DNA from: Candidatus Gastranaerophilales bacterium
GTDB taxonomy: Bacteria > Cyanobacteriota > Vampirovibrionia > Gastranaerophilales > Gastranaerophilaceae
Assembly: GCA_944323995.1 (NCBI GenBank)
Contig: CALUUN010000004.1
Span: 1-64,000 of the forward strand
Direction of reading: 5' to 3'
Length of the DNA: 64,000 nt
The first letter of the stretch is position 1, and the number at the start of each line of letters is the position of its first letter. Position numbers and translations under genes: made by a program. The notes under the pieces are model-generated. The model had not been told where the DNA came from and searched no databases. It saw nothing but the letters and a program-made list of their open reading frames with translations. Positions 1-64,000 of this stretch are shown here, piece after piece.

Positions 1-135
1 AACAGTAGTACGACACAAGGACAACGAAAGGGGCTAAAAGTATGATGAATAGTGGATTTCAGCCTAAATGGGGGGGGGTACTTCTTTAAGCTCTCACCGT
101 GCGGGTTTCGGGGTATTTTGGAGTAAAGGTTTTAC
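1..135 (+). repeat. 5' leader cassette of large prepilin gene, copy A
   Basis: This stretch matches 12672-12806 with only two mismatches (window positions 16 and 20). It covers the untranslated leader, the AAGGGG ribosome binding site, the tandem ATG-ATG at 42-47, the G tract and the N-terminal leader peptide. Beyond position 135 the two genes drift apart at synonymous sites even though the pilin helix they encode is nearly the same. The leader is therefore better conserved at DNA level than the coding part. I infer gene conversion or constraint on the DNA itself. The window begins here, so the promoter of this copy is not visible. Confidence 0.85.
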
Positions 136-1150
136 GCTTGCGGAGGTTTTAATTACCCTTGCAATAATCGGAATTGTCGCGGCACTAACAATCCCGACAC
201 TTGTGCAAAATTACCAAGAAAGAGCATGGAACACAGCATCACAGGTATTCCAGAGAAAACTCGGTGAAGCATTAAGGGTAATGAATGTCCAAGGAACCTT
301 GGCAGGTTATACAACAACAGAAGCATTTGTAGATGAATTATCTAAACATATTAAGATAACAAGAATATGTGATAACGATGATATTACAACATGCTTTTCT
401 GATACCGTAACCTGGGGTGATGAAGAAGTTGATATGTCTAAGATCAAAAAGGCAAAAAACTTTGGTGATGATAAAGTAGGCTGGGGTACAAATACAATAG
501 GCGTACAATTTGCAAATGGTGTAAATGGTGTAATTGCATATAATCCGTCCTGTACTCAAGACCCGTTTAGAAATGATGTTATTTCAATTGGTGAAAACGG
601 TATAGGAACAGATTGTTTGGCAATATTGTATGATGTGGATGGTTTTAAAAATCCAAATACAAATCAGAAGGATTTGAGAGGATTAAATGTAGAGTTAAGT
701 GATCCTTGTGCCATTGAATTATCTGACGGAACGTGTTTTTCTGAACCATTTCACCCTACACCTTTAACAACGGCAGAATGTGACCAATTAGTAGCGGATG
801 GTTATCCTATTAATAAATGTATTACTTACAACGATTATTGGGCAGGCGCGGTAAAAAAATGCTATGATATGGGTTATAGATTACCGAATGACAATGATTT
901 AAGAAAATTAGCCATGGAGATATATCAAGATGTAAATGGAAACTTCAGCGATAACAGATATAGCGACAAAGCGTATGAAATGGGTTTAATAAGTTCTGTT
1001 TCAACACTTACGTTTTGGCTATGGACAAATGAAGAGGATAGCAGTATAAATACCAACGCAATTTATCGCGTTTTCCACTACAAAGAAACATACAGATTAA
1101 GCGCAGGTAGGTATGATGGGCTTAGTCAGGCGGTGTGTGTAGTGAATTAG
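68..1150 (+). CDS. Large prepilin-like protein with C-type-lectin-like C-terminus, copy A
   Basis: The protein has a class III (prepilin peptidase) signal: after a leader of about 20 residues, the G/FTLAEV junction is followed by a hydrophobic helix (about residues 22-45) typical of type IV pilins and pseudopilins. The rest is a large extracytoplasmic domain. Near the end are NDYWAGAVKKC, RLPNDNDL and FWLWTNEE followed by a terminal AVCV, an order that resembles the DUF1566/FGE-like C-type-lectin fold. The open frame begins at ATG 68, but the better start is ATG 42, out of frame because of the G tract at 70-78. Unlike its paralogs at 12.7 and 48.6 kb, its 3' end is AT-rich and has no post-stop CCTCTCCC hairpin, so it does not look like an active DGR target. 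A normal terminator follows. The ligand and the pilus system are unknown. Confidence 0.8.
   Translation: MGGGTSLSSHRAGFGVFWSKGFTLAEVLITLAIIGIVAALTIPTLVQNYQERAWNTASQVFQRKLGEALRVMNVQGTLAGYTTTEAFVDELSKHIKITRICDNDDITTCFSDTVTWGDEEVDMSKIKKAKNFGDDKVGWGTNTIGVQFANGVNGVIAYNPSCTQDPFRNDVISIGENGIGTDCLAILYDVDGFKNPNTNQKDLRGLNVELSDPCAIELSDGTCFSEPFHPTPLTTAECDQLVADGYPINKCITYNDYWAGAVKKCYDMGYRLPNDNDLRKLAMEIYQDVNGNFSDNRYSDKAYEMGLISSVSTLTFWLWTNEEDSSINTNAIYRVFHYKETYRLSAGRYDGLSQAVCVVN
70..78 (+). repeat. Poly-G tract (9 G), putative phase-variation site, copy A
   Basis: Nine consecutive G residues lie 25 bases after the tandem ATG-ATG (42-47), which is preceded by AAGGGG. Read from that start, nine G give a 15-residue peptide ending at TAA 87-89. 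A tract of 7, 10 or 13 G would join this start to the prepilin frame (residues MMNSGFQPKWGGG, then TSLSSH). The only start in the prepilin frame is the ATG at 68, which abuts the tract and has no ribosome binding site. Slippage at G tracts of this length is a known basis of phase variation. That this copy is OFF is an inference from the assembled length. Confidence 0.75.
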
Positions 1151-1178
1151 GCTATTTATATTAAATCCGAAAATTTTT

Positions 1179-1202
1179 ATCCTCCGAAAGGAGGATTTTT
1201 TC
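1179..1202 (+). terminator. Intrinsic terminator after prepilin copy A
   Basis: A perfect 7-bp stem, ATCCTCC with GGAGGAT, encloses a GAAA tetraloop and is followed by a T run. It lies 28 bases after the stop codon of the prepilin gene and separates it from the next gene. Confidence 0.85.
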
Positions 1203-1321
1203 TTATTTTGGCTATATATCTTTTAATATATGCCGTATAATTTTTATAGATTATATTGACTTTTTCAAAATAATCATTAAACAGGTAAAAGGTAGTAAGT
1301 AAATAATAGGAGACCACACAT

Positions 1322-2581
1322 ATGGGTATGGCAGCATCACAGGCAAGATATTTAGGCTTGACCGCAAGAAAAACAAACGTAGAATATGAAGGACAGCAGG
1401 TAAACCAGGCTCGTACAGCTCTGGCAAATCAGAGTGCGAACTTGTTTAACCAGCTTTTAACACTGGAAGTTCCGACACCTCCGAGTACAACTGATTACAC
1501 AACTCTTCAATACTCTTATCAGGACGGTACTTACGCGGAAGCCATTACCGATATGAGTCAGTTAATCGACGATCCGGACGGTTACAATTATCTTGTAACC
1601 CACTACCACTATTCTGATATTTATACAGGTGTGGAAACCAAACGTCCGAATCCGCAGGTTATACTTGATACAACTTCCGTACGCAATGTTGTTGCACGCG
1701 GTAATGTTACACGGGATCAAGGTACGGGTGTTTATACAATTAACGGTTTTGAAGCCTCTAAATATGACCCGTTTAATGTTGAACAAAAACAGAACTACGA
1801 CAGAATCTTGAAAGATTACCCCGAACTTGCCGACGTGGATCCTGCTGATATTTATATGTATACTGATGACGATAACATAATGCATTTTGCAACAAAATCG
1901 GATCTTGATGCCGCAATTGCAGGTACTGCCGATGCCCGTGAATATCACATTGAAAGCGGTGTCCCGACTTATGTTGGTAACAGCGAGCTTTCACAGTACG
2001 ACCCGAATGATCCGATACAAAAAGCGGCTTATGACCAGATTAAAAAAGAATTTCCGGATTCTGCATTTGCTCAGGCCGCAGAAGACCAGATTTATACGTA
2101 TGAATATCAGGGCAGAACCTATTTTGCATGCGCGGATGATTTGAGAACTGCAGCAATCAGTGCTACTGATCCTACAAGACCTACCGAAAACCAGTCACCG
2201 CTGATGCAGTATTACGCAGAAGATATTAAAACAAAAATTGAACGTCAGGAAAGAGCTTTTGTTGATGTTGATGAACAGGGACGTCCTTACAGCATCAGAT
2301 ACGAAAATTCAACCGCAACTTTCCCGCTTAATACGGAAACAATTACCGATGAAGATGCTTATAACGATGCCATGAACCAGTATAACTACGATATGGCCGT
2401 TTATGAACAGGAAATCCAGAATATCAACGCTCAGACAGAACAGATTCAACAGCAGGACAGAACGCTTGAATTAAGACTCCGTCAGCTTGATACAGAACAG
2501 GAAGCACTTCAAACAGAGATGGAAGCAGTTAAGAAAGTTATTGAAAAGAACATTGAATCTACTTTCAAAACTTTTGAATAA
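1322..2581 (+). CDS. Lineage-specific protein with N-terminal ASQARYLGLTARK motif and C-terminal coiled coil
   Basis: I do not recognise a characterised family. The 419-residue protein has no signal peptide or membrane segment. Its N-terminus (residues 5-45: ASQARYLGLTARK, then VEYEGQQVNQ) is followed by an acidic, tyrosine-rich middle. Two repeats there contain SKYDPFNVEQKQNYD and SQYDPNDPIQKAAYD (about residues 145-160 and 222-237). The last 60 residues form a glutamine-rich coiled coil ending STFKTFE. A GGAGA ribosome binding site precedes the ATG. Start and end resemble the 108-residue product at 3870-4196 (SIQYTFKY end), so the two may be long and short members of one family. Position upstream of flagellar genes is suggestive of an export-related role, but nothing proves it. 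Confidence 0.75.
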   Translation: MGMAASQARYLGLTARKTNVEYEGQQVNQARTALANQSANLFNQLLTLEVPTPPSTTDYTTLQYSYQDGTYAEAITDMSQLIDDPDGYNYLVTHYHYSDIYTGVETKRPNPQVILDTTSVRNVVARGNVTRDQGTGVYTINGFEASKYDPFNVEQKQNYDRILKDYPELADVDPADIYMYTDDDNIMHFATKSDLDAAIAGTADAREYHIESGVPTYVGNSELSQYDPNDPIQKAAYDQIKKEFPDSAFAQAAEDQIYTYEYQGRTYFACADDLRTAAISATDPTRPTENQSPLMQYYAEDIKTKIERQERAFVDVDEQGRPYSIRYENSTATFPLNTETITDEDAYNDAMNQYNYDMAVYEQEIQNINAQTEQIQQQDRTLELRLRQLDTEQEALQTEMEAVKKVIEKNIESTFKTFE

Positions 2582-2599
2582 TGATTAAGAGGTTAAAAG

Positions 2600-3412
2600 A
2601 TGTCTTACAAAAACGATAGTTATCTTGTAATAGCAAACAAATTCAGTTCCGCAGGCTCGGATGCCAAGGCACAGCTGTTTGAAACTTACGACAAATTGCG
2701 TGATTTGACGGTTTCCGGAAGCGGCATGGGAACGGGGTTTGAAGCAACCGGCGGGTTTTTATATAACCTCGCAAGCCTTTTTGCTCCTTCATCGTTTGCT
2801 ACCGTTTTCGGGGCATCAGAATCAATGAGTATTCCCGGCACCTCATATTATTCAAATATGACAAGCGGCTCAGCTTACGGCTTAAATTCGTTGTATAACT
2901 ATTCAGGTTTTCCGAGCGGAGCAGCTCCTGTTTCATGGGGGCTCAGCGGATATTCTACCGGCGGTGCCGCAAGTATCACCGGCTGGGGTTCAGATAGCGG
3001 AGTCGCAACAGGTTTTGCCTCAAGCATGGGCGGTTTAGCCGACGTTGCAAGTGCCGCAGCATACGGCGTAGGCGGCGCAAGCGGGTTCGGTATAGGCAAA
3101 AATATCGTTCTTCCCCTTGCAAGCTGTATCTCCGGCTGGGGCGGTATCATGCAGGCTGCAGCGCCTTATTTGGGTGAATACGGACTTCCCGCTCTTGTTA
3201 TGGGTAACCTTATGCAGGGAACCACTTCCGCTGCTCTTGCCGCTTATCAAAACATTACAGGCAATATTACCGCTAACGCTGATACAATTCTTTCAAATAA
3301 AGTACGAAATATTGAAACTGTATGCAAAATGCTTGATACGCAGGGTGATGTCGTTAAAAAGATGCTTAAAGAATCCATCGAAGGCGACAGCAAAGCTATC
3401 CAGAATTTATAA
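2600..3412 (+). CDS. Hypothetical Gly/Ser/Ala-rich protein
   Basis: A 270-residue protein of unknown function begins 18 bases after the preceding gene with an AAGAGG ribosome binding site, so the two are probably cotranscribed. Residues 30-215 are unusually rich in glycine, serine, alanine and tyrosine, with several weakly hydrophobic stretches but no clear signal peptide. The last 50 residues are charged and probably helical. The composition recalls secreted or translocator-like proteins. That is only an impression, and no domain could be named. Confidence 0.65.
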   Translation: MSYKNDSYLVIANKFSSAGSDAKAQLFETYDKLRDLTVSGSGMGTGFEATGGFLYNLASLFAPSSFATVFGASESMSIPGTSYYSNMTSGSAYGLNSLYNYSGFPSGAAPVSWGLSGYSTGGAASITGWGSDSGVATGFASSMGGLADVASAAAYGVGGASGFGIGKNIVLPLASCISGWGGIMQAAAPYLGEYGLPALVMGNLMQGTTSAALAAYQNITGNITANADTILSNKVRNIETVCKMLDTQGDVVKKMLKESIEGDSKAIQNL

Positions 3413-3438
3413 TTAAAGTTTTTCAATTTTTTGCCGTA

Positions 3439-3444
3439 TAATAT
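3439..3444 (+). promoter_or_regulatory. Putative -10 element and 140-base leader before 3586 gene
   Basis: The -10 hexamer TATAAT occurs in the context TTTTTTGCCGTATAAT. The same GCCGTATAAT context appears upstream of the 1322 gene (1232-1241). No good -35 is visible. The following leader of about 140 bases contains TTTAGAC (near 3478) and GTCTAAA (near 3563), which could pair over a long distance. No known riboswitch class was recognised. Confidence 0.35.
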
Positions 3445-3585
3445 TTTAAGGAAGGTTACTGCCTTCTGTCTGGTACATTTAGACTTGCAATGATTAAGAC
3501 ATGTTACAAAGATTTACAATTCATGGCAATTATTAACGGTAACAGGTTTTTATATACATGTAGGTCTAAAGTGTAAAGGAGTAAT

Positions 3586-3858
3586 ATGCTTCGAGAAACT
3601 TTAGAGATGAATATAAAAAGATTGATAGATTTCTTGATATATTCAAAAAACTTCCTGATAAGAAAAAATCCGGTCAAATCATTGAAAAACTCAATAATTG
3701 ACGGATTAAAAGATTTTCTGACAATGAAAAAAAAGCTGAAAATGGCGCAGTACAGATTGAATTATCACCGCCATCAGCTTCATAAGATGGAACAATTGAT
3801 TGCGGAAAATAACGAACACAACTTCTTAAAAGGAAAAAATCTCAACGAAACCAGATAG
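3586..3858 (+). CDS. Small basic hypothetical protein
   Basis: A 90-residue, strongly basic protein with predicted helix or coiled coil in its second half (MKKKLKMAQYRLNYHRHQ region). The start is supported by AAAGGAG six bases before the ATG. It lies 11 bases upstream of the 3870 gene, so the pair is probably one transcript. No family recognised. It could be a small chaperone or structural partner of the neighbouring coiled-coil proteins, but this is only context. Confidence 0.6.
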   Translation: MLRETLEMNIKRLIDFLIYSKNFLIRKNPVKSLKNSIIDGLKDFLTMKKKLKMAQYRLNYHRHQLHKMEQLIAENNEHNFLKGKNLNETR

Positions 3859-3869
3859 AAGGAAGAAAA

Positions 3870-4196
3870 ATGGGATTAATTAATTCAACAATCAGATTGA
3901 ATATGCTCTGGGCACAGAAGCTGGATTTGGAATATAAAATTCAGTTAATCACCCAGTCCCAGATGAATCTGGCTCAATCGGTCAGTGACCTGCTGCAGGT
4001 CGGAACCGATTATACAGACCCTGATTCTCCCATGGCAAAAATGCTTGCACAGCGGCAGGCAAGGCTGAAAGTTCTTGAGCAGAGATTAATTCAGCAGATG
4101 AACCAGTACAAAGCCCGTCTTGATATGGTAACGACAGAAATTGAATCCTGCACGGCAATGCGTGACAAGAGCATTCAATATACGTTTAAATATTAG
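3870..4196 (+). CDS. Short coiled-coil protein related to the 1322 gene product
   Basis: The 108-residue protein starts MGLINSTIRLNMLWAQKLDLEY and ends in a coiled coil closing with SIQYTFKY. The pattern of the first 40 residues and the terminal TFK motif resemble those of the 419-residue product at 1322-2581, with the middle domain absent. A GAAGGAAG ribosome binding site supports the start. Its 3' end overlaps the convergent 4186-4848 gene by 11 bases. Function unknown. The small size and helical character would suit a chaperone or secretion-related factor, which is inference only. Confidence 0.65.
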   Translation: MGLINSTIRLNMLWAQKLDLEYKIQLITQSQMNLAQSVSDLLQVGTDYTDPDSPMAKMLAQRQARLKVLEQRLIQQMNQYKARLDMVTTEIESCTAMRDKSIQYTFKY

Positions 4197-4848
4197 TTTG
4201 AACAAACAGGCTTATAATATCGTTTAAAGCGGCATATTGTCTTTGATACTTCTGCGCTTGTTTTTCCAAAATGCCTATTTGTTTTTTATATTCCGTAATT
4301 GAAGCCTGACATTCGCGGGAAGAGTTGTTCAAACCTTCCTGAACCTGTTGGGCTTCCTGCAAAACACTTTTCATTGAAATTCCGAGTGCTTCCATTGTTT
4401 GTTTAATGATTAAAGCACCGGTTTGTTTTGTAACCCCTGCCGGCAGTTTTGTAATCAATTGCTTCAAAACCGCTACGTTAGACGGAATTTCAAAATCATC
4501 CAGATCGGATGTTACAATTTGCGGGCGGATATTAATTTGCGGAGCCGGCTGCTCTGCAGGTTGCGTGAACACAGGCTGCGGCTCGGTGAATACCGGCTGC
4601 GGTTCAGTGAATGCCGGAGCGGGCTGTTCATTGAATATATCTTCATCATCAAAGTCGATATCATCCTGAACGGGGTCTTGCTGAATATTTTGCTGCTCAT
4701 CCGCATTATGGTTATAATCCTGCATATCCATATCAAAATCGTTTTCTTCCGCGCTTGTATCCATTGGAGTAATTTCTATATCGGACTGCATTTTAAGTGC
4801 TTCAACAATTTTTTTGCCAACGCCTTCAGTCATTCTGTTATTAGCCAT
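4186..4848 (-). CDS. Acidic hypothetical protein with Pro-rich repeats and C-terminal helical domain
   Basis: A 220-residue protein of unknown function. Residues 1-75 are acidic and low complexity. About residues 77-100 carry tandem repeats of FTEPQPV and FTQPAEQ. Residues 120-215 form a compact helical domain containing KLPAGVTKQTGALIIKQTME and a terminal coiled coil. There is no signal peptide or membrane segment. A GAGAGGAAAAT ribosome binding site precedes the ATG. The layout of disordered acidic linker plus conserved helical domain suggests a cytoplasmic adaptor. It is transcribed towards the 3870 gene and overlaps it by 11 bases. Confidence 0.7.
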   Translation of the reverse strand: MANNRMTEGVGKKIVEALKMQSDIEITPMDTSAEENDFDMDMQDYNHNADEQQNIQQDPVQDDIDFDDEDIFNEQPAPAFTEPQPVFTEPQPVFTQPAEQPAPQINIRPQIVTSDLDDFEIPSNVAVLKQLITKLPAGVTKQTGALIIKQTMEALGISMKSVLQEAQQVQEGLNNSSRECQASITEYKKQIGILEKQAQKYQRQYAALNDIISLFVQTNI

Positions 4849-4999
4849 ATTTTCCTCTCAAATTAATATCTGAACACGCTTAATTGTAATTAAAACAAAA
4901 AAATAATTCAAGAAAATTACTCCTTAGTCTTAATAATATGAAATGTAATTGATACAATTAACTTTTTATGTTATTATAATTACGGTTTTGAGGGCTGAG

Positions 5000-5932
5000 A
5001 TGAAAGAGTACAAATTTGACATAATCAAAGAATTAAAATACGGAGAAAATCCTCATCAGAAAGCATGTTTGTGCACCGGCGAGGAGATGGCCGATTATGA
5101 AGTTTTATTTGACAAAGAATTGAGTTATGACAATATTCTTAATTTGTATGAGATAACCCGTATTCTCGGGGAATTTTATGATGTACCGGCCGTTGCAATC
5201 ATGAAGCATGCTTCTTGCTGCGGAGTTGCACTCGGGCGTGATATAGAAGATGCTTATAACAAAGCCTTTGACTGTGATCCTGTGAGTGCGTTTTACGGAA
5301 CAATCGGGTTTTCTCGCGAACTTGATTACGAAACTGCCAAACACGTAAATTCAATGGGCGTTAAGGCCATTATTGCACCTGACTTTCACCCGAAAGTAAT
5401 TGACCTTATTAAAGATAATCCCAGCTTAAAACTTGTCAAACTGAATACACCGTTAAAAGATTTACGCTCAATGTGCTCGGAAGAAATAAAGATAACTCCT
5501 TTCGGCGTGTTGATTCAGGATAAAAATAACAGCGAACTTGATAAAGATTTGTTCAAAGTTGTGACAAAAACAAAACCCACGACAGAACAGATTGAAGATG
5601 CAATTTTTGCATGGAAAGTTATAAAACATGCAAGCACAGATTCTGCGGTTGTTGTAAAAGATTTTGCAACCCTCGGGATAGCTAAAAACGAAACAAATTC
5701 GGCCGCCGCAATAGATTCTGCGTTGAAAATAGCATGTGACCGTTCAAAAGACGCAATTATTGCAACCGACGGAATAATTTATTCTCAAGATGCTATTTAT
5801 GCAGCCGTTCAGGGACGGGTTTCCATGATAATTCAGCCCGGCGGTTCGCATAAGGACGAAGATATAATCAATCTTGCGGACAGATACGGTATCGCAATGA
5901 TTATGACAGGAATAAGAAATCACAAATACTAG
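5000..5932 (+). CDS. Single-domain AICAR transformylase-like (PurH C-domain) protein
   Basis: The 310-residue protein corresponds to the AICAR formyltransferase half of PurH and lacks the IMP cyclohydrolase domain. Family signatures visible are KYGENPHQ near the start, LSYDNILNLYE, the Lys-His pair in KHASCCG (normally KHxNPCG), DPVSAF, and IIQPGGS followed by GIAMIMTG at the end. The usual GxGQxSR signature reads GIAKNETNS here, so an active-site region is altered and activity is uncertain. I chose ATG 5000 because it follows GAGGG and begins where the homology begins; an upstream in-frame start at 4949 would add an unrelated leader. The dCMP deaminase gene follows after 7 bases, so the two form a nucleotide-metabolism operon. 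Confidence 0.8.
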   Translation: MKEYKFDIIKELKYGENPHQKACLCTGEEMADYEVLFDKELSYDNILNLYEITRILGEFYDVPAVAIMKHASCCGVALGRDIEDAYNKAFDCDPVSAFYGTIGFSRELDYETAKHVNSMGVKAIIAPDFHPKVIDLIKDNPSLKLVKLNTPLKDLRSMCSEEIKITPFGVLIQDKNNSELDKDLFKVVTKTKPTTEQIEDAIFAWKVIKHASTDSAVVVKDFATLGIAKNETNSAAAIDSALKIACDRSKDAIIATDGIIYSQDAIYAAVQGRVSMIIQPGGSHKDEDIINLADRYGIAMIMTGIRNHKY

Positions 5933-5939
5933 AGGGAAT

Positions 5940-6386
5940 ATGGAAATAAAAGCCTGGGATGATTATTTTTTAGATCTTGCAAAAACTTGTGCAAGCCGCT
6001 CAAATTGTTTAAGAGCGCAGGTCGGAGCGGTTATTGTCGGCGAGGATAAGAAAATTAAAGCAACGGGTTACAACGGAACCCCGTCAAAAGTTGAATCCTG
6101 TTTTGAGCGCGGCGAATGCTACAGAATAAAAAATAATATCCCATCAGGTACGCGTTATGAAACCTGCCGCTCAATTCATGCGGAACAAAATGCTATTATT
6201 CAGGCAGGTCAGGACAGGTGCAAAGACGCTACAATGTACATCTGGGGACATAATTTTATATGTATTTTGTGCAAAAGATTTATTGTTCAGTCCGGAATTA
6301 AAAACTGTGTTCTGAAAAAAGACGAAAACTCTCCGATAGTAAGAGTTTCTGTTGAAGATATAAGACGCGAACTCAACGCACAATAA
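5940..6386 (+). CDS. dCMP deaminase family protein
   Basis: A 148-residue zinc-dependent deaminase of the ComEB/dCMP deaminase type, which converts dCMP to dUMP for thymidylate synthesis. The zinc and catalytic motif HAEQNAI (about residue 80) and the second zinc motif CILC (about residues 117-120) are present. The N-terminal CASRSNCLRAQVGAVIV and TGYNGTP are typical. It follows the AICAR transformylase-like gene by 7 bases with AGAGGG as ribosome binding site, and so is probably in its operon. Confidence 0.9.
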   Translation: MEIKAWDDYFLDLAKTCASRSNCLRAQVGAVIVGEDKKIKATGYNGTPSKVESCFERGECYRIKNNIPSGTRYETCRSIHAEQNAIIQAGQDRCKDATMYIWGHNFICILCKRFIVQSGIKNCVLKKDENSPIVRVSVEDIRRELNAQ

Positions 6387-6529
6387 AGTTATCAGATATT
6401 TTTGCAAAATGCGGTTTTGTTTTGCCCGTCCCGATTAATAAAGATTTTGTTTACTTTTTTATGAAAATCATTAAATAAATTGTATGAAATCAGGTATTTT
6501 GTCTACATAAAACAGATGATTTATGCCTG

Positions 6530-6553
6530 ATATGTTAAACATATTTGTATAAT
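6530..6553 (+). promoter_or_regulatory. Palindrome and -10 element upstream of fliE
   Basis: The inverted repeat ATATGTT-A-AACATAT (6530-6544) lies just upstream of TATAAT (6548-6553), about 34 bases before the fliE start. The palindrome occupies the position of a promoter -35/spacer, as an operator or activator site would. No good -35 hexamer is visible. The rest of the 200-base gap from 6387 shows nothing else I can name. Confidence 0.4.
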
Positions 6554-6586
6554 TTACGATAAAATATAGAAAGAAAGGCAGGGCAA

Positions 6587-6931
6587 ATGTACAACAGTTT
6601 TTATCCGCATTATGACTTGGCAGGGAGAATCCAGCACACAAAGCTGGATACAGGGTTATCAACCGGAATGCCTCCGGCAAGAATGAGCAGGGTAGAGGCT
6701 GCCGGCACGCCTGATTTCAAGCAGGTTATGTCGGGTCTTGTCGAAAACTTCAACGCTGAACTGAATGAACCGGACAATTTGCTTAAAGATGCCATGTCAG
6801 GAAACGGCAACGTCGATATTCACGATGTTATGACCGCAATGGCCAAATCCGAAATAAGCGTTAACGTGGCAACGCAAATGGTAGGAAAAGTCATACAGGC
6901 GTATGACAGAATTATGCAGATTCAGGTGTAA
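6587..6931 (+). CDS. fliE: Flagellar hook-basal body protein FliE
   Basis: A 114-residue protein whose last 75 residues match FliE: a predicted helix (FKQVMSGLVENFNAELNE) and the conserved tail with NVDIHDVMTAMAKSEISVNV and a terminal IQAYDRIMQIQV. FliE links the MS ring to the rod and is exported by the flagellar type III system. GAAAGGCAGGG precedes the ATG. It is the first gene of the cluster fliE-fliF-fliG-like-fliH-flhA. Confidence 0.92.
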   Translation: MYNSFYPHYDLAGRIQHTKLDTGLSTGMPPARMSRVEAAGTPDFKQVMSGLVENFNAELNEPDNLLKDAMSGNGNVDIHDVMTAMAKSEISVNVATQMVGKVIQAYDRIMQIQV

Positions 6932-6963
6932 AATAATAATGTTAGTTAAATAGTGGGACGGAA

Positions 6964-8607
6964 ATGGATTTTCAAAAACTTCTTCAAAACAAACCTTTAT
7001 TATACGGGATTATAGGCGGCATTGTACTTTTGCTGGCCTTGTTTGTTACGATTGGAATTGTAAATTCATCCAAGTCCGGAAACGGTGCCGCAAAAGTTGT
7101 CAGTGAAAAAGTTATAAAAGAGCCTTTAGACTTGCTGACTACGGACAATATCGGCAAAGCCATAGAAATTCAGGCGCTTTTGGCGCGCGAAGGCATTGAT
7201 GCCAGCCGTAAACTCGACGGTACAAAATCAACAATTTTCCTGAAAGAATATACACAAACTCAAAAAGATGCAGCACTTTTAGCTATAGTTAAAAGCGGTC
7301 TGATGGATCAAAACGTCGGGCTGGAAATTTTTGACAAAGGCGATTTCACATCGACAAAAGAAGATAAAAGAATAAGACTTGCAAGAGCCATAAACGGCGA
7401 AATTGCAAGATTAATCCGAAAAATTCCTCCGATAGAAAATGCGTCTGTATTTATTTCAATTCCGGAACAGACAATGTTCACATCTATGCAAAAACCGGTA
7501 ACAGCAACAGTTCAGATTACTATTCCGGCAGGAGATAAACTTGACCAATTGAAAGTAAAAGCAATAACAAACCTTTTGCTTGGCAGCGTAACGGGTTTGA
7601 CAGCGGAGAATATAGCAATTACAGACACAAACGGAAATGTATACTCAAGCATAATTGACGCACAGGACGAAATGCTTGAGAGATTACAGGAAAATGACAA
7701 ATACATGCAGCAAAAAGTTGCGGCGCAGTTGGACAGACTCATCGGTAAAGGTAATTACGTCGTAACCGTAAGCACGTTTTTGCGTCAGGCACCTGTTGAA
7801 AAATTCACCATAGAATACGATCCGACTAAAAAAACAGCCGTAACCGAGCAAAATTTCACCGAAGGTCTTGGAGATCAAACACAGGATTCCAACAGAAATG
7901 TCAGCGCGGTTAGCGTTTATCTGCCGAACGGACTTCCTCAAGGCGGCTCTGATTCTTCGCAAAACAGAAGCTATTCGCGTTCAGCGACCGAAACTCAATA
8001 CGGTGTTACCAAAACTCAAACTAATGAATATATTAAACCGGGTGTTGTTGAAGAAATTTCAGTTGCAGTTACTCTTGAAAAATCCGCAATTCCCGCTAAT
8101 ACAACACTTGAAGAATTGAAAGAACTGATAGCGCATGCCGCAAGTCCGAAAGTTGATCCGGAAAATGTATCAATTGCATTTTCAGATTCAACAGATCCTT
8201 ATCTTGCATCAGACAGACCTGTTAACCTTCCCAAACCGGATGAAACAGGCAATCCGTGGTGGCTTGCAATTGCACTCAGCGGTGCCGGTTTGTTAATCCT
8301 CTTCAAAGTTGTTTCGGATAAAGTTAAACAGGTTCAGGAAGCCAACAGACGCGAAGTCGAACAATTAAGACAAAAAACAGCAGAACAGGATAAACAATTG
8401 AGCGACATCAATTCACGCGCGGCACAGTTAACCGCAAGACAATCCGAACTTGCGCAGAACCTTCTTGAGCAGCAGCAGAGAGAATATCTGCCGCAGCAGG
8501 ATGAAGGCAAACTCCTTGAATCACTCAACAATCTTTCTGCCGAAATGTCAGACGCTGATGCAGAAGAAGCTGCAGAAAAGATTAAGAGCTGGATTGAACA
8601 GGGTTAG
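6964..8607 (+). CDS. fliF: Flagellar MS-ring protein FliF
   Basis: A 547-residue protein with the FliF arrangement. A transmembrane helix at about residues 13-35 is followed by the periplasmic ring-building domains, with the LLTTDNIGKAIEIQALLAREG region and the IARLIRKIPPIENASV motif. A serine-rich insert comes next, then a second membrane helix (about 430-450) and a cytoplasmic coiled coil. The extreme C-terminus, DADAEEAAEKIKSWIEQG, resembles the short FliF tail that binds FliG. FliF forms the MS ring of the flagellar basal body around the export gate. It follows fliE by 32 bases and precedes the FliG-like gene by 18. Confidence 0.93.
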   Translation: MDFQKLLQNKPLLYGIIGGIVLLLALFVTIGIVNSSKSGNGAAKVVSEKVIKEPLDLLTTDNIGKAIEIQALLAREGIDASRKLDGTKSTIFLKEYTQTQKDAALLAIVKSGLMDQNVGLEIFDKGDFTSTKEDKRIRLARAINGEIARLIRKIPPIENASVFISIPEQTMFTSMQKPVTATVQITIPAGDKLDQLKVKAITNLLLGSVTGLTAENIAITDTNGNVYSSIIDAQDEMLERLQENDKYMQQKVAAQLDRLIGKGNYVVTVSTFLRQAPVEKFTIEYDPTKKTAVTEQNFTEGLGDQTQDSNRNVSAVSVYLPNGLPQGGSDSSQNRSYSRSATETQYGVTKTQTNEYIKPGVVEEISVAVTLEKSAIPANTTLEELKELIAHAASPKVDPENVSIAFSDSTDPYLASDRPVNLPKPDETGNPWWLAIALSGAGLLILFKVVSDKVKQVQEANRREVEQLRQKTAEQDKQLSDINSRAAQLTARQSELAQNLLEQQQREYLPQQDEGKLLESLNNLSAEMSDADAEEAAEKIKSWIEQG

Positions 8608-8625
8608 AAATTTTGGTAAAGGAAA

Positions 8626-9627
8626 ATGGCAATACAGGGTTTTAATTATCAGGAATTTGCTCAGAATTTAACGGCGCAGGCTCAGGAACTTGTGCCGCAA
8701 GATTTTGCCGATAACGAAAAACAGTATGTCGTAAACACTCTTTTAAATTTTTCGGCTCTTGCGGGCGAAGCCTTATACAACGATACGGAATCAAACTTCA
8801 ATGCCGATCAGGCAATGATGATAACCCAGATTATTGCGGAATGGGCGTTTCACAAATCGGTTGACCTGATTCGTTCAAAACTCCCGCAGGAATACTGGGA
8901 TCCGATAATGCAGAAAATCGCGTTTACGATTTTTGAAATTGCAAAACAGACTTTTAAACAGGGCCTTCCGCAGGATCAAATATTACAATTAATAGAGCAC
9001 CATGTAAAAAAGACATACCTTGATGCTCTGGCAGAATTAAAAGACAAAGGTTTTATCTCGGAAGGCTTGATGGAACAGGCTTCCAAACAGTCTAATATTG
9101 ATGCTATGATGCAGCAGATGAACGAAGAGCAGGCCGCAGCGGAACAGCCGCAGGTTCAGGCAGATCCTGCGCAGGGTGCTGTTCCCGCAGCACAGAGTAC
9201 ACCTGTTCAGGGCGGCTCAAGTCCGAAGGTTATGAAACTTGCAACCGTAGCGCTTCTTTTCCAAAAAATGAAGCAGGAAAAAGTTCAGACATTTTTGGAC
9301 AAATTCAATCCTGACGACGCATCAACAGTCATAAAATACATGGGCATGCAGGATTTAGGCAGCAGAGTAAGCGTTTCCACCACAATGAAATGCTTAAACG
9401 AAATTCGTACAAATCTGCCCAAACCGCAGGAGTTAAGTCCGAGCAAAATTGTTGCAAAATTACAAAAAGTTACAGAAGGGATAGAACGGCAACAATTGGA
9501 AACAATGCTTAAACCTGAGAGAATGAAGGTAAAACGCCTTGTATTCAATGCTTTGGAGGGTGAGTTTTATGAAGTTGCACCAAAAGTTGCAAACATTATT
9601 GCCACCCATATACAAGATAGTGTATAA
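8626..9627 (+). CDS. FliG-like protein lacking a recognisable torque domain
   Basis: Position between fliF and fliH is that of fliG. The 333-residue length also fits, but the sequence is divergent. Residues 1-160 are helical and not obviously FliG. A Gln/Ala/Pro-rich linker (about 165-195) follows. Residues 200-333 contain KLATVALLFQKMKQEKVQTF and FNPDDASTVIKYM, which resemble the FliG N/middle repeats that bind FliF and FliM. I cannot find the charged C-terminal torque helix of classical FliG. It may be an adaptor that mounts the export apparatus rather than a motor rotor. AAAGGAAA precedes the ATG. Confidence 0.65.
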   Translation: MAIQGFNYQEFAQNLTAQAQELVPQDFADNEKQYVVNTLLNFSALAGEALYNDTESNFNADQAMMITQIIAEWAFHKSVDLIRSKLPQEYWDPIMQKIAFTIFEIAKQTFKQGLPQDQILQLIEHHVKKTYLDALAELKDKGFISEGLMEQASKQSNIDAMMQQMNEEQAAAEQPQVQADPAQGAVPAAQSTPVQGGSSPKVMKLATVALLFQKMKQEKVQTFLDKFNPDDASTVIKYMGMQDLGSRVSVSTTMKCLNEIRTNLPKPQELSPSKIVAKLQKVTEGIERQQLETMLKPERMKVKRLVFNALEGEFYEVAPKVANIIATHIQDSV

Positions 9628-9639
9628 TAATATTGAATC

Positions 9640-10332
9640 ATGATTATTAAAAAGAAAAAAATTCAACCGGAGGAGCTCAAACCGCAGGAAGCCGCTCAGG
9701 AGGCTTCACAACAGGTCGATGAAGATGCCATCGACTTATTTAACCTTGACAATATTGATTTCAAGCAGCGCAACGAGCGGCGCAGAGGCGACAGACGACG
9801 CGGATTCAGACGAATTGACGACAGAAATTTAATCTCGCGTGCCCGAGAAGAGGCCGACGCAATTCGTGAAGCTGCGGCAAAAGAGGGATATCAAAACGGT
9901 TTAGAACAGGCAAAATCAGACATTGAGGATTTAAAAAATTCCATCTCGGCATTTGCAGGCGCAAAGCAGGAGGTTTTTGATAAAATAGCTCCGCAGATTC
10001 TTGAAATAAGTGTTGATATTGCGAAAAAAATAATTAAAAAAGAATTAGCGCAATCGCCCGATATTCTTCTGGAGAGCGTACATGAGATTATGAAAGGTCT
10101 TTCAAAAGAGGAAACCAAGATAACAATCAGGGCGAATCCGTCTCAGGTAAGCATGCTCAAAGGTGAAGTTCCCGAAATAGCGGAAAATCTGGGGCTGGAA
10201 GCTAAAATCATGGTAATTCCGGACGATTCCGTAATGGAAGGCGGGTGCGTTGTGACAACGACAAACGGTGTGGTAGATGCAACAATTGAAACTCAATTGG
10301 CAATAATAAGCGAGGCTTTGAAAGAAATTTAA
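9640..10332 (+). CDS. fliH: Flagellar assembly protein FliH
   Basis: A 230-residue FliH/YscL-type protein. The N-terminus is charged. Residues 45-60 are extremely arginine-rich (RRRGDRRRGFRR). A helical stalk follows (AREEADAIREAAAKEGYQNG), and the C-terminal domain has VDIAKKIIKKEL, IRANPSQVSML and GGCVVTTTNGVVDATIETQL, the conserved FliH end. FliH is the stator-like regulator of the export ATPase FliI. No fliI gene follows here, which is unusual. The stop codon overlaps the flhA start in TAATG. Confidence 0.88.
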   Translation: MIIKKKKIQPEELKPQEAAQEASQQVDEDAIDLFNLDNIDFKQRNERRRGDRRRGFRRIDDRNLISRAREEADAIREAAAKEGYQNGLEQAKSDIEDLKNSISAFAGAKQEVFDKIAPQILEISVDIAKKIIKKELAQSPDILLESVHEIMKGLSKEETKITIRANPSQVSMLKGEVPEIAENLGLEAKIMVIPDDSVMEGGCVVTTTNGVVDATIETQLAIISEALKEI

Positions 10333-12425
10333 TGGCACAGGCTAATTCAGGAAGCAATCCAATAAGTGAAATTTTCTTGGCAGTATTTGTACTGACACTG
10401 CTGTTAATTTTGCTTGTTGAAATGCCGACCTGGGTTATTAATTTTTCAATAAGTTTGAACATAGCACTCGGGATAGTGTTGTTGATGATAGCCTTGTACG
10501 TTCAAAAAACGCTTGAACTTGCAGCATTTCCGTCAATTATACTTCTTGGCACCATGTTTCGTCTGGTACTTTCGATTGCATCTACCAGATTAATTCTTGC
10601 AAAAGGCGAAGCGGGCGAAGTTATTCATGCATTCGGAACATTTGTAACGGGCGGAAACATGGTAGTCGGCGGCGTAATCTTCTTGATTATTACGGTTGTA
10701 CAGTTTATGGTAATCACAAAAGGTGCCGAACGTATTGCCGAAGTTGCCGCAAGGTTTGCGTTGGATGCGATGCCCGGTAAACAAATGACAATCGACGCGG
10801 ATTTTAACGCGGGATTAATATCACCGGAAGAAGCGACCAAAAAGCGTGAAGATTTGCAGAGGGAATCAAACCTTTTCGGTTCAATGGACGGTGCCATGAA
10901 GTTTGTAAAAGGTGATACCATAGCAGGTATTATTATTGTAATCATAAACATAGTAGGCGGCTTGTGCGTAGGTTGTTTGATGAACCAGATGCCGATAGCG
11001 GATGCGGTTGCAAAATATACGGTATTAACAATCGGTGACGGTTTGGCGTCACAGGTTCCGTCGTTGTTGATGTCAATAGCGGCCGGTGTATTTATGACAA
11101 GGTCGTCGGCTGCAAGTTCTTCACTCGGTGCGGATGTTGCGGGTGAAATCTTAAGCAAACCGTATTCACTGTTTTTTGCTTCGGGATTTTTGATGCTGCT
11201 TGCAGTTACAGGGCCTATTACGGGTTTGCCGTGGTTTCCTTTTCTGGCGTTTTCAATCGGGCTCGGCATTGCAGGATTCTCGGTATTGATTAACGCGGAT
11301 GTACAATCACAACTGGGTCAGTTAGAAAACGTGCGTCAGAACATGCAGGATCTTGTTAACCCGAACAGGATGTATGAGCGCCTCGGGGTTGATGTTTTGA
11401 GCTTGCAGGTAGGCTCAAATCTTCTTGTAATCGCGGATCCAGATCAAGAAGGACAATTGCTTGCCAAAATTGCGGCGTTACGTCAAAGGGTTACGGATGA
11501 ACTCGGGTATATTATTCCGAACATAAGAATTATGGATTCATCCGCACTTGATGCGAACGAATACATGATATCAATCCGCGGAAACACTGTTGCAACGGGT
11601 TACGTATACCCAGGCAGATTAATGGTAATAGCGGATCAGTGGGATTCAATGAGAAAAGAAGTTCCGGACGATGCGATTATCGGTATTGATCCGACTTATC
11701 AAACGCAGGCTTACTGGATTACATCAGAAGATGCAAAATCCGCAAGATCGGTTACAGCGGTTGATTCAACCGACGTTATCGTAACTCACCTTCAAGAATG
11801 CGTGCGAAAACACGTTGATGATGTCATGACAAAAACAGATGTTCTTAAACTAATGGAACTTGTAAGATCCCAAGACCCGACACTTGTAAATGACCTTGTG
11901 CCGACGATTATTTCAACAAGCGATTTAAGAAAGATTTTTGTTAACCTAATCAGAGAAAAAGTTTCAATAAAAGACATTATATTTGTATTTGAAAGACTTT
12001 GCGATTACGCGAGATTTTCAAAAGAGCCGGATATATTGTCCGAACGATTGCGTGCGGCGCTCGGCCGTCAGATTTGTCTGTCAAATGTTCAGGATGATAA
12101 AGTTTTGTACGCTCTGACACTTTCGCCGGAGTGGGAAAAAATACTTGACGACAGCTGCCAGAGAACCGAACTCGGTACAATGTTTCTGTTGAATCCGATG
12201 CAGGTTCAGGAGCTTATTGAAACTACGGCAACGACCCTGATGCGTGCACACCAGACTTGCGGCAAACAGCCGGTAATATTGTGTTCACCGAGAATCAGGC
12301 TGCCGCTTTATCAGCTGTTGGAACGTCATATTCCGACTATTGTCGTAATATCATATTCTGAATTGATTACGGATATCAAGGTTGAAGCGATTGACACAAT
12401 CGGCGAAGCCTACGCAATGGAATAA
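10332..12425 (+). CDS. flhA: Flagellar type III export gate protein FlhA
   Basis: A 697-residue FlhA/SctV-family protein. The first 330 residues contain about eight transmembrane helices. The FHIPEP-family loop ERIAEVAARFALDAMPGKQM is followed by IDADFNAGLI, and GDGLASQVPSLLMSIAAG marks the end of the membrane domain. The C-terminal 350 residues form the cytoplasmic ring domain that docks export chaperones. The start overlaps the fliH stop by one base (TAATG), implying translational coupling. I call it FlhA rather than SctV from its neighbours fliE, fliF and fliH. Confidence 0.92.
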   Translation: MAQANSGSNPISEIFLAVFVLTLLLILLVEMPTWVINFSISLNIALGIVLLMIALYVQKTLELAAFPSIILLGTMFRLVLSIASTRLILAKGEAGEVIHAFGTFVTGGNMVVGGVIFLIITVVQFMVITKGAERIAEVAARFALDAMPGKQMTIDADFNAGLISPEEATKKREDLQRESNLFGSMDGAMKFVKGDTIAGIIIVIINIVGGLCVGCLMNQMPIADAVAKYTVLTIGDGLASQVPSLLMSIAAGVFMTRSSAASSSLGADVAGEILSKPYSLFFASGFLMLLAVTGPITGLPWFPFLAFSIGLGIAGFSVLINADVQSQLGQLENVRQNMQDLVNPNRMYERLGVDVLSLQVGSNLLVIADPDQEGQLLAKIAALRQRVTDELGYIIPNIRIMDSSALDANEYMISIRGNTVATGYVYPGRLMVIADQWDSMRKEVPDDAIIGIDPTYQTQAYWITSEDAKSARSVTAVDSTDVIVTHLQECVRKHVDDVMTKTDVLKLMELVRSQDPTLVNDLVPTIISTSDLRKIFVNLIREKVSIKDIIFVFERLCDYARFSKEPDILSERLRAALGRQICLSNVQDDKVLYALTLSPEWEKILDDSCQRTELGTMFLLNPMQVQELIETTATTLMRAHQTCGKQPVILCSPRIRLPLYQLLERHIPTIVVISYSELITDIKVEAIDTIGEAYAME

Positions 12426-12428
12426 AAA

Positions 12429-12638
12429 ATGATTAAGAAATTTTTAATTTTGTTAATAAATCTTTATCAAAAGGTTTCGCGGCTGACACCGCCGGTTTGC
12501 AGGTTCACACCGACCTGTTCGGAGTATATGAAGCAGGCAATCGGGAAATACGGGGTGATAAAAGGCGGCTGGCTCGGGATTAAAAGGGTCTGCAGATGCC
12601 ATCCCTTAAACCCCGGCGGATATGATCCGGTGCCGTAG
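12429..12638 (+). CDS. yidD: Membrane protein insertion efficiency factor YidD
   Basis: A 69-residue protein with the complete YidD signature: [15 protein letters not shown], then [23 protein letters not shown]. YidD assists YidC-dependent insertion of membrane proteins. The gene begins 3 bases after the flhA stop and so probably ends the flagellar transcript. Its usual neighbours (rnpA, yidC) are not here, so this copy has been relocated next to an export-gate gene. Confidence 0.93.
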
Positions 12639-12640
12639 TC

Positions 12641-12669
12641 TTGCCAAAATTCAAAAAAAATGCTATATT
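12641..12669 (+). promoter_or_regulatory. Sigma-70 promoter of prepilin copy B
   Basis: TTGCCA (12641-12646) and TATATT (12664-12669) are separated by 17 bases. The promoter starts two bases after the yidD stop and drives the repeated leader cassette at 12672. Spacing and hexamers are close to the housekeeping consensus. Confidence 0.7.
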
Positions 12670-12671
12670 AA

Positions 12672-12806
12672 AACAGTAGTACGACATAAGAACAACGAAA
12701 GGGGCTAAAAGTATGATGAATAGTGGATTTCAGCCTAAATGGGGGGGGGTACTTCTTTAAGCTCTCACCGTGCGGGTTTCGGGGTATTTTGGAGTAAAGG
12801 TTTTAC
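12672..12806 (+). repeat. 5' leader cassette of large prepilin gene, copy B
   Basis: This is the second copy of the 135-base leader at 1-135, with two mismatches. It contains AAGGGG, the tandem ATG-ATG at 12713-12718 and a G tract of the same length as in copy A. Confidence 0.85.
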
Positions 12807-13830
12807 ACTTGCGGAGGTTTTAATAACTCTTGCGATAATCGGCATAGTCGCGGCATTAACAATCCCGACGTTAGTGCAGAACTTCCAATCAAGAGCATGG
12901 GATACAGCATCAGAAGTATTCCAAAGAAAACTTGAAGAATCGTTAAAGGTAATGAATGTTCAAGGAACCTTAGCAGGATATACAACAACAGAAGCGTTTG
13001 TAAATGAACTTTCAAAACATATTAAAATAACAAGAATATGTGAAAATGATGAAATAACAACATGTTTTGCAGATACAGTAACCTGGGGAACAGAGAATGA
13101 AGAAGTAGAGATGGCAGATGTAAAAAGAGCATCACACTTCGGACAGGATAGCTGGGGAACAAATACTGTAGGAGTACAGTTTGCAAACGGTATTAACGGT
13201 GTAATTGCATACAACCCCGAATGCAGACAGGATCCATATTCAAATCAAATAACAGGAACTAGCTGCTTAGCAATATTATATGACGTAGACGGATTTAAGA
13301 ATCCAAATACACAGAATAAAGATTTAAGAAGTATAAACGTATCAAGTTTAGGCGGAAGTTCATGTTCATTTGAAGTAGACGGAATATGTTTCGGAACACC
13401 ATTTCAACCGACAGCATTAACAGCAGCAGATTGTAACGCAAACAAAGCAAAATACGGTATACAGAACTGCATGACAGTAGATAATGACTATTGGGGCGGC
13501 GCAATGAAAGCATGCGCAGACCAAGGAAAGCGACTACCAAACGACAGTGAACTAACAACTTTAGCAAATGACTTGTACAACACAACAGTAGGCGGCGGCG
13601 ACGGAGAATCAGTATATGCAACCATGAACACAGACAAAGCAAGTTCATACGGCATTCCCCTCACTGATTTAGGTGGCGGAGTTAGCGGCTTCCTCCTGTG
13701 GTCCGGTCTGGAGACGGACGCTCGCTACGCGCACGCACGCGAATTCGGCTCCGTGACCACGCTCTGGGCCTCGAATGGCAACAGAGTCTACTCCGGCCCG
13801 ATCTTCTGGGCGGTTTGCGTAGGTGAATAG
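12739..13830 (+). CDS. Large prepilin-like protein, putative DGR target, copy B
   Basis: The protein has a prepilin signal (KG/FTLAEVLITLAIIG), a membrane helix and a long extracytoplasmic domain that is nearly the same as the copy at 48.6 kb through much of its middle (for example DPYSNQITGTSCLAILYDV). The C-terminus has DNDYWGGAMKAC, RLPNDSELTTLA, LLWSG and a terminal FWAVCVGE, the order seen in DUF1566/FGE-like C-type-lectin domains that many DGR targets use. The last 141 bases are sharply GC-rich compared with the A-rich body of the gene and differ from the other copy mainly in first and second codon positions. The probable true start is ATG 12713, out of frame at the present G-tract length. 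Expected location after processing is a pilus or pseudopilus at the surface. Confidence 0.82.
   Translation: MGGGTSLSSHRAGFGVFWSKGFTLAEVLITLAIIGIVAALTIPTLVQNFQSRAWDTASEVFQRKLEESLKVMNVQGTLAGYTTTEAFVNELSKHIKITRICENDEITTCFADTVTWGTENEEVEMADVKRASHFGQDSWGTNTVGVQFANGINGVIAYNPECRQDPYSNQITGTSCLAILYDVDGFKNPNTQNKDLRSINVSSLGGSSCSFEVDGICFGTPFQPTALTAADCNANKAKYGIQNCMTVDNDYWGGAMKACADQGKRLPNDSELTTLANDLYNTTVGGGDGESVYATMNTDKASSYGIPLTDLGGGVSGFLLWSGLETDARYAHAREFGSVTTLWASNGNRVYSGPIFWAVCVGE
12741..12749 (+). repeat. Poly-G tract (9 G), putative phase-variation site, copy B
   Basis: Nine G follow the tandem start at 12713. From that start, translation ends after 15 residues at 12758-12760. A tract of 7, 10 or 13 G would connect it with the prepilin frame. 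As in copy A, the in-frame ATG at 12739 abuts the tract and has no ribosome binding site. Confidence 0.75.
13690..13830 (+). other. Putative DGR variable region, copy B
   Basis: This 141-base segment runs from the Phe codon before LLWSG to the stop. Aligned without gaps to 48736-48596 it shows 18 residue differences among 46. Between the two copies, 25 of 33 base differences fall in first or second codon positions. Trp, Ser, Gly, Ala and Arg positions between them are unchanged, and the last seven residues (WAVCVGE) are the same. That pattern fits adenine-directed mutagenic retrohoming from a template rich in AAC-type codons. No template repeat or reverse transcriptase is in the window. Confidence 0.75.
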
Positions 13831-13841
13831 CAGCAGAATTT

Positions 13842-13862
13842 CCTCTCCCCTTGTGGGAGAGG
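13842..13862 (+). other. Post-stop hairpin of DGR-like target, copy B
   Basis: An 8-bp perfect stem, CCTCTCCC with GGGAGAGG, and loop CTTGT lie 11 bases after the stop codon. Sequence and spacing are identical downstream of the 48.6-kb copy. In the Bordetella phage DGR a similar 8-bp hairpin after the variable region is needed for target recognition. Against this reading, a third such hairpin (loop CATGT, 48425-48445) occurs away from any variable region, so the hairpin could also belong to a dispersed repeat. There is no T run, so it is a poor terminator. Confidence 0.55.
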
Positions 13863-14021
13863 CTTTGCTTACGTTGATTTGCTTTGCTCCTCAAGGTGGG
13901 AGGGAGTTTCAGGCATATCATTATGGCGATATTGCGATTACCACGCAGACTGCGTCTGCTCGTAATGACAATATGTTATCTTCCTCACCATACGCAAGAC
14001 AGGTGGACTAAAACCTGTCCG
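13863..14021. repeat. Dispersed-repeat-like intergenic sequence
   Basis: The gap between the prepilin and the SNF2 gene holds short repeat fragments. One is CTCCTCAAGGTGGGAGG. Another is a segment ending CTGCTCGTAATGAC that resembles small palindromic repeats common in many bacterial genomes. No open frame is supported here. Confidence 0.35.
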
Positions 14022-17000
14022 CTAATCCACAGAGAAGATTTCTTTAATATCTTCCATCGTAAGCGATTTGGTAATATTTCTGTCAACCGAAATTACGCTG
14101 TCAACCAGGTTACGCTTAATTGTTTTGAGTTTTTGGATTTTTTCTTCAACCGTATTTTTTGTAATAAGTCTGTAGACAAAAACTTTTTTAGTCTGCCCGA
14201 TACGGTACGCACGGTCGGTTGCCTGATCTTCAACAGCAGGGTTCCACCACGGGTCGTAGTGGATTACGTAATCCGCGCCTGTGAGGTTCAAGCCAGTTCC
14301 GCCGGCTTTCAAACTGATTAAGAATATCGGAATTGAAGGCGTTGAATTGAATCTTTCAACCGCGGCCTGACGGTCTTTTGTTTTACCTGTCAGATATTCG
14401 TAATCAATACCTTCGCGCTCAAGCCACGCTTTGACAATATCAAGCATGTCCACAAACTGGCTGAACAAAAGCACTCTGTGACCTTCCGAGATAATTTCTT
14501 CAAGCATTGATTTAAGTTTTTCAAACTTGCCTGATGACATAATATTTTTGACGTTTTCTTTGTCATATAATCTCGGATGGCAGCAGATTTGACGCAATCT
14601 GAGCAGCGCTGAAAATATTGAAAGCCTGCTTTTTTCAAGTCCGTTTTGTTCAATGCTCTTGAACAGTTCTTCTTTTGTACTGTCAAGAACCTGAAGATAA
14701 AAGTCGCGCTGTTCATCCGTAAGTTCGCAGTATGCAATGTTTTCAACCTTATCGGGCAAGTCTTTTGCAACATCCCGTTTCATACGGCGTAAAATAAACG
14801 GATAAATCTGCAATTTCAAACGCTTTTCAACAGTTTTGTCCTGACGCTCCATAATCGGATTGACATATCTGTAATTGAAATCCGCAACACTGAATAAAAA
14901 TCCAGGCATCAAAAAGTCAAATACCGACCAGAGTTCCTCAAGTTTATTCTCAATCGGAGTACCGGAAAGTGCCAGTTTATGCTGAGATTGCAATTTTTTC
15001 ACCGCCTGTGCGGTCTGTGACATTGCGTTTTTTATATTCTGTGATTCATCAAGAATTATGTATCTGAAATTAATATTTTTGAGTTTTTCAATATCGCGTC
15101 TTATCAGCGCATAACTTGTAATCACAACGTCATAATTCGGGATTTCTTTGAACAACTGTTTTCTTTCAATCCCCGAAAGTTTTAAACAGCTCAAAGTCGG
15201 CGCAAACTTCTGGATTTCGGATTCCCAGTTGAAAACAACCGTTGTCGGACAGATTACAAGTGTCGGCATCGGGCCGTCCTCTTCTTTTGCCTTTTGCACA
15301 GCTGTCAGCGCCTGCAAAGTTTTACCGAGCCCCATATCATCCGCCAGTATTCCGTTAAGTCCGTATTTATACATAAACCACAGCCAGCCGAAACCCTTGG
15401 TCTGATATTCGCGGAATTCCGCATGAATTCCTTCGGGCAGTTTTAAATCTTCAGCGGTTGAGAATGTTGACATCTGCTGCCAGAATTTTTCAAAATCTTC
15501 GCTTAAAATAAGCTCCACACCAAGGTTCTTGAGTTCATTGATAAGCCCCGCACGGTAAGTTTTTACGGTAAATCTGTTGTCGGGCGTTCTGTAAACATCA
15601 AACGAGTTGAATGCTCGCATCATTGCGTAAATATTCTGCGCAGGATATTCCACAAACCCGAGGCTCCTTATCCTTGCATATTTTTCACCGCTCTGGATAG
15701 TTTCATAAATATCGTCAAAGTTAATGATTTCTTCACCGACTCTGCCGAAAATATGTACTTCAAAACTGTCTTGAACTTCCTCGCTGAATTTTATTTCCGC
15801 GCAGAGTTTGAAAGGATCGTCAAGAAGTTTGAAGAAATTCATGTCGTCTTTTTCTTCAAATTTCCAGCCTTCACCGGCCTGCTTGATGTAATAGTTATAA
15901 AAATCTATTGCGTTTTCTTTTTCCAGCGCAAGGTTATTGGTCTGCATAGGCACAAATTTGCATGCCAGAAGCATATTGTACGCTTCAATTTCGTGTTTGT
16001 AATTGCGTTTGACCCAGTATATCAAATCTTCATCGGGCTTTTTGATTGTAATATAAGGTGATTTTTCGTTTGCGGATTTGGAAAAAGGCACCTTGACCCC
16101 GTCATATTCAAATTCCAGCGCGGCTTTTAACGACTGGTCGTAATCTATACCCATTGTAACTATATTCAACGGCGGACGTTCTTCAAGCATGAGTTTTGAA
16201 ATGTTATCCGCAATTTTTACGTCCATAACTTCGCGGAGTTTGGGCAGTTCTTCATAAATAAATTTGCCGCCTTCAGCGTCTTTCAAATCGGTGAATGAGG
16301 ATTTTAAAAGATTTTGCGGAATTGACTGCATCGCAATATTTGTCGGGAAAATTATGTTTTTATACCTTCCCCACTTTAAATGCCTTGAAAAATATCTGAC
16401 CTCCTCGAACGGATAAACATCATCTTTGTCCGGTCTTTGCCATTCAAGAGAAAGCAAAATTGTTCCGGCCTGCGAACTGTTTACGTAAAGAACAAGTTTC
16501 CATTCTTTGTCGGTGAATTTTAAACGCTGTTTGGTCTTTTCGTCAAGAACTTCATCCGCCATCGAAAGCAAGTTGAACATCGGCCCGAATTTTGTAATCG
16601 GAATGTCGTACCAGCCCGCTTTTTTGTCCTGACGGGAAATTTTTAAAAGTTCTTTTAAAATGTTAATTTCAACTTTTTGAGTGTTATTAAGTTCAAAATT
16701 TTTATCCTGTTTTTGCGCCTCAATAAGATTACGCAAAATAGGCTCAATCTGTCTTACAACCTTGCCTGTTTCTCGCGACATGACAAGAATTGAAAAGAAA
16801 TTAGCCTTTCTTTTCGGGTTGAAATGGAAAATATAGTTGCCCTTGGGTTCAACGGCCAAGGCGGTATTTTCGTCCGGAAAATCAGCTTCAATTCCGAATT
16901 TGGTTTCCAGCCAATCCTCATAAGCATGCTCGTCTATAGCTTTGAGCGCCACCGCAACCGCATGTTTGCACCATTCCTCTTTTAACGGGCAATTACAACG

Positions 17001-17201
17001 GGCAGTTACACCGTTTTTCTTGAATATTAAATCGGTATTATAATGATCCTGAAAATTTCCTTTTACTTTTGCCATATAAAAATTCTTTTCAGGATAAGCA
17101 TCAAATACCATATCTTTCAGATGGTATTCATAACCTCTGCGCCAGCTGCCGGCACTTGCATGCTCTTTTATAAATTTATAATTAAATTCCTCTACACCCA
17201 T
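14022..17201 (-). CDS. SNF2-family DEAD/H helicase with SWIM zinc finger
   Basis: A 1059-residue protein. Near the N-terminus is a SWIM zinc finger (CNC, then CKH, at residues 69-80). A long middle region follows, and from about residue 590 the Swi2/Snf2 ATPase begins. It shows Walker A DDMGLGKT (about 625), DESQ box (about 718), SGTPIENKLEELWS, and the helicase C-terminal half with GGTGLNLTGADYVIHYDPWW and RAYRIGQT (about 980-1005). Such bacterial SNF2 proteins are ATP-driven DNA translocases of uncertain role, often in transcription recycling or repair. There is no methylase or nuclease next to it, so a defence role is not supported. All core motifs look intact. Confidence 0.93.
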   Translation of the reverse strand: MGVEEFNYKFIKEHASAGSWRRGYEYHLKDMVFDAYPEKNFYMAKVKGNFQDHYNTDLIFKKNGVTARCNCPLKEEWCKHAVAVALKAIDEHAYEDWLETKFGIEADFPDENTALAVEPKGNYIFHFNPKRKANFFSILVMSRETGKVVRQIEPILRNLIEAQKQDKNFELNNTQKVEINILKELLKISRQDKKAGWYDIPITKFGPMFNLLSMADEVLDEKTKQRLKFTDKEWKLVLYVNSSQAGTILLSLEWQRPDKDDVYPFEEVRYFSRHLKWGRYKNIIFPTNIAMQSIPQNLLKSSFTDLKDAEGGKFIYEELPKLREVMDVKIADNISKLMLEERPPLNIVTMGIDYDQSLKAALEFEYDGVKVPFSKSANEKSPYITIKKPDEDLIYWVKRNYKHEIEAYNMLLACKFVPMQTNNLALEKENAIDFYNYYIKQAGEGWKFEEKDDMNFFKLLDDPFKLCAEIKFSEEVQDSFEVHIFGRVGEEIINFDDIYETIQSGEKYARIRSLGFVEYPAQNIYAMMRAFNSFDVYRTPDNRFTVKTYRAGLINELKNLGVELILSEDFEKFWQQMSTFSTAEDLKLPEGIHAEFREYQTKGFGWLWFMYKYGLNGILADDMGLGKTLQALTAVQKAKEEDGPMPTLVICPTTVVFNWESEIQKFAPTLSCLKLSGIERKQLFKEIPNYDVVITSYALIRRDIEKLKNINFRYIILDESQNIKNAMSQTAQAVKKLQSQHKLALSGTPIENKLEELWSVFDFLMPGFLFSVADFNYRYVNPIMERQDKTVEKRLKLQIYPFILRRMKRDVAKDLPDKVENIAYCELTDEQRDFYLQVLDSTKEELFKSIEQNGLEKSRLSIFSALLRLRQICCHPRLYDKENVKNIMSSGKFEKLKSMLEEIISEGHRVLLFSQFVDMLDIVKAWLEREGIDYEYLTGKTKDRQAAVERFNSTPSIPIFLISLKAGGTGLNLTGADYVIHYDPWWNPAVEDQATDRAYRIGQTKKVFVYRLITKNTVEEKIQKLKTIKRNLVDSVISVDRNITKSLTMEDIKEIFSVD

Positions 17202-17311
17202 TTGTGGAGTATAATCTTCCTTCTTCTAAGGGTACAACGCCGGATATAGATTAAAATCTATAAGCCCTTACACCTGATATTATTGCATAAATATATTAAA
17301 AGTGCAAGTAT

Positions 17312-17773
17312 TTATTTGACAAGGAAATTATGAAATCCAAAGGCAAATAAAATTCCGAACACAGCACCGAAAAACACTTCCAAAGGCGTATGTCCCAGAA
17401 GCTCTTTCAATTTGCCGCCGACAGCCTGAAGGTCATGTTTATAAAAATCATCCATCATTCTGTTTAAGCATGCCGCTGTTTTTCCCGCAGCACGTCTTAA
17501 GCCAGCAGCGTCATACATGACAATTAATGCGTAGCCGAAAGCAGTCGCAAAAATTAAAGAATCAAATCCCGCAATAATTCCTATTGAGGTGCTTAATCCC
17601 ATAACACCCGCCGAATGCGAACTGGGCATTCCGCCCGTTGTGGTAAATATTTTAAAATTAATTTTTTTTGTACGGATTGTAAATACAAAAAATTTTATAA
17701 CCTGCGCAAAAAATGCCGCAAGAATTCCGCTGGATAAGGCTTCATAGCCGTTGTTCAAAATCAAAGTGTGCAT
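17312..17773 (-). CDS. Divergent PAP2-family membrane protein
   Basis: A 153-residue protein with about four membrane helices and the signature GGMPSSHSAGVMGL, where the Ser-His pair corresponds to the acid phosphatase/vanadium-haloperoxidase core. A YDAAGLRRAAGKTA motif follows. This is the DUF212 family of divergent PAP2 proteins, whose substrate is unknown and may be a lipid phosphate. It sits 66 bases downstream of the prenyl diphosphate synthase gene on the same strand, which would fit isoprenoid phosphate handling, by context only. Confidence 0.88.
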   Translation of the reverse strand: MHTLILNNGYEALSSGILAAFFAQVIKFFVFTIRTKKINFKIFTTTGGMPSSHSAGVMGLSTSIGIIAGFDSLIFATAFGYALIVMYDAAGLRRAAGKTAACLNRMMDDFYKHDLQAVGGKLKELLGHTPLEVFFGAVFGILFAFGFHNFLVK

Positions 17774-17839
17774 ATTTCTCTCTTTCGTTCTTTTTGATTA
17801 TAACAGAGTGGTTTTACGGTTGCAACAAGTTTACAAAAC

Positions 17840-18700
17840 TTACCGAATACGGATTTTGCCGGTTATTTGGCTGAAAACATCCGATATAATACCGTTTTCA
17901 GACAGTAATTTTTCACATTCGTCAAGCAGATTATTCAAATCATCTTTTGCCCTGTCAAGCCCGTAAAGATTTGTGTATGTAAGTTTTCCGGCGGCTTTAT
18001 CTTTGCCGAGAGTTTTACCCATCTGTTCAAATGTTGAAGTTTCATCAAGAATATCGTCCGCTATCTGGAAGGCAAATCCGAGTTTTTGGGCATAATCAGT
18101 CATAATATTAAGCTGTTTTTCACCGGCACCCGCAATAATTGCTCCTGTTCTGATTGAAAGTTTAAACAAGTCGGCTGTTTTATGGGTATGGATATAACTC
18201 AAAGTTTCACAAGGATTCAAGGGTTCTGACTTTTCGCTTTCTATGTCGACGACCTGACCTGCGATAACACCGTATGCTCCGGCAAATTGAAAGTATTCTT
18301 CCAAAATCTTGAGCAGCTTTTCGGCACCTAAATTTTTTGAATGTTTTGTGATTATCTGAGGCGCAAATGTAAGCAGAGCATCACCCGCAAGAACCGCGGC
18401 CGCTTCACCAAAAACTTTGTGATTGGTTGGTTTGCCGCGCCTGAAATCGTCATTATCCATACACGGCAAATCGTCATGAATCAGAGTTTGCGCATGAAGC
18501 ATTTCTATTGCGCATGCGGTCGGAAGTGCATCTTGAATATTTCCGCCGAACATTCTGCAAGTTTCAAGACACATCACGGGTCTTAATCTTTTCCCCGGCA
18601 AAAGCACTGTGTAGCGCATGGATTTGAAAATATTTTCGGGATAATTTATTTCCATGAACCTGTCTAAATTTTCATTTACCAAATCAATCAGTTTATTCAT
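17840..18700 (-). CDS. ispA: Polyprenyl (farnesyl/geranylgeranyl) diphosphate synthase
   Basis: A 286-residue short-chain trans-prenyl transferase that condenses isopentenyl diphosphate with allylic diphosphates in the cytoplasm. The first aspartate-rich motif reads DDLPCMDNDD (about residue 77), then GEAAAVLAGDALLT. The second aspartate-rich motif is FQIADDILDE (about 217), followed by GKDKAAGKLTY. The length and motif spacing fit IspA. Whether the product is C15 or C20 cannot be settled by eye. The start overlaps the end of rsgA by 8 bases, so the two genes are translationally coupled. Confidence 0.92.
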   Translation of the reverse strand: MNKLIDLVNENLDRFMEINYPENIFKSMRYTVLLPGKRLRPVMCLETCRMFGGNIQDALPTACAIEMLHAQTLIHDDLPCMDNDDFRRGKPTNHKVFGEAAAVLAGDALLTFAPQIITKHSKNLGAEKLLKILEEYFQFAGAYGVIAGQVVDIESEKSEPLNPCETLSYIHTHKTADLFKLSIRTGAIIAGAGEKQLNIMTDYAQKLGFAFQIADDILDETSTFEQMGKTLGKDKAAGKLTYTNLYGLDRAKDDLNNLLDECEKLLSENGIISDVFSQITGKIRIR

Positions 18701-19688
18701 CTGCGTCCAATTCCTTATATAGCTGCTGTTTTAAAGTATTACGCGCGCTTCTGCGCTTTTTGCCGCTTATTTTTGCGACTTCGCGGTTATTAACAACCTT
18801 TTTAGTATGTTCAATTTTTAACCCTTCATACTTTACTCTCTCTTTAAATTCCATTGCTTCATTAACAAAATTAAGATAACTTTCATACCTTGACAAATCA
18901 ATTTTGTCAAGATTTGCAAGAACCGCACAGCCGTCCTCATTTTTGTGCAGACAGTCGCTGTATTTGCAGCCGCCGCTGAAACGCGAAATATCATCAAACA
19001 ATAAATCCACATCTTGAGGCATGATAAAATCAAATTTAACGTTACTGAAGCCCGGTGTATCGACAATTCGGGAAGTTTCGTTAATTTTGACGATTTCGCA
19101 ATGCCGGGTTGTATGGGTGCCTCTGCCTATTTTTTCGCTGACCTGTTTTGTGCGCAGATTTAGTTCGGGATTCAAAGCATTAACCAGACTGGACTTTCCG
19201 GCGCCTGAACCGCCGCAAAGAACGCTTGTTCTGTCTTTTAGCAATCTTTCAAATTCTTTCAACCCTTTATGTTCGGTCGCAGAAGTAAAAACAATTTCGT
19301 AGCCGAGCGGTTCGTAAATATCAAGAATTTTGTTTTTCACATGTCTGTCCCATTTTAAATCGCTTTTATTAAAGCAGAGAACAGCCTCTATGTTGTGGTA
19401 TTTGGCAAGCGCTATATATCTGTTAAGCTGTTCAAAATTCAAATCCGGTTCTTTCAGGGCAGACACTATAATAATTCTGTCAATATTTGCTACACTCGGA
19501 CGTGAAATGAAATTTTTCCGCGGAATTAATTTCTCAATCACTCCGCTGCCGAATTCCACAAAATCACCGACCAAAATGCGCTCTTTGCGCTTTTTTAAGA
19601 TTTCTCTCACTTTGCATTCAAAATTGTTTACGCCGTCATTAACGTAATAAAAATCCGAGTGAATTTTGTAAATTTGTCCTTCTGCCAT
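18693..19688 (-). CDS. rsgA: Ribosome small-subunit GTPase RsgA
   Basis: A 331-residue circularly permuted GTPase that helps mature the 30S subunit. An OB-fold precedes the GTPase, where the order is permuted: NKSD (G4) comes first, then the P-loop GGSGAGKSSLVNAL (about residue 160) and VDTPGF (G3). A C-terminal zinc motif, CKYSDCLH plus a later Cys, follows. The C-terminal tail is basic, as expected for rRNA binding. It is divergent from efp, with which it shares the 110-base intergenic region. Confidence 0.94.
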   Translation of the reverse strand: MAEGQIYKIHSDFYYVNDGVNNFECKVREILKKRKERILVGDFVEFGSGVIEKLIPRKNFISRPSVANIDRIIIVSALKEPDLNFEQLNRYIALAKYHNIEAVLCFNKSDLKWDRHVKNKILDIYEPLGYEIVFTSATEHKGLKEFERLLKDRTSVLCGGSGAGKSSLVNALNPELNLRTKQVSEKIGRGTHTTRHCEIVKINETSRIVDTPGFSNVKFDFIMPQDVDLLFDDISRFSGGCKYSDCLHKNEDGCAVLANLDKIDLSRYESYLNFVNEAMEFKERVKYEGLKIEHTKKVVNNREVAKISGKKRRSARNTLKQQLYKELDADE

Positions 19689-19732
19689 TACTGTTTAATA
19701 TTATCACATAATCTAAGAATTGTTAAGGTTGT

Positions 19733-19760
19733 TTGAATTTTTGAATTTTTATGGTATTAT
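19733..19760 (+). promoter_or_regulatory. Promoter of the efp-accB operon
   Basis: TTGAAT (19733-19738) and TATTAT (19755-19760) are 16 bases apart, with the efp start about 40 bases downstream and AAAGGGG as ribosome binding site. Confidence 0.55.
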
Positions 19761-19798
19761 CAATGTATTAAAGATATATTTTAGTAAAGGGGAAAAAT

Positions 19799-20356
19799 AT
19801 GATTTCAGTAAACGACTTAAAAACAGGCTTGACTCTTGAATTGGACAACGGTCTATGGTCAGTAGTCGAGTTCTTGCACGTTAAGCCGGGCAAAGGCGCA
19901 GCTTTTGTAAGATCAAAACTTAAAAACGTTGAAACCGGTCAGGTTGTGGAAAAAACATTCCGCGCAGGCGAAAAAGTTGCAAAGGCTATGCTTGACAGAC
20001 GCGAAATGCAGTATCTGTATAAAGAAGGAAAAGAATTCGTAATGATGGATATGGAATCATACGAACAATTACAACTGACTGAAGATCAAGTCGGTGCCGG
20101 CATTAAATATTTAAAAGAAAATATGGTTGTTCAAGTATTAATGCACGATACGAGAATTATCGGCGTTGATATTCCGGCACACGTTGAACTGGAAGTTGTT
20201 GATACACCTCCGGCAGAAAAAGGAAATACGGCTCAGGGCGGCACAAAACCGGCAACTCTTGAAACCGGTGCCGTTGTTAACGTTCCGTTCTTTATTTCTA
20301 ACGGAGATAAAATAAGAGTTGATACACGTACAAATGAATATTTGGACCGTGTATAA
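19799..20356 (+). CDS. efp: Elongation factor P
   Basis: A 185-residue EF-P, which rescues ribosomes stalled at polyproline. The three-barrel protein has the conserved loop [12 protein letters not shown], whose Lys32 is the position modified in other bacteria, and the C-terminal signature with [17 protein letters not shown]. No modification enzyme (epmA-like or ymfI-like) is adjacent. The downstream accB gene begins 20 bases later. The efp-accB neighbourhood is known from cyanobacteria and supports the assignment of the organism. Confidence 0.96.
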
Positions 20357-20376
20357 AATCAGGAAAGGCATACAAA

Positions 20377-20823
20377 ATGAAATTTGATACGGATTATATT
20401 GAAAAATTAGCTGAAATAATTGCCGATAAAGGTCTTACGGAAATTTCTCTTGAAGACGGCAATCAGGCAATAACAATAAGAAAAGAATTACTCACCGGCG
20501 CAATTCAGGTTGCGGCGCCTCAGGCAGTTCCGCAGGCTGCTCCGGCACCTCAGGCTCCTGCAGCTGCACCGAAACCCGAAGTTAAAAAAGGCCAGCCGGT
20601 AACTTCTCCTATGGTGGGAACCTTCTACAAAGCACCGTCACCGGATGCAAAACCGTTTGTCGAAGTCGGTCAAACAGTTTCTAAAGGCGATGTTGTTTGT
20701 ATTGTTGAAGCTATGAAACTTATGAACGAAATTGAAACCGAATTTTCAGGCAAAATTGTTGAAATTTGCGTTGATGACGGACAGCCCGTTGAATTCGGTC
20801 AGGTATTAATGTATATAGAATAG
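20377..20823 (+). CDS. accB: Biotin carboxyl carrier protein AccB
   Basis: A 148-residue BCCP of acetyl-CoA carboxylase, the first step of fatty-acid synthesis. The N-terminal helix region is followed by an Ala/Pro/Gln linker (about residues 50-70) and the biotinyl domain with [10 protein letters not shown], whose Lys114 is the biotinylation site. AGGAAAGG precedes the ATG. A strong hairpin with a T run lies between this gene and accC. Confidence 0.95.
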
Positions 20824-20827
20824 TTGA

Positions 20828-20862
20828 ATATAAGTGAGATAACAGTCTCACTTATATTTTTT
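20828..20862 (+). terminator. Terminator-like hairpin between accB and accC
   Basis: A perfect 12-bp stem (ATATAAGTGAGA with TCTCACTTATAT) and a six-base loop are followed by TTTTT. It starts four bases after the accB stop and ends 12 bases before the accC ATG. It has the form of an intrinsic terminator and would lower accC expression relative to accB, or act as an attenuator. Confidence 0.75.
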
Positions 20863-20874
20863 AAGGGAACGTGT

Positions 20875-22227
20875 ATGTTTAGAAAAGTATTGATAGCAAA
20901 CCGCGGAGAAATCGCGGTAAGGATTATAAGAGCGTGCAGAGAAATCGGTATTCCGACAGTTGCAATATACTCTCAGGCCGATGCAAATTCACTTCATGTA
21001 AGACTTGCCACAGAGGCTTACTGTATAGGGCCTGCAGCAAGTTCTCAGAGTTATTTAAGCATTCCTGCGATAATCTCGGCAGCACTCGTATCCGGCGCGG
21101 ATGCAATCCATCCGGGTTACGGTTTTATGTCGGAAAGAGCCGACTTTGCGGAAATTTGTGCAAAACATAATATAAAATTTATCGGGCCGACACCTGATGC
21201 TATGCACAAAATGGGCGACAAGGCAACCGCACGCAAAACAATGATTGAAAATAACGTGCCGGTAACTCCGGGAACGGGAATTTTGAAAACTCCCGAAGAA
21301 GTAAAGGAATTTGCTAAAAAAGCCGGTTACCCGATTATCCTGAAAGCAACGGCCGGCGGCGGCGGAAAAGGCATGAGAATTGTAAGAAGCGACGACGAAG
21401 TCGAAACTAATATGAATCTTTGCCAGTCTGAAGCGCAAAACTTTTTCGGAAACCCCGACGTTTATGCGGAAAAATATCTTGAAAACCCGCGCCACATAGA
21501 AGTTCAAATCCTTGCCGACCAGTACGGAAACGTGGTGCACCTCGGGGAACGTGACTGCTCAATTCAGCGCAGACACCAAAAATTAATAGAAGAAGCTCCC
21601 TCTCCGGCAATTAATGAAGAAACCAGACGTGAAATGGGCGCTGCTGCCGTCAGAGCCGCAAAAGCCATTAACTACGAAGGCGCCGGAACATGCGAATTCT
21701 TGCTTGACCATGACGGCAAATGGTATTTTATGGAAATGAATACACGTATTCAGGTTGAACACTGTGTAACAGAAATGATTTCAAACGTTGATTTAGTCCG
21801 TGAACAAATTATGGTTGCAGCAGGCGAAAAACTTGACTTTACGCAGGATGAAATCGTTTTAAGAGGTCACGCTATAGAATGCAGAATTAACGCTGAAAAT
21901 CCGGAAAAAGACTTCATGCCCAATCCCGGACAAATTACGGGTTACGTAACACCGGGCGGATTCGGTGTAAGAGTTGATTCGCACGTTTATCAGGATTATT
22001 CAATCCCGCCTTATTACGATTCAATGATAGGTAAATTAATCTGCTGGGGCAGAACACGCAACGAAGCAAGACGCAGAATGTATCGCGCCCTGAAAGAGTA
22101 CGTTGTTACGGGTATTGAAACAACTATTCCGTTCCATCAGGATATTGTTGAAGATGAAGTGTTTATCAGCGGAAACTTTAACACGGGATTTATTGAAGAT
22201 TACTATAAACGCAAAGGCAAAAAGTAA
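20875..22227 (+). CDS. accC: Acetyl-CoA carboxylase biotin carboxylase AccC
   Basis: A 450-residue ATP-grasp enzyme that carboxylates biotin on AccB. It begins [20 protein letters not shown] and contains HPGYGFMSE, the glycine-rich ATP loop [25 protein letters not shown] and [11 protein letters not shown] with the catalytic Arg. ATG 20875 was chosen because the family starts there and AAGGGA precedes it; an upstream in-frame TTG would run through the hairpin. The 51-base gap from accB holds the terminator-like hairpin. Confidence 0.95.
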
Positions 22228-22256
22228 TTTGATTATAAGTATCAAAAAATTATAAA

Positions 22257-22288
22257 AAAAGGAGTTCGTAAAAACGAACTCCTTTTTA
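22257..22288. terminator. Bidirectional terminator between accC and hup
   Basis: GGAGTTCGT and ACGAACTCC form a stem around a four-base A loop and are flanked by an A run on the left and a T run on the right. It can end both accC (plus) and the convergent HU gene (minus). Confidence 0.85.
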
Positions 22289-22303
22289 TCGGTTTTTCAA
22301 AAA

Positions 22304-22582
22304 CTATTTGCCGTTAACAACAGTTTTGAATTTTTTACCTGCAGAGAAAGCAGGAACTGTTTTAGCAGCGATTTTAAGTTCTTTACCTGTTTGCGGGTTT
22401 CTGCCGATTCTTGCAGCTCTTTTGCGAGCTTCAAAAGTACCGAAACCTACCAAAGTAACTTTTTTGCCTTTAGCAACTGTTTTTTGGATTGTGTCAACCC
22501 AAGCGCTCAAAACTTCTGATGCTTCTTTTTGAGTAACATTTGCTTTTTTAGCAATTTCTTGTACTAATTCTTCTTTGTTCAT
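22304..22582 (-). CDS. hup: HU-family DNA-binding protein
   Basis: A 92-residue histone-like protein: MNKEELVQEIAKKANVTQ dimerisation helices, then GFGTFEARKRAARIGRNPQTG, the DNA-binding arm with the conserved Arg-Asn-Pro tip, and a basic C-terminus. ATG 22582 is preceded by AAGGAG. An in-frame start nine codons upstream is not needed. HU bends DNA and organises the nucleoid. Confidence 0.96.
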   Translation of the reverse strand: MNKEELVQEIAKKANVTQKEASEVLSAWVDTIQKTVAKGKKVTLVGFGTFEARKRAARIGRNPQTGKELKIAAKTVPAFSAGKKFKTVVNGK

Positions 22583-22773
22583 AATAAAACTCCTTTTCTT
22601 TATGTACATGCTTAATTATAGCCTAATTTTTCCGCAGTGCAAGTAGTTTACAATAATTAACCTTTAAAAAACATCTGTTTGTATGAAAAATAGAGAGTTT
22701 TTGTATACAAAAAGTAATAATGTCGGGAATTTTGAGTATTTTTTTTTGTTTTTTGATACAATGTAAGAAGAGT

Positions 22774-24147
22774 ATGAAAGAAAGAGTATTACTGTTTATA
22801 ATAGTATTCGGACTGGGAGTTTTTATATACATTTTCCAGAGTTATTTTAACACCGTTTGGGGACTTGCGTTTTTAATAGCGGCAATGGTGCTCTATGCAT
22901 TGTTTACAAACCTTGCATACAAAATCAAAAGCCGTAACCTGCAAAAATACCCGCAGAATATTAACGAAAACTACAAACCTTTTGTGTCGGTAATGATTCC
23001 GGCACATAACGAGGAAAGCGTTATCGGTCAAACCGTCGAAAACATTTTAAATATTGATTATGAGCCTTTTGAAATCATTGTTATTGATGACAGAAGTTCG
23101 GATAATACCGCCTCAGTTATAAAAGATTTGGAAAAAAGATACGAAAAAGTTACTGCCGTTATAAGATCAAAAGACGCATTTCCGGGCAAATCCGCCGTTT
23201 TAAATGATGCTTTAAAATATACAAAAGGCGAAGCAATACTTGTATTTGATGCTGATGCAAGAGTAGAACCCGATTTTTTAAAAAAACTTATTCCGGCACT
23301 TGAGCCTGAAGATGTCGGAGCGGTTCAGGCAAGAAAAGTTATACGCAACAAAGACGAAAATATTTTAACCCGCTGCCAGAATAACGAGATGACACTTGAT
23401 ACACATTTTCAGGTGGGCAGAGATTCGGTCAAAGGCGCCGTGGAACTGCGCGGAAACGGTGAATTAATTAAACGCGAAGCTATTGATGATATAGGCGGCT
23501 GGAATAATTACACAATTACTGACGATCTGGATATGTCAACAAGATTGCATATAAAAGGATGGGACGTAAGATTCTGTAAAGACGCCGTTGTATATGAAGA
23601 AGGCATAATGTATCTCTGGCCTTTATACAGGCAGAGAAGACGCTGGCTTGAAGGGACTATAAGACGTTACCTTGAATATGCCGGAGATGTTTTAACATCA
23701 AAAGATATGCCGCTCAGGGTAAGCCTTGATCTTGTTGCATACGTATCGCAGTTTATCATGCCTGCCTGGTTTATTATGGAGATAGTTATACGCGGATTCA
23801 AAGTGCTGGCTAAAGATGCCTCACCGCACATGCTCTATTCATCTTTGATAATAGGATGCGTAATCGGTGTCGGATTTTTTGTAGCTGCAAGATACAGCTT
23901 GAGACGCTACGGAAACCTCACAAGGCTTGACGCTTTTAATCAGGCATTTGAAACCACAATATATTTATTTATTATCTGGTTCCCGCTGGTGCTGTTTATC
24001 GGGTTCAAAATTCTTTTTATGAAAAAAGATATGAACTGGGGCAAAACCGCACACGGACTTGTTCAAAGAGAACATGCAATCCAAAAAGCAAAAGAAAAAA
24101 TCAGAAACGCAAAAGAAGAATTAAAAAAATTATTACTAACCAAATAG
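22774..24147 (+). CDS. Processive family 2 glycosyltransferase, membrane-bound
   Basis: A 457-residue protein with two N-terminal membrane helices, a GT2 catalytic domain and three C-terminal helices. Visible motifs are VMIPAHNEE, DDRSSDNT, DADAR, the TDDLD acceptor motif and RQRRRW, which corresponds to the QxxRW motif of processive beta-glycan synthases (cellulose, PNAG, hyaluronan types). The product is unknown and no accessory genes (deacetylase, BcsB-like) are adjacent. ATG 22774 with AGAAGAG is preferred to an in-frame start 18 codons upstream, which overlaps the likely promoter. The basic C-terminal tail after the last helix is cytoplasmic. Confidence 0.9.
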   Translation: MKERVLLFIIVFGLGVFIYIFQSYFNTVWGLAFLIAAMVLYALFTNLAYKIKSRNLQKYPQNINENYKPFVSVMIPAHNEESVIGQTVENILNIDYEPFEIIVIDDRSSDNTASVIKDLEKRYEKVTAVIRSKDAFPGKSAVLNDALKYTKGEAILVFDADARVEPDFLKKLIPALEPEDVGAVQARKVIRNKDENILTRCQNNEMTLDTHFQVGRDSVKGAVELRGNGELIKREAIDDIGGWNNYTITDDLDMSTRLHIKGWDVRFCKDAVVYEEGIMYLWPLYRQRRRWLEGTIRRYLEYAGDVLTSKDMPLRVSLDLVAYVSQFIMPAWFIMEIVIRGFKVLAKDASPHMLYSSLIIGCVIGVGFFVAARYSLRRYGNLTRLDAFNQAFETTIYLFIIWFPLVLFIGFKILFMKKDMNWGKTAHGLVQREHAIQKAKEKIRNAKEELKKLLLTK

Positions 24148-24158
24148 GAGAAATATAA

Positions 24159-24695
24159 ATGACAACAACAGACACCGTCGCAAATGTTAAAGACAAAATC
24201 CGCTCGGTAAAAGATTTTCCGAAACCGGGCATAATCTTTAGGGACATTACAACAGCACTCAAAGATGCCGGAACTCTAAAAGAAATGATTGACTATTTGT
24301 GCGATCAGTTTAAAAACGAAAAAATTGATTATATAGCCGGAATTGAAAGCCGCGGGTTTATATTCGGCATGCCAATGGCATACAAACTGAATGCGGGCTT
24401 TGTACCTATCAGAAAACCGAACAAACTCCCTGCGGAAACTATTTCACAGGAATACGAGCTTGAATACGGTACGGATAAAATTGAAGTTCACGTTGATGCG
24501 ATAAAAGAAGGCGATAACGTGCTTATTGTTGATGATTTGCTTGCAACCGGCGGCACGGCTGAGGCTGCATGCAAACTTATCAAAAAAACAGGCGGAAATC
24601 TCGTCGGCATCGCATTTTTAATTGAGCTTGAAGATTTGAAAGGCCGTGAAAAATTCGACAAAGATTTGAAAATCGTTTCTATGCTTAAATATTAA
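24159..24695 (+). CDS. apt: Adenine phosphoribosyltransferase
   Basis: A 178-residue type I phosphoribosyltransferase that salvages adenine to AMP. FPKPGIIFRDITT, IAGIESRGFIFG and the PRPP-binding loop VLIVDDLLATGGTAEA (about residues 124-139) are all present. It starts 11 bases after the glycosyltransferase and overlaps the convergent folP by 11 bases. Confidence 0.95.
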   Translation: MTTTDTVANVKDKIRSVKDFPKPGIIFRDITTALKDAGTLKEMIDYLCDQFKNEKIDYIAGIESRGFIFGMPMAYKLNAGFVPIRKPNKLPAETISQEYELEYGTDKIEVHVDAIKEGDNVLIVDDLLATGGTAEAACKLIKKTGGNLVGIAFLIELEDLKGREKFDKDLKIVSMLKY

Positions 24696-25821
24696 GCATT
24701 TCCAAAAGTTTTTTATGCATTTTTACATTGTGGACTCGTATGCAGTCCACTTTTTTAGTTACGGCAAGAGTATTCAACGCCGTTGTGTAAATATCTTTTG
24801 TAAAATTATCTTCATCCGGCATATTAAGCAGACTTTTCCTTGATATTCCGAGCATAACCGGACACCCGAGTCCGTAAAACTCCTCAATACGGTTTATAAT
24901 CTCAAAATTGTCCCGACGCGTTTTGCCGAAACCTATCCCCGGATCTATTATTATGTTTTCGCGGCTTACTCCTTTTGAAACGGCAAAATCAATTTTTCTT
25001 TTTAATCCCAGATATATCTCATCAATCAAATTTTTATACTGCGGATTTTCCTGCATGGTTTCCGGCGTTCCGTTTGAATGCTGTATAACAACTTTTGCAT
25101 TGTATTTTGCTGCAATATCCGGCATGTTTTCATCATAATCAAAACCTGAAACGTCATTTATAATTGAGGCTCCAAGTTCAAGACATTTTTGTGCAACGTA
25201 AGAACTTCTTGTATCTATGCTTATAGGAACTTTAATATTATTCTCTTTTATGTAATTCAACACGGGAAAAAGGTGTTTGAGCTGTTCTTCATCAGACACA
25301 CCGCAAGAAAACGGTCTGGTGGATTCGGCACCTATATCTATTATATCGGCTCCGTCTTTTATCATTTGATTTAAGTGTTCAATTGCGGAATCAAATTCAT
25401 AAAACTCGCCGCCGTCAGAAAACGAGTCTTTTGTAAGATTTAAAATACCGGCAATTTTGCAGGTATTTTTACGGAAAGATTTGACATCCGCCAGCATTTC
25501 ACCGAGTTTTTTCAAGCCGAACGGCTGATGTTCGAGTTTCTTTGCAATTTTTTCAAACTGAGAAATACTGCCTGTCAAAATACAGTCTGAAGTTTCGATT
25601 TTCCCCGTAATTACTTCTCTGTGTGTTGCGCAATCCGTACCTGTTGATATCGCGGTTTGTTTTAAAATATTTGCCTGTGCACAGGTCAGGCCGAAAATTT
25701 TTATATTTTTATGTTCAAACTTATCACGGGCTTTTTTTATATAAGATTTATCAAAACCTATATCCGAAAGCTCTTTTTCAAAATCAGCGTTTGTAATTTC
25801 TTTCAAAATAAAATCGTGCAT
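24685..25821 (-). CDS. folP: Dihydropteroate synthase with N-terminal extension
   Basis: A 378-residue protein. The C-terminal 265 residues are a TIM-barrel dihydropteroate synthase, joining p-aminobenzoate to the pterin in folate synthesis: IAGILNLTKDSFSDGG, DIIDIGAESTRPFS, SIDTRS, INDVSGF and IIDPGIGFGKT. About 115 extra N-terminal residues, with no motif I recognise, precede it. They occur as an extension in some DHPS proteins and here include the FGLTCAQANIL region. No other folate gene is adjacent. Confidence 0.93.
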   Translation of the reverse strand: MHDFILKEITNADFEKELSDIGFDKSYIKKARDKFEHKNIKIFGLTCAQANILKQTAISTGTDCATHREVITGKIETSDCILTGSISQFEKIAKKLEHQPFGLKKLGEMLADVKSFRKNTCKIAGILNLTKDSFSDGGEFYEFDSAIEHLNQMIKDGADIIDIGAESTRPFSCGVSDEEQLKHLFPVLNYIKENNIKVPISIDTRSSYVAQKCLELGASIINDVSGFDYDENMPDIAAKYNAKVVIQHSNGTPETMQENPQYKNLIDEIYLGLKRKIDFAVSKGVSRENIIIDPGIGFGKTRRDNFEIINRIEEFYGLGCPVMLGISRKSLLNMPDEDNFTKDIYTTALNTLAVTKKVDCIRVHNVKMHKKLLEMLNI

Positions 25822-25862
25822 AACCGAAGTTTAGCACGATTTTATTATTTTAACAATATTTT

Positions 25863-26318
25863 TTAAGCATCTTTGCGGGCTAATTTGCTGAAGGTATTGC
25901 CCATTTCACCGATACCCGAAATAAATACGAATGCTGCCGTTATACCGCCTACTGCGCCGGAAACTTTTGCAAACGCTTTACTTTCAAAAATCGGTTTCAT
26001 CCATTTCGCAACTTTTAAAGATTTGCCCCAGTTGATAATGCCTTCTTTGTAAGTTCTTGCGTTAACAAGCATTTTTCCCCAGAGAGACTTAGTCTGCTTG
26101 CCGAGATTTGCGGCATCTTTAATCGCTTTTGTGGTTTCGCCGGACAATTGTACAACGTCGCCGACTTTATTGAGTTTGAAACGTTTAAACGCGTTAATAC
26201 CGTATTTGGCACCGCCGACCGTAGCACCGGCACCGACACCGACTTCGGTCGCTCTTACGCGGTCTTCGTTGTCACGATTATTGCCTGTAAATGATATTTT
26301 GTTAACCGTTAATGACAT
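25863..26318 (-). CDS. Lineage-specific membrane-associated protein with N-terminal SFTG motif
   Basis: A 151-residue protein of unknown function starting MSLTVNKISFTGNN. It has an Ala/Gly-rich stretch (about residues 25-40) and a hydrophobic segment near the C-terminus (GGITAAFVFISGIGEMG). The start lies two bases after the stop of the 245-residue gene, so both are one operon. Two other proteins in the window (26321-27058 and 52906-53367) share the type: a short N-terminal SF/AF motif, then an amphipathic, alanine-rich body with a basic helix. Confidence 0.65.
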   Translation of the reverse strand: MSLTVNKISFTGNNRDNEDRVRATEVGVGAGATVGGAKYGINAFKRFKLNKVGDVVQLSGETTKAIKDAANLGKQTKSLWGKMLVNARTYKEGIINWGKSLKVAKWMKPIFESKAFAKVSGAVGGITAAFVFISGIGEMGNTFSKLARKDA

Positions 26319-26320
26319 AT

Positions 26321-27058
26321 TTAATCCTTAGTGACTTCTTGTAATGCAGTAACTCCGCCCGTAACGCCGCCGCTGAATGCAAACAAGTTTACGGCGCCTT
26401 TTTCAATATTTTCCGCTGTTGCATATTTTAATGCTTCTTTTTTAAGGTTAGATGCCTGTGCCAGAACCGCTTTGACAGGTTTTGCTTCCATTATTGTATT
26501 GTTGATATCGGAAAGTTTACCCGCAAATTTTGTCTGACTGTATTTTTCGCCGAGGTTTTGGAAAAATTCGGAAACTCTCGCGGTCAATTTGGAATCCTTC
26601 ACATATTTAATAATATTTTGTGTTCTTTCACCGATATTTTTTGCAAACGGTTTTTCTGCCAGAGATTTTGTCCAGGAAGCACCTTTTTTGATGAATTTAG
26701 CCACACCCTGAGCACCGTATTTCATACTGACAAATCCGAGAGCCGCGCCTATACCTACGGATACGATTTTGCCGAGAGCGCGAACGGGTTTAGGTACATC
26801 AGTATTTTCAATTACGGAATTAATCTCGTCAAGATGTTCTTCCAGTTTGGATTTGTCAGCAGCATAGTCTTTTTTGCTGTAATAAACATCTTCCTTCAAT
26901 TCTTCCTGTACCGGCTCAAATGTATGATAAACATCACCGGATGAATCGCCTGCAACCGGTTCATAATCAACATCAACAATATACGGATTGTTTTCAAAAC
27001 GGCTTTTTGAAGCAAATGCCGGCTGATTCATCAAATTTACTGATTGTACACTTAACAT
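26321..27058 (-). CDS. Lineage-specific protein of the SFTG-motif type
   Basis: A 245-residue protein, first gene of a two-gene operon. It begins MLSVQSVNLMNQPAFASKSRF and has an acidic region (residues 35-95). A glycine-rich hydrophobic stretch (about 105-125, VSVGIGAALGFVSMKYGAQG) follows, then a long basic helical part. A second hydrophobic stretch lies near the end (VNLFAFSGGVTGGVTAL). AAGGAGAAAAT precedes the ATG. Function unknown; possibly associated with the envelope. Confidence 0.65.
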   Translation of the reverse strand: MLSVQSVNLMNQPAFASKSRFENNPYIVDVDYEPVAGDSSGDVYHTFEPVQEELKEDVYYSKKDYAADKSKLEEHLDEINSVIENTDVPKPVRALGKIVSVGIGAALGFVSMKYGAQGVAKFIKKGASWTKSLAEKPFAKNIGERTQNIIKYVKDSKLTARVSEFFQNLGEKYSQTKFAGKLSDINNTIMEAKPVKAVLAQASNLKKEALKYATAENIEKGAVNLFAFSGGVTGGVTALQEVTKD

Positions 27059-27171
27059 ATTTTCTCCTTTGCAATCAGACTAAAGCGTCTGAAGCTGATT
27101 TTTTGCTAGGATGTTTTGAGTTGATTAACAAAATTTTACAAACTAACCACTCAATTATTACACATTTTTAC

Positions 27172-28098
27172 TCAATTGTAAATAAATTTCAACCCTTGAT
27201 ATGAATTTCTCTTAATAAATTCACGGTCAATTTTATTAAGGCAGTCAAACTTGGCCCCGAGCCATTTCGGAGCGATTAAAGTGTCTTTAAAACCGTTGCC
27301 GGCAAGGCGGTGAATTGTTGTTTTTTGAGGAAGATATTCCAAAAAATCGCAGACATAATTTACATACTCATCTTCACTCATAAAATTGATTTCACCGTTT
27401 TCGTACATTTTGGCGAGTTTTGTATCTTTTAATGCGCACAACATGTGGATTTTCACCCCGTCAACCTGCAATTCCGCAAGTTTTTGCGCTGTCTGCATAA
27501 TTTCGTCATGCGTTTCCCACATACCGAAAATTACATGCACACAGACATTAATCCCGCGTTCTTTTGTTTTTTCATAAGCCTTTAAAAAACAGTCCATATC
27601 ATGCCCGCGGTTAATACGTTTAAGTGTTTTGTCATGGATTGACTGCAGGCCGTATTCAATCCAGGTGTAGTAATCATTTTTAAAGGATGCTATAAGGTCA
27701 AGTTTTTCATCATCAACGCAATCAGGGCGGGTACCTATGGAAATACCGACAATTTTTTCGTTTTTCAGGGCGCTGTTATAAATTTTTTCAAGTTCGTTAA
27801 CAGGTTTATACGTATTTGAAAAAGCCTGAAAATACGACATAAATTTTTCCGCCTTAAAGCGTTCCGCAAGAGTTTTTATACCCGTTTCAACCTGCTGTTC
27901 AATTGAAAGCAGATTTGAATGCGACTGTGAAAAACTACCGCCGTCATCGCAAAATATACAGCCGCCGGTTGAAATTGTTCCGTCACGATTCGGACACGAA
28001 AAACCGGCGTCAAGAGTTATTTTGTAAACCTTAGCGCCGAATTTGTTTTTCAAATGTGCACTATACTGATTATAGCGTTTATCAGTATTATTGAACAT
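27172..28098 (-). CDS. Radical SAM protein, YhcC/TIGR01212 family
   Basis: A 308-residue radical SAM protein. The cluster motif appears as CPNRDGTISTGGCIFC, the spacing typical of this family, followed by GISIGTRPDC, WIEYGLQSIHD and HVIFGMWET. The biochemical role of the family is not established. It starts two bases after the stop of the zinc-ribbon gene on the same strand, suggesting cotranscription. Confidence 0.88.
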   Translation of the reverse strand: MFNNTDKRYNQYSAHLKNKFGAKVYKITLDAGFSCPNRDGTISTGGCIFCDDGGSFSQSHSNLLSIEQQVETGIKTLAERFKAEKFMSYFQAFSNTYKPVNELEKIYNSALKNEKIVGISIGTRPDCVDDEKLDLIASFKNDYYTWIEYGLQSIHDKTLKRINRGHDMDCFLKAYEKTKERGINVCVHVIFGMWETHDEIMQTAQKLAELQVDGVKIHMLCALKDTKLAKMYENGEINFMSEDEYVNYVCDFLEYLPQKTTIHRLAGNGFKDTLIAPKWLGAKFDCLNKIDREFIKRNSYQGLKFIYN

Positions 28099-28100
28099 TT

Positions 28101-28271
28101 TTAAGAATTTTCTTCATTCTCTTTTAAAATCGGATAAACATAGTGTTCACCGCAATTCGGACAAACAACTTCCTGCTGTTTTCCTTCTTCAAGCTGTGCA
28201 ACTTCAAACAGAGTTCTGCAGCCGGATTGAACACATCTGATAGCCCATGTAGGTCTTACTAATCTTGCCAT
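28101..28271 (-). CDS. Small zinc-ribbon protein
   Basis: A 56-residue protein with two cysteine pairs (C13 and C18, then CPNC at 37-40), a likely zinc ribbon, and an acidic C-terminus. ATG 28271 with GAGGAAAAT is the supported start. A longer frame to 28499 overlaps the divergent gene at 28394 and is unlikely to be translated. Function unknown. Confidence 0.7.
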   Translation of the reverse strand: MARLVRPTWAIRCVQSGCRTLFEVAQLEEGKQQEVVCPNCGEHYVYPILKENEENS

Positions 28272-28393
28272 ATTATTTTCCTCACTTTTATAAGTATATT
28301 TTAGCATTGAACCGCAGTTTGTGCAAGTATTAAACAGAAAGGTAATATAAAAATACAAAATTCCTGATAAAATATTCAGATAAAGGAGTAAAA

Positions 28394-28672
28394 ATGAAAA
28401 ACAGTCTGATATTTTTATCAATAATAACAGTAGTAATTCTCGCAGCAATAGATGCAAAAGACAGAATGAATGAACTTGATAATATTGCAATAAAAACACC
28501 TGCTCAGGTAGAGATGAATAAAAGTCTTATACAGCAAAAGGAAACCCAAAATCCAGCCACGCAATCAGTCAAACCGCAGCTGCAAAATCCTGACAATTCG
28601 TTTAACAACAGGTTAAAACAGCAGCAAAACAACAACCTTCCGCAGACAAAACAAAATAATCCGTTAAATTAA
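28394..28672 (+). CDS. Small exported or anchored Gln/Asn-rich protein
   Basis: A 92-residue protein with a hydrophobic N-terminus (about residues 4-18, LIFLSIITVVILAAI) that can serve as signal anchor, followed by a hydrophilic tail very rich in Gln, Asn, Pro and Lys. AAGGAG precedes the ATG, with a GATAAAAT sequence upstream as possible -10. It overlaps the convergent 28669-29454 gene by four bases. No family recognised. Confidence 0.6.
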   Translation: MKNSLIFLSIITVVILAAIDAKDRMNELDNIAIKTPAQVEMNKSLIQQKETQNPATQSVKPQLQNPDNSFNNRLKQQQNNNLPQTKQNNPLN

Positions 28673-29454
28673 AAATTATAAATTGTTTCGCTCTGAATTT
28701 CACCGTAATCTTCTTTTTGCGGCTTAATATTACCTTCGGGATTCTGCAAAACAGCAGGTTCTTTTGCCGGAGTTTGTTCAATCACAGGCTTTGTCACTTT
28801 AGGATAGAAACGCAGAATTATATTCTGAGAGATATTTTTTGAAACAATATCCTTTGAGAAAAATCTTATTTTTTCAAGCTGTGAAGCAGCCTGCGCGGTA
28901 TTTTCAGCCCAGAAGCGCTCTTCATTATCGCCGAGTGTGCGTTTATATTTTCCGCTCCACATAACAACATCGTTCACATTATCGGTCAAAACAGCGGAAA
29001 CCTCCATTGTAAAAAGATTTATGCCTTCAAACACGCTTGTTACTTCCAGCACATCCCAAACATTGCGTTTGTTGGAATTTTGTACGACATCTGCAGATAT
29101 CAAAAGCACCGACTTTGCGTCAAATTCTTTTGAAACAGCCTTTAATGCGGCAAAATCAACCGTGTTTGAGGATTTATATTTATCAAGAACAACTTTCACG
29201 GAACTTTGCAGAGTTTGATTTGAAGTTAATTTTTTGCGAACCGTATACAAATCAGGCGATAAAATTCCGCCGCTTTTGTTGAAATTTGAAATAACATCCT
29301 GCGCAAAAATCTCGGAAACTTCAGGAAAACAATAATAATTTTCGCAAACAGAGAACAAATCAACCGGCAGAACAAGCACCTTGAAAGGTTCCGCGCTTAC
29401 ACAGTTTCCTAAAAACAAACAAATCAAAACAATAATTCTTGCCAAAACTTTCAT
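28669..29454 (-). CDS. Exported hypothetical protein
   Basis: A 261-residue protein with a cleavable signal peptide (hydrophobic residues 5-17, then NCVSA before EPFKVLVLPVDLF). The Cys in GNCVSA does not form a convincing lipobox. The body has alternating strands and helices, beginning with VLVLPVDL, and includes VVMWSGKYKRT. It ends with a Pro/Glu-rich tail. The pattern recalls periplasmic proteins that build a Rossmann-like domain after export, such as TolB N-domain-like or LpoB-like proteins. This is only a resemblance. Confidence 0.6.
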   Translation of the reverse strand: MKVLARIIVLICLFLGNCVSAEPFKVLVLPVDLFSVCENYYCFPEVSEIFAQDVISNFNKSGGILSPDLYTVRKKLTSNQTLQSSVKVVLDKYKSSNTVDFAALKAVSKEFDAKSVLLISADVVQNSNKRNVWDVLEVTSVFEGINLFTMEVSAVLTDNVNDVVMWSGKYKRTLGDNEERFWAENTAQAASQLEKIRFFSKDIVSKNISQNIILRFYPKVTKPVIEQTPAKEPAVLQNPEGNIKPQKEDYGEIQSETIYNF

Positions 29455-29543
29455 AACTGAATTATATCACAATTTTTTTCATACGGGTAATGGATTAAAT
29501 TTTTAAACAAAAAGCATAAAATATATGATAAAAGGAGAATATT

Positions 29544-29927
29544 ATGGACTACAATACCTTAATGGAAAAAGCGATAGAAGCATCAAAAAATGCCTATATT
29601 CCTTATTCAAAATTTCCGGTGGGCGCCTGTATTTTGACCGGAAATGATAAGATTTACACGGGCTGCAATTTTGAAAACGCAAGTTTGGGACTCACAATAT
29701 GCGCCGAGCGTAATGCAATAGGCAGTGCAATTGCAGACGGCGAAAGAAAAATAAAAGCTATTGCCATTTATTCTCCAGAAAGGGATAACTGCTACCCTTG
29801 CGGAGCATGCCGGCAGGTTCTGCATGAATTTAAATCAGAAAACGGGATTGATGTAATTTTAAAAAACGGCAATGAACTTGTAATACACAAAATAGAAGAT
29901 CTCTTACCCGGAGGCTTTAACCTGTAA
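29544..29927 (+). CDS. cdd: Cytidine deaminase
   Basis: A 127-residue tetrameric-type cytidine deaminase for pyrimidine salvage. FPVGACI, the substrate-binding CNFENAS, the zinc and catalytic CAERNAI (about residue 54) and PCGACRQVLHEF (about residues 87-98) are present and intact. AAAGGAG precedes the ATG. The stop overlaps the start of the next small gene by one base. Confidence 0.95.
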   Translation: MDYNTLMEKAIEASKNAYIPYSKFPVGACILTGNDKIYTGCNFENASLGLTICAERNAIGSAIADGERKIKAIAIYSPERDNCYPCGACRQVLHEFKSENGIDVILKNGNELVIHKIEDLLPGGFNL

Positions 29928-30145
29928 TGTATTTTATCGAACTTCTTGTAAAAAAACTCCGCAAGAAAAAGAAGGACGAAAATTCTTTCAACCCTCTTGA
30001 ACAAGAGAACTTTGAAGATGAAGAACACTGCGAACATATTTTTATGCCGATTGACAGCTCGGGAGAAGTCCTTTCCTGCCGTAACTGCGGACTTGTGGTT
30101 AATCGCAAAGACTTGAAAGATATTAATTTTTTCAGACATAAGTAA
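29927..30145 (+). CDS. Small zinc-binding hypothetical protein
   Basis: A 72-residue protein translationally coupled to cdd (TAATG overlap). The N-terminus is basic, an acidic stretch follows, and CEH, then CRNCG, suggest a small zinc site. No family recognised. Confidence 0.6.
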   Translation: MYFIELLVKKLRKKKKDENSFNPLEQENFEDEEHCEHIFMPIDSSGEVLSCRNCGLVVNRKDLKDINFFRHK

Positions 30146-30209
30146 TACCCATCCGGTGAATTTAAAAAACTAAGAGATATTTTATACTTCCGGACAAAGG
30201 GAGAAAATT

Positions 30210-30506
30210 ATGTCTAAAAACTTAAGCGATGCAATATTAAATATTATGAAAGAAAATGCCGCACAGGATATTGTAATTTTTACAAACCATCTGAAAATTG
30301 ACGGCACAATCCACGAATTCAAAGGCAGATGTGCAGACTGCCATGACTGTCTTATTTCATTGAAAGACGTAACCGTATGCAGACTGGAAGATTACTGCAC
30401 CTGCAGCAATGATGACTGCGAATGCAACGACTACATCTGCTTTAAATATGACTGGCTGAATATAAATATTTCAGAAGTCGTCGCCTTCAGCATAGTTACG
30501 GTTTAG
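30210..30506 (+). CDS. Small cysteine-rich protein, possibly Sm-like
   Basis: A 98-residue protein with nine cysteines between residues 36 and 75, including CADCHDC and CTCSNDDCEC. The flanking sequence alternates like a small beta barrel: DIVIFTNHLKIDGTIHEF, CLISLKDV, WLNINISEVVAFSIV. That pattern resembles the Sm/Hfq fold with a cysteine-rich loop inserted, but the resemblance is weak. AAAGGGAG precedes the ATG. It overlaps the convergent HD-GYP gene by 11 bases. Confidence 0.6.
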   Translation: MSKNLSDAILNIMKENAAQDIVIFTNHLKIDGTIHEFKGRCADCHDCLISLKDVTVCRLEDYCTCSNDDCECNDYICFKYDWLNINISEVVAFSIVTV

Positions 30507-31725
30507 TAACTTTTGCGATTGCTTCGACAACCACCGGATCCCATTTGCTGTCGGCCATCATAATTTCAACCGCCTGCTCAACAGACATTGCCTTTCTGTA
30601 AGGTCTGTCGGAAGTCATTGCGCTGAATGCGTCCGCTGCGGCTATTATCCTTGACCCGAGCGGAATAGATTGGCCCTTCAAGCCTTCGGGTTTGCCTGAG
30701 CCGTCATATCTTTCTGTTTGATAATTTACATAAGGAACAACTTCGGACAAGAAGTTTATATTCATCAATAAGTTTACACCCGTATTGATGTGTTCCTGAA
30801 CTTTTTTCAATTCTTCGGGAGAAAGTTTTCCGTTTGTTGCAAAAATTCGCTCAGGAAGCGTGATTTTGCCTATATTCTGCAAAAGTCCGGCATAATAAAT
30901 CAAATCGGTTGTTTTTTCGTTCAGACCGAGTTCTTTACAAACAAGTCGTGCCAGATTTGCGGTATTTTGCGAATGCGAAACCTTGTACTGGCCTTTTGTA
31001 TCAACCGCTTTTGCAAGTTCAACAACAAAATTCTGCTGATAATCGCAAAGATCACCGATTAAAGCGGTCAATTCAGCCCTTAAATGCTGCATGTCGGAAA
31101 CATTTGCATTTACATCCGCAATAAGTTTATTCACTTCATCAACCTGTTCCTGCATTTCCATTGAGGTTGCAAAAAGCTGTGCAATGCTTATGACAAGTTT
31201 TAAATATTCTTTGTTAAGAATTTTATTATCAGACGTTTGAATTGCAATAACCCCTGCAATATGTGCGGGTGTGCGCATTGCAACATAAGTCGTATCATCA
31301 TCAAATGCAAAATCTTTTCCGCCGAAATTTACGCAGATTTCATGCCCCGTATTTTCATCCGAAGCCCCGACCAGCATCATTTTATTATCCTGCAGCATGT
31401 AAATACGGCACACAGAGGCATCAACCATCTGCTTAACAGTATTTGCAATGGATGTATAGGCGGCATGCGATGAATCAAAATTTAAAACACGCAGGGTGTT
31501 TTTTGATGAATATATTGAAATCAACTCTTTTAACTGATTTTTAAGCCCCTCTCTTTTATCTTTGGCACTTGAACTTATTTTCTTTGCAAGATCCTCTGAT
31601 ATAAGATGTTCGGATACAAAATCGCCGAGGTTGAGTGCAAAAATTTCCTCTAACGGATCACCGTCCATTAAATATTCAGACTGGCCGAATAAGGACACAC
31701 CGTTTTTTGTTTCATCTTTCTTCAT
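30496..31725 (-). CDS. GAF/HD-GYP-like protein with degenerate catalytic motif
   Basis: A 409-residue cytoplasmic protein. Residues 70-190 look like a GAF sensor domain, a coiled coil (about 190-225) follows, and the C-terminal 180 residues are HD-GYP-like: HSQNTANLARLV, GLLQNIGKITLP, ERYDGSGKPEGL and IIAAADAFSAMTSDRPYR. In active HD-GYP phosphodiesterases the second motif is HDIGK and the GYP motif follows HHE. Here they read QNIGK and YQTERYDGSGKP, so several metal ligands are missing. It probably does not cleave cyclic di-GMP and may act as a signalling scaffold. Confidence 0.85.
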   Translation of the reverse strand: MKKDETKNGVSLFGQSEYLMDGDPLEEIFALNLGDFVSEHLISEDLAKKISSSAKDKREGLKNQLKELISIYSSKNTLRVLNFDSSHAAYTSIANTVKQMVDASVCRIYMLQDNKMMLVGASDENTGHEICVNFGGKDFAFDDDTTYVAMRTPAHIAGVIAIQTSDNKILNKEYLKLVISIAQLFATSMEMQEQVDEVNKLIADVNANVSDMQHLRAELTALIGDLCDYQQNFVVELAKAVDTKGQYKVSHSQNTANLARLVCKELGLNEKTTDLIYYAGLLQNIGKITLPERIFATNGKLSPEELKKVQEHINTGVNLLMNINFLSEVVPYVNYQTERYDGSGKPEGLKGQSIPLGSRIIAAADAFSAMTSDRPYRKAMSVEQAVEIMMADSKWDPVVVEAIAKVTKP

Positions 31726-31819
31726 TAAAATTTCCTTCTATACATGCCTTTGTTTTTATATACGGCATAAATTTGTTAAAACTTTAATACTTTTTATAAA
31801 ATTTCCTACTTTAGTATGG

Positions 31820-31825
31820 TATAAT
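31820..31825 (+). promoter_or_regulatory. Extended -10 promoter of glycosyltransferase pair
   Basis: TATAAT in the context TATGGTATAAT, 18 bases before the ATG at 31843. The -35 is weak, so an extended -10 may compensate. The short leader carries GGAGAGAAA. Confidence 0.45.
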
Positions 31826-31842
31826 TATCTGGAGAGAAAATT

Positions 31843-32697
31843 ATGGCAAAAATAAGTGTTATAATACCTGTTTATAATGTGGAAGAATATTTGGAACGCT
31901 GTCTTAACAGTGTGGTAAATCAAACCTTCAAAGATTTGGAAATCATCTGTGTCAACGACGGTTCAACCGACAGCTCAGGTGAAATTTTACAAAAGTTTGC
32001 CCGAAAAGATGCACGAATTAAGATAATAAAAAGACCTAACGGAGGTCTGTCCGCAGCAAGAAATACCGGTCTTGAAGTTATGAGCGGTGAATACTTTGCG
32101 TTTTTGGACAGCGATGACTGGATTGACCTGAATTTTTATGAAAAACTTTATGAAAAAGCAAAAGAATTTGATGCTGATATTGCAATGGCTGATTTTATAA
32201 GAAAAGGCAAAAACAAGCATAAAATCAGGCTTAATCTGAATGAAGAAAAACTTTACACGACAATTGAAAACAAAATAAAAGCTGCAAACCTTTTTAAAGA
32301 AGGCTGTGTATGGAATAAGCTTTATAAAAGAAGCAGACTCGGACATTTGAGATTTATTGAAGGAGTTTATTTTGAAGACGGCCCCTATTCAATCCGTGCG
32401 TTATATGAATCTTATAAACTGGTTACGGTAACAGGCACCTATCTTTATTATTTTCAAAATAAAAAATCTATTGTTAAAACAATGACACCCAAAAAAAGAG
32501 AAGACAAAATTAAAAACCGCCAAAATATGATGCGGTTCATAAAAGAAAAAAATATAAATGTGCCGGATAAAAGTTTCTGGGCAGTAAAAAAAATGTATAA
32601 TTTCTGCGGAATTAATTTTTTGACGGTATACGAAAGCATTAAATCAAAAAAATACTGCCTGTTTAATGTTTTACCCGTTTGGAGGACTAATGACTGA
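31843..32697 (+). CDS. Family 2 glycosyltransferase
   Basis: A 284-residue cytoplasmic GT-A enzyme of the WcaA/capsule type: SVIIPVYNVEEYLERCLNSV, CVNDGSTDSS, GLSAARNTGL and the metal-binding DSDDWI (about residue 90). The C-terminal part is basic. It would add a sugar to an envelope polysaccharide or lipid-linked glycan; donor and acceptor are not predictable. Its end overlaps the following GT8 gene by 8 bases. Confidence 0.9.
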   Translation: MAKISVIIPVYNVEEYLERCLNSVVNQTFKDLEIICVNDGSTDSSGEILQKFARKDARIKIIKRPNGGLSAARNTGLEVMSGEYFAFLDSDDWIDLNFYEKLYEKAKEFDADIAMADFIRKGKNKHKIRLNLNEEKLYTTIENKIKAANLFKEGCVWNKLYKRSRLGHLRFIEGVYFEDGPYSIRALYESYKLVTVTGTYLYYFQNKKSIVKTMTPKKREDKIKNRQNMMRFIKEKNINVPDKSFWAVKKMYNFCGINFLTVYESIKSKKYCLFNVLPVWRTND

Positions 32698-33622
32698 TAT
32701 AAAAATAACTCTTTCCACCGATGATAATTATTCACAGCATCTTTGTGTGACACTGGCTTCAATTCTTGCTAATAAGGCTGATGACGATAAAATTTTTGCA
32801 TATATTCTGGACGGAGGGATTTCGGAAAACAATAAATCCAAAATATTGAAGTTAAAAAATCAATATGATTTTGAAATAAAATTCGTAACTATTGATAAAA
32901 AATTCCACGAAAAATTTCCGGCAGGCAAAAAAAATCATGTAACCCTTGCAACTTACTACAGGCTTTTGCTTGCTGAACAATGTGCAGATGTTGATAAAAT
33001 TTTATACCTTGATGTGGATATTGTTGTAAAAGACAGCCTGAAATCCTTTTATAATACAAATCTTGACGGAAAATATTTCGCGGGGATTTCCGACACGGAA
33101 GAAAAAATAAACGCTTCACGTTTAGGCATAAAAGAATATTGTAACGCCGGAGTATTGCTGTTAAACCTCAAAAAATGGCGCGAAGATAATATTACCGAAA
33201 AATTCTTTGACTGGATGGCAAAAAACCAGAACAAAATTGTGCTCCACGATCAGGATATTATCAACTGCGTGCTTCAAGACGGAATGCTGAAAGTCGACAG
33301 ATGCTGGAACGTTCAGGTTTCAAAATACGATACGTCAAAAGATTTTGTAAAACTTCTGCCGCAGGCTAAAATTATCCACTATATAGGAAAACACAAACCC
33401 TGGCACACTGATTTTAAACAGTATGCAAAAAATGAATATTTCAAATACCTCAAATTGACCGATTACAAAACCTTTGAAAAAGATTACAAAATAAAATTAA
33501 TACTCAAACTTCCGCTTTTGCTTCTGGAAGATTTTGCCCACAAAATGTTTTCAATCGAAAAACAGGGCAATGTGAAATACCTTATACTTTGCGGTTTTAA
33601 ATTCAAAATTAATAACCGATAG
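32690..33622 (+). CDS. Family 8 glycosyltransferase
   Basis: A 310-residue GT8 enzyme of the LgtC/general stress A type: LSTDDNYSQHLCVTLASIL, YLDVDIVVKDSL with the DxD metal site, CNAGVLLLNLKKWRE, HDQDIINCVL and the C-terminal KIIHYIGKHKPW. GT8 enzymes transfer galactose or glucose to lipopolysaccharide or glycoprotein acceptors. ATG 32690 follows GGAGG. The overlap with the GT2 gene implies one operon and possibly one glycan. Confidence 0.92.
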   Translation: MTDIKITLSTDDNYSQHLCVTLASILANKADDDKIFAYILDGGISENNKSKILKLKNQYDFEIKFVTIDKKFHEKFPAGKKNHVTLATYYRLLLAEQCADVDKILYLDVDIVVKDSLKSFYNTNLDGKYFAGISDTEEKINASRLGIKEYCNAGVLLLNLKKWREDNITEKFFDWMAKNQNKIVLHDQDIINCVLQDGMLKVDRCWNVQVSKYDTSKDFVKLLPQAKIIHYIGKHKPWHTDFKQYAKNEYFKYLKLTDYKTFEKDYKIKLILKLPLLLLEDFAHKMFSIEKQGNVKYLILCGFKFKINNR

Positions 33623-34112
33623 CCCATTTAAAAGGCGCAGAAGAAATACGCTTTGTATCAACCGCAGCAGCAGTATGCACCGCCGGAACTTCAATAACTT
33701 TTTCGGCTTTTTGAAGCAGGTTGAGCTGCATCATTTTATTATCCACGTTATTAAAAGATTTGAGTCTGTCAAGATTGTTCTGCAATTCCGAATTTTCATC
33801 ATTCAATGAAATAATCTGACGGTTAAGTGTATTAAGCGTAAGTTCGTTACACATAACAAAATAATAGCTTACGAAAGTCGTAACTATTGCCACGAACAAA
33901 AGGCCGCATAATGATTTATTAACTTTTCTTATCGCCATATCTTTTACCGTGCTTTCCTTGTAAAAGTAACCTTCTATAACGGGTGTTTCTTCTATCGGGT
34001 TTTGTACGTATTTACCGTATTCGGAGTTTTCGTTTGCAGTGTTTTCCTGCCCCAGCTGATAAGAATAATCTAATTTATGTGCTTTTGCCGTATTCAACTT
34101 TTTCTTCCCCAA
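33609..34112 (-). CDS. FtsL-like bitopic coiled-coil protein
   Basis: A 167-residue protein with a hydrophilic N-terminal half, one membrane helix (about residues 69-90, LCGLLFVAIVTTFVSYYFVM) and an extracytoplasmic coiled coil (NRQIISLNDENSELQNNL). FtsL has this topology, and the gene lies 12 bases downstream of rsmH, where ftsL stands in the division and cell wall cluster. FtsL sequences diverge strongly, so position and topology are the evidence. No ftsI follows. The N-terminal extension is long for FtsL. Confidence 0.65.
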   Translation of the reverse strand: MGKKKLNTAKAHKLDYSYQLGQENTANENSEYGKYVQNPIEETPVIEGYFYKESTVKDMAIRKVNKSLCGLLFVAIVTTFVSYYFVMCNELTLNTLNRQIISLNDENSELQNNLDRLKSFNNVDNKMMQLNLLQKAEKVIEVPAVHTAAAVDTKRISSAPFKWAIGY

Positions 34113-34123
34113 CTAAAACTGTT

Positions 34124-35059
34124 TTACCTTCTGATGCACCTTGCAACTCTGAGTTTCGCACTTCGTGAAGGCGGATTTTCTTTAATCTCCTCATCGCTTG
34201 CCATCAGCGGTTTTTTATTCACCAACTCCAATACAGGAGGCGGACAGTTGCAGATTAACTGATTTTTATCGCAATGGCACCTTTGAGAGTGGTATTTGAA
34301 CAAGTGTTTCACTATTCTGTCTTCCAGAGAATGAAAACTTATTACACTTATTATAGCACCAAACTCCAATAAATCCAACACATCATTTAATGTATTTTTA
34401 ACATTTTGTAACTCATGATTAACCTCTATTCTGATTGCCTGAAACACACGCGTTGCAGGGTGTACAGACGATTTTATTTTCGGTGTTGAATTAATGATTA
34501 AGTCGGAAAGCTCAAGAGTTGTTTCAATTTTTTTTAATTTTCTTCTGCTGCAAATTGCCTTTGCAATCCTTTTGGTGAAGCGTTCTTCCCCGTATTCGGA
34601 AAAAATTCTGACCAGATCGTTTTCGGAATAATTGTTTACGACATCATAAGCTGAAAAATCAGAATTTTTATCAAATCTCATATCAAGCGGCGCATCTTTT
34701 AAAAACGAAAAACCGCGCTCCTGACGGGTCAGCTGGTGATACGAGGCACCCAGATCAAAAAGAACTCCGCCCGTGATTTTTTCAATTCCGAGATTTTGTA
34801 ACACCTGCTTAATATTTGTATAAGAATCTTTTACAATTGTTAAGTTATTGTAACCTTTTAATCGTTCGGATGCCGCCGCGATTGCATCATCATCAATATC
34901 AAACGCTATAAGCCTGCCGTTGGGAGATATACGCTGCAAAATAAGTTCACTGTGTCCGCCGCCGCCGAGGGTGCAATCTACATAAACAAGACCGTCGCGG
35001 CATTCTAAAGCGTCAACAGCTTCCTTTTTCATAACCGTATAGTGCTTAAATTCTTCCAT
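34124..35059 (-). CDS. rsmH: 16S rRNA (cytosine-1402-N4) methyltransferase RsmH
   Basis: A 311-residue enzyme that methylates C1402 of 16S rRNA at the P site. It opens with HYTVMKKEAVDAL, the SAM motif VDCTLGGGGHS and FDIDDDA, followed by LFDLGASYHQL (normally DLGVSSxQL), AIRIEVNHEL and ISFHSLEDRIVK. It begins the short rsmH-ftsL-like cluster. No mraZ precedes it; two small acidic proteins do. Confidence 0.95.
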   Translation of the reverse strand: MEEFKHYTVMKKEAVDALECRDGLVYVDCTLGGGGHSELILQRISPNGRLIAFDIDDDAIAAASERLKGYNNLTIVKDSYTNIKQVLQNLGIEKITGGVLFDLGASYHQLTRQERGFSFLKDAPLDMRFDKNSDFSAYDVVNNYSENDLVRIFSEYGEERFTKRIAKAICSRRKLKKIETTLELSDLIINSTPKIKSSVHPATRVFQAIRIEVNHELQNVKNTLNDVLDLLEFGAIISVISFHSLEDRIVKHLFKYHSQRCHCDKNQLICNCPPPVLELVNKKPLMASDEEIKENPPSRSAKLRVARCIRR

Positions 35060-35074
35060 AAAACGATTTTATCA

Positions 35075-35320
35075 TCAAAAAATAAAACCGCCAAGCCCGT
35101 AATTGTCATATATTTCTATAAATTTATCATAAGTGTAAGTTGTTATTTTGGTATTATCTACCGGGTCAATAATTTTTATTATCTGTTTAATTTCAGCCAT
35201 TCTTTTGTTTTGCAAACGCGCGAGAATATTCCCCATATCCTCCGCAGTATTAATTTCTTCGGCTGAAGGGTTGTCAATACAACTCATCAGCATGACAAGT
35301 ATGTTTTTCCTAAATTCCAT
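35075..35320 (-). CDS. Small acidic hypothetical protein, paralog 1
   Basis: An 81-residue protein ending TYTYDKFIEIYDNYGLGGFIF. The end resembles that of the next gene upstream (AYDYDNFLKIFDTEGFEGL), and both share a preceding hydrophobic-acidic helix pattern, so they are probably paralogs. ATG 35320 is chosen; the ribosome binding site is weak. Function unknown. Confidence 0.5.
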   Translation of the reverse strand: MEFRKNILVMLMSCIDNPSAEEINTAEDMGNILARLQNKRMAEIKQIIKIIDPVDNTKITTYTYDKFIEIYDNYGLGGFIF

Positions 35321-35360
35321 TTTTCTTAATATCCAATGCAGTCCCGATAATATATACGGC

Positions 35361-35395
35361 AAAACTGCCCCGAAAGTTCAATCCGGAGCAGTTTT
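35361..35395 (-). terminator. Hairpin between the two small acidic genes
   Basis: AAAACTGC and GCAGTTTT, extended by CCCG/CCGG pairs, form a stem with a short A/T flank. On the minus strand it lies 24 bases after the stop of the 35419 gene and would terminate it. Confidence 0.6.
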
Positions 35396-35418
35396 TGTTT
35401 TACAATTATTTACATTTT

Positions 35419-35622
35419 TTACAGACCTTCAAACCCTTCTGTATCAAATATTTTCAGAAAATTATCGTAATCATACGCAACTTCATTGCTGCCGCTGATT
35501 ACTTTGATTTCGGGTTTGGAATCTTCTAAGAAATCCAACAGCATTCCGTCAACATCATCAAATGTGTTCAGAAAGTTCATAACTTCATCGTAAGTTGTTT
35601 TTCTTGTTATTTTATTCTCCAT
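35419..35622 (-). CDS. Small acidic hypothetical protein, paralog 2
   Basis: A 67-residue acidic protein with AACGGAGG before the ATG. It contains NTFDDVDGMLLDFLEDSKPE and ends AYDYDNFLKIFDTEGFEGL, like the product at 35075-35320. No known domain. The tandem arrangement suggests a local duplication. Confidence 0.6.
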   Translation of the reverse strand: MENKITRKTTYDEVMNFLNTFDDVDGMLLDFLEDSKPEIKVISGSNEVAYDYDNFLKIFDTEGFEGL

Positions 35623-35650
35623 ATAAACCTCCGTTCACATGTATATACGG

Positions 35651-35686
35651 AAAAAATCCGGAAAATCTTGAACACTTTCCGGATTT
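35651..35686 (-). terminator. Terminator of gltX
   Basis: AAATCCGGAAA and TTTCCGGATTT form an 11-bp stem with an 11-base loop. Read on the minus strand it is followed by a T run and lies 20 bases after the gltX stop. Confidence 0.8.
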
Positions 35687-35705
35687 CTTAACAAATTTTA
35701 ACATC

Positions 35706-37169
35706 TTACTTGATAGCTTTTTTAACCCTGTACAACGAGGTTTCTTTGCCGAGGATTGCAAGAATTGCAGTCATATCGGCTCCGCATGTTCTTCCGGTCA
35801 CGGCAGCTCTGACAGCCCACATTGTAACTTTCGGTTTAATTCCCTTTTCCTTGTAGTATGCACGGAATTCTTCAAGTTTTTCGTGAAGATTTTCTTCGGT
35901 GAATTCCCAATTTTCAGCACGATTTACAAATTCTTTCAAAACATCCTGCGAAACGTCTGTATCAAGAACATCCGCCTGAGCCTTGGGATCAATTTCAACA
36001 TCCTTTCCGAAGAAATAAGGAACAGCATCCGTAATATCAGACAGCAATGTCAAAGGTTCTCTTGTAATTTCAACCATTCTTGTATACTGCGCATCGCTCA
36101 ATTCGGACAGATTGTATTTAGTAAGATAAGGTTTCAATCTTTCTTTCAAATCTGCTATATCAAGCATTTTGATATAATGGCTGTTCATCCAGTTTAATTT
36201 GTCGTATTCAAAAATCGAGTTTGAAGATGACAAATCGCCGATTCTGAAATCTTGCGCGATTTCGTCAACGGATTTGATTTCCTGACCGTCAGACGGCGAC
36301 CATCCCAGAAGTGCCACAAAGTTAAGCAGTGCTTCTGTCAGATAACCTTTTTCAACAAATTCTGAAACAGCAGTCGCACCGTGGCGTTTTGAGAGTTTGC
36401 TTCTGTCAGGTGCAAGAATCATGCCGAGATGCCCGAAGCGCGGGACTTCAGCGCCTAAGGCTTCAAATATAAGGATTTGTTTGAATGTGTTTGAAATATG
36501 GTCTTCGCCGCGGATTACGTGCGAAATTTTCATCAGCATATCATCAATAACAACGGCAAAGTTGTATGTCGGAGATCCGTTTGATTTCATTATTACAAAA
36601 TCGCCGAGCAAATCCGTATTCATATGGAGCTGACCTTTAACAAGGTCATCAAAATATAGCATTGAAGAATCGTGAAATGCCTTTTGCGCTTTGGAAATAT
36701 TAAACCTTACGGCAGGTTTTCTTCCTTCAGCTCTGAGTTTTTCCTTTTCTTCTTCAGTTAAATTTTCACATTTTTTTGTATAAACATAAGGTTTTTTATT
36801 TTGTGCGGCTTCTTGTTTTTCCGCTTCAAGCTCTTCCGGCGTGCAGAAGCATTCGTACGCAAAGCCTTTGTCCAAAAGTTCCTGAACGTATTTCGGGTAA
36901 ATGTCAAATCTTTCGGACTGGGTATACGGGCCGTAAGGACCGCCGATATCCGGGCCTTCATCCCAATTGAGCCCGAGAGCTTTTAAACTGTCAAAAATAT
37001 TATCTATATATTCCTGACTTGTACGTTCGGCATCTGTGTCTTCTATACGTAAAACAAATTTGCCGTTATTTTTCTTTGCAAATAAATAGTTAAAAAGTGC
37101 CGTTCTTGCCGTTCCGATGTGAAGATTACCGCTCGGGGAAGGCGCAATTCTTACTCTAACTTCTGTCAT
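35706..37169 (-). CDS. gltX: Glutamyl-tRNA synthetase
   Basis: A 487-residue class I aminoacyl-tRNA synthetase. The HIGH motif appears in APSPSGNLHIGTARTALFN (residues 8-26) and the KMSKS motif as KLSKRHG. FVLRIEDTDAERTS and the GEDHISNT region are conserved. The C-terminal anticodon-binding domain is complete. Discrimination for tRNA-Glu alone versus both tRNA-Glu and tRNA-Gln cannot be read by eye. GAAAGAGG precedes the ATG. The 231-base gap upstream of it (37170-37401) shows nothing I can name. Confidence 0.96.
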   Translation of the reverse strand: MTEVRVRIAPSPSGNLHIGTARTALFNYLFAKKNNGKFVLRIEDTDAERTSQEYIDNIFDSLKALGLNWDEGPDIGGPYGPYTQSERFDIYPKYVQELLDKGFAYECFCTPEELEAEKQEAAQNKKPYVYTKKCENLTEEEKEKLRAEGRKPAVRFNISKAQKAFHDSSMLYFDDLVKGQLHMNTDLLGDFVIMKSNGSPTYNFAVVIDDMLMKISHVIRGEDHISNTFKQILIFEALGAEVPRFGHLGMILAPDRSKLSKRHGATAVSEFVEKGYLTEALLNFVALLGWSPSDGQEIKSVDEIAQDFRIGDLSSSNSIFEYDKLNWMNSHYIKMLDIADLKERLKPYLTKYNLSELSDAQYTRMVEITREPLTLLSDITDAVPYFFGKDVEIDPKAQADVLDTDVSQDVLKEFVNRAENWEFTEENLHEKLEEFRAYYKEKGIKPKVTMWAVRAAVTGRTCGADMTAILAILGKETSLYRVKKAIK

Positions 37170-37401
37170 TTTTTTCCTCTTTCTTTCAGCATATAAAAGA
37201 ATATCACGGACATGGTTTCATTTCAAGAACTGTAACCCGAAGTTAATGTTATTAAGTTATGTAACGAATATGTGCACGCCTGAAATCAGCGCGTACAAAG
37301 CGTTTAAAAAAATAGTATATATTTTTCATATAAAAAATAGCACTTTTTTAGAACAAAAAGTTTTTATATAAATATCAGAGCAATAATGAAAAGGAGAATA
37401 T

Positions 37402-37590
37402 ATGGCACGAGTATTGATTTCTATGCCCGAGGAATTTTTGAACAAAATTGATCAGGTTGCAGACGGCGAAAACCGTTCGCGCAGCGAGCTGATTAGAGAA
37501 GCTCTGCGAAGTTACATCTACAAACAAAAGGTGAGAGAATCAACCACCGCAGGCAAAAATGCCGAAATTTTAGAGGCATTGCTTAAGTAA
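37402..37590 (+). CDS. Ribbon-helix-helix (CopG/MetJ-type) DNA-binding protein
   Basis: A 62-residue protein. MARVLISMPEEFLNKIDQVA forms the ribbon and first helix, and NRSRSELIREALRSYI the second helix of an RHH domain. AAAGGAG precedes the ATG. No toxin gene is adjacent and a strong terminator follows, so it is a solo regulator rather than half of a toxin-antitoxin pair. Confidence 0.85.
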   Translation: MARVLISMPEEFLNKIDQVADGENRSRSELIREALRSYIYKQKVRESTTAGKNAEILEALLK

Positions 37591-37622
37591 GGTCGTTGGA
37601 AAAGAATTTGGGAAGGATAATA

Positions 37623-37650
37623 GAAGCCCCTCAAAACGAGGGGCTTCTTT
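37623..37650 (+). terminator. Intrinsic terminator after RHH gene
   Basis: A perfect 10-bp stem, GAAGCCCCTC with GAGGGGCTTC, has loop AAAAC and a following TTT run. Confidence 0.9.
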
Positions 37651-37753
37651 ATTGGTATAATTTGCCGTTTTGTAAAACATTTTTAATAATCCGGCAAAAA
37701 ATAGCTTGATGTTTTTTTATAAATAGTGTATCATTAAAACCAAAAGGTAGTGT

Positions 37754-38893
37754 ATGCAGACATATATACAAAAGAACAATCTTGAAAGAGCGGACATCAA
37801 TATAATCGCAACTGATTTGCCGGATTTAAAAAACATAAAAGAATCCAAAGCAGTCGCAATCGGCAAATGGCTTGCCGGCAGACTAAAGGCTTGTTTGAAA
37901 GACGGTTCAATAAGCGTAAACAATCTTTTGCCGTCAAAGGCTGAGTTTGCTTATACACTCGGAGTCAGCATAGGTACTATGCAGAACGCATTGAGATATA
38001 TTGAGGATTTAGGTATTGTGGAATCAAAACAGTGTATCGGAACTCTTGTAAAAGATTACAAAAAAAAGAATTCCGCAATGCGCAAACTGACTTCCAAACG
38101 CGAGATTGCAGTTGAATCAATCAAAAGATATATTTTACAAAATAATATACAGCAGGGCGAACATCTGCCCTCATCAAGAGTAATTGCGGAATTTACGGGC
38201 TGTTCAGCCAATACGGTAAGACTTGCGCTTGAATATTTGTGTACCTGCGGGATTCTTACCCACAAATTCAAAAACTCAAGAGAAACCGGCTGGATTTTAA
38301 AAAGCAGCGATTTCAGCATTAATGAAGAAAGTTCAAACGAAACACTTGTTTTAAAAATTCAGAATGATCTAAAAAAATATATTTCGGAAAATTTACGTAC
38401 GGGCGACAGAATTCCGGCGCATTCGGAATTGTCAAAAAAATTAAAAGTAAGCGTAAAAACAATTCACGATGCCTTAAAAATTCTTATAGCCGAAGGGATT
38501 TTGCTTGCAAAACGCGGACGATACGGGACAACCGTAATCCGCCTGCCTTATGAAATGGCGGTTGAGCAGCGCCGTGAAACCTCAATTTTTGCACCTGCGC
38601 AGGATACGGCATTTTACTATTATGAAAAAACTCAAAATCACATCAAAAAAATGATATCGGAAAATTACGCCATCGGACAAAAACTTCCGTCAATCAGCGA
38701 ACTTTCCAAACAGATGGATTTGAGTCCTAACACAATCAGGAAAGCGTTTCACAACCTTGCAAAAGAGGGTTATCTTGTATTTTCGCGCGGCCGTTACGGC
38801 GGAACTTTCGTAATAGACATTCCGGAAACCGAAGAACACGCGTTCAAATGGCTTGCGGTCAACCCAAAATACGCTCAGGTGTATAAAGATTAA
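37754..38893 (+). CDS. Protein of four tandem GntR-type winged-helix domains
   Basis: A 379-residue protein consisting almost entirely of four GntR/HTH-like winged helices. They are recognised by repeating cores: LLPSKAEFAYTLGVSIGTMQ (about 58-77), HLPSSRVIAEFTGCSANTVR, RIPAHSELSKKLKVSVKTIH and KLPSISELSKQMDLSPNTIR, each followed by a wing (the last two RGRYGTT and RGRYGGT). No ligand-binding domain is visible. Most GntR regulators have one such domain plus an effector domain. This could bind a long or repeated operator. It overlaps the convergent prepilin gene at 38890 by four bases. Confidence 0.85.
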   Translation: MQTYIQKNNLERADINIIATDLPDLKNIKESKAVAIGKWLAGRLKACLKDGSISVNNLLPSKAEFAYTLGVSIGTMQNALRYIEDLGIVESKQCIGTLVKDYKKKNSAMRKLTSKREIAVESIKRYILQNNIQQGEHLPSSRVIAEFTGCSANTVRLALEYLCTCGILTHKFKNSRETGWILKSSDFSINEESSNETLVLKIQNDLKKYISENLRTGDRIPAHSELSKKLKVSVKTIHDALKILIAEGILLAKRGRYGTTVIRLPYEMAVEQRRETSIFAPAQDTAFYYYEKTQNHIKKMISENYAIGQKLPSISELSKQMDLSPNTIRKAFHNLAKEGYLVFSRGRYGGTFVIDIPETEEHAFKWLAVNPKYAQVYKD

Positions 38894-39630
38894 TAAGGAT
38901 AATCTTCTTTAAATACAAAATTGTCCACAAACAGCAAATATGTGCATGAATGGCGGACATAAGTTTCCGTGTCCTCATTATAATCCGAATCTTCTACAGG
39001 CAGACAGGCTATACGTATAGAATTTGTCTGGTGATTTCTATCTTCATAATTAACCGTATAACCTGATTTTATTTCCTCTCTTGTAATATTTTGAGTATAA
39101 CCATAGGGTAAAATTCCTTTTTCAAACGCATCAGGCAGTATTACAAAATCAAATGAATCTGTTCCGGGAATTTTATTCTTGCCGGTTTTCATATTTACTG
39201 TAATTCGGAGATTAATAATACCTGAGGCATTATATGCGGCAATTGATAACCCTGTACCGTTACTTAAAAGATAATTACTTGAATATGCTCCGACACTGCT
39301 GCTCCCGCAATTTTCATCGGCTTCAGAACCAACACCGCAATATTTTGCTATCTTCATATACGGAGTAATATAATTTTCAGCAAAAGCCCTTGAATTTTCG
39401 GCGTTATCGGAAGAAAAAACTGTTTTCCAGGTGTTAATATCGCCATATTCAGCCTGCGCAAGTCTTAAAGCCTGTGACAACTCCGCATAAGATTTTCTGA
39501 CTTTTACGGCAGTCACTCTTTTTTGATAATCAGTTATCAGTGTTGGAATGGTTAACGCAGCAACAATTCCGACTATAGCAAGAGTAATCAATACTTCCGC
39601 CAGTGTAAACGCTTTTGCAAATTTTCTCAT
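38890..39630 (-). CDS. Prepilin-like protein
   Basis: A 246-residue type IV prepilin-like protein: short basic leader MRKFAKA, then FTLAEVLITLAIVG and the hydrophobic helix, with Ala rather than Gly before the cleavage point. The globular domain is smaller than in the three large prepilins and has cysteine pairs (YCGVG, NCGSS). AAGAGGT lies seven bases before ATG 39630. A GTG three codons upstream is less likely. It is divergent from a small XRE-type HTH gene at 39717. No G tract is present. Confidence 0.88.
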   Translation of the reverse strand: MRKFAKAFTLAEVLITLAIVGIVAALTIPTLITDYQKRVTAVKVRKSYAELSQALRLAQAEYGDINTWKTVFSSDNAENSRAFAENYITPYMKIAKYCGVGSEADENCGSSSVGAYSSNYLLSNGTGLSIAAYNASGIINLRITVNMKTGKNKIPGTDSFDFVILPDAFEKGILPYGYTQNITREEIKSGYTVNYEDRNHQTNSIRIACLPVEDSDYNEDTETYVRHSCTYLLFVDNFVFKEDYPY

Positions 39631-39670
39631 AATGTGCACCTCTTATTACTATTAAACTATTAATATAAAT

Positions 39671-39699
39671 AGCATACTGATTGGTACGGATTTTGTCAA
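39671..39699 (-). promoter_or_regulatory. Promoter of prepilin gene at 38890
   Basis: On the minus strand TTGACA (39699-39694) and TATGCT (39676-39671) are 17 bases apart. The -10 region lies within a 17-base sequence, AATAGCATACTGATTGG on the plus strand, that recurs with one difference at about 44250. Confidence 0.65.
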
Positions 39700-39716
39700 T
39701 ACTTTAAAATACAAAT

Positions 39717-39935
39717 ATGAAGGATGAATTGTTATTCAAAATTGGACAGAGCGTAAGATATTTAAGGCTCAAGCAGGGAATCACACAGGAAGAACTTGCT
39801 TTCAGGGCTGAAATAAACATGAATTCAGTGAGCACTCTGGAACGGGGAATAAATAATATAAAGATAAAAACTCTTTATAAAATAGCGGAAGCATTGAATG
39901 TTAATATTAACGAAATTTTAAACTGCAAATTTTAA
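39717..39935 (+). CDS. XRE-family helix-turn-helix protein
   Basis: A 72-residue single-domain HTH_3 protein: GQSVRYLRLKQGITQEELAF, then NMNSVSTLERGINNIKIKTL and IAEALNVNINEIL. It is divergent from the prepilin at 38890-39630, with only 86 bases between the starts, so it may regulate that gene and itself. Whether it represses or activates is unknown. Confidence 0.85.
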   Translation: MKDELLFKIGQSVRYLRLKQGITQEELAFRAEINMNSVSTLERGINNIKIKTLYKIAEALNVNINEILNCKF

Positions 39936-40201
39936 GGGCAGAGGCTTTCCCAGTCGGGTTCATCGTCCTGTTCGCCGGGTTCCGGTATACGGTCGCCGTT
40001 TTCAAGCATCACCATAAGGGTTAATTTCAGCTGGCGTTTGTAGTTTTCTCTGGCTTTTTCAATTGTTTTGGCGCAGAACACAAAACTCGGAATTTCTTTA
40101 ATTTCGATATAGTGATAAGGATTTCCTTCGAAATCCAAATCTTCTCCTTCGATTAAAGTCCAATTCAAATTCAAATAGTAATCTAAATCTTTATCAGCCA
40201 T
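39932..40201 (-). CDS. HicB-like protein
   Basis: An 89-residue protein. YYLNLNWTLIEG, an interrupted IPSFVFCAKTIEKARENYKR and a C-terminal GDRIPEP match the partly degenerate RNase H-like HicB fold. No HicA toxin or C-terminal DNA-binding domain is present, so an antitoxin role is not established. ATG 40201 overlaps the end of the GerMN gene by 8 bases. Confidence 0.6.
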   Translation of the reverse strand: MADKDLDYYLNLNWTLIEGEDLDFEGNPYHYIEIKEIPSFVFCAKTIEKARENYKRQLKLTLMVMLENGDRIPEPGEQDDEPDWESLCP

Positions 40202-40793
40202 CCAGCGACCTGTCATTTAAGGGTTGATTCAACATAATACCTTCACCGCCGATAACATCGGCTCTTTGGCCTTCGACATAGAGATAAACCGGAACATCGG
40301 AATTTCTGTTTGCGGTTTTAATAACCTGATAAAGTCGTTTATAGAGGCTGTCTGTACCGCCGCCGGTTTCAAACTCCGAGGAAAGATTTATAATTGCCTT
40401 ATCCGGAAGTTCATGGACGTAAATCAAATCAGTACCTTCGGGAATTTCGGTGTAAACGCCTTTGTCCTGTTCATTTTGTTTCGGGCCGGAAATCAGCGAA
40501 TTGATAGCGAATTTAAGTTTAGAACCGTCGATTTGAGGGTCGTATTCACGTTTAACAGCTTTGTAAACCTCCTCACGGTTTTCATTTTGACCAATAAAGA
40601 AAACATTCACATAAATTTTTTCGGAATTTTCATCGGGTCTTTTGACCTCTTCTTCCTCGGTTGTGCGTTCGGAAACAGTCACGTCTTCCGGCGAAATTTC
40701 GGAGGGAGCGAGAAAATCAAGCCCGAACCTTACCGCAGCAAATACAAGAATTATTCCTAATATAACCAAAAACCATTTTTGTTTACCGTCCAT
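40194..40793 (-). CDS. GerMN-domain membrane-anchored protein
   Basis: A 199-residue protein with an N-terminal membrane anchor (residues 6-22, WFLVILGIILVFAAVRF) and a Glu-rich linker. A GerMN domain follows, with KIYVNVFFIGQNE, INSLISGPKQNEQDKGVYTEIPEG and KAIINLSSEF. In spore formers this domain is found in GerM. In cyanobacteria-like genomes it occurs in envelope proteins of unknown role. It follows the DUF2993-type gene by 14 bases. Confidence 0.82.
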   Translation of the reverse strand: MDGKQKWFLVILGIILVFAAVRFGLDFLAPSEISPEDVTVSERTTEEEEVKRPDENSEKIYVNVFFIGQNENREEVYKAVKREYDPQIDGSKLKFAINSLISGPKQNEQDKGVYTEIPEGTDLIYVHELPDKAIINLSSEFETGGGTDSLYKRLYQVIKTANRNSDVPVYLYVEGQRADVIGGEGIMLNQPLNDRSLDG

Positions 40794-40807
40794 AATAACA
40801 ATCCTTT

Positions 40808-41659
40808 TTAATCTTTAGGTACCACTAACAGACCGCCTGCATAAATTTTATTGTCCTGAATTTTTATATTTTGCACGGCAAGCTGTGCATGTTTATTTTC
40901 CAGTATATTTAAAGAAAAATCAAGTGGGTTAAGATAATTTACAACTCTGTCAATTTGTTTTAAGTCAATAAGCATATTGTTATTTGCGAGTTTTGTATTT
41001 GCAAGGTCAATCTGCCCCCTTGAAACCTTAATGTCAGACACCAGAACTATATTTTGAATATTTCTGACAAAAGGAATTGCAACCTTTAATATATAATAAA
41101 ATTTGTTATCTTTAATTCTTATTTCACTTGACGAAACCCTGAAAACGCCGAGGCTGCTGCCGAGCATGTTCAAATCGTCAATAACCTTTTTATAACCGGC
41201 GCTTTGCATGGTTTTGTTTATATCATCTTCACTCATTACAGCAGAAAACTCCATCGGCAAATCTTCTTTAAAAACGGGATTTTGCGGGTCTGCCAGAGAT
41301 ATATAATTAAAATCGCAAAGCGTATTTATGTTAAGCGAGGTAAAATAAACACCTTCAATAGAAATATTGCGGCCTTTGAGTTTTATTGATTTAAAAATAC
41401 CTTTTTTCAAATCTTTAACGCTGTAGGAATCAATATTAATGCTTAATTTGCCGTCCATGGTTTTGCGGAGTTCTTTTTTAAATATAGCCTGAGCCACCTG
41501 CACTCCGAGGAAATTCGAGCCCGTAACATTACTCATAAACCTTGATATGCCTGCACTCAAATCGTACGGTTCAACACAATCCACCCAACGGCAGGGAGCC
41601 GCATGACAGGAATTAAGCCCGAAAATTAAAATTCCTAAAACCAACAAAAATTTTTTCAT
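40808..41659 (-). CDS. DUF2993-family exported protein
   Basis: A 283-residue protein with a signal peptide (FLLVLGILIFGLNSCHA). The rest is a beta-rich, lipid-binding-like domain: LSINIDSYSVKDLKKGIFKS, KLKGRNISIEGVYF, YILKVAIPF. The family is called DUF2993 and is common in actinobacteria and cyanobacteria; one member (LmeA) acts on mannan lipids, the rest are unknown. The start overlaps the truB stop by four bases. Confidence 0.75.
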   Translation of the reverse strand: MKKFLLVLGILIFGLNSCHAAPCRWVDCVEPYDLSAGISRFMSNVTGSNFLGVQVAQAIFKKELRKTMDGKLSINIDSYSVKDLKKGIFKSIKLKGRNISIEGVYFTSLNINTLCDFNYISLADPQNPVFKEDLPMEFSAVMSEDDINKTMQSAGYKKVIDDLNMLGSSLGVFRVSSSEIRIKDNKFYYILKVAIPFVRNIQNIVLVSDIKVSRGQIDLANTKLANNNMLIDLKQIDRVVNYLNPLDFSLNILENKHAQLAVQNIKIQDNKIYAGGLLVVPKD

Positions 41660-42513
41660 ACAAATACCTTTTTGACCTTAATTTTGCCGTCATCAACAAA
41701 TGCAACGGCATCTATTTTATTATTATAAATCAAAATCAAAAAATGGTTATTTTGCACCGAACTATTTTCAAAAAATTGTCCCTGAATAACTTTTTTGTGC
41801 TCAAAATCGTTTATCTCAAGCACCGGCAAATTAAGGACATCAAGCGGGTTAATAAGTTTTTCGCCGGCTTTTTCAACACTGTCAAAATAATCAAGCGGCA
41901 CGGAATTTTCAACTTTAAACTTACCTGCCCGTGTTCTGACAAGATTTGTAAGATATCCGCCGCAATTGAGTTTTTGTCCCAAATCATAGGCGATTGACCT
42001 GATATAAGTACCTTTTGAACATTTGACGAGGATTTTTGCGGATTGATTTTGTTCATCAAATGTTTTGAGTTCAATTTTTTCAATAAAAACTTTTCTGGGC
42101 TGAATTTCGACCTTTTGCCCCTGACGCGCGTATTCGTAGAGCTTTTTGCCTTTAACTTTTATTGCTGAAAAGGCCGGCGGATACTGCAAAATCTCGCCCT
42201 CAAAAATTTTCAGCGCCTCAAAAACCTCATCACGCGTAACTTTTTTATCAAATTCGGCTGTTATTTGACCTTCAACATCGTAAGTATCCGTATTTTTTCC
42301 GAACTGAACAGACGCAAGATATTCTTTATCATCTTCCAGATATTCAATCAATCTTGTTGATTTTCCGATGCAAACAGGCAGAACCCCTTCGGCAAAAGGG
42401 TCGAGGGTTCCGGTGTGTCCTATCTGTTTAATTTTTGTGACACGGCGGAGTTTTGCAACAACATCATGAGATGTCAGACCTTCGGGTTTGTAAATATTCA
42501 AAAAGCCGAACAA
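41656..42513 (-). CDS. truB: tRNA pseudouridine-55 synthase TruB
   Basis: A 285-residue enzyme making pseudouridine 55 in the T loop of tRNA. Motifs are INIYKPEGLTSHDVVAKLRR, GHTGTLDPFAEGVLPVCIG with the catalytic Asp, YEYARQGQ and CSKGTYIRSIAYDLG. The start is a TTG at 42513, directly after the rbfA stop and downstream of GAGGGG, since no ATG fits the family start. Confidence 0.94.
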   Translation of the reverse strand: MFGFLNIYKPEGLTSHDVVAKLRRVTKIKQIGHTGTLDPFAEGVLPVCIGKSTRLIEYLEDDKEYLASVQFGKNTDTYDVEGQITAEFDKKVTRDEVFEALKIFEGEILQYPPAFSAIKVKGKKLYEYARQGQKVEIQPRKVFIEKIELKTFDEQNQSAKILVKCSKGTYIRSIAYDLGQKLNCGGYLTNLVRTRAGKFKVENSVPLDYFDSVEKAGEKLINPLDVLNLPVLEINDFEHKKVIQGQFFENSSVQNNHFLILIYNNKIDAVAFVDDGKIKVKKVFV

Positions 42514-42858
42514 CTAAATTTCCCCTCTGGAAATTTTATCAATAATCTCTGTTACGCGCGAACCTTTTTCAAAAGAATCGCTGTAAACAAACTTCAATTC
42601 CGGCGTCAAACGCAATCTTATACGTTTTCCGACTTCGTAGCGGATTTTTGGGGTGCTTTTTTCAATAACCTCTTTTGATTTTTCAACCTGCTCCGCAGAA
42701 CCCAGAACACTGTATATAACTTTTGCAAAAGAGTTGTCGTGAGAAACCTCGACATCAACAACCGATACAACACCTTCAAGCCCCCGGATTTCTTTACGCA
42801 AAATCTCGGATATATCTCTCATTAGTTCTTTTCTGACGCGTTCGTTTCGTAATGTCAT
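42514..42858 (-). CDS. rbfA: Ribosome-binding factor A
   Basis: A 114-residue KH-domain protein for 30S maturation: ISEILRKEIRGLEGVVSVVDVEVSHD, then AKVIYSVLG and RLRLTPELKFVYSDSFEKG. AAAAGGAG precedes the ATG. In most bacteria it follows infB directly. Here about 1.5 kb holding an HTH gene and a prepilin gene separates the two. Confidence 0.95.
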   Translation of the reverse strand: MTLRNERVRKELMRDISEILRKEIRGLEGVVSVVDVEVSHDNSFAKVIYSVLGSAEQVEKSKEVIEKSTPKIRYEVGKRIRLRLTPELKFVYSDSFEKGSRVTEIIDKISRGEI

Positions 42859-42904
42859 AATCTTCTCCTTTTGTAAAATTAATTATAACACGAAATAATA
42901 AAAT

Positions 42905-43129
42905 TTAACGCCCCAGTCGGATTTCGTCAAAGTCTATGTAAATTCTGTAACCTAAAATTTTACAAATTAGTTTCATCTCAGTATATCTGAGTGACTCTTT
43001 TGCCAGTTTATGCGAAATCAAACTCTGTGAATAATTCTTGCCGCTCAATTCTGTCATTCTGCGTGCAAGTTCAGTCATTGTCATTCTTTTGGAAGTTAAC
43101 ATTATTTTTACTTCATCACGTACATCCAT
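42905..43129 (-). CDS. Small helix-turn-helix protein
   Basis: A 74-residue protein: VKIMLTSKRMTMTELARRMT, then NYSQSLISHKLAKESLRYTEMKLICKILGY, an XRE-like HTH fold. It is divergent from the prepilin gene at 43242 with 112 bases between the starts, repeating the arrangement at 39.7 kb. It may regulate the prepilin promoter at 43150-43178. Confidence 0.75.
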   Translation of the reverse strand: MDVRDEVKIMLTSKRMTMTELARRMTELSGKNYSQSLISHKLAKESLRYTEMKLICKILGYRIYIDFDEIRLGR

Positions 43130-43149
43130 ACAAATATTATATTATTTTG

Positions 43150-43178
43150 TTGACAGATTATGAAAAAAATAATATAAT
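43150..43178 (+). promoter_or_regulatory. Consensus sigma-70 promoter of prepilin gene 43242
   Basis: TTGACA (43150-43155) and TATAAT (43173-43178) match the consensus exactly with a 17-base spacer. Such a strong promoter would need repression to be controlled. Confidence 0.85.
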
Positions 43179-43195
43179 CATGAATATATTTCATG
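43179..43195 (+). promoter_or_regulatory. Putative operator overlapping transcription start
   Basis: An inverted repeat, CATGAA-TATAT-TTCATG, abuts the -10 hexamer of the consensus promoter. A dimeric HTH protein, for example the product of the divergent 42905 gene, could bind here and block transcription. The assignment of the binding protein is inference. Confidence 0.55.
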
Positions 43196-43241
43196 CACAA
43201 CAAATATTGTTCAGAATTGTTTAACAATAAAGGAGAAAAAA

Positions 43242-44246
43242 ATGAAAAAAAATAACGGTTTCACCCTAGCAGAAGTGCTGATAACGTTAGCAATCATCGG
43301 GATTGTCGCAGCACTAACTATCCCGACACTTGTGCAGAATTACCAAAAACGCGCTTGGGACACCGCATCACAGGTGTTTGAGAAAAAACTTGAAGAAGCA
43401 TTAAAAGTTATGAACACACAGGCGAGCTTAGCAGGATATAAGACAACCGAGGATTTTGTACATGCACTTTCTAAACATATGAAAATAACAAAAGTCTGCA
43501 AAAGTGATAATATAACTTCATGTTTTGAAAATGAAGTTTTTTGGGGCACACAGTCCGAAAAAATAGATATGACAAAAATGCATAAAGCACGACACTTTGG
43601 GTTGGACGACTGGGATACTGAATTAATAGGTTTACAATTTGCTAACGGTACAATCGGTATTATTGCTTACGACCCCAAATGTGAACAAAATCCGTTTAGT
43701 AATCAAGTGACAGGCAAAAGCTGTATTGCAATGCTATACGATATTAATGCTTTTATGCGTCCTAACAGTAACGGAAAAGACCTTAGAAGTATAAATATAA
43801 GTTCTCTAAATAACGTCTGCGTAGCTACTATAAATGGTAATTGTTATTCAAAAGCCTTTATCACACCGTATATAACATACGATGAGTGTATGAAATTAAA
43901 AAATAAACTAGGAATTAAAACATGTTATAAAGAAGCTGTTTGGAACCATAACGGAGAATATTGGGCCGGAGCTGTCAAACAATGTGGCGGAGTAGATAAT
44001 ATGCCTACTAAAGAAAATTTAAAAGAAATATATGAATATTTACATTCTGAAGGCGAGTATTCAGACATGCTTAGCAAATTAAATCTTAATAATAGAGAAA
44101 CTCTTTTTAGCGGCGTTGAATCAAATTATTATTCGGCTGTCTCAATACACTTGGATAATGGCAGATTTGATCAAACAGCAGCTAATACCCCTGAAAATGG
44201 TAGTTATAGATGGACAAGACAACAAGCAATTTGTATTGAACGATAA
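43242..44246 (+). CDS. Prepilin-like protein with large C-terminal domain
   Basis: A 334-residue prepilin. The short leader MKKNNG precedes FTLAEVLITLAIIGIVAALT. The globular part is homologous to the three large prepilins (HALSKHMKITKVC, NGEYWAGAVKQC) but has no G tract. Its end, SGVESNYYSAV followed by QQAICIER, is the same lectin-like motif without GC enrichment or a following hairpin. It therefore looks like a constitutive relative. AAAGGAG precedes the ATG. It lies in reverse orientation between infB and rbfA. Confidence 0.88.
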   Translation: MKKNNGFTLAEVLITLAIIGIVAALTIPTLVQNYQKRAWDTASQVFEKKLEEALKVMNTQASLAGYKTTEDFVHALSKHMKITKVCKSDNITSCFENEVFWGTQSEKIDMTKMHKARHFGLDDWDTELIGLQFANGTIGIIAYDPKCEQNPFSNQVTGKSCIAMLYDINAFMRPNSNGKDLRSINISSLNNVCVATINGNCYSKAFITPYITYDECMKLKNKLGIKTCYKEAVWNHNGEYWAGAVKQCGGVDNMPTKENLKEIYEYLHSEGEYSDMLSKLNLNNRETLFSGVESNYYSAVSIHLDNGRFDQTAANTPENGSYRWTRQQAICIER

Positions 44247-44288
44247 TAATAGCATACTGGTTGGGCTTGCAGCCCAACGGTAGAGTAG

Positions 44289-44308
44289 GTCGGATTTACT
44301 AATCCGAC
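44289..44308. repeat. Palindromic repeat shared with 48338-48357
   Basis: GTCGGATT and AATCCGAC arms enclose a four-base loop. The core palindrome, plus four adjoining bases (GTAG), recurs in the opposite orientation at 48338-48357. It lies between the prepilin and infB stop codons and is a dispersed repeat of unknown role. Confidence 0.6.
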
Positions 44309-44334
44309 TCGTCTGAATTTCTAAGCGGCAATTG

Positions 44335-46794
44335 CTAAAGCGAGGCGCGTTCAACTTCTTCGGTTGTTGAAACCTCAATGATATCGCCAATTTGAATATC
44401 GTTCCATTTTGCAAAAGAGATACCGCATTCAAACCCTTGCGCAACCTCTTTTACATCGTCTTTGAAACGTTTCAGCTGGTCAATAGCACCTTTAAATATT
44501 TCAACACCGTCGCGGATTAAGACAGCGTCTTTGCTTCTGACTATTTTACCTTCTGTTACGTAACAGCCGGCAATTTTGGTTGTCTTACCGATTGTAAACA
44601 CCTGACGGACTTCGGCTTTACCGAGTTCAACCTGTTTAACTTCGGGTTCAAGAAGCGAAAGCATTGTTTTTTCAATATCTTCAAGAATCTGATAGATAAT
44701 ATCATATTTTTTGATTGTAACGCCTTCTTTTTCGGCTGCAGCAAGTGCGTTGCTGTCCTCTTTTACCGTAAATCCGAGAATCAACGCACCAGAAGCTGAT
44801 GCGAGCATAACATCTGCTTCCGAAATATCGCCGACACCGACGTGAATAATTTTTGTTTTAATTTCTTTTGAATCAAGCTGCGCAATAGCCTGCGAAACAG
44901 CTTCCGCCGCACCGTGGGTATTTGCTTTGATAATCAGGTTCAATTGCGGAATATCTTCTTCACCTGCGACGGCTTCGCGTCTGATATGAGCCGGAAGCAT
45001 GGCCTCAAGGCGTTTGTCGCGGGCTTTTTCTTTACGTTTTTCGACAATTGATTTCATTTCTTTTTCGTTTTTAACCACTTCAAAATAGTCACCTGCCTGC
45101 GGGACTTCTGTCAAACCGAGAATTTCAACCGGTGTTGACGGTTCTGCTTTTTGAATTTTTTCACCGCTGTCGGAAAGCAAAGCTCTTACGCGGCCGCAGG
45201 CGGTACCGACAACTATACAGTTGCCGACTCTAAGTGTACCGTTTTGAACAAGAAGGGTTGCAACAGGGCCTTTTCCTTTATCAAGGTTGGCTTCAATAAC
45301 AACGCCGGAGGCTTCCGCTTTCGGGTTTGCTTTGAGGTCTTGAACTTCTGCAACGAGCAGAATATATTCCAGAAGCTCATCAATACCCGTTCCCTGCAAA
45401 GCGGAAACTTTTACCGTAATGGTTTCACCGCCCCATTCTTCGGGTACAAGCCCGTGTTCGGTCAATTGCTGTAAAATCTTATCCGGATTGGCGCCGGGTT
45501 TATCAATCTTGTTAACCGCAACAATAATCGGCACATCCGCTGCTTTTGCGTGGTTAATCGCTTCAATTGTCTGGGGCATTATGCCGTCATCCGCCGCAAC
45601 AACAAGGATTGCGATGTCTGTTGCTTTTGCGCCGCGTGCACGCATTTCTGTAAATGCTTCGTGCCCCGGGGTGTCGACAAATACGATTTTCTTTTCTTTG
45701 TTATTATCAAGATAAACCGTATAAGCACCGATTGACTGCGTAATTCCGCCGACCTCGGTTGCGACGATTTTGTGTTTTGAAGCACGGATACTGTCTAACA
45801 AAGTTGTTTTACCGTGGTCAACGTGACCCATAATACTTACGACGGGCGCACGGCGTTTGAGCAGTTTTTTATCAACTTCTGTCAAAGCCTTTTGCTTTTC
45901 TTCTTTTTCCATTTCTTCTTCAATGTAAGCGTCAAGGTCCTCGTCAAGAACTTCGAGATTGTATTCTGCGCAAACCTTTTTGATAACGTCAACATCAATA
46001 AGCTGGTTTACGGTTGCCATAATTCCGTTGAGCATTAAAAACTTAACTATTTCGGCCGGAGTTTTCTGGATTTTTTCCGAAAGCTCCGAAATCGTCATTG
46101 CGCGGTTGACAACGATTTGTTTTACTTCTTCCACAACCTCGTCTTTATGAACTTTCTTTTTATGTTTCTGCGCTGCGGCTTTTTCTAACGAAATTCTTTC
46201 CTGCTCTTCTTTTTTGGAATTGAAATCTTTATCTTTTTTACGGTTGTCGGTGCGTCTTTTGGAACCGCCTTTATTTTCGTAAATATCCTGCGAAATTATA
46301 TGACGCTGAATCGGTTTTTTCTCGCCGGATTCGGGTCTTTCGGAAGGTTTGCCGTCTTTATTAAACGGTTTGCGCGGTTTTTCGCCTTTGTCGGGGAATT
46401 TTTTTGCATCACGCGGCAAAGGTTTTTTCTCAGCCGGTTTTTCAGCTTTTTGCGGAGCACGGCGCACGATTTCGAGCCTGCTCTGCGGTTTTACAACTTC
46501 TACGCGCTGAATTTTCGGTTTTTCTTCTTTAACTTCCTCTTTTTCGGGCGGAGCTTCTTCTTTCGGCGGCTCAACAACTTTTGCTTTTTTAACAACAAAC
46601 GCTTTGGGTTTTTTAACCTCTTTAACGCCGCCTGAGGCCATGAATTCTTTTAATCTGTTTATCTGATCCATCGTAACAGTGCTGGAGTGAGTTTTTCCGG
46701 TAATACCTATCTGAGCAAATTTTTCGATAATTTCTTTGCTCTGCAGGTTTAATTCTTTTGCTAACTCATTTATCCTTACTGTTTCATAGCTCAT
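44335..46794 (-). CDS. infB: Translation initiation factor IF-2
   Basis: An 819-residue GTPase delivering initiator tRNA. The N-terminal IF2_N domain is followed by a long Lys/Glu/Pro-rich linker (about residues 70-225). The second N-domain comes next, then the G domain: [19 protein letters not shown], the VDTPGHEAF motif and [10 protein letters not shown]. Domains II to IV follow to the C-terminus. It overlaps the ylxR stop by 11 bases. The usual downstream neighbour rbfA is displaced by the prepilin gene. Confidence 0.96.
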
Positions 46795-47029
46795 TTAACA
46801 ATTTCCCTTTCAATTCGTTCGGTACAGGGGCTTTTAGAATCTTTTTCAATCTGTTTTTCTTAAAAGCATTCTCTATACAAGTTTTATTATAGCAAAGATA
46901 TGCGGATCTGCCAAATATTTTTGGCCCGCCGTTGACAATCAGGTCACCGTGCGGGTTTTGTGCCGTAATCTTTATTAAATCTTTTCTGTCTTTAACAACT
47001 CCGCACCCGACACATTTTCTTTCAACCAT
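46784..47029 (-). CDS. ylxR: YlxR (DUF448) nucleic-acid-binding protein
   Basis: An 81-residue protein with RKCVGCGVVKDRKDLIKI and GRSAYLCYNKTC, as in YlxR/RNase P modulator family. It normally stands between nusA and infB; here prfA lies upstream instead of nusA. ATG 47029 fits best. A GTG two codons upstream is an alternative. Confidence 0.92.
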   Translation of the reverse strand: MVERKCVGCGVVKDRKDLIKITAQNPHGDLIVNGGPKIFGRSAYLCYNKTCIENAFKKNRLKKILKAPVPNELKGKLLNEL

Positions 47030-47041
47030 ACGCACCGCCTC

Positions 47042-48124
47042 TTAATTTATCTGCGCAAGTTTTTCGAGTTTAAGTTTCTGGTCGTGTTCCATCAACAGGT
47101 TAATCAATTCGTCCAGATCGCCGTCTATCACCGTCCAGACATTCAGGTTCTGGTTAATTCTGTGGTCGGTAAGCCTTCCTTGCGGGAAGTTGTACGTCCT
47201 TATGCGTTCGCTTCTGTCGCCCGAACCTACCTGAGAACGGCGCAAATCCGTAATCTCTTTCATCTGCTTTTGAACTTCCATATCGTAAAGTTTAGCTTTA
47301 AGAATCTGGAGCGCACGTTCTTTGTTCTGCAGCTGTGAACGTTCTTCCGTACAGAAAATCATAATGCCTGTCGGTTTGTGGAAAACACGCGCCGCTGTTT
47401 CAACTTTGTTTACGTTTTGTCCGCCGGCACCGCCTGAACGCGCGGTTGTGATTTCAACATCGTTCATATTAAGTTCGACTTCAACGTCATCAACCTCGGG
47501 CATAACCGCAACGGTTGCGGTTGATGTGTGAACCCTGCCTTGAGATTCTGTCGCCGGAACCCTCTGGACACGGTGGACACCGGATTCGTATTTAAGTTTT
47601 GAATAAATACTGTCGCCTTTCATCGAAATAATAATTTCCGAAACTCCGCCCGCCTCGCATTCGGTTTTGCTCAACACCTGAGTCTGCCAGCCCTGTTTGT
47701 CCGCGTAACGCATATACATCCTTGCAAGATCGCCCGCAAAAATGTTTGCCTCGTCGCCGCCCGCACCGCCTCTGATTTCAAGCATAATATCTTTGTCATC
47801 CATCGGGTCGCGCGGAAGAAGAAGTATTTTCATCCGTTCTTCGTATTCGGGAAGTTTTGCTTCGTTCGCTTCCATTTCCGACTTCAAAAACGCTTTCATC
47901 TCGGGATCCGATTCGGAATGAATCATCTCTTTTGCCTCTTCAATGGCATCTACAGCCTTTTTCCATTCATAATAAAGTTCAACCGTTTCTTCCATTGATT
48001 TGCGCTGTTTTGATAAATCGCGAAACTTGTTGTAATCCTGAATTACTGCAGGATCTGACAGGGTTTCTCCTAGTTCTTTATATTTTTTCTCTATCTGAAG
48101 AATTTTATCCAACATATCTTTCAT
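47042..48124 (-). CDS. prfA: Peptide chain release factor 1
   Basis: A 360-residue RF1 recognising UAA and UAG. The GGQ motif is in [20 protein letters not shown]. The codon-recognition tripeptide region reads [20 protein letters not shown], where PAT is the RF1 form of the PxT motif. It begins [18 protein letters not shown] at ATG 48124. A longer in-frame extension to 48238 has no homology. It is upstream of ylxR by 12 bases. Confidence 0.95.
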
Positions 48125-48563
48125 AATACAATTATAACAGGAACAAGAAAAAAGTCGAGCATCTGACAAGCCGCAAAGTCTGTAATGAAATCTGTCCATG
48201 AAAATCCGAAATACGCAATATGACACACCCCGCTGCAATGATGCGGCTGAAATCCTCCCACACTTGAGAGGTTAGGGTGGGAGGCTTTAAGTGTGATATA
48301 GCAGTTTTCCGCAGGTTTAAAACTCTGGTGAAGGGTCGTCGGATTAGTAAATCCGACCTACAATTCTGTAACGGTTGCCAGATGCTGAAACAAGTTCAGC
48401 ATGACAAATTTTACAGAAGAATAGCCTCTCCCCATGTGGGAGAGGCCGCAGTTGTGTGAACGCAGTGAACAACAAATGCGGGTGAGGGGTCTAAATATGC
48501 ATGAAGTTCTCAAATTACCCCTCACCTGAATTTCTAACACTCGTTCCTCGTGTTGAAATTCTG
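48125..48563. repeat. Intergenic mosaic of short palindromic repeats
   Basis: About 440 bases without a gene, made of several small repeats. CCTCCCAC and GTGGGAGG lie near 48250-48285. The palindrome GTCGGATT/AATCCGAC (48338-48357) is shared with 44289-44308. GCTGAA and TTCAGC lie at about 48384-48400. The hairpin CCTCTCCC/GGGAGAGG is at 48425-48445 with loop CATGT. GGGTGAGGGG (48480 region) pairs with CCCCTCACC (48520 region). The assembly resembles a REP/MITE cluster with no transposase. Its hairpin equals the one following the DGR-like genes except for one loop base. Confidence 0.6.
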
Positions 48564-48584
48564 CCTCTCCCACAAGGGGAGAGG
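48564..48584 (-). other. Post-stop hairpin of DGR-like target, copy C
   Basis: Read on the minus strand this is CCTCTCCC, loop CTTGT, GGGAGAGG, 11 bases after the stop codon, exactly as at 13842-13862. The 11 bases between stop and hairpin are also the same in both copies. Position fits the hairpin that marks DGR target sites, although a near copy lies in the adjoining repeat mosaic. Confidence 0.55.
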
Positions 48585-48595
48585 AAATTCTGCTG

Positions 48596-48736
48596 CTATT
48601 CACCTACACAGACAGCCCAGAGGAGCGGGATGGAGAAGTCTCTGGCGCCGTGGGAGTACCAGCCCGTGCCATCGGAGCTGAACCCGCGGCCGTGCGCGGT
48701 GCGAGCGTTCGTCTCCTGACCGGACCACAAGCGGAA
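48596..48736 (-). other. Putative DGR variable region, copy C
   Basis: A 141-base GC-rich end of the prepilin gene, the same length as 13690-13830. Residues FRLWSGQETNARTAHGRGF align with FLLWSGLETDARYAHAREF: substitutions fall at scattered surface-type positions while Trp, Ser, Gly and Arg positions stay fixed. Several codon pairs (TAC/GCC, GGC/ACC, ATC/GGC) differ at both first and second positions and keep the third C, as AAC template codons would produce. Confidence 0.75.
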
Positions 48737-49642
48737 GTCGCCGCTTCCGCCTTCTCCATAGAGAGGGATGCCGTATGAGCTTGTTTTGTCTGTGTCTAAG
48801 GTTGCATCGAAGAATTCTCCGTCACCGCCGCTTACTGTGGTGTTATACAAGTCATTTGCTAATGTGGTTAGTTCCGCATCGGTAGGCATTCTTTTTCCTT
48901 GCTCTGCGCACGTTTTTACTGCACCAGCCCAATAGTCATTGGTTCCATAGGCTGATGTCATGCAGTATTGAATATTGTGCTCGCCCATAAATGCTAAGTC
49001 ATCCGGATTACTAGTTGTTCCGTAAACATCACACCCGTTCCATACATGCGGTGTCGGTTGGAATGGAGTTCCGAAACATATTCCGTCTACTTCAAATGAA
49101 CATGAACTTCCGCCTAAACTTGATACGTTTATACTTCTTAAATCTTTATTCTGTGTATTTGGATTCTTAAATCCGTCTACGTCATATAATATTGCTAAAC
49201 AGCTTGTGCCGGTTATCTGGTTTGAGTATGGATCCTGTTTACAGCTTTCTGTTGGGTTGTATGCTATTACTGCGTTTACTCCGTTTGCAAATTGTACTCC
49301 TACTGTATTTGTTCCCCATGTTTCCTGACCAAAGTGGGATGCTCTTTTTACATCCGCCATCTCTACTTCTTCGTTTTCTGTTCCCCAAGTAACTTTATCC
49401 GCAAAGCATGTTGTTATATCATCGTTATCGCATATTCTTGTTATCTTAATATGTTTAGAAAGTTCATCAACAAATGCTTCCGTTGTTGTATAGCCTGCTA
49501 AGGTTCCTTGAACATTCATTACTTTCAATGATTCTTCAAGTTTTCTTTGAAATACTTCTGATGCGGTATCCCATGCTTCTTGTTGAAAATTCTGCACTAA
49601 CGTCGGGATTGTTAATGCCGCGACTATTCCGATTATTGCCAA
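48596..49642 (-). CDS. Large prepilin-like protein, putative DGR target, copy C
   Basis: The third large prepilin, paralogous along its whole length to the gene at 12739-13830. The uninterrupted frame that can be listed begins at a TTG inside the prepilin helix (49642). This cannot be the real start, because the FTLAEV motif lies just upstream at about 49669. The real start is very probably ATG 49779 behind GGAGG, giving leader MAKNADYITSLSR and then the G tract. With 12 G that start is out of frame and meets a stop at 49693. With 10 or 13 G the full protein of about 395 residues would be made, with Ala before the FTLAEV cleavage point. The C-terminus is lectin-like and variable. Confidence 0.8.
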   Translation of the reverse strand: MAIIGIVAALTIPTLVQNFQQEAWDTASEVFQRKLEESLKVMNVQGTLAGYTTTEAFVDELSKHIKITRICDNDDITTCFADKVTWGTENEEVEMADVKRASHFGQETWGTNTVGVQFANGVNAVIAYNPTESCKQDPYSNQITGTSCLAILYDVDGFKNPNTQNKDLRSINVSSLGGSSCSFEVDGICFGTPFQPTPHVWNGCDVYGTTSNPDDLAFMGEHNIQYCMTSAYGTNDYWAGAVKTCAEQGKRMPTDAELTTLANDLYNTTVSGGDGEFFDATLDTDKTSSYGIPLYGEGGSGDFRLWSGQETNARTAHGRGFSSDGTGWYSHGARDFSIPLLWAVCVGE

Positions 49643-49730
49643 GGTAATTAAAACCTCCGCAAGTGTAAAGGCTGATTTAACTTTTGGGGTTATTAAACTG
49701 CTGTGTTCAGCGCGTGAAGCTGATTTACAG

Positions 49731-49742
49731 CCCCCCCCCCCC
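49731..49742 (-). repeat. Poly-G tract (12 G on minus strand), putative phase-variation site, copy C
   Basis: Twelve C on the plus strand interrupt the prepilin gene after residue 12 of the frame begun at ATG 49779. The gene is readable with 10 or 13 G. The tract is three bases longer than in copies A and B, while its surrounding sequence is unrelated to theirs. A G tract therefore seems to have been kept, or gained, independently of the leader sequence. Confidence 0.75.
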
Positions 49743-49923
49743 TACTCAAGGAGGTGATGTAGTCTGCGTTTTTGGCCATTTGTTTTTCCTCCGTTTTCTC
49801 TTCCATAAAAAGATTTTACCAGAAGTTTTTAATTTCTGCAAGTATATTAACATTAAACTTGCAAATTAGTAAATTATATGCCTAATCTGCTTCGTTTATC
49901 ATTTTTTATGTTAGTATATAATC

Positions 49924-51270
49924 ATGCGTTTATCCGAATTTAAACATTATGCAAAAGAGCTGCTGCATATAGCAATGCCTATTATTATGGGGAACCTCGG
50001 GTTCATTATGATAGGTGCGGGTGATGTGTTGATTGCCGGAAGGCATTCGACTGATACGCTTGCGGCTATTTCTATTGCGACAGCTATTTCGAATTGCATT
50101 ATGACTTTCGGAATCGGGTTAATCGCAAGCGTGTCGCCGCTGCTTTCCAACTACAGAGGCGAAAAACAGTCCGCAAAAAAATATTTTTTCCCCACAATAA
50201 GATTTGCCATGATTCTGGCGTTTATTATTATGTTTGCGGTTCTTGCCTGCGTTCCGCTGATTGATTATCTCAAATTTGAGCCGCAGCTTGTACGGCCGAT
50301 TAAAGAATATATGATTATCACGGCGTTTTCAACTTTCGGTGCGTATTTGCATGCGGCGTTGAAAGAGTTTTTGCAGGCGTTTGAAATTGTCTTTCTGCCC
50401 AATATTGTGACGGTGATTTCGGTATTTTTAAACCTTATACTGAATGCAATTCTTGTTTTCGGCTTCGGCCCGATACCTTCGCTCGGCGCAATAGGGCTTG
50501 CAATCGCAAGTTTTACCGTAAGGTATTTTATGGGATTTGTGCTTTTGTGGTATTGTTTCAGGTTGATGAAATTCCGCAATTATAAGCAGGACAGGGAATA
50601 TTTCAAAAATCTTTTGAAAATCGGTATGCCGATATCGTTTGCTATTTTAATTGAATTTGTTGCATTTAACTGTGTTGCAATAATTATGGGGCGCGTGTCA
50701 GGTGTTTATGCTGCGGCGCAAAACCTTGTCTGCACGCTTACTACTGTTTCGTTTATGGTTCCGCTGGCAATATCAAATGCCATTGCGGTTAAGGTAGGGT
50801 TTGCGAACGGTTCTCAAAATCTCACGGAACTCAGGCGCTACGCTTATATCGGGCTTGGAATGGCTGTCGGGTTTATGGCTGTCAGTTCAGTATTTTTTGC
50901 AAGTTTTCCGGAATTTCTTGTCGGGTTGTTTACCTCTGATGATGCACTTATCAAGATTAGTGTGCCGGTTTTGTATGTGCTTTCAATGTTTCAGATTTTC
51001 GACGGGCTGCAGGTTTCTTTGTCAGGAATTTTTAAAGGCATGAAAAAAACCGGAATTGTTATGGTTTCAAATTTTGTCGGATACTGGATGATTTCAATTC
51101 CGCTCGGGTATACCCTTGCTTTTAAATATAATATGAATATTATGGGATTCTGGTACGGGCTTGTGTGTGCGGCAATTATCCTCTGCACCATTATGCTTGT
51201 TATCCTCCGCAAATATATTAACGACATGAAGAAAAACCTTGATTTTGTCAGAATAGCCGAAGAATATTAG
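49924..51270 (+). CDS. MATE-family efflux transporter
   Basis: A 448-residue membrane protein with twelve predicted helices in two similar halves, each beginning with a MATE-like helix (HIAMPIIMGNLGFIMIGAGD, then LKIGMPISFAILIEF). MATE transporters export drugs or metabolites with Na+ or H+ antiport, and relatives flip lipids. The substrate is unknown. The gene is followed by ndk after 49 bases. Confidence 0.9.
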   Translation: MRLSEFKHYAKELLHIAMPIIMGNLGFIMIGAGDVLIAGRHSTDTLAAISIATAISNCIMTFGIGLIASVSPLLSNYRGEKQSAKKYFFPTIRFAMILAFIIMFAVLACVPLIDYLKFEPQLVRPIKEYMIITAFSTFGAYLHAALKEFLQAFEIVFLPNIVTVISVFLNLILNAILVFGFGPIPSLGAIGLAIASFTVRYFMGFVLLWYCFRLMKFRNYKQDREYFKNLLKIGMPISFAILIEFVAFNCVAIIMGRVSGVYAAAQNLVCTLTTVSFMVPLAISNAIAVKVGFANGSQNLTELRRYAYIGLGMAVGFMAVSSVFFASFPEFLVGLFTSDDALIKISVPVLYVLSMFQIFDGLQVSLSGIFKGMKKTGIVMVSNFVGYWMISIPLGYTLAFKYNMNIMGFWYGLVCAAIILCTIMLVILRKYINDMKKNLDFVRIAEEY

Positions 51271-51319
51271 ATTTTTACTCTTATTTGTGCTATGATTGCT
51301 TCATACGGAGGGAAATAAC

Positions 51320-51796
51320 ATGGCACATACTGAAGAGAGAACGTTTATTGCTGTAAAACCCGATGCGGTTATAAGAGGGCTTACCAGCACTATTATTAAA
51401 AGATTTGAGGACAAAGGGTATAAAATTATCGGTTTAAAAATGCTTATGGTAACGCCTGAACAGGCAGCAAAGCATTATGCAGAACATTACGGAAAACCTT
51501 TCTACGACAGACTTATCAAATATATTCAAAGCGGCCCTATAGTTGCAATGGTTCTGCAAGGTTATAACGTAATCAAAGGCGCCCGCCAGCTTATGGGTGC
51601 AACAGATCCCGCAGAAGCTCAGGTAGGAACTATCCGCGCGGATTTTGCACAATTGAAAGAATACAATTCAGTCCACGGTTCTGACTGCGCCGAAAGCGCC
51701 GAGCGCGAAATTGCCATATATTTCAAGCCCGAAGAGCTTTGTACTGAATGGAAAAATATGACTGAACTTGTTACAGAAAAGGAAGATCTTGTATAA
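51320..51796 (+). CDS. ndk: Nucleoside diphosphate kinase
   Basis: A 158-residue enzyme that equilibrates nucleoside di- and triphosphates. RTFIAVKPDAVIRGL and the catalytic His in SVHGSDCAESAEREI are present. GGAGGG precedes ATG 51320. An in-frame start eight codons upstream is less likely. The tgt gene begins directly after the stop. Confidence 0.95.
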   Translation: MAHTEERTFIAVKPDAVIRGLTSTIIKRFEDKGYKIIGLKMLMVTPEQAAKHYAEHYGKPFYDRLIKYIQSGPIVAMVLQGYNVIKGARQLMGATDPAEAQVGTIRADFAQLKEYNSVHGSDCAESAEREIAIYFKPEELCTEWKNMTELVTEKEDLV

Positions 51797-52909
51797 ATGA
51801 GCGGGTTTTTCAGCTATGAATTGGTTCATGAATGCGCTCAAACCGGCGCCCGTGCAGGAATTTTGACAACTCCTCACGGAAAAATCCTTACGCCGATTTT
51901 TATGCCTGTCGGAACAAATTCCGCTGTTAAAACTCTTACCTCTGAACAGGTGAAAAATACAGGTGCTCAGATTATCCTTGCAAATTCGTACCATCTTTAT
52001 TTAAGAGCCGGTACAAAGTTGATTAAACAGTTCGGCGGAATTCACGGCTGGATGAACTGGGACAAACCTGTCCTGACCGATTCGGGCGGATTTCAGGTGT
52101 TTTCGCTGTCGCATTTAAGAAAAATTACCGAGGACGGTGTGGAATTCCGTGACCCTAAAGACGGCAAAAAACACTTTATATCACCCGAAGTTTCAATGGA
52201 AATTCAGCAGGATATAGGCGCTGATATCATTATGGCTTTTGATGAATGTGCACCTTATCCTTGTGATTACGACACGGCGAAAAAAGCCATGGAGCGTACG
52301 CACAGATGGCTTGAACGCTGTATGAAAGCCAAAACAAACCCCCGTCAGGCACTTTTCCCGATAGTTCAGGGTGCATTTTTTGATGATTTAAGACGCGAAA
52401 GCGCAGGTGTTATTTCCTCTTATGATGCTCCGGGATATGCTATCGGAGGTTTAAGCGTCGGTGAATCCAAAGAGATTATGAACCATTTTGTGGAACTTAC
52501 GGCACCGCTGCTGCCGCAAAATAAACCGCGTTATCTTATGGGAGTCGGAACGCCTGAGGATTTGTTAGACGGGATTAAGCGCGGTGTGGATATGTTTGAT
52601 TGCGTTCTTCCGACCAGAAACGCACGCCACGGATCGTTTTTTACCTGGAACGGCAAACGTAATATTAAAAATAAAGAATTTTATGATGATGCCCGTCCGC
52701 TTGTTGAAGGCTGTGAGTGTTACGCCTGCAAAAACCATTCCAAAGCCTATATAAGACACCTCTGGCGCTGCGGCGAAAGCACTGCATCAACCCTTTTATC
52801 AATACATAATATTCAGTTTCTTGTGGAATTTTCGCAAAAATGCCGCGAAGCTATTTTGCAGGACAAATTCGGCGATTTTTACAATGAGCATTATTTAAAT
52901 TTAACTTAA
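51797..52909 (+). CDS. tgt: Queuine tRNA-ribosyltransferase
   Basis: A 370-residue TIM-barrel enzyme exchanging guanine 34 of tRNA for a queuosine precursor. Motifs are LTDSGGFQVFSL with the catalytic Asp, MAFDECAPYP, YAIGGLSVGE, and FDCVLPTRNARHG with the second Asp. The zinc site is CECYAC plus a later His. It is immediately downstream of ndk, with GTATAAATG at the junction, and overlaps the convergent gene by four bases. Confidence 0.96.
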   Translation: MSGFFSYELVHECAQTGARAGILTTPHGKILTPIFMPVGTNSAVKTLTSEQVKNTGAQIILANSYHLYLRAGTKLIKQFGGIHGWMNWDKPVLTDSGGFQVFSLSHLRKITEDGVEFRDPKDGKKHFISPEVSMEIQQDIGADIIMAFDECAPYPCDYDTAKKAMERTHRWLERCMKAKTNPRQALFPIVQGAFFDDLRRESAGVISSYDAPGYAIGGLSVGESKEIMNHFVELTAPLLPQNKPRYLMGVGTPEDLLDGIKRGVDMFDCVLPTRNARHGSFFTWNGKRNIKNKEFYDDARPLVEGCECYACKNHSKAYIRHLWRCGESTASTLLSIHNIQFLVEFSQKCREAILQDKFGDFYNEHYLNLT

Positions 52910-53367
52910 GCCTGTCTGTGTCCTGTTTTCAGCTGGTGATCAACGTTTGCGGTACGCTGGTTGGCGGTAAGTTTTCCTTTTATAAGGTGGTATCCCGCAA
53001 CACCGAGTGTAGCAAGTGCGGTTACAACTTTACCTTTTTTGCTAATGCTTCTCACCGGATGTTTGAAAACGTCAATCAGAGCGTTGCCCTGTTTAAACCC
53101 TCTCGGTACTGCGCCAAAAGCCCAGAAGCCGGCAAGCGATACCGCTCCGGTCAACAAACCGTAGCCTGCTGCCTTAAATGTTGCTTTGGTCATTTCGCTT
53201 AAGGTAGTGAAAAATTTGGCAATTTTACTTATATCTTCCCTGAAACCGGAACGTTTCACTTTTTGTTCAGGCACGGTATTCACCTGATTGCTCTGTACTA
53301 CAGGCTGCGGATTTATTACAGGTGCTTGTTGTCTGAAACTTACTGCAGGATTAAAGCTAACTTGCAT
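52906..53367 (-). CDS. Lineage-specific protein of the SFTG-motif type
   Basis: A 153-residue protein beginning MQVSFNPAVSFRQQAPV. After a Pro/Gln/Val-rich linker it has a hydrophobic, glycine-rich segment (about residues 75-95, GYGLLTGAVSLAGFWAFGAV) and a basic C-terminus. Start and layout resemble 25863-26318 and 26321-27058. AGGAGTGACA precedes ATG 53367. Function unknown. Confidence 0.62.
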   Translation of the reverse strand: MQVSFNPAVSFRQQAPVINPQPVVQSNQVNTVPEQKVKRSGFREDISKIAKFFTTLSEMTKATFKAAGYGLLTGAVSLAGFWAFGAVPRGFKQGNALIDVFKHPVRSISKKGKVVTALATLGVAGYHLIKGKLTANQRTANVDHQLKTGHRQA

Positions 53368-53450
53368 TGTCACTCCTTTTTTTACCATATACATTAAAAC
53401 TCATAAAGGAATTTTTTGCGTATTTTTTTAAAAAAATTTACAAAAATTTA

Positions 53451-56024
53451 TCAATTAAAAAGATTTAACTGCGGCACGGCAGGGGTCGGTACATCTGTTT
53501 TTTTTCTTGCCGAAAGATTGTTGGAGTGATCTTTTTGCATTCTTGTCATCAAATCCTGTGAGCGTTTAATTACGCTGTTGGGCAGACCCGCCATTTTTGC
53601 GACCTGAATACCGTAGCTTCTGCTTGCACCGCCTTGAACAATTTTTCTTAAAAATTCAATCTCGCCGTTTTCTTCGGAAATTGTTATTCTGTAATTTTTA
53701 ATCTGCGGATATGAATTTGTCATTACGTTTAGTTCGTGGTAGTGGGTTGCAAAGATGCATCTTGCTTTGATTTTTGTCGCAATGTATTCCGCAACTGCCC
53801 AGGCTATTGCAACACCGTCGTAGGTGCTTGTTCCCCTGCCGATTTCGTCAAGCAGGATGAGGCTTCTTTCTGTTGCGGAATTTAGTATGCAGGCGGTTTC
53901 TATCATTTCAACCATAAAAGTTGATTGTCCGAGGGTTAAATCGTCAGACGCTCCGACTCTTGTGAATATTTTATCAATAATACCTATTTTTACGTAGTCT
54001 GCCGGAACCCATGAACCTATTTGCGCAAGGATTGCAATGAGTGCATTTTGCCGCATATAGGTTGATTTACCCGCCATGTTCGGGCCTGTCAATATCATAA
54101 ATTGTGTTGTGTCAACAGAATTGCATTTTAAAGTCAGATCGTTTGAAACGTATTCTCCGAGCGGAAGAATTTTTTCCAGAACCGCGTGACGGCCGTTTTT
54201 GACAATAAAATCGTCAGATTCGTCAACTATCGGTTTTACATAATTATTTTCAACCGCGGTTTCTGCAAGCGATGCCGCAACGTCTGCCTGTGCAATGGCG
54301 TCTGCGATTTCTCTTATTTTTGTTACAAATTCTTTTGAGTATTCTCTGAAATCGGTGAACAGTTTGTATTCAAGTTCGGTTGATTTGAAACGGGCTGACA
54401 GAACATCATCTTCGTGTTTTTTGAGTTCTTCCGTTATAAATCTTTCCGCATTGGTAAGTGTTTGTTTGCGGATGTAGTTGTCGGGTGTCATGCTTATGTT
54501 TGTGTTTGTGATTTCGATAAAATACCCGAAAACTTTGTTGTAGCCTACTTTTAAAGTTTTTATGCCAGTTTTTTCTCTTTCTGTTTCTTCAAAATCTTTG
54601 AGCCATTTTTCTCCGCCGGTTAAAAGATCTCTGAAGTAGTCGAGTTCGCTGTTAACCTTGTCTTTAATTATTCCGCCCTCTTTTATATGAATCGGCGGAT
54701 TATCAACAATGGTTCTGTCTATCAGGTTTGTATAATCTTCAATTTCACGGCGGTAGGATGCAATTTTTTTGAACGGGTTAGATTCAAGATTTTCGGCTAT
54801 TGCAAGAATTTTCGGCAGAGCTGCAAGAGATGTTTTAAGACTTATAAAATCTCTCGGGCTTGCGGTTCCGTTGCTCATTCTGGTGGAAAGCCTTTGGATA
54901 TCCTGAACCTTTTCAAACTGTTCAAGAATATCATGTCTGATTGATTCTTTTTCAACAAACTCGCTTACTGCATTCTGGCGCGAAATTATATCCGCGGAAT
55001 TTTTTAAAGGCTGGCAGATTCTGCTTTTCAGCATTCTTGCGCCCATATTTGTTTTTGTTTTATCTATAGCCCACAAAAGTGAACCGTAGCGGCTTTTTTC
55101 GCGGATAGTTTCAGTAAGTTCAAGATTTTTTCTTGTATTTACATCAATCATCATGTATTCGGAAAGTTCATAGCTTTCAATACGTTCAAATTTAGGCATG
55201 TTGCCTTTCTGGGTTTCCCAGATATATGACAAAAGCGCTCCGGCGGCTCTGAATCCGAGTTTATACGTGTTATAGCCGAAAGCATCAAGGCTTGAAGTTT
55301 CAAACACGGCTTTCAGATTATTTTCCGCAAACGCCGGTTCAAAAACAGACGCGGGAATTTTTGTGCAATTATAATTCAACGTTATTTTTTCGGGAAGGTT
55401 AATTTTTTCATCCGGAACTATCTGGAAGGGTTTAATTTCTTCACGTACGGACGGTGCAATAATTTCAGCCGGATTTAATCTTGCAAGTTCCGACAGCAGA
55501 AGTTCTATAGGAGCCTGCGTCGTTTTGAATTCTCCGGTTGAAACATCAGTGTATGCAAATCCGTATAAATTGCTTTTTTCGTCTTTGTATATTGAACAAA
55601 TATAGTTGTTGGAGTTTTGTTCCAAAAAACCGCTTTCAATAATTGTTCCGGCTGTAACAATACGGGTAACTCCGCGTTTTACAAGATCTTTTGCATATTT
55701 CGGATCTTCAAGCTGATCGCATATCGCAACTTTTATATTTCTTTGAACAAGTTTTTCCAGATAAGAATCCACAGCTTTTACCGGAATTCCGGCAAGCGGA
55801 ATTCTGCCGAGCCCTCCGGCATCACGGCTTGTCAAAGTAAGTTCAAGTTCTTTTGAAAGAAGCATGGCGTCTTCAAAAAACGTTTCGTAAAAATCACCCA
55901 GACGATACAGCAAAAGCATGTTCGGGTTTTCTCTTTTTATATCCAGATACTGCCTCATAACAGGCGTTGTTTCTTCGGGTAATACTTCCCAGCTTTTAAT
56001 GTTATTAATTTCTATTTTTGTCAT
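53451..56024 (-). CDS. mutS: DNA mismatch repair protein MutS
   Basis: An 857-residue MutS1-type protein. The mismatch-reading Phe-x-Glu motif is in YRLGDFYETFFEDA (about residues 40-53). The core and clamp are followed by the ATPase: TGPNMAGKSTYMRQ (Walker A), LLDEIGRGTSTYDG and ATHYHEL. All expected domains I to V are present. No mutL is adjacent. An intact mismatch repair gene bears on slippage at the G tracts, since loss of MutS would raise it. Confidence 0.96.
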   Translation of the reverse strand: MTKIEINNIKSWEVLPEETTPVMRQYLDIKRENPNMLLLYRLGDFYETFFEDAMLLSKELELTLTSRDAGGLGRIPLAGIPVKAVDSYLEKLVQRNIKVAICDQLEDPKYAKDLVKRGVTRIVTAGTIIESGFLEQNSNNYICSIYKDEKSNLYGFAYTDVSTGEFKTTQAPIELLLSELARLNPAEIIAPSVREEIKPFQIVPDEKINLPEKITLNYNCTKIPASVFEPAFAENNLKAVFETSSLDAFGYNTYKLGFRAAGALLSYIWETQKGNMPKFERIESYELSEYMMIDVNTRKNLELTETIREKSRYGSLLWAIDKTKTNMGARMLKSRICQPLKNSADIISRQNAVSEFVEKESIRHDILEQFEKVQDIQRLSTRMSNGTASPRDFISLKTSLAALPKILAIAENLESNPFKKIASYRREIEDYTNLIDRTIVDNPPIHIKEGGIIKDKVNSELDYFRDLLTGGEKWLKDFEETEREKTGIKTLKVGYNKVFGYFIEITNTNISMTPDNYIRKQTLTNAERFITEELKKHEDDVLSARFKSTELEYKLFTDFREYSKEFVTKIREIADAIAQADVAASLAETAVENNYVKPIVDESDDFIVKNGRHAVLEKILPLGEYVSNDLTLKCNSVDTTQFMILTGPNMAGKSTYMRQNALIAILAQIGSWVPADYVKIGIIDKIFTRVGASDDLTLGQSTFMVEMIETACILNSATERSLILLDEIGRGTSTYDGVAIAWAVAEYIATKIKARCIFATHYHELNVMTNSYPQIKNYRITISEENGEIEFLRKIVQGGASRSYGIQVAKMAGLPNSVIKRSQDLMTRMQKDHSNNLSARKKTDVPTPAVPQLNLFN

Positions 56025-56080
56025 ATAATACTATTATCCCTGATGAAATTATAGCAGGGAAATATGAGGATTTCAATATT

Positions 56081-56680
56081 ATGGGTTGTTTAAAAAATAT
56101 AATACGGGCGATAGTGCTGACCCTTGCGGTTGTGGGCTTTATGTCACTCGGAGGTAAAGATTTGTTAGCCGGCTGGATAGGAAACTGGCTTAATCCGTCA
56201 CAGGATGTCATGCTTGAACGTGCAAAAAAAGTCGGCGATTTTTCAGGTATTAATGAAGAATTTGAGATAGAAAAAGCCGCAGGCATTATGGGCTATAATG
56301 CCGTTGTTGCCGAACACAAGGCCTCCGGACAAAAAATGATTGTCATTGATTCGGGTTCAAAACCAATCCTGACGGCTGAAGATCTTCAATCCGATAACGT
56401 GGAAGAAAAACTTAAAAATTCAATAAAAAAAATAAAATATCAGGCTGTATCGGTTGATGACCTTGAAATTACCAAAAGAGGCTATATAAATTCATACGGA
56501 AAGTCGGCGCCCTATGTAAAATTTGAAGCCAAAGTCAAAAAACTCCCCATAGGTGATGTCGCCGGAATTATTTCTGTTGTAAAAGATTCGCAAGGTGAAG
56601 ACAGACTTCTTGTTTCAATCAGCGAAAAAGATAAATATTCTCAGCTGATATCAGATGAGTTTTTTAAGAATGTTAAATAG
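56081..56680 (+). CDS. Hypothetical protein with one N-terminal membrane helix
   Basis: A 199-residue protein: hydrophobic helix at residues 5-25 (IIRAIVLTLAVVGFMSLGG), then a hydrophilic extracytoplasmic domain with alternating strands, ending DEFFKNVK. No family recognised. ATG 56081 follows TGAGGA; a start at 56018 inside mutS is in frame but adds residues before the helix. It is divergent from mutS. Confidence 0.6.
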   Translation: MGCLKNIIRAIVLTLAVVGFMSLGGKDLLAGWIGNWLNPSQDVMLERAKKVGDFSGINEEFEIEKAAGIMGYNAVVAEHKASGQKMIVIDSGSKPILTAEDLQSDNVEEKLKNSIKKIKYQAVSVDDLEITKRGYINSYGKSAPYVKFEAKVKKLPIGDVAGIISVVKDSQGEDRLLVSISEKDKYSQLISDEFFKNVK

Positions 56681-56689
56681 GAGTATAAT

Positions 56690-56884
56690 ATGGGCAGCAA
56701 ATATGATAAATTAGCTGAATATCTGGAAAAAGAGTTTTTTACGGTTGCTGAATTAAGGAATTTAGTTAACAATGAACTTGTGTCTAATGTCTCAAAAGAA
56801 GATTATAATATTGAACATGAAAACTGCAGCAAATACTCGGTACATCTGACAGACGGGTCTGTTTATTTTATTTATGTTCAATAA
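56690..56884 (+). CDS. Small hypothetical protein
   Basis: A 64-residue acidic protein beginning MGSKYDKLAEYLEKEFFTVAE. It starts 9 bases after the preceding stop with AGGAG, so it belongs to the same transcript. No family recognised. Confidence 0.55.
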   Translation: MGSKYDKLAEYLEKEFFTVAELRNLVNNELVSNVSKEDYNIEHENCSKYSVHLTDGSVYFIYVQ

Positions 56885-56900
56885 TCAATCTTTTGATTTG

Positions 56901-56929
56901 TTGACAAATTTGGATTAAAGTTATAAAAT
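56901..56929 (+). promoter_or_regulatory. Promoter of the nrdDG operon
   Basis: TTGACA (56901-56906) and TAAAAT (56924-56929) are 17 bases apart. Transcription would begin just before the riboswitch. Confidence 0.75.
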
Positions 56930-56934
56930 CATGT

Positions 56935-57040
56935 TACTTATATGAGGAAAGCATGGGTGAAAATCCCGCACTGGACCGCAGCCGTTAGAGTCGGAATGCT
57001 TATATAGGTTGGAGTACACCACGGTAATCTGGGAGATTTT
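56935..57040 (+). ncRNA. Cobalamin riboswitch upstream of nrdD
   Basis: The leader contains the conserved core of the adenosylcobalamin riboswitch: GAGGAAAGCATGGGTGAAAA, then CCGCA, GCCGTTA and AGTCGGAATGC (56944-56999). GCAT/ATGC and GGG/CCC pairings give the expected stems. The ribosome binding site GGGAG (57031-57035) lies just after the aptamer, so ligand could block translation. The gene controlled is the cobalamin-independent class III reductase, which is reasonable when a B12-dependent reductase exists elsewhere. The exact 3' limit is uncertain. Confidence 0.85.
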
Positions 57041-57043
57041 TTT

Positions 57044-58888
57044 ATGAACAATGCAATCTTGAAGGACAACAAAGTTGTCAATTTGGATTCCGCAAAAAGA
57101 GCTTACATGTCAAATCCTGTACAGACAGAAAAGGATTCAAATATCGCTCTTGTGGACAATTATTTGAAACAGTTGGACTGGAGAGTTAACGAAAACTCAA
57201 ATATGTCCTACTCAATTCAGGGGCTTAACAATTATATAGCCTCCGAAATCAGTAAAAATTACTGGCTGAATAAAATTTATCCGGCCGAAATTAAAAATGC
57301 GCACCTGAACGGTGATATTCACATCCATGATTTGAATATAATATCTGTTTATTGCGTTGGCTGGGATTTGAAAGATTTGTTGACGGAAGGTTTTACCGGC
57401 GTCAAAGGTAAAGTCGAAAGCGCACCGGCAAAACACTTCAGAACCGCTCTGGGGCAGGTTGTAAACTTTATGTATACAATGCAGGGCGAAGCCGCCGGAG
57501 CACAGGCGTTTTCAAACTTTGATACACTGCTTGCGCCGTTTATAAGATATGATAATTTGACTTACGAACAGGTCAAACAGGCAATGCAGGAATTCGTGTT
57601 TAATATGAATGTTCCGACACGTGTCGGGTTCCAAACTCCTTTTACAAACATTACAATGGATTTGACTGTTCCGTCATATTATGCCGAACAGCCTGTAATA
57701 ATCGGCGGTGAATTGATGGAAGAAACTTATAAAGATTTCCAGAAAGAAATGGATATGCTGAATAAGGCATTCTTTGAAGTAATGATGAAAGGCGACAATT
57801 CAGGCAGAGTATTCACTTTCCCGATTCCGACATACAATATTACAAAAGACTTTGACTGGGATAACGAAAATATTAAAGGCCTCTGGGAAATGGCCGCAAA
57901 ATACGGTATCCCGTATTTTTCAAACTTTATAAATTCGGATATGTCACCGGAAGATGCGCGTTCTATGTGCTGCAGGTTAAGAATTGACAACAGAGAACTT
58001 GAATACAGAGGCGGCGGACTTTTTGGCTCAAATCCTCTGACGGGTTCTGTCGGTGTTGTGACGATTAACCTTCCGAAAATAGCTGAAAATTCCGAAACCA
58101 AAGGCGAATTTATGGCTAAACTCGCTGAAAAAATGGAACTTGCAAAAGAAAGTTTGGAAATAAAACGGGCATTGCTGGAGGATTTGACTGATAAAAATCT
58201 TTATCCTTATACAAAATTCTATTTGAGAGATATCAAATCACGTTTCGGCGTTTACTGGAAGAACCACTTTTCAACAATTGGTCTTATCGGTATGAATGAA
58301 GCGTGCCTGAATCTTTTGGCTGACGATATCGGAAGTTTCCGCGGAAAACAGTTTGCGCTTGAAGTTATGGACTTTATGCGCGGGAAAATTATAGAATTCC
58401 AGAAAGAAACAGGACATAACTATAACCTTGAAGCAACTCCGGGTGAAGGAACCTCATACAGGCTTGCAAAATTAGACAGGGAAAAATATCCGTATTACAC
58501 AAATTCAACCCAATTGCCGGTAAATTATACTGATGATATCTTTGAAGTTCTTGATCATCAGGATGATTTGCAGACCAAATACACGGGCGGTACGGTTGTT
58601 CACATTTTTGCCGGTGAAAGAATTCACAATATTGAAACAATGAAAAATCTTGTGAAAAAAGTCTGCAATAACTATCATCTGCCTTATTTTACCTTCTCTC
58701 CGACATTCAGCACATGTCCTAACCACGGTTATATTGCAGGTGAACATTTCACCTGTCCCGAGTGCGGTGCAGAATGCGAAGTTTATTCGCGTGTCGTGGG
58801 TTATATAAGACCTGTTACACAGTGGAACAAGGGCAAAAAACGTGAATTCAAAGACAGAAAGGAATTTGTGATTGAAGAATGCAAATAG
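57044..58888 (+). CDS. nrdD: Anaerobic ribonucleoside-triphosphate reductase NrdD
   Basis: A 614-residue class III ribonucleotide reductase, making deoxynucleotides without oxygen. An active-site cysteine region appears in MCCRLRIDNRELEYRGGG. The C-terminal zinc site is CPNH, then CPECGAEC, and the glycyl radical motif RVVGYIRPVTQWNKGK lies near residue 590. There is no ATP-cone at the N-terminus, which starts directly with the short leader and ALVDNYLKQLDWRVNENSNM. It overlaps nrdG by 10 bases and is preceded by a cobalamin riboswitch. Confidence 0.95.
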   Translation: MNNAILKDNKVVNLDSAKRAYMSNPVQTEKDSNIALVDNYLKQLDWRVNENSNMSYSIQGLNNYIASEISKNYWLNKIYPAEIKNAHLNGDIHIHDLNIISVYCVGWDLKDLLTEGFTGVKGKVESAPAKHFRTALGQVVNFMYTMQGEAAGAQAFSNFDTLLAPFIRYDNLTYEQVKQAMQEFVFNMNVPTRVGFQTPFTNITMDLTVPSYYAEQPVIIGGELMEETYKDFQKEMDMLNKAFFEVMMKGDNSGRVFTFPIPTYNITKDFDWDNENIKGLWEMAAKYGIPYFSNFINSDMSPEDARSMCCRLRIDNRELEYRGGGLFGSNPLTGSVGVVTINLPKIAENSETKGEFMAKLAEKMELAKESLEIKRALLEDLTDKNLYPYTKFYLRDIKSRFGVYWKNHFSTIGLIGMNEACLNLLADDIGSFRGKQFALEVMDFMRGKIIEFQKETGHNYNLEATPGEGTSYRLAKLDREKYPYYTNSTQLPVNYTDDIFEVLDHQDDLQTKYTGGTVVHIFAGERIHNIETMKNLVKKVCNNYHLPYFTFSPTFSTCPNHGYIAGEHFTCPECGAECEVYSRVVGYIRPVTQWNKGKKREFKDRKEFVIEECK

Positions 58889-59556
58889 GCGGTGTTCAAA
58901 AAACATCTTTGCTTGATTTTCCCGAAAAACTCAGCGCAATTGTGTTTACTCAAGGGTGCAACTTCAGATGCGGATACTGCCACAATCCCGAACTTATTGT
59001 TATGAAAAATCCGGCATGGACCGTGCCGGATTTTTTTGAATTTTTGAACACGCGGCGCGGCAAACTCGACGGAGTTGTTATAACAGGCGGTGAACCCTGT
59101 TTGCAGCCTGATCTTTTGGATTTTGTAAAAGAAATTAAAAAATCAGGTTTTCTCGTAAAACTGGATACAAACGGCACTTTCCCCGAAAAAATCAGAGAAG
59201 TTTTGCCGTATCTGGATTATATTGCAATGGATATAAAAGCTCCGGTCGAAAAATATCCGCTTGTTACAAATTCAAAAATAAATCCCGAAAAAATTACGCA
59301 GAGTATTAATTTAATTATGAATTGCGGCATTGATTACGAATTCAGGACAACGGTTGTGAAATCACAACTGGCTTATGAGGATTTTGAAAACATCGGAAAA
59401 TTAATTTATGGCGCAAAAAGATATTATCTCCAAAAATTTATTCCCTCAAAAACGCTTGATGACAAAATGATGTGCGAAAAAACTTACACGGATGAAGAAT
59501 TTAAAGAAATCATTGAAATTCTCAAACCCTGTATTAAAGAAGTTTCAGTGCGCTAG
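58879..59556 (+). CDS. nrdG: Anaerobic ribonucleotide reductase activase NrdG
   Basis: A 225-residue radical SAM enzyme that forms the glycyl radical on NrdD. The cluster motif is CNFRCGYC (residues 27-34), followed by VVITGGEPCLQ. It begins inside the end of nrdD and overlaps the convergent RicT-like gene by four bases. The shape is that of the TIGR02495 NrdG-like group. Confidence 0.93.
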   Translation: MQIGGVQKTSLLDFPEKLSAIVFTQGCNFRCGYCHNPELIVMKNPAWTVPDFFEFLNTRRGKLDGVVITGGEPCLQPDLLDFVKEIKKSGFLVKLDTNGTFPEKIREVLPYLDYIAMDIKAPVEKYPLVTNSKINPEKITQSINLIMNCGIDYEFRTTVVKSQLAYEDFENIGKLIYGAKRYYLQKFIPSKTLDDKMMCEKTYTDEEFKEIIEILKPCIKEVSVR

Positions 59557-60485
59557 ATATTTCCTGTTGAGCTGTTTTTGTCATCTTCAAGCTGGCGGAT
59601 ATCAATATTCATGTCGTCATCTTCTGCATAAGAGGTATTTAGTGACTGAACATCAATTTCCACGTTAACATCAGCGTCGACCATTTCAATATCGCCTTTC
59701 GGAAACTCTTTAACTTTGCCGTCTTCGGTTTTTACGGCAACTTTTCCGCTTAAAAATTGCAGATAGCAGACTTTGCCGAGTCCTTCGGGAGTCATTACGG
59801 ATGAGCCTACCGGCGGCATACCTTTTGCGGCATCAATATAATTTGAATATTCATAAGTCAGGCAGCACAAAAGCCTTCCGCAGGTGCCTGAAATTTTTCC
59901 GGGAGCAATCGGCATTCCCTGATCTTTAGCGAGTTTTACGTTAATGGTTGCAAATTTTCTCAAAAAACTCGAGCAGCAAAAAGGTCTTCCGCAGATTCCG
60001 GTTCCGTCAAGGATTGAGGTTTCATCCCGCACGCCGATATGTCTTAAATCTATGCGCACGCGTGTGAACACCTGTGTCAAATCTTTTAGCAGCGCTCTGA
60101 AGTCAACTCTTTCAGGTGCGGTATAGTAAAAAGTAATTTTTCTTCTGTCAAAGGTTATGCGGCATTGAACAAGATTCATGGTTAAGCCGTGTTTTTTTAC
60201 CAGTTCCTGACATTTAAAAAACGAGGTTACTTCTTCTTTTTTTATATCGTCAAGGGTTTGTAAATCACGCTGCGAAAGCACTCTTATAACCGGCAGCGGT
60301 TCGGGTTTTGATTTACTTTCATCCCAGATTTTTGCTATTTCATGATTTACCGTAAAAACTTTCAGAGCTTCTTCACCCTTTTCGGTTCTTACAATAACCA
60401 TCTGCCCGTCTTCTAATTTAATTGTGTCGGGCACATTTACGGGGTAAAAGGTGTTTTTGAGGTATCTTACTGCAAATTTAGACAT
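59553..60485 (-). CDS. PSP1/RicT-like regulatory protein
   Basis: A 310-residue protein with the PSP1 C-terminal domain: QCRITFDRRKITFYYTAPERVDFRALLKDL and the cysteine-rich GICGRPFCC and GRLLCCLTYE, which in the Bacillus homolog RicT (YaaT) bind iron-sulphur clusters with RicA and RicF. In Bacillus the complex affects RNase Y and phosphorelays. The C-terminal tail (about 50 residues) is acidic and asparagine-rich. It overlaps gpsA by 8 bases. Confidence 0.88.
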   Translation of the reverse strand: MSKFAVRYLKNTFYPVNVPDTIKLEDGQMVIVRTEKGEEALKVFTVNHEIAKIWDESKSKPEPLPVIRVLSQRDLQTLDDIKKEEVTSFFKCQELVKKHGLTMNLVQCRITFDRRKITFYYTAPERVDFRALLKDLTQVFTRVRIDLRHIGVRDETSILDGTGICGRPFCCSSFLRKFATINVKLAKDQGMPIAPGKISGTCGRLLCCLTYEYSNYIDAAKGMPPVGSSVMTPEGLGKVCYLQFLSGKVAVKTEDGKVKEFPKGDIEMVDADVNVEIDVQSLNTSYAEDDDMNIDIRQLEDDKNSSTGNI

Positions 60486-61479
60486 ATCTTTCTTCTTCTT
60501 TTAACTTCCTGTTCATTAATTTGTCCAACAATTCCTGCGGAGTAATATCGGTGTAGACGGCTTCGTATATTGCGTTTGAAACTGGAACTTCAATATCGAG
60601 TTTTTTCGCAAGTTCGCAAATCGCTTTTGAAGTTTTGACACCTTCCGCGACAGAACCTAATTCTCTTAAAATATCGTCGATTTTTTTACCCTGACCGAGA
60701 AGCGACCCTACGGTGTAATTTCTTGACATCGGGCTTGAACATGTTGCAATCAAATCTCCCATTCCGGAAAGTCCGTATAAAGTTGAAGGGTTAGCGCCGA
60801 GTTGAATGCTTACTCTGACAATTTCGGCCATACCGCGTGTCAAAAGCGTTCCGGTGCAGTTGTCGCCGAGGTTCATTGCGTGTGCAAAACCCGAGGCTAT
60901 TGCAATTACGTTTTTAAGGCTTCCGCCGAGTTCTACGCCGATTACGTCACTGTTTGTGTAGAGCCTGAATTTACCGGGGACATTGCAGGCTTTTTGGACA
61001 AATTCCGCAATACTCATATCATCGCTTGCAACCGATGCTGCGGTAGGTTTGCCCTGCAGAACTTCTTTTGCAAGTGTCGGGCCGGAGAGGATTGCAAGTT
61101 TTTGTTCGGGAAGAACATCTTTTATAACTTCGCTCATTCTCATCAAAGACGGCAGCTCAATACCTTTTGAAGCGTTTACAAGAATTTGTTCGGATTTGAT
61201 GCCGGAATTTTTCAAGTTTTCGCACACATCTCGGGTTCCTGATGTTGCAACAACATTCAAAATTATATCCGCATTTTTAATCGCTGCCTGAAGGTCGGAT
61301 GTTATCTCAACTTTGTCTGCCAGTTGAACTTCAAGCGGTTTTGAAGCGTGTTTGTTTTTTATTAAATCTTCCGACAAATCCTGCGCGCGACCCCAGACGG
61401 TCACTTCATCAAAGTTATCTGTCAATAGCCATGCCAGAGTTAACCCCCAGCAGCCTGCGCCTATTACTGTTAATTTCAT
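60478..61479 (-). CDS. gpsA: Glycerol-3-phosphate dehydrogenase (NAD(P)+)
   Basis: A 333-residue enzyme making sn-glycerol 3-phosphate for phospholipids. The NAD-binding GAGCWGLTLAWLL, VNASKGIE, GPTLAKEV and the catalytic Lys in GVELGGSLKNVIAIASG are present. It lies 9 bases downstream of murQ. Confidence 0.95.
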   Translation of the reverse strand: MKLTVIGAGCWGLTLAWLLTDNFDEVTVWGRAQDLSEDLIKNKHASKPLEVQLADKVEITSDLQAAIKNADIILNVVATSGTRDVCENLKNSGIKSEQILVNASKGIELPSLMRMSEVIKDVLPEQKLAILSGPTLAKEVLQGKPTAASVASDDMSIAEFVQKACNVPGKFRLYTNSDVIGVELGGSLKNVIAIASGFAHAMNLGDNCTGTLLTRGMAEIVRVSIQLGANPSTLYGLSGMGDLIATCSSPMSRNYTVGSLLGQGKKIDDILRELGSVAEGVKTSKAICELAKKLDIEVPVSNAIYEAVYTDITPQELLDKLMNRKLKEEERYV

Positions 61480-61488
61480 ATCAGCTCC

Positions 61489-62385
61489 TTAAACAGCCTG
61501 CGGCTTTTTGTAGATTATTTTTCTTAATACGCCGCCGTGTTTTCTCAATTCTTCTCTTGATTCTTCAATGCTAAGTTTCATCATTGTTGAAACTATAGCG
61601 GTTTTAATTTCCCAATTGCATTTAAGAAGGGTTGCGAGGGCTTCGCTGTGGCTTATGTCAGCGATTTGCGCAACAATTCTTATTGCTCTGTCTTTCAATT
61701 TTTCGTTAACGGCTTTCAAATCAATCATAAAATTTTCATAAGTTTTGCCGATTTTAATCATGGCACCTGTTGAAAGCATATTCAAAATCATTTTTTGAGC
61801 AGTGCCGGCTTTAAGTCTGCTTGAACCTGCGATAACTTCGGGGCCGACTTCAACGCAGATAACGAGTCCCGCTTCTTCCGCGACAAGGCCTTGAGAGTTG
61901 CAGGTTATTGCAATTGTTCTTGCGCCGGCTTCATCAGCCTGATGCAAAACGCCCATTAGATACTTCGGGTTTCCGCTTGCTGAAATTACCACACAGACAT
62001 CTTTGTCTGTTAAGACTTTAGCGTCCTCGACACCTAATTGAAAATTATCTTCCGCGCCTTCCACCGAATACAAAAAAGCGTCTTTGCCGCCGGCGATTTT
62101 GCCTTGAACCATGTCATGGGGAACGCTGAATGTCGGAGGGCATTCGGAAGCGTCAAGAATACCGAGTCTGCCGGAGGTGCCGGCTCCGAAATAGAAAAGC
62201 CGTCCGCCTTTTAAAAACTGTTTTGCAATCAAATCAATTGCCTGCGCAATATGCTCCGCCTCATCTTCGACAGCCAGCGCCACAAGTTTATCTTCCTCAT
62301 TCATTTTTTTGACCATATCAATAGTAGACAAAAGGTCGATATCCTTTGTGTTCTCGTTTCTGTACTCGGTAATTACTTCACTCAT
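61489..62385 (-). CDS. murQ: N-acetylmuramic acid 6-phosphate etherase
   Basis: A 298-residue SIS-domain lyase that cleaves the ether of MurNAc-6-phosphate in peptidoglycan recycling. Motifs are YFGAGTSGRLGILDASECPP, VISASGNPKYLMG and SSRLKAGTAQKMILNMLSTG. No anmK or PTS gene is adjacent, so recycling partners must be elsewhere. Confidence 0.95.
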   Translation of the reverse strand: MSEVITEYRNENTKDIDLLSTIDMVKKMNEEDKLVALAVEDEAEHIAQAIDLIAKQFLKGGRLFYFGAGTSGRLGILDASECPPTFSVPHDMVQGKIAGGKDAFLYSVEGAEDNFQLGVEDAKVLTDKDVCVVISASGNPKYLMGVLHQADEAGARTIAITCNSQGLVAEEAGLVICVEVGPEVIAGSSRLKAGTAQKMILNMLSTGAMIKIGKTYENFMIDLKAVNEKLKDRAIRIVAQIADISHSEALATLLKCNWEIKTAIVSTMMKLSIEESREELRKHGGVLRKIIYKKPQAV

Positions 62386-62394
62386 AGAGACCTC

Positions 62395-62856
62395 CTAAAC
62401 CATTTTCACTAAATTAGCCATTTCAATAGCGGTTTTTGCCGCATCAGAACCCTTGTTTCCTGCTTTTGTTCCCGCTCTTTCGATAGCCTGTTCAATGTTG
62501 TCGGTTGTAAGAACACCGAAGATTACGGGGACACCGGTTTCCAGACTTACGTGTGCAACGCCTTTTGACACTTCCGCGCTCACGTAATCAAAATGCGGTG
62601 TGGAACCTTTGATTACGGCGCCGAGAGTAATCAGTGCGTTATATTTGCCGGTTTTTGCAAATTTTTGAGCCGCAAGCGGAATTTCGAAAGCGCCCGGAAC
62701 TTTTACTATGTCAATATTGTCGTCTGAAACGCCGTGTCTTTTAAGCTCATCTATCGCGCCTGATAATAATTTTGAACCGATAAAATCGTTAAATCTTGAT
62801 ATAATTATGCAAAATTTTTCATTGCCTGTTGTCAGCTGCCCTTCAAATGTTTTCAT
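62395..62856 (-). CDS. ribH: 6,7-dimethyl-8-ribityllumazine synthase
   Basis: A 153-residue enzyme for the penultimate step of riboflavin synthesis. [48 protein letters not shown] and a terminal [10 protein letters not shown] region match. AAAGGAG precedes ATG 62856. murQ starts 9 bases after the stop. The other rib genes are not in the window. Confidence 0.95.
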
Positions 62857-62894
62857 TTTTATACTCCTTTGCATACATTTTACAACACGGAGGG

Positions 62895-63596
62895 CTAATT
62901 TACAATAAGCGGGTGGAAAATCTTATAAAAAATATATAATGAGGCAAGAATAAGCAAAACGCCGCTTATTTTCATCAGGGAATCCGAAATTTTGTAAAAA
63001 TTATTCCGGTTTTTCAGTTCGGAGGTTAAAAACCCTGCAAGGATGAGGATTAAGCCCTGACCTATTGAAAAAAGAAACAGCATAATAATTGCGTTTATAA
63101 TATTTGCGGAAAGTGAAGCGAAAGCCATAATTCCTGCAAGAATAGGGGTGGAACACGGGCTTCCGACAAGCGCAAACGCCGCCCCAAGTATAACAGGATA
63201 AATATATGTGCGGTGTGCGTCATTTTTCGGCATTTCTTTTATAAGTACAGGAAGTTCAAAATCCAGAAATCCTATGAGTTTCAAGCCCATAACGAGAATT
63301 ATAGAGGCAAGTACAAGCCCGAAATAACCTCCGGCAAAAGATATGAACACTTTGCCGGTAACGGCGCAGATTATGCCGATAATTGAAAATACAACGGCCG
63401 TACCCAGAACAAAAAATATCATTTGCACAAGCGTTTTGGCAGGTTTTGCATCAGAATATCCTCCGACGTATCCGATTATTATAGGAAGCATGGAAAGCGA
63501 ACACGGCGATATTGAAGCAACAAGCCCGCCGAGAAAAGACAGTCCGAAAAGGATTAAAAGGCTTGTATTGTTGGTGAAAATATCGGTGTAATCCAT
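62895..63596 (-). CDS. ccdA: CcdA/DsbD-family thiol-disulfide membrane protein
   Basis: A 233-residue protein with six membrane helices and the two CcdA cysteine motifs, [17 protein letters not shown] in helix 1 and [15 protein letters not shown] in helix 4. CcdA moves reducing electrons from cytoplasmic thioredoxin to extracytoplasmic proteins. The start overlaps the stop of the thioredoxin-like gene by one base, so the two act together. Confidence 0.92.
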
Positions 63597-63988
63597 TATT
63601 TAAGACCTTTCAGATAACTTTCCATTTCTTCTTTTTCTATGGCGCCTTCAATACGTTTGACCTGTTTGCCGGTTGAATCCAGAAGGATTATTGTCGGTAC
63701 AAGAGTTACGTTATATTTTTCTATCTGTGAATTTGTAAAAGAAGTGCTGTCTTGCACCGGAATTTCAGTTAAGATTATTGCACCTTCATACTGCGGAAAG
63801 ATTTCTTTGAATATCTGATTCATCTTCTGGCAGTCAAGACACATTGCTGATGTGAATTTTATAACCTGAGGCTTGTTAGCGGTGTTTTCGGCTGTTTGTG
63901 CGGTTGTTGCGTTTGAACGGGTCAAAGCCATATACGCGATAACAGGTACCGCAAAAATTAATAAAATTGTAATCAGATTTTTTTTCAT
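63596..63988 (-). CDS. Exported thioredoxin-like protein
   Basis: A 130-residue protein with a signal peptide or anchor (residues 3-22, LITILLIFAVPVIAYMAL) and a thioredoxin fold with active site CLDC in FTSAMCLDCQKMNQIF. The cis-proline region is VTLVPTIILLD. It probably receives electrons from the coupled CcdA and reduces extracytoplasmic disulfides. AAGGAGC precedes the ATG at the end of the window. Confidence 0.9.
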   Translation of the reverse strand: MKKNLITILLIFAVPVIAYMALTRSNATTAQTAENTANKPQVIKFTSAMCLDCQKMNQIFKEIFPQYEGAIILTEIPVQDSTSFTNSQIEKYNVTLVPTIILLDSTGKQVKRIEGAIEKEEMESYLKGLK

Positions 63989-64000
63989 AATTTGCTCCTT

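Follow-up and report, generated by a model that had tools for sequence, protein, structure and literature searches.

The window, the whole stretch of 64,000 nucleotides that was analysed, corresponds to contig 4 of an assembly that comprises 35 contigs and 1.75 Mb. The Gastranaerophilales, which inhabit animal guts, are related to cyanobacteria but do not photosynthesise; they have been little studied, and the records of proteins related to those described here are Ca. Gastranaerophilales MAGs.

On its minus strand, the window carries a gene, here called copy C, in which a leader and a type IV prepilin ORF lie in different reading frames with 12 G between them. This tract, the proposed phase switch, occupies 49731-49742, exactly where the initial annotation had placed it (C12 on the plus strand, hence G12 on the minus strand). 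Upstream of it, we found a putative promoter at 49813-49841 (-35 box TTGCAG at 49841-49836 and -10 box TAAAAT at 49818-49813, with 17 nt spacing), a layout also found in sister cassettes, followed by a Shine-Dalgarno-like GGAGG at 49788-49792, which also agrees with the architecture pattern given below, and a leader at 49743-49779 (MAKNADYITSLS..). The ATG at 49779 stands 37 nt from the tract, and the minus-strand sequence between them is MAKNADYITSLSR. Beyond the tract, a segment at 49670-49730 (CKSASRAEHSSLITPKVKSA) is open in the prepilin frame and leads to a prepilin-type protein of 357 aa at 48599-49669, which starts at FTLAEVLIT and reads, from 49669, FTLAEVLITLAIIGIVAALTIP. In the assembly, this protein is out of frame with the ATG, whose own frame closes after 28 aa (MAKNADYITSLSRGGGAVNQLHALNTAV*). 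Copy C scored above the cut-off of TIGR02532, the type IV prepilin cleavage/methylation motif (C4:49607-49675), and its N-terminal 49 residues gave a profile match to a Geobacter pilin; Pfam N_methyl fell below its own cut-off.

When the tract length of copy C was varied, a single ORF resulted only at G10 (393 aa) and G13 (394 aa), whereas at lengths of 9, 11, 12 and 14 no more than 28 aa could be read from the ATG. The start is thus out of frame, as had been claimed, but the tract length being a multiple of three has no special meaning: the in-frame lengths of copy C are 10 and 13 because an extra A precedes its tract, compared to 11 and 14 in sister copies.

Translation might instead start at the tract itself, where, in tracts whose length is divisible by three, ATG-G or GTG-G meets the prepilin frame. 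Such a start would fit several G12 sisters (GAGTG12) as well as the G9 copies of leader family 1 described below, which have an ATG (AAATG9) that overlaps the tract and shares the frame of the prepilin. However, TAG stands at that position in copy C and at one other locus (L057), a start codon is missing at this point from other loci, and such a start has no ribosome site 5' of it. A start at the tract was rejected as a general explanation on account of the TAG in copy C and the missing ribosome site, and we consider it highly improbable. Moreover, since this TAG lies directly 5' of the tract in the prepilin frame, no upstream start can serve the copy C prepilin at G12.

Two other prepilin genes of the window, both on the plus strand, carry G9 tracts: copy A at 70-78 (ATG at 42, prepilin at 131-1147) and copy B at 12741-12749 (ATG at 12713, prepilin at 12802-13827). 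Both are out of frame and read through at G10, giving 369 aa and 372 aa, respectively. The initial annotation described all three large prepilins as OFF. This holds for copies A, B and C, but not for every large prepilin of the window, where two more are tract-free and in frame, namely a related gene at 43242-44243 (plus strand), which provides an internal contrast, and a further one at 38893-39609 (minus strand). An A8 run lies just past the start codon in tract-free prepilins (43245-43252 in the window, and L242); it is a possible slippage site and is in frame in the assembly.

Being out of frame in the assembly, the prepilins could be decaying pseudogenes, an alternative that had been raised at the outset. 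Their ORFs, however, remain open over 200-450 aa, and pairwise dN/dS among the out-of-frame paralogues, calculated for 16 mature proteins from the first 215 columns of their alignment, ranged from 0.04 to a maximum of 0.23 with a median of 0.13. For copy C and its three nearest relatives, values of 0.045-0.093 were obtained at dS ~0.5. The median of 0.13 indicates purifying selection, and thus genes that are maintained. Taken together with the adenine-specific changes in variable regions reported below, these results rule out the pseudogene alternative, to which we attach hardly any credence.

Poly-G tracts and their cassettes in the genome

Over the whole genome, 31 G/C runs of at least 9 were seen, compared to 1.6 expected from a first-order Markov estimate built from the window, indicating that such tracts are over-represented; runs of at least 12 are expected by chance only ~0.0005 times in 64 kb. 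All 31 runs are G on the coding strand and follow a start codon with a Shine-Dalgarno-like sequence, and every tract not cut by a contig end leads into a prepilin-type ORF. Their lengths are 9 (n = 19), 10 (n = 4), 12 (n = 7) and 13 (n = 1), with none of 11. Three of the ~28 classifiable tracts are in frame, one at L043 and two near a diversity-generating retroelement (DGR) in L056. In contrast, 19 of 20 sampled tract-free prepilins have an in-frame start and a ribosome site, indicating that the out-of-frame condition is specific to the tract genes. The genome holds 85 prepilin-type N-termini, which is very many for a small genome of 1.75 Mb.

Homopolymer errors in sequencing or assembly could also bring about such frame disagreement, and the position of several tracts at contig ends shows that the cassette repeats do disrupt assembly. 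Nevertheless, errors of this kind cannot put long G runs almost only after prepilin starts, and both the architecture and the mix of frame states recur in dozens of separately assembled genomes, which makes this explanation very unlikely. A consensus drawn from a mixed population may be the source of the out-of-frame assembly, but it is itself what phase variation would produce.

The leader of copies A and B (leader family 1) occurs in 12 copies, the two in the window and 10 others, which are alike from the -35 box to ~50 nt past the tract and differ in their outer flanks, suggesting duplicated promoter-leader-switch cassettes. All 12 have exactly G9. The copy C leader is indeed unrelated to those of A and B, as had been stated, but it is not peculiar to copy C: it is common to seven other loci of the genome (89-98% identity), with partial matches in addition. 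These seven sister loci have tract lengths of 10, 10, 12, 12, 12, 12 and 13. Thus, within the one genome compared, tract length differs among paralogues of the copy C leader and is fixed at 9 in leader family 1.

No amino-acid constraint on the leader peptide was detected in nine related leaders, so that only an open frame seems to be needed. In some long leaders (L038, L044, L048, L053, L056 and L057), the stretch between the tract and FTLAEV contains in-frame insertions of dispersed repeat elements (HCEERSDVAIA.., LPLGEGGTQCRVRVKK..), sometimes adjoining a duplicated FTLAEV motif, and similar repeat-like sequence occurs in an intergenic stretch of the window at 48340-48600. At two loci (L057 and L047), one family's leader is joined at the tract to the post-tract sequence of another family; judging from these junctions, the G tract may also serve as a recombination joint.

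Frame states in relatives and probable phase variation

We searched relatives for the architecture using the pattern GGAG-N3-13-ATG-N18-48-G9, which gave up to 42 matches on one strand, with reversed-pattern controls at or near zero. Tracts were present in all 13 genomes of the genus sample, and the architecture in 73 of the 146 genomes examined from the order, which, with a single exception, belong to the window's family; in other cyanobacterial lineages, the pattern was at background level. A few poly-G tracts of relatives lie in non-prepilin genes (L080, radical-SAM-like; L147, glycosyltransferase-like; L149, epimerase-like), whose predicted products may modify the cell surface.

In these relatives, tracts range from 9 to 13 G and yield the in-frame and both out-of-frame states. 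In the genus and near relatives, 10 tracts are in frame, 24 need +1 and 5 need +2, and in other genera the respective numbers are 8, 29 and 32. Pooled, 21 of 137 tracts are in frame, where one third is expected (p 2.8e-6, an optimistic value as the sequences are partly related), and this shortage suggests that the DNA frame has consequences. A leader search in 16 genomes of the genus showed that species do not have the leader in common, which leaves no orthologous tracts whose lengths could be compared; scans of viral contigs with the two leaders, in which strain variants were sought, gave no matches.

The frame states bear on the proposal that the shift comes from programmed slippage of transcription, or from ribosomal frameshifting, on the G run, with expression from a fixed G12 allele. 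The tracts are long enough to make slippage plausible, and slippage rescue at poly(A) tracts has been reported in Buchnera (PMC2831843). The fixed length of leader family 1 would agree with this proposal, as would the fact that +1 is the commonest required state in the genus. However, the required shift is not conserved across homologues: many loci need +1 and many need +2, whereas some need no shift, and such mixed requirements across loci and species argue against one programmed frameshift. Moreover, slippage that made the DNA frame irrelevant would leave one third of the tracts in frame, which is not what the pooled count shows. The single slippage step put forward in the initial annotation is thus unsupported, and programmed slippage is in our view unlikely.

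We consider slipped-strand phase variation the best reading of the copy C G12 tract and a probable one, with copy C as a contingency gene. This reading, like the OFF consensus proposed earlier together with it, finds good support in the pattern seen across the genome and the family. Slipped-strand mispairing, by analogy with Campylobacter jejuni the simplest account, would add or remove one or more G in the copy C tract during replication. At 10 or 13 G, a ribosome starting at the ATG would read across the leader and on into the prepilin, whereas at any other length it would meet a stop within ~28 codons and the pilin would be OFF, the assembled (majority) state. Copy C is one of ~30 genes of this build, which are scattered over the genome as cassettes of promoter, ribosome site, leader and tract joined to different prepilins. 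Tract length would be expected to change within the population and thereby switch expression, and the poly-G proteins would presumably be displayed on pili or the surface as variable adhesins.

It should be noted that free slippage neither predicts nor explains the uniform G9 of leader family 1, which counts against it, and that the in-frame proportion, being below one third, obliges phase variation to take on an added assumption, e.g., selection for few expressed genes at once. Judging from the sequence, MutS is encoded at 53451-56024 of the window, and the genome also has MutL; together they may lower slippage, and the rate may be below that of C. jejuni.

Diversity-generating retroelements and the poly-G genes

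Two DGR cassettes, each comprising a reverse transcriptase, the accessory protein Avd and a template, were found, one in L056 on contig 19 (G000:C19:22324-24120) and one in L045 on contig 8 (G000:C8:56686-58194), and in both of them Pfam RVT_1 and bAvd scored over their cut-offs. The templates match 22 and 10 variable regions, respectively, giving 32 in total, dispersed over the genome. At least 14 of the 32 lie in poly-G genes, copies B and C among them, and DGR targets make up about half of the ~30 poly-G genes. At least 18 of these regions fall elsewhere than in the poly-G genes examined, and the set of remote targets is unusually large. A large metagenome survey of DGRs states that a remote-target layout would escape its detection (PMC8144416).

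The variable region of copy C lies at 48600-48744 on the minus strand (template TR2 on contig 8) and that of copy B at 13682-13826 on the plus strand (template TR2). Mismatches to the template affect 22 of 38 template A vs 15 of 107 other bases in copy C, and 18 of 38 vs 2 of 107 in copy B. When 14 variable regions were pooled, mismatches were found at 272 of 627 template A, compared to 114 of 1296 other bases (p ~1e-66). The two retroelements would rewrite C-terminal codons in about half of the poly-G genes, including B and C. An AF2 model had a mean pLDDT of 70.7, a modest confidence, and a PDB fold search, in which a C-type lectin fold was looked for around the variable region, returned no significant match.

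DGRs were rejected as a family-wide partner of the poly-G switches, given that, among the 146 genomes of the order, only 16 have an Avd that scores over the cut-off. The switches therefore exist without DGRs, and the combination is confined to a subset.

We tentatively suggest, as a possibility somewhat short of even, a two-layer diversification of the surface, in which DGRs rewrite the C-terminal ends of a large, mostly silent set of type IV pilin-like adhesins and poly-G switches reveal few of them at a time. If so, the lineage would hold a hidden, changing archive of variants, and in-frame tracts would be scarce because selection favours few variants per cell.

Comparison with known systems

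In the open literature, we found no paper that linked phase variation or DGRs to Gastranaerophilales or Melainabacteria, and none describing a poly-G switch and DGR combination in one pilin repertoire; a paper on cyanobacterial DGRs makes no mention of Melainabacteria or of pilins. Both poly-G contingency genes and DGR targets are known in themselves, and it is their combination in one pilin repertoire that is new with respect to this literature. DGR hypermutation overlapping poly-G switches in the same genes would unite two diversification strategies that are usually studied apart.

PilC of Neisseria undergoes phase variation through a G tract in its signal-peptide region. As there, the G run is found in a type IV pilus gene, close to its 5' end; it acts as an on/off switch in Neisseria and would do so here. 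PilC is a pilus tip protein encoded by one or two genes, in contrast to the ~30 prepilins per genome described here in unrelated bacteria.

The poly-G/C contingency genes of C. jejuni offer a further parallel, since runs of ~9-12 G in the 5' coding sequence set the frame and tens of such genes occur per genome. In C. jejuni, the G tracts are mainly at G9 and G10, indel rates are 1e-4 to 1.6e-3 per division and each strain has 18-39 potential phase-variable genes (PMC8355987). Here, unlike in C. jejuni, nearly all the genes are of prepilin type, the promoter-leader-tract cassettes are repeated, many of the genes are DGR targets and the host, a relative of cyanobacteria, has MutS and MutL. If poly-G switched pilins form a family-wide set that equals or exceeds the one in Campylobacter, this would suggest a way in which Gastranaerophilales vary their surface in the gut.

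Finally, DGR-diversified pilins have been described in gut Bacteroides (as cited in PMC12632263). In both cases, retroelements of gut bacteria diversify surface proteins that resemble pilins; the Bacteroides proteins belong to type V pili, whereas here type IV prepilins are concerned, two templates match 32 dispersed regions, and poly-G switches are added to them.
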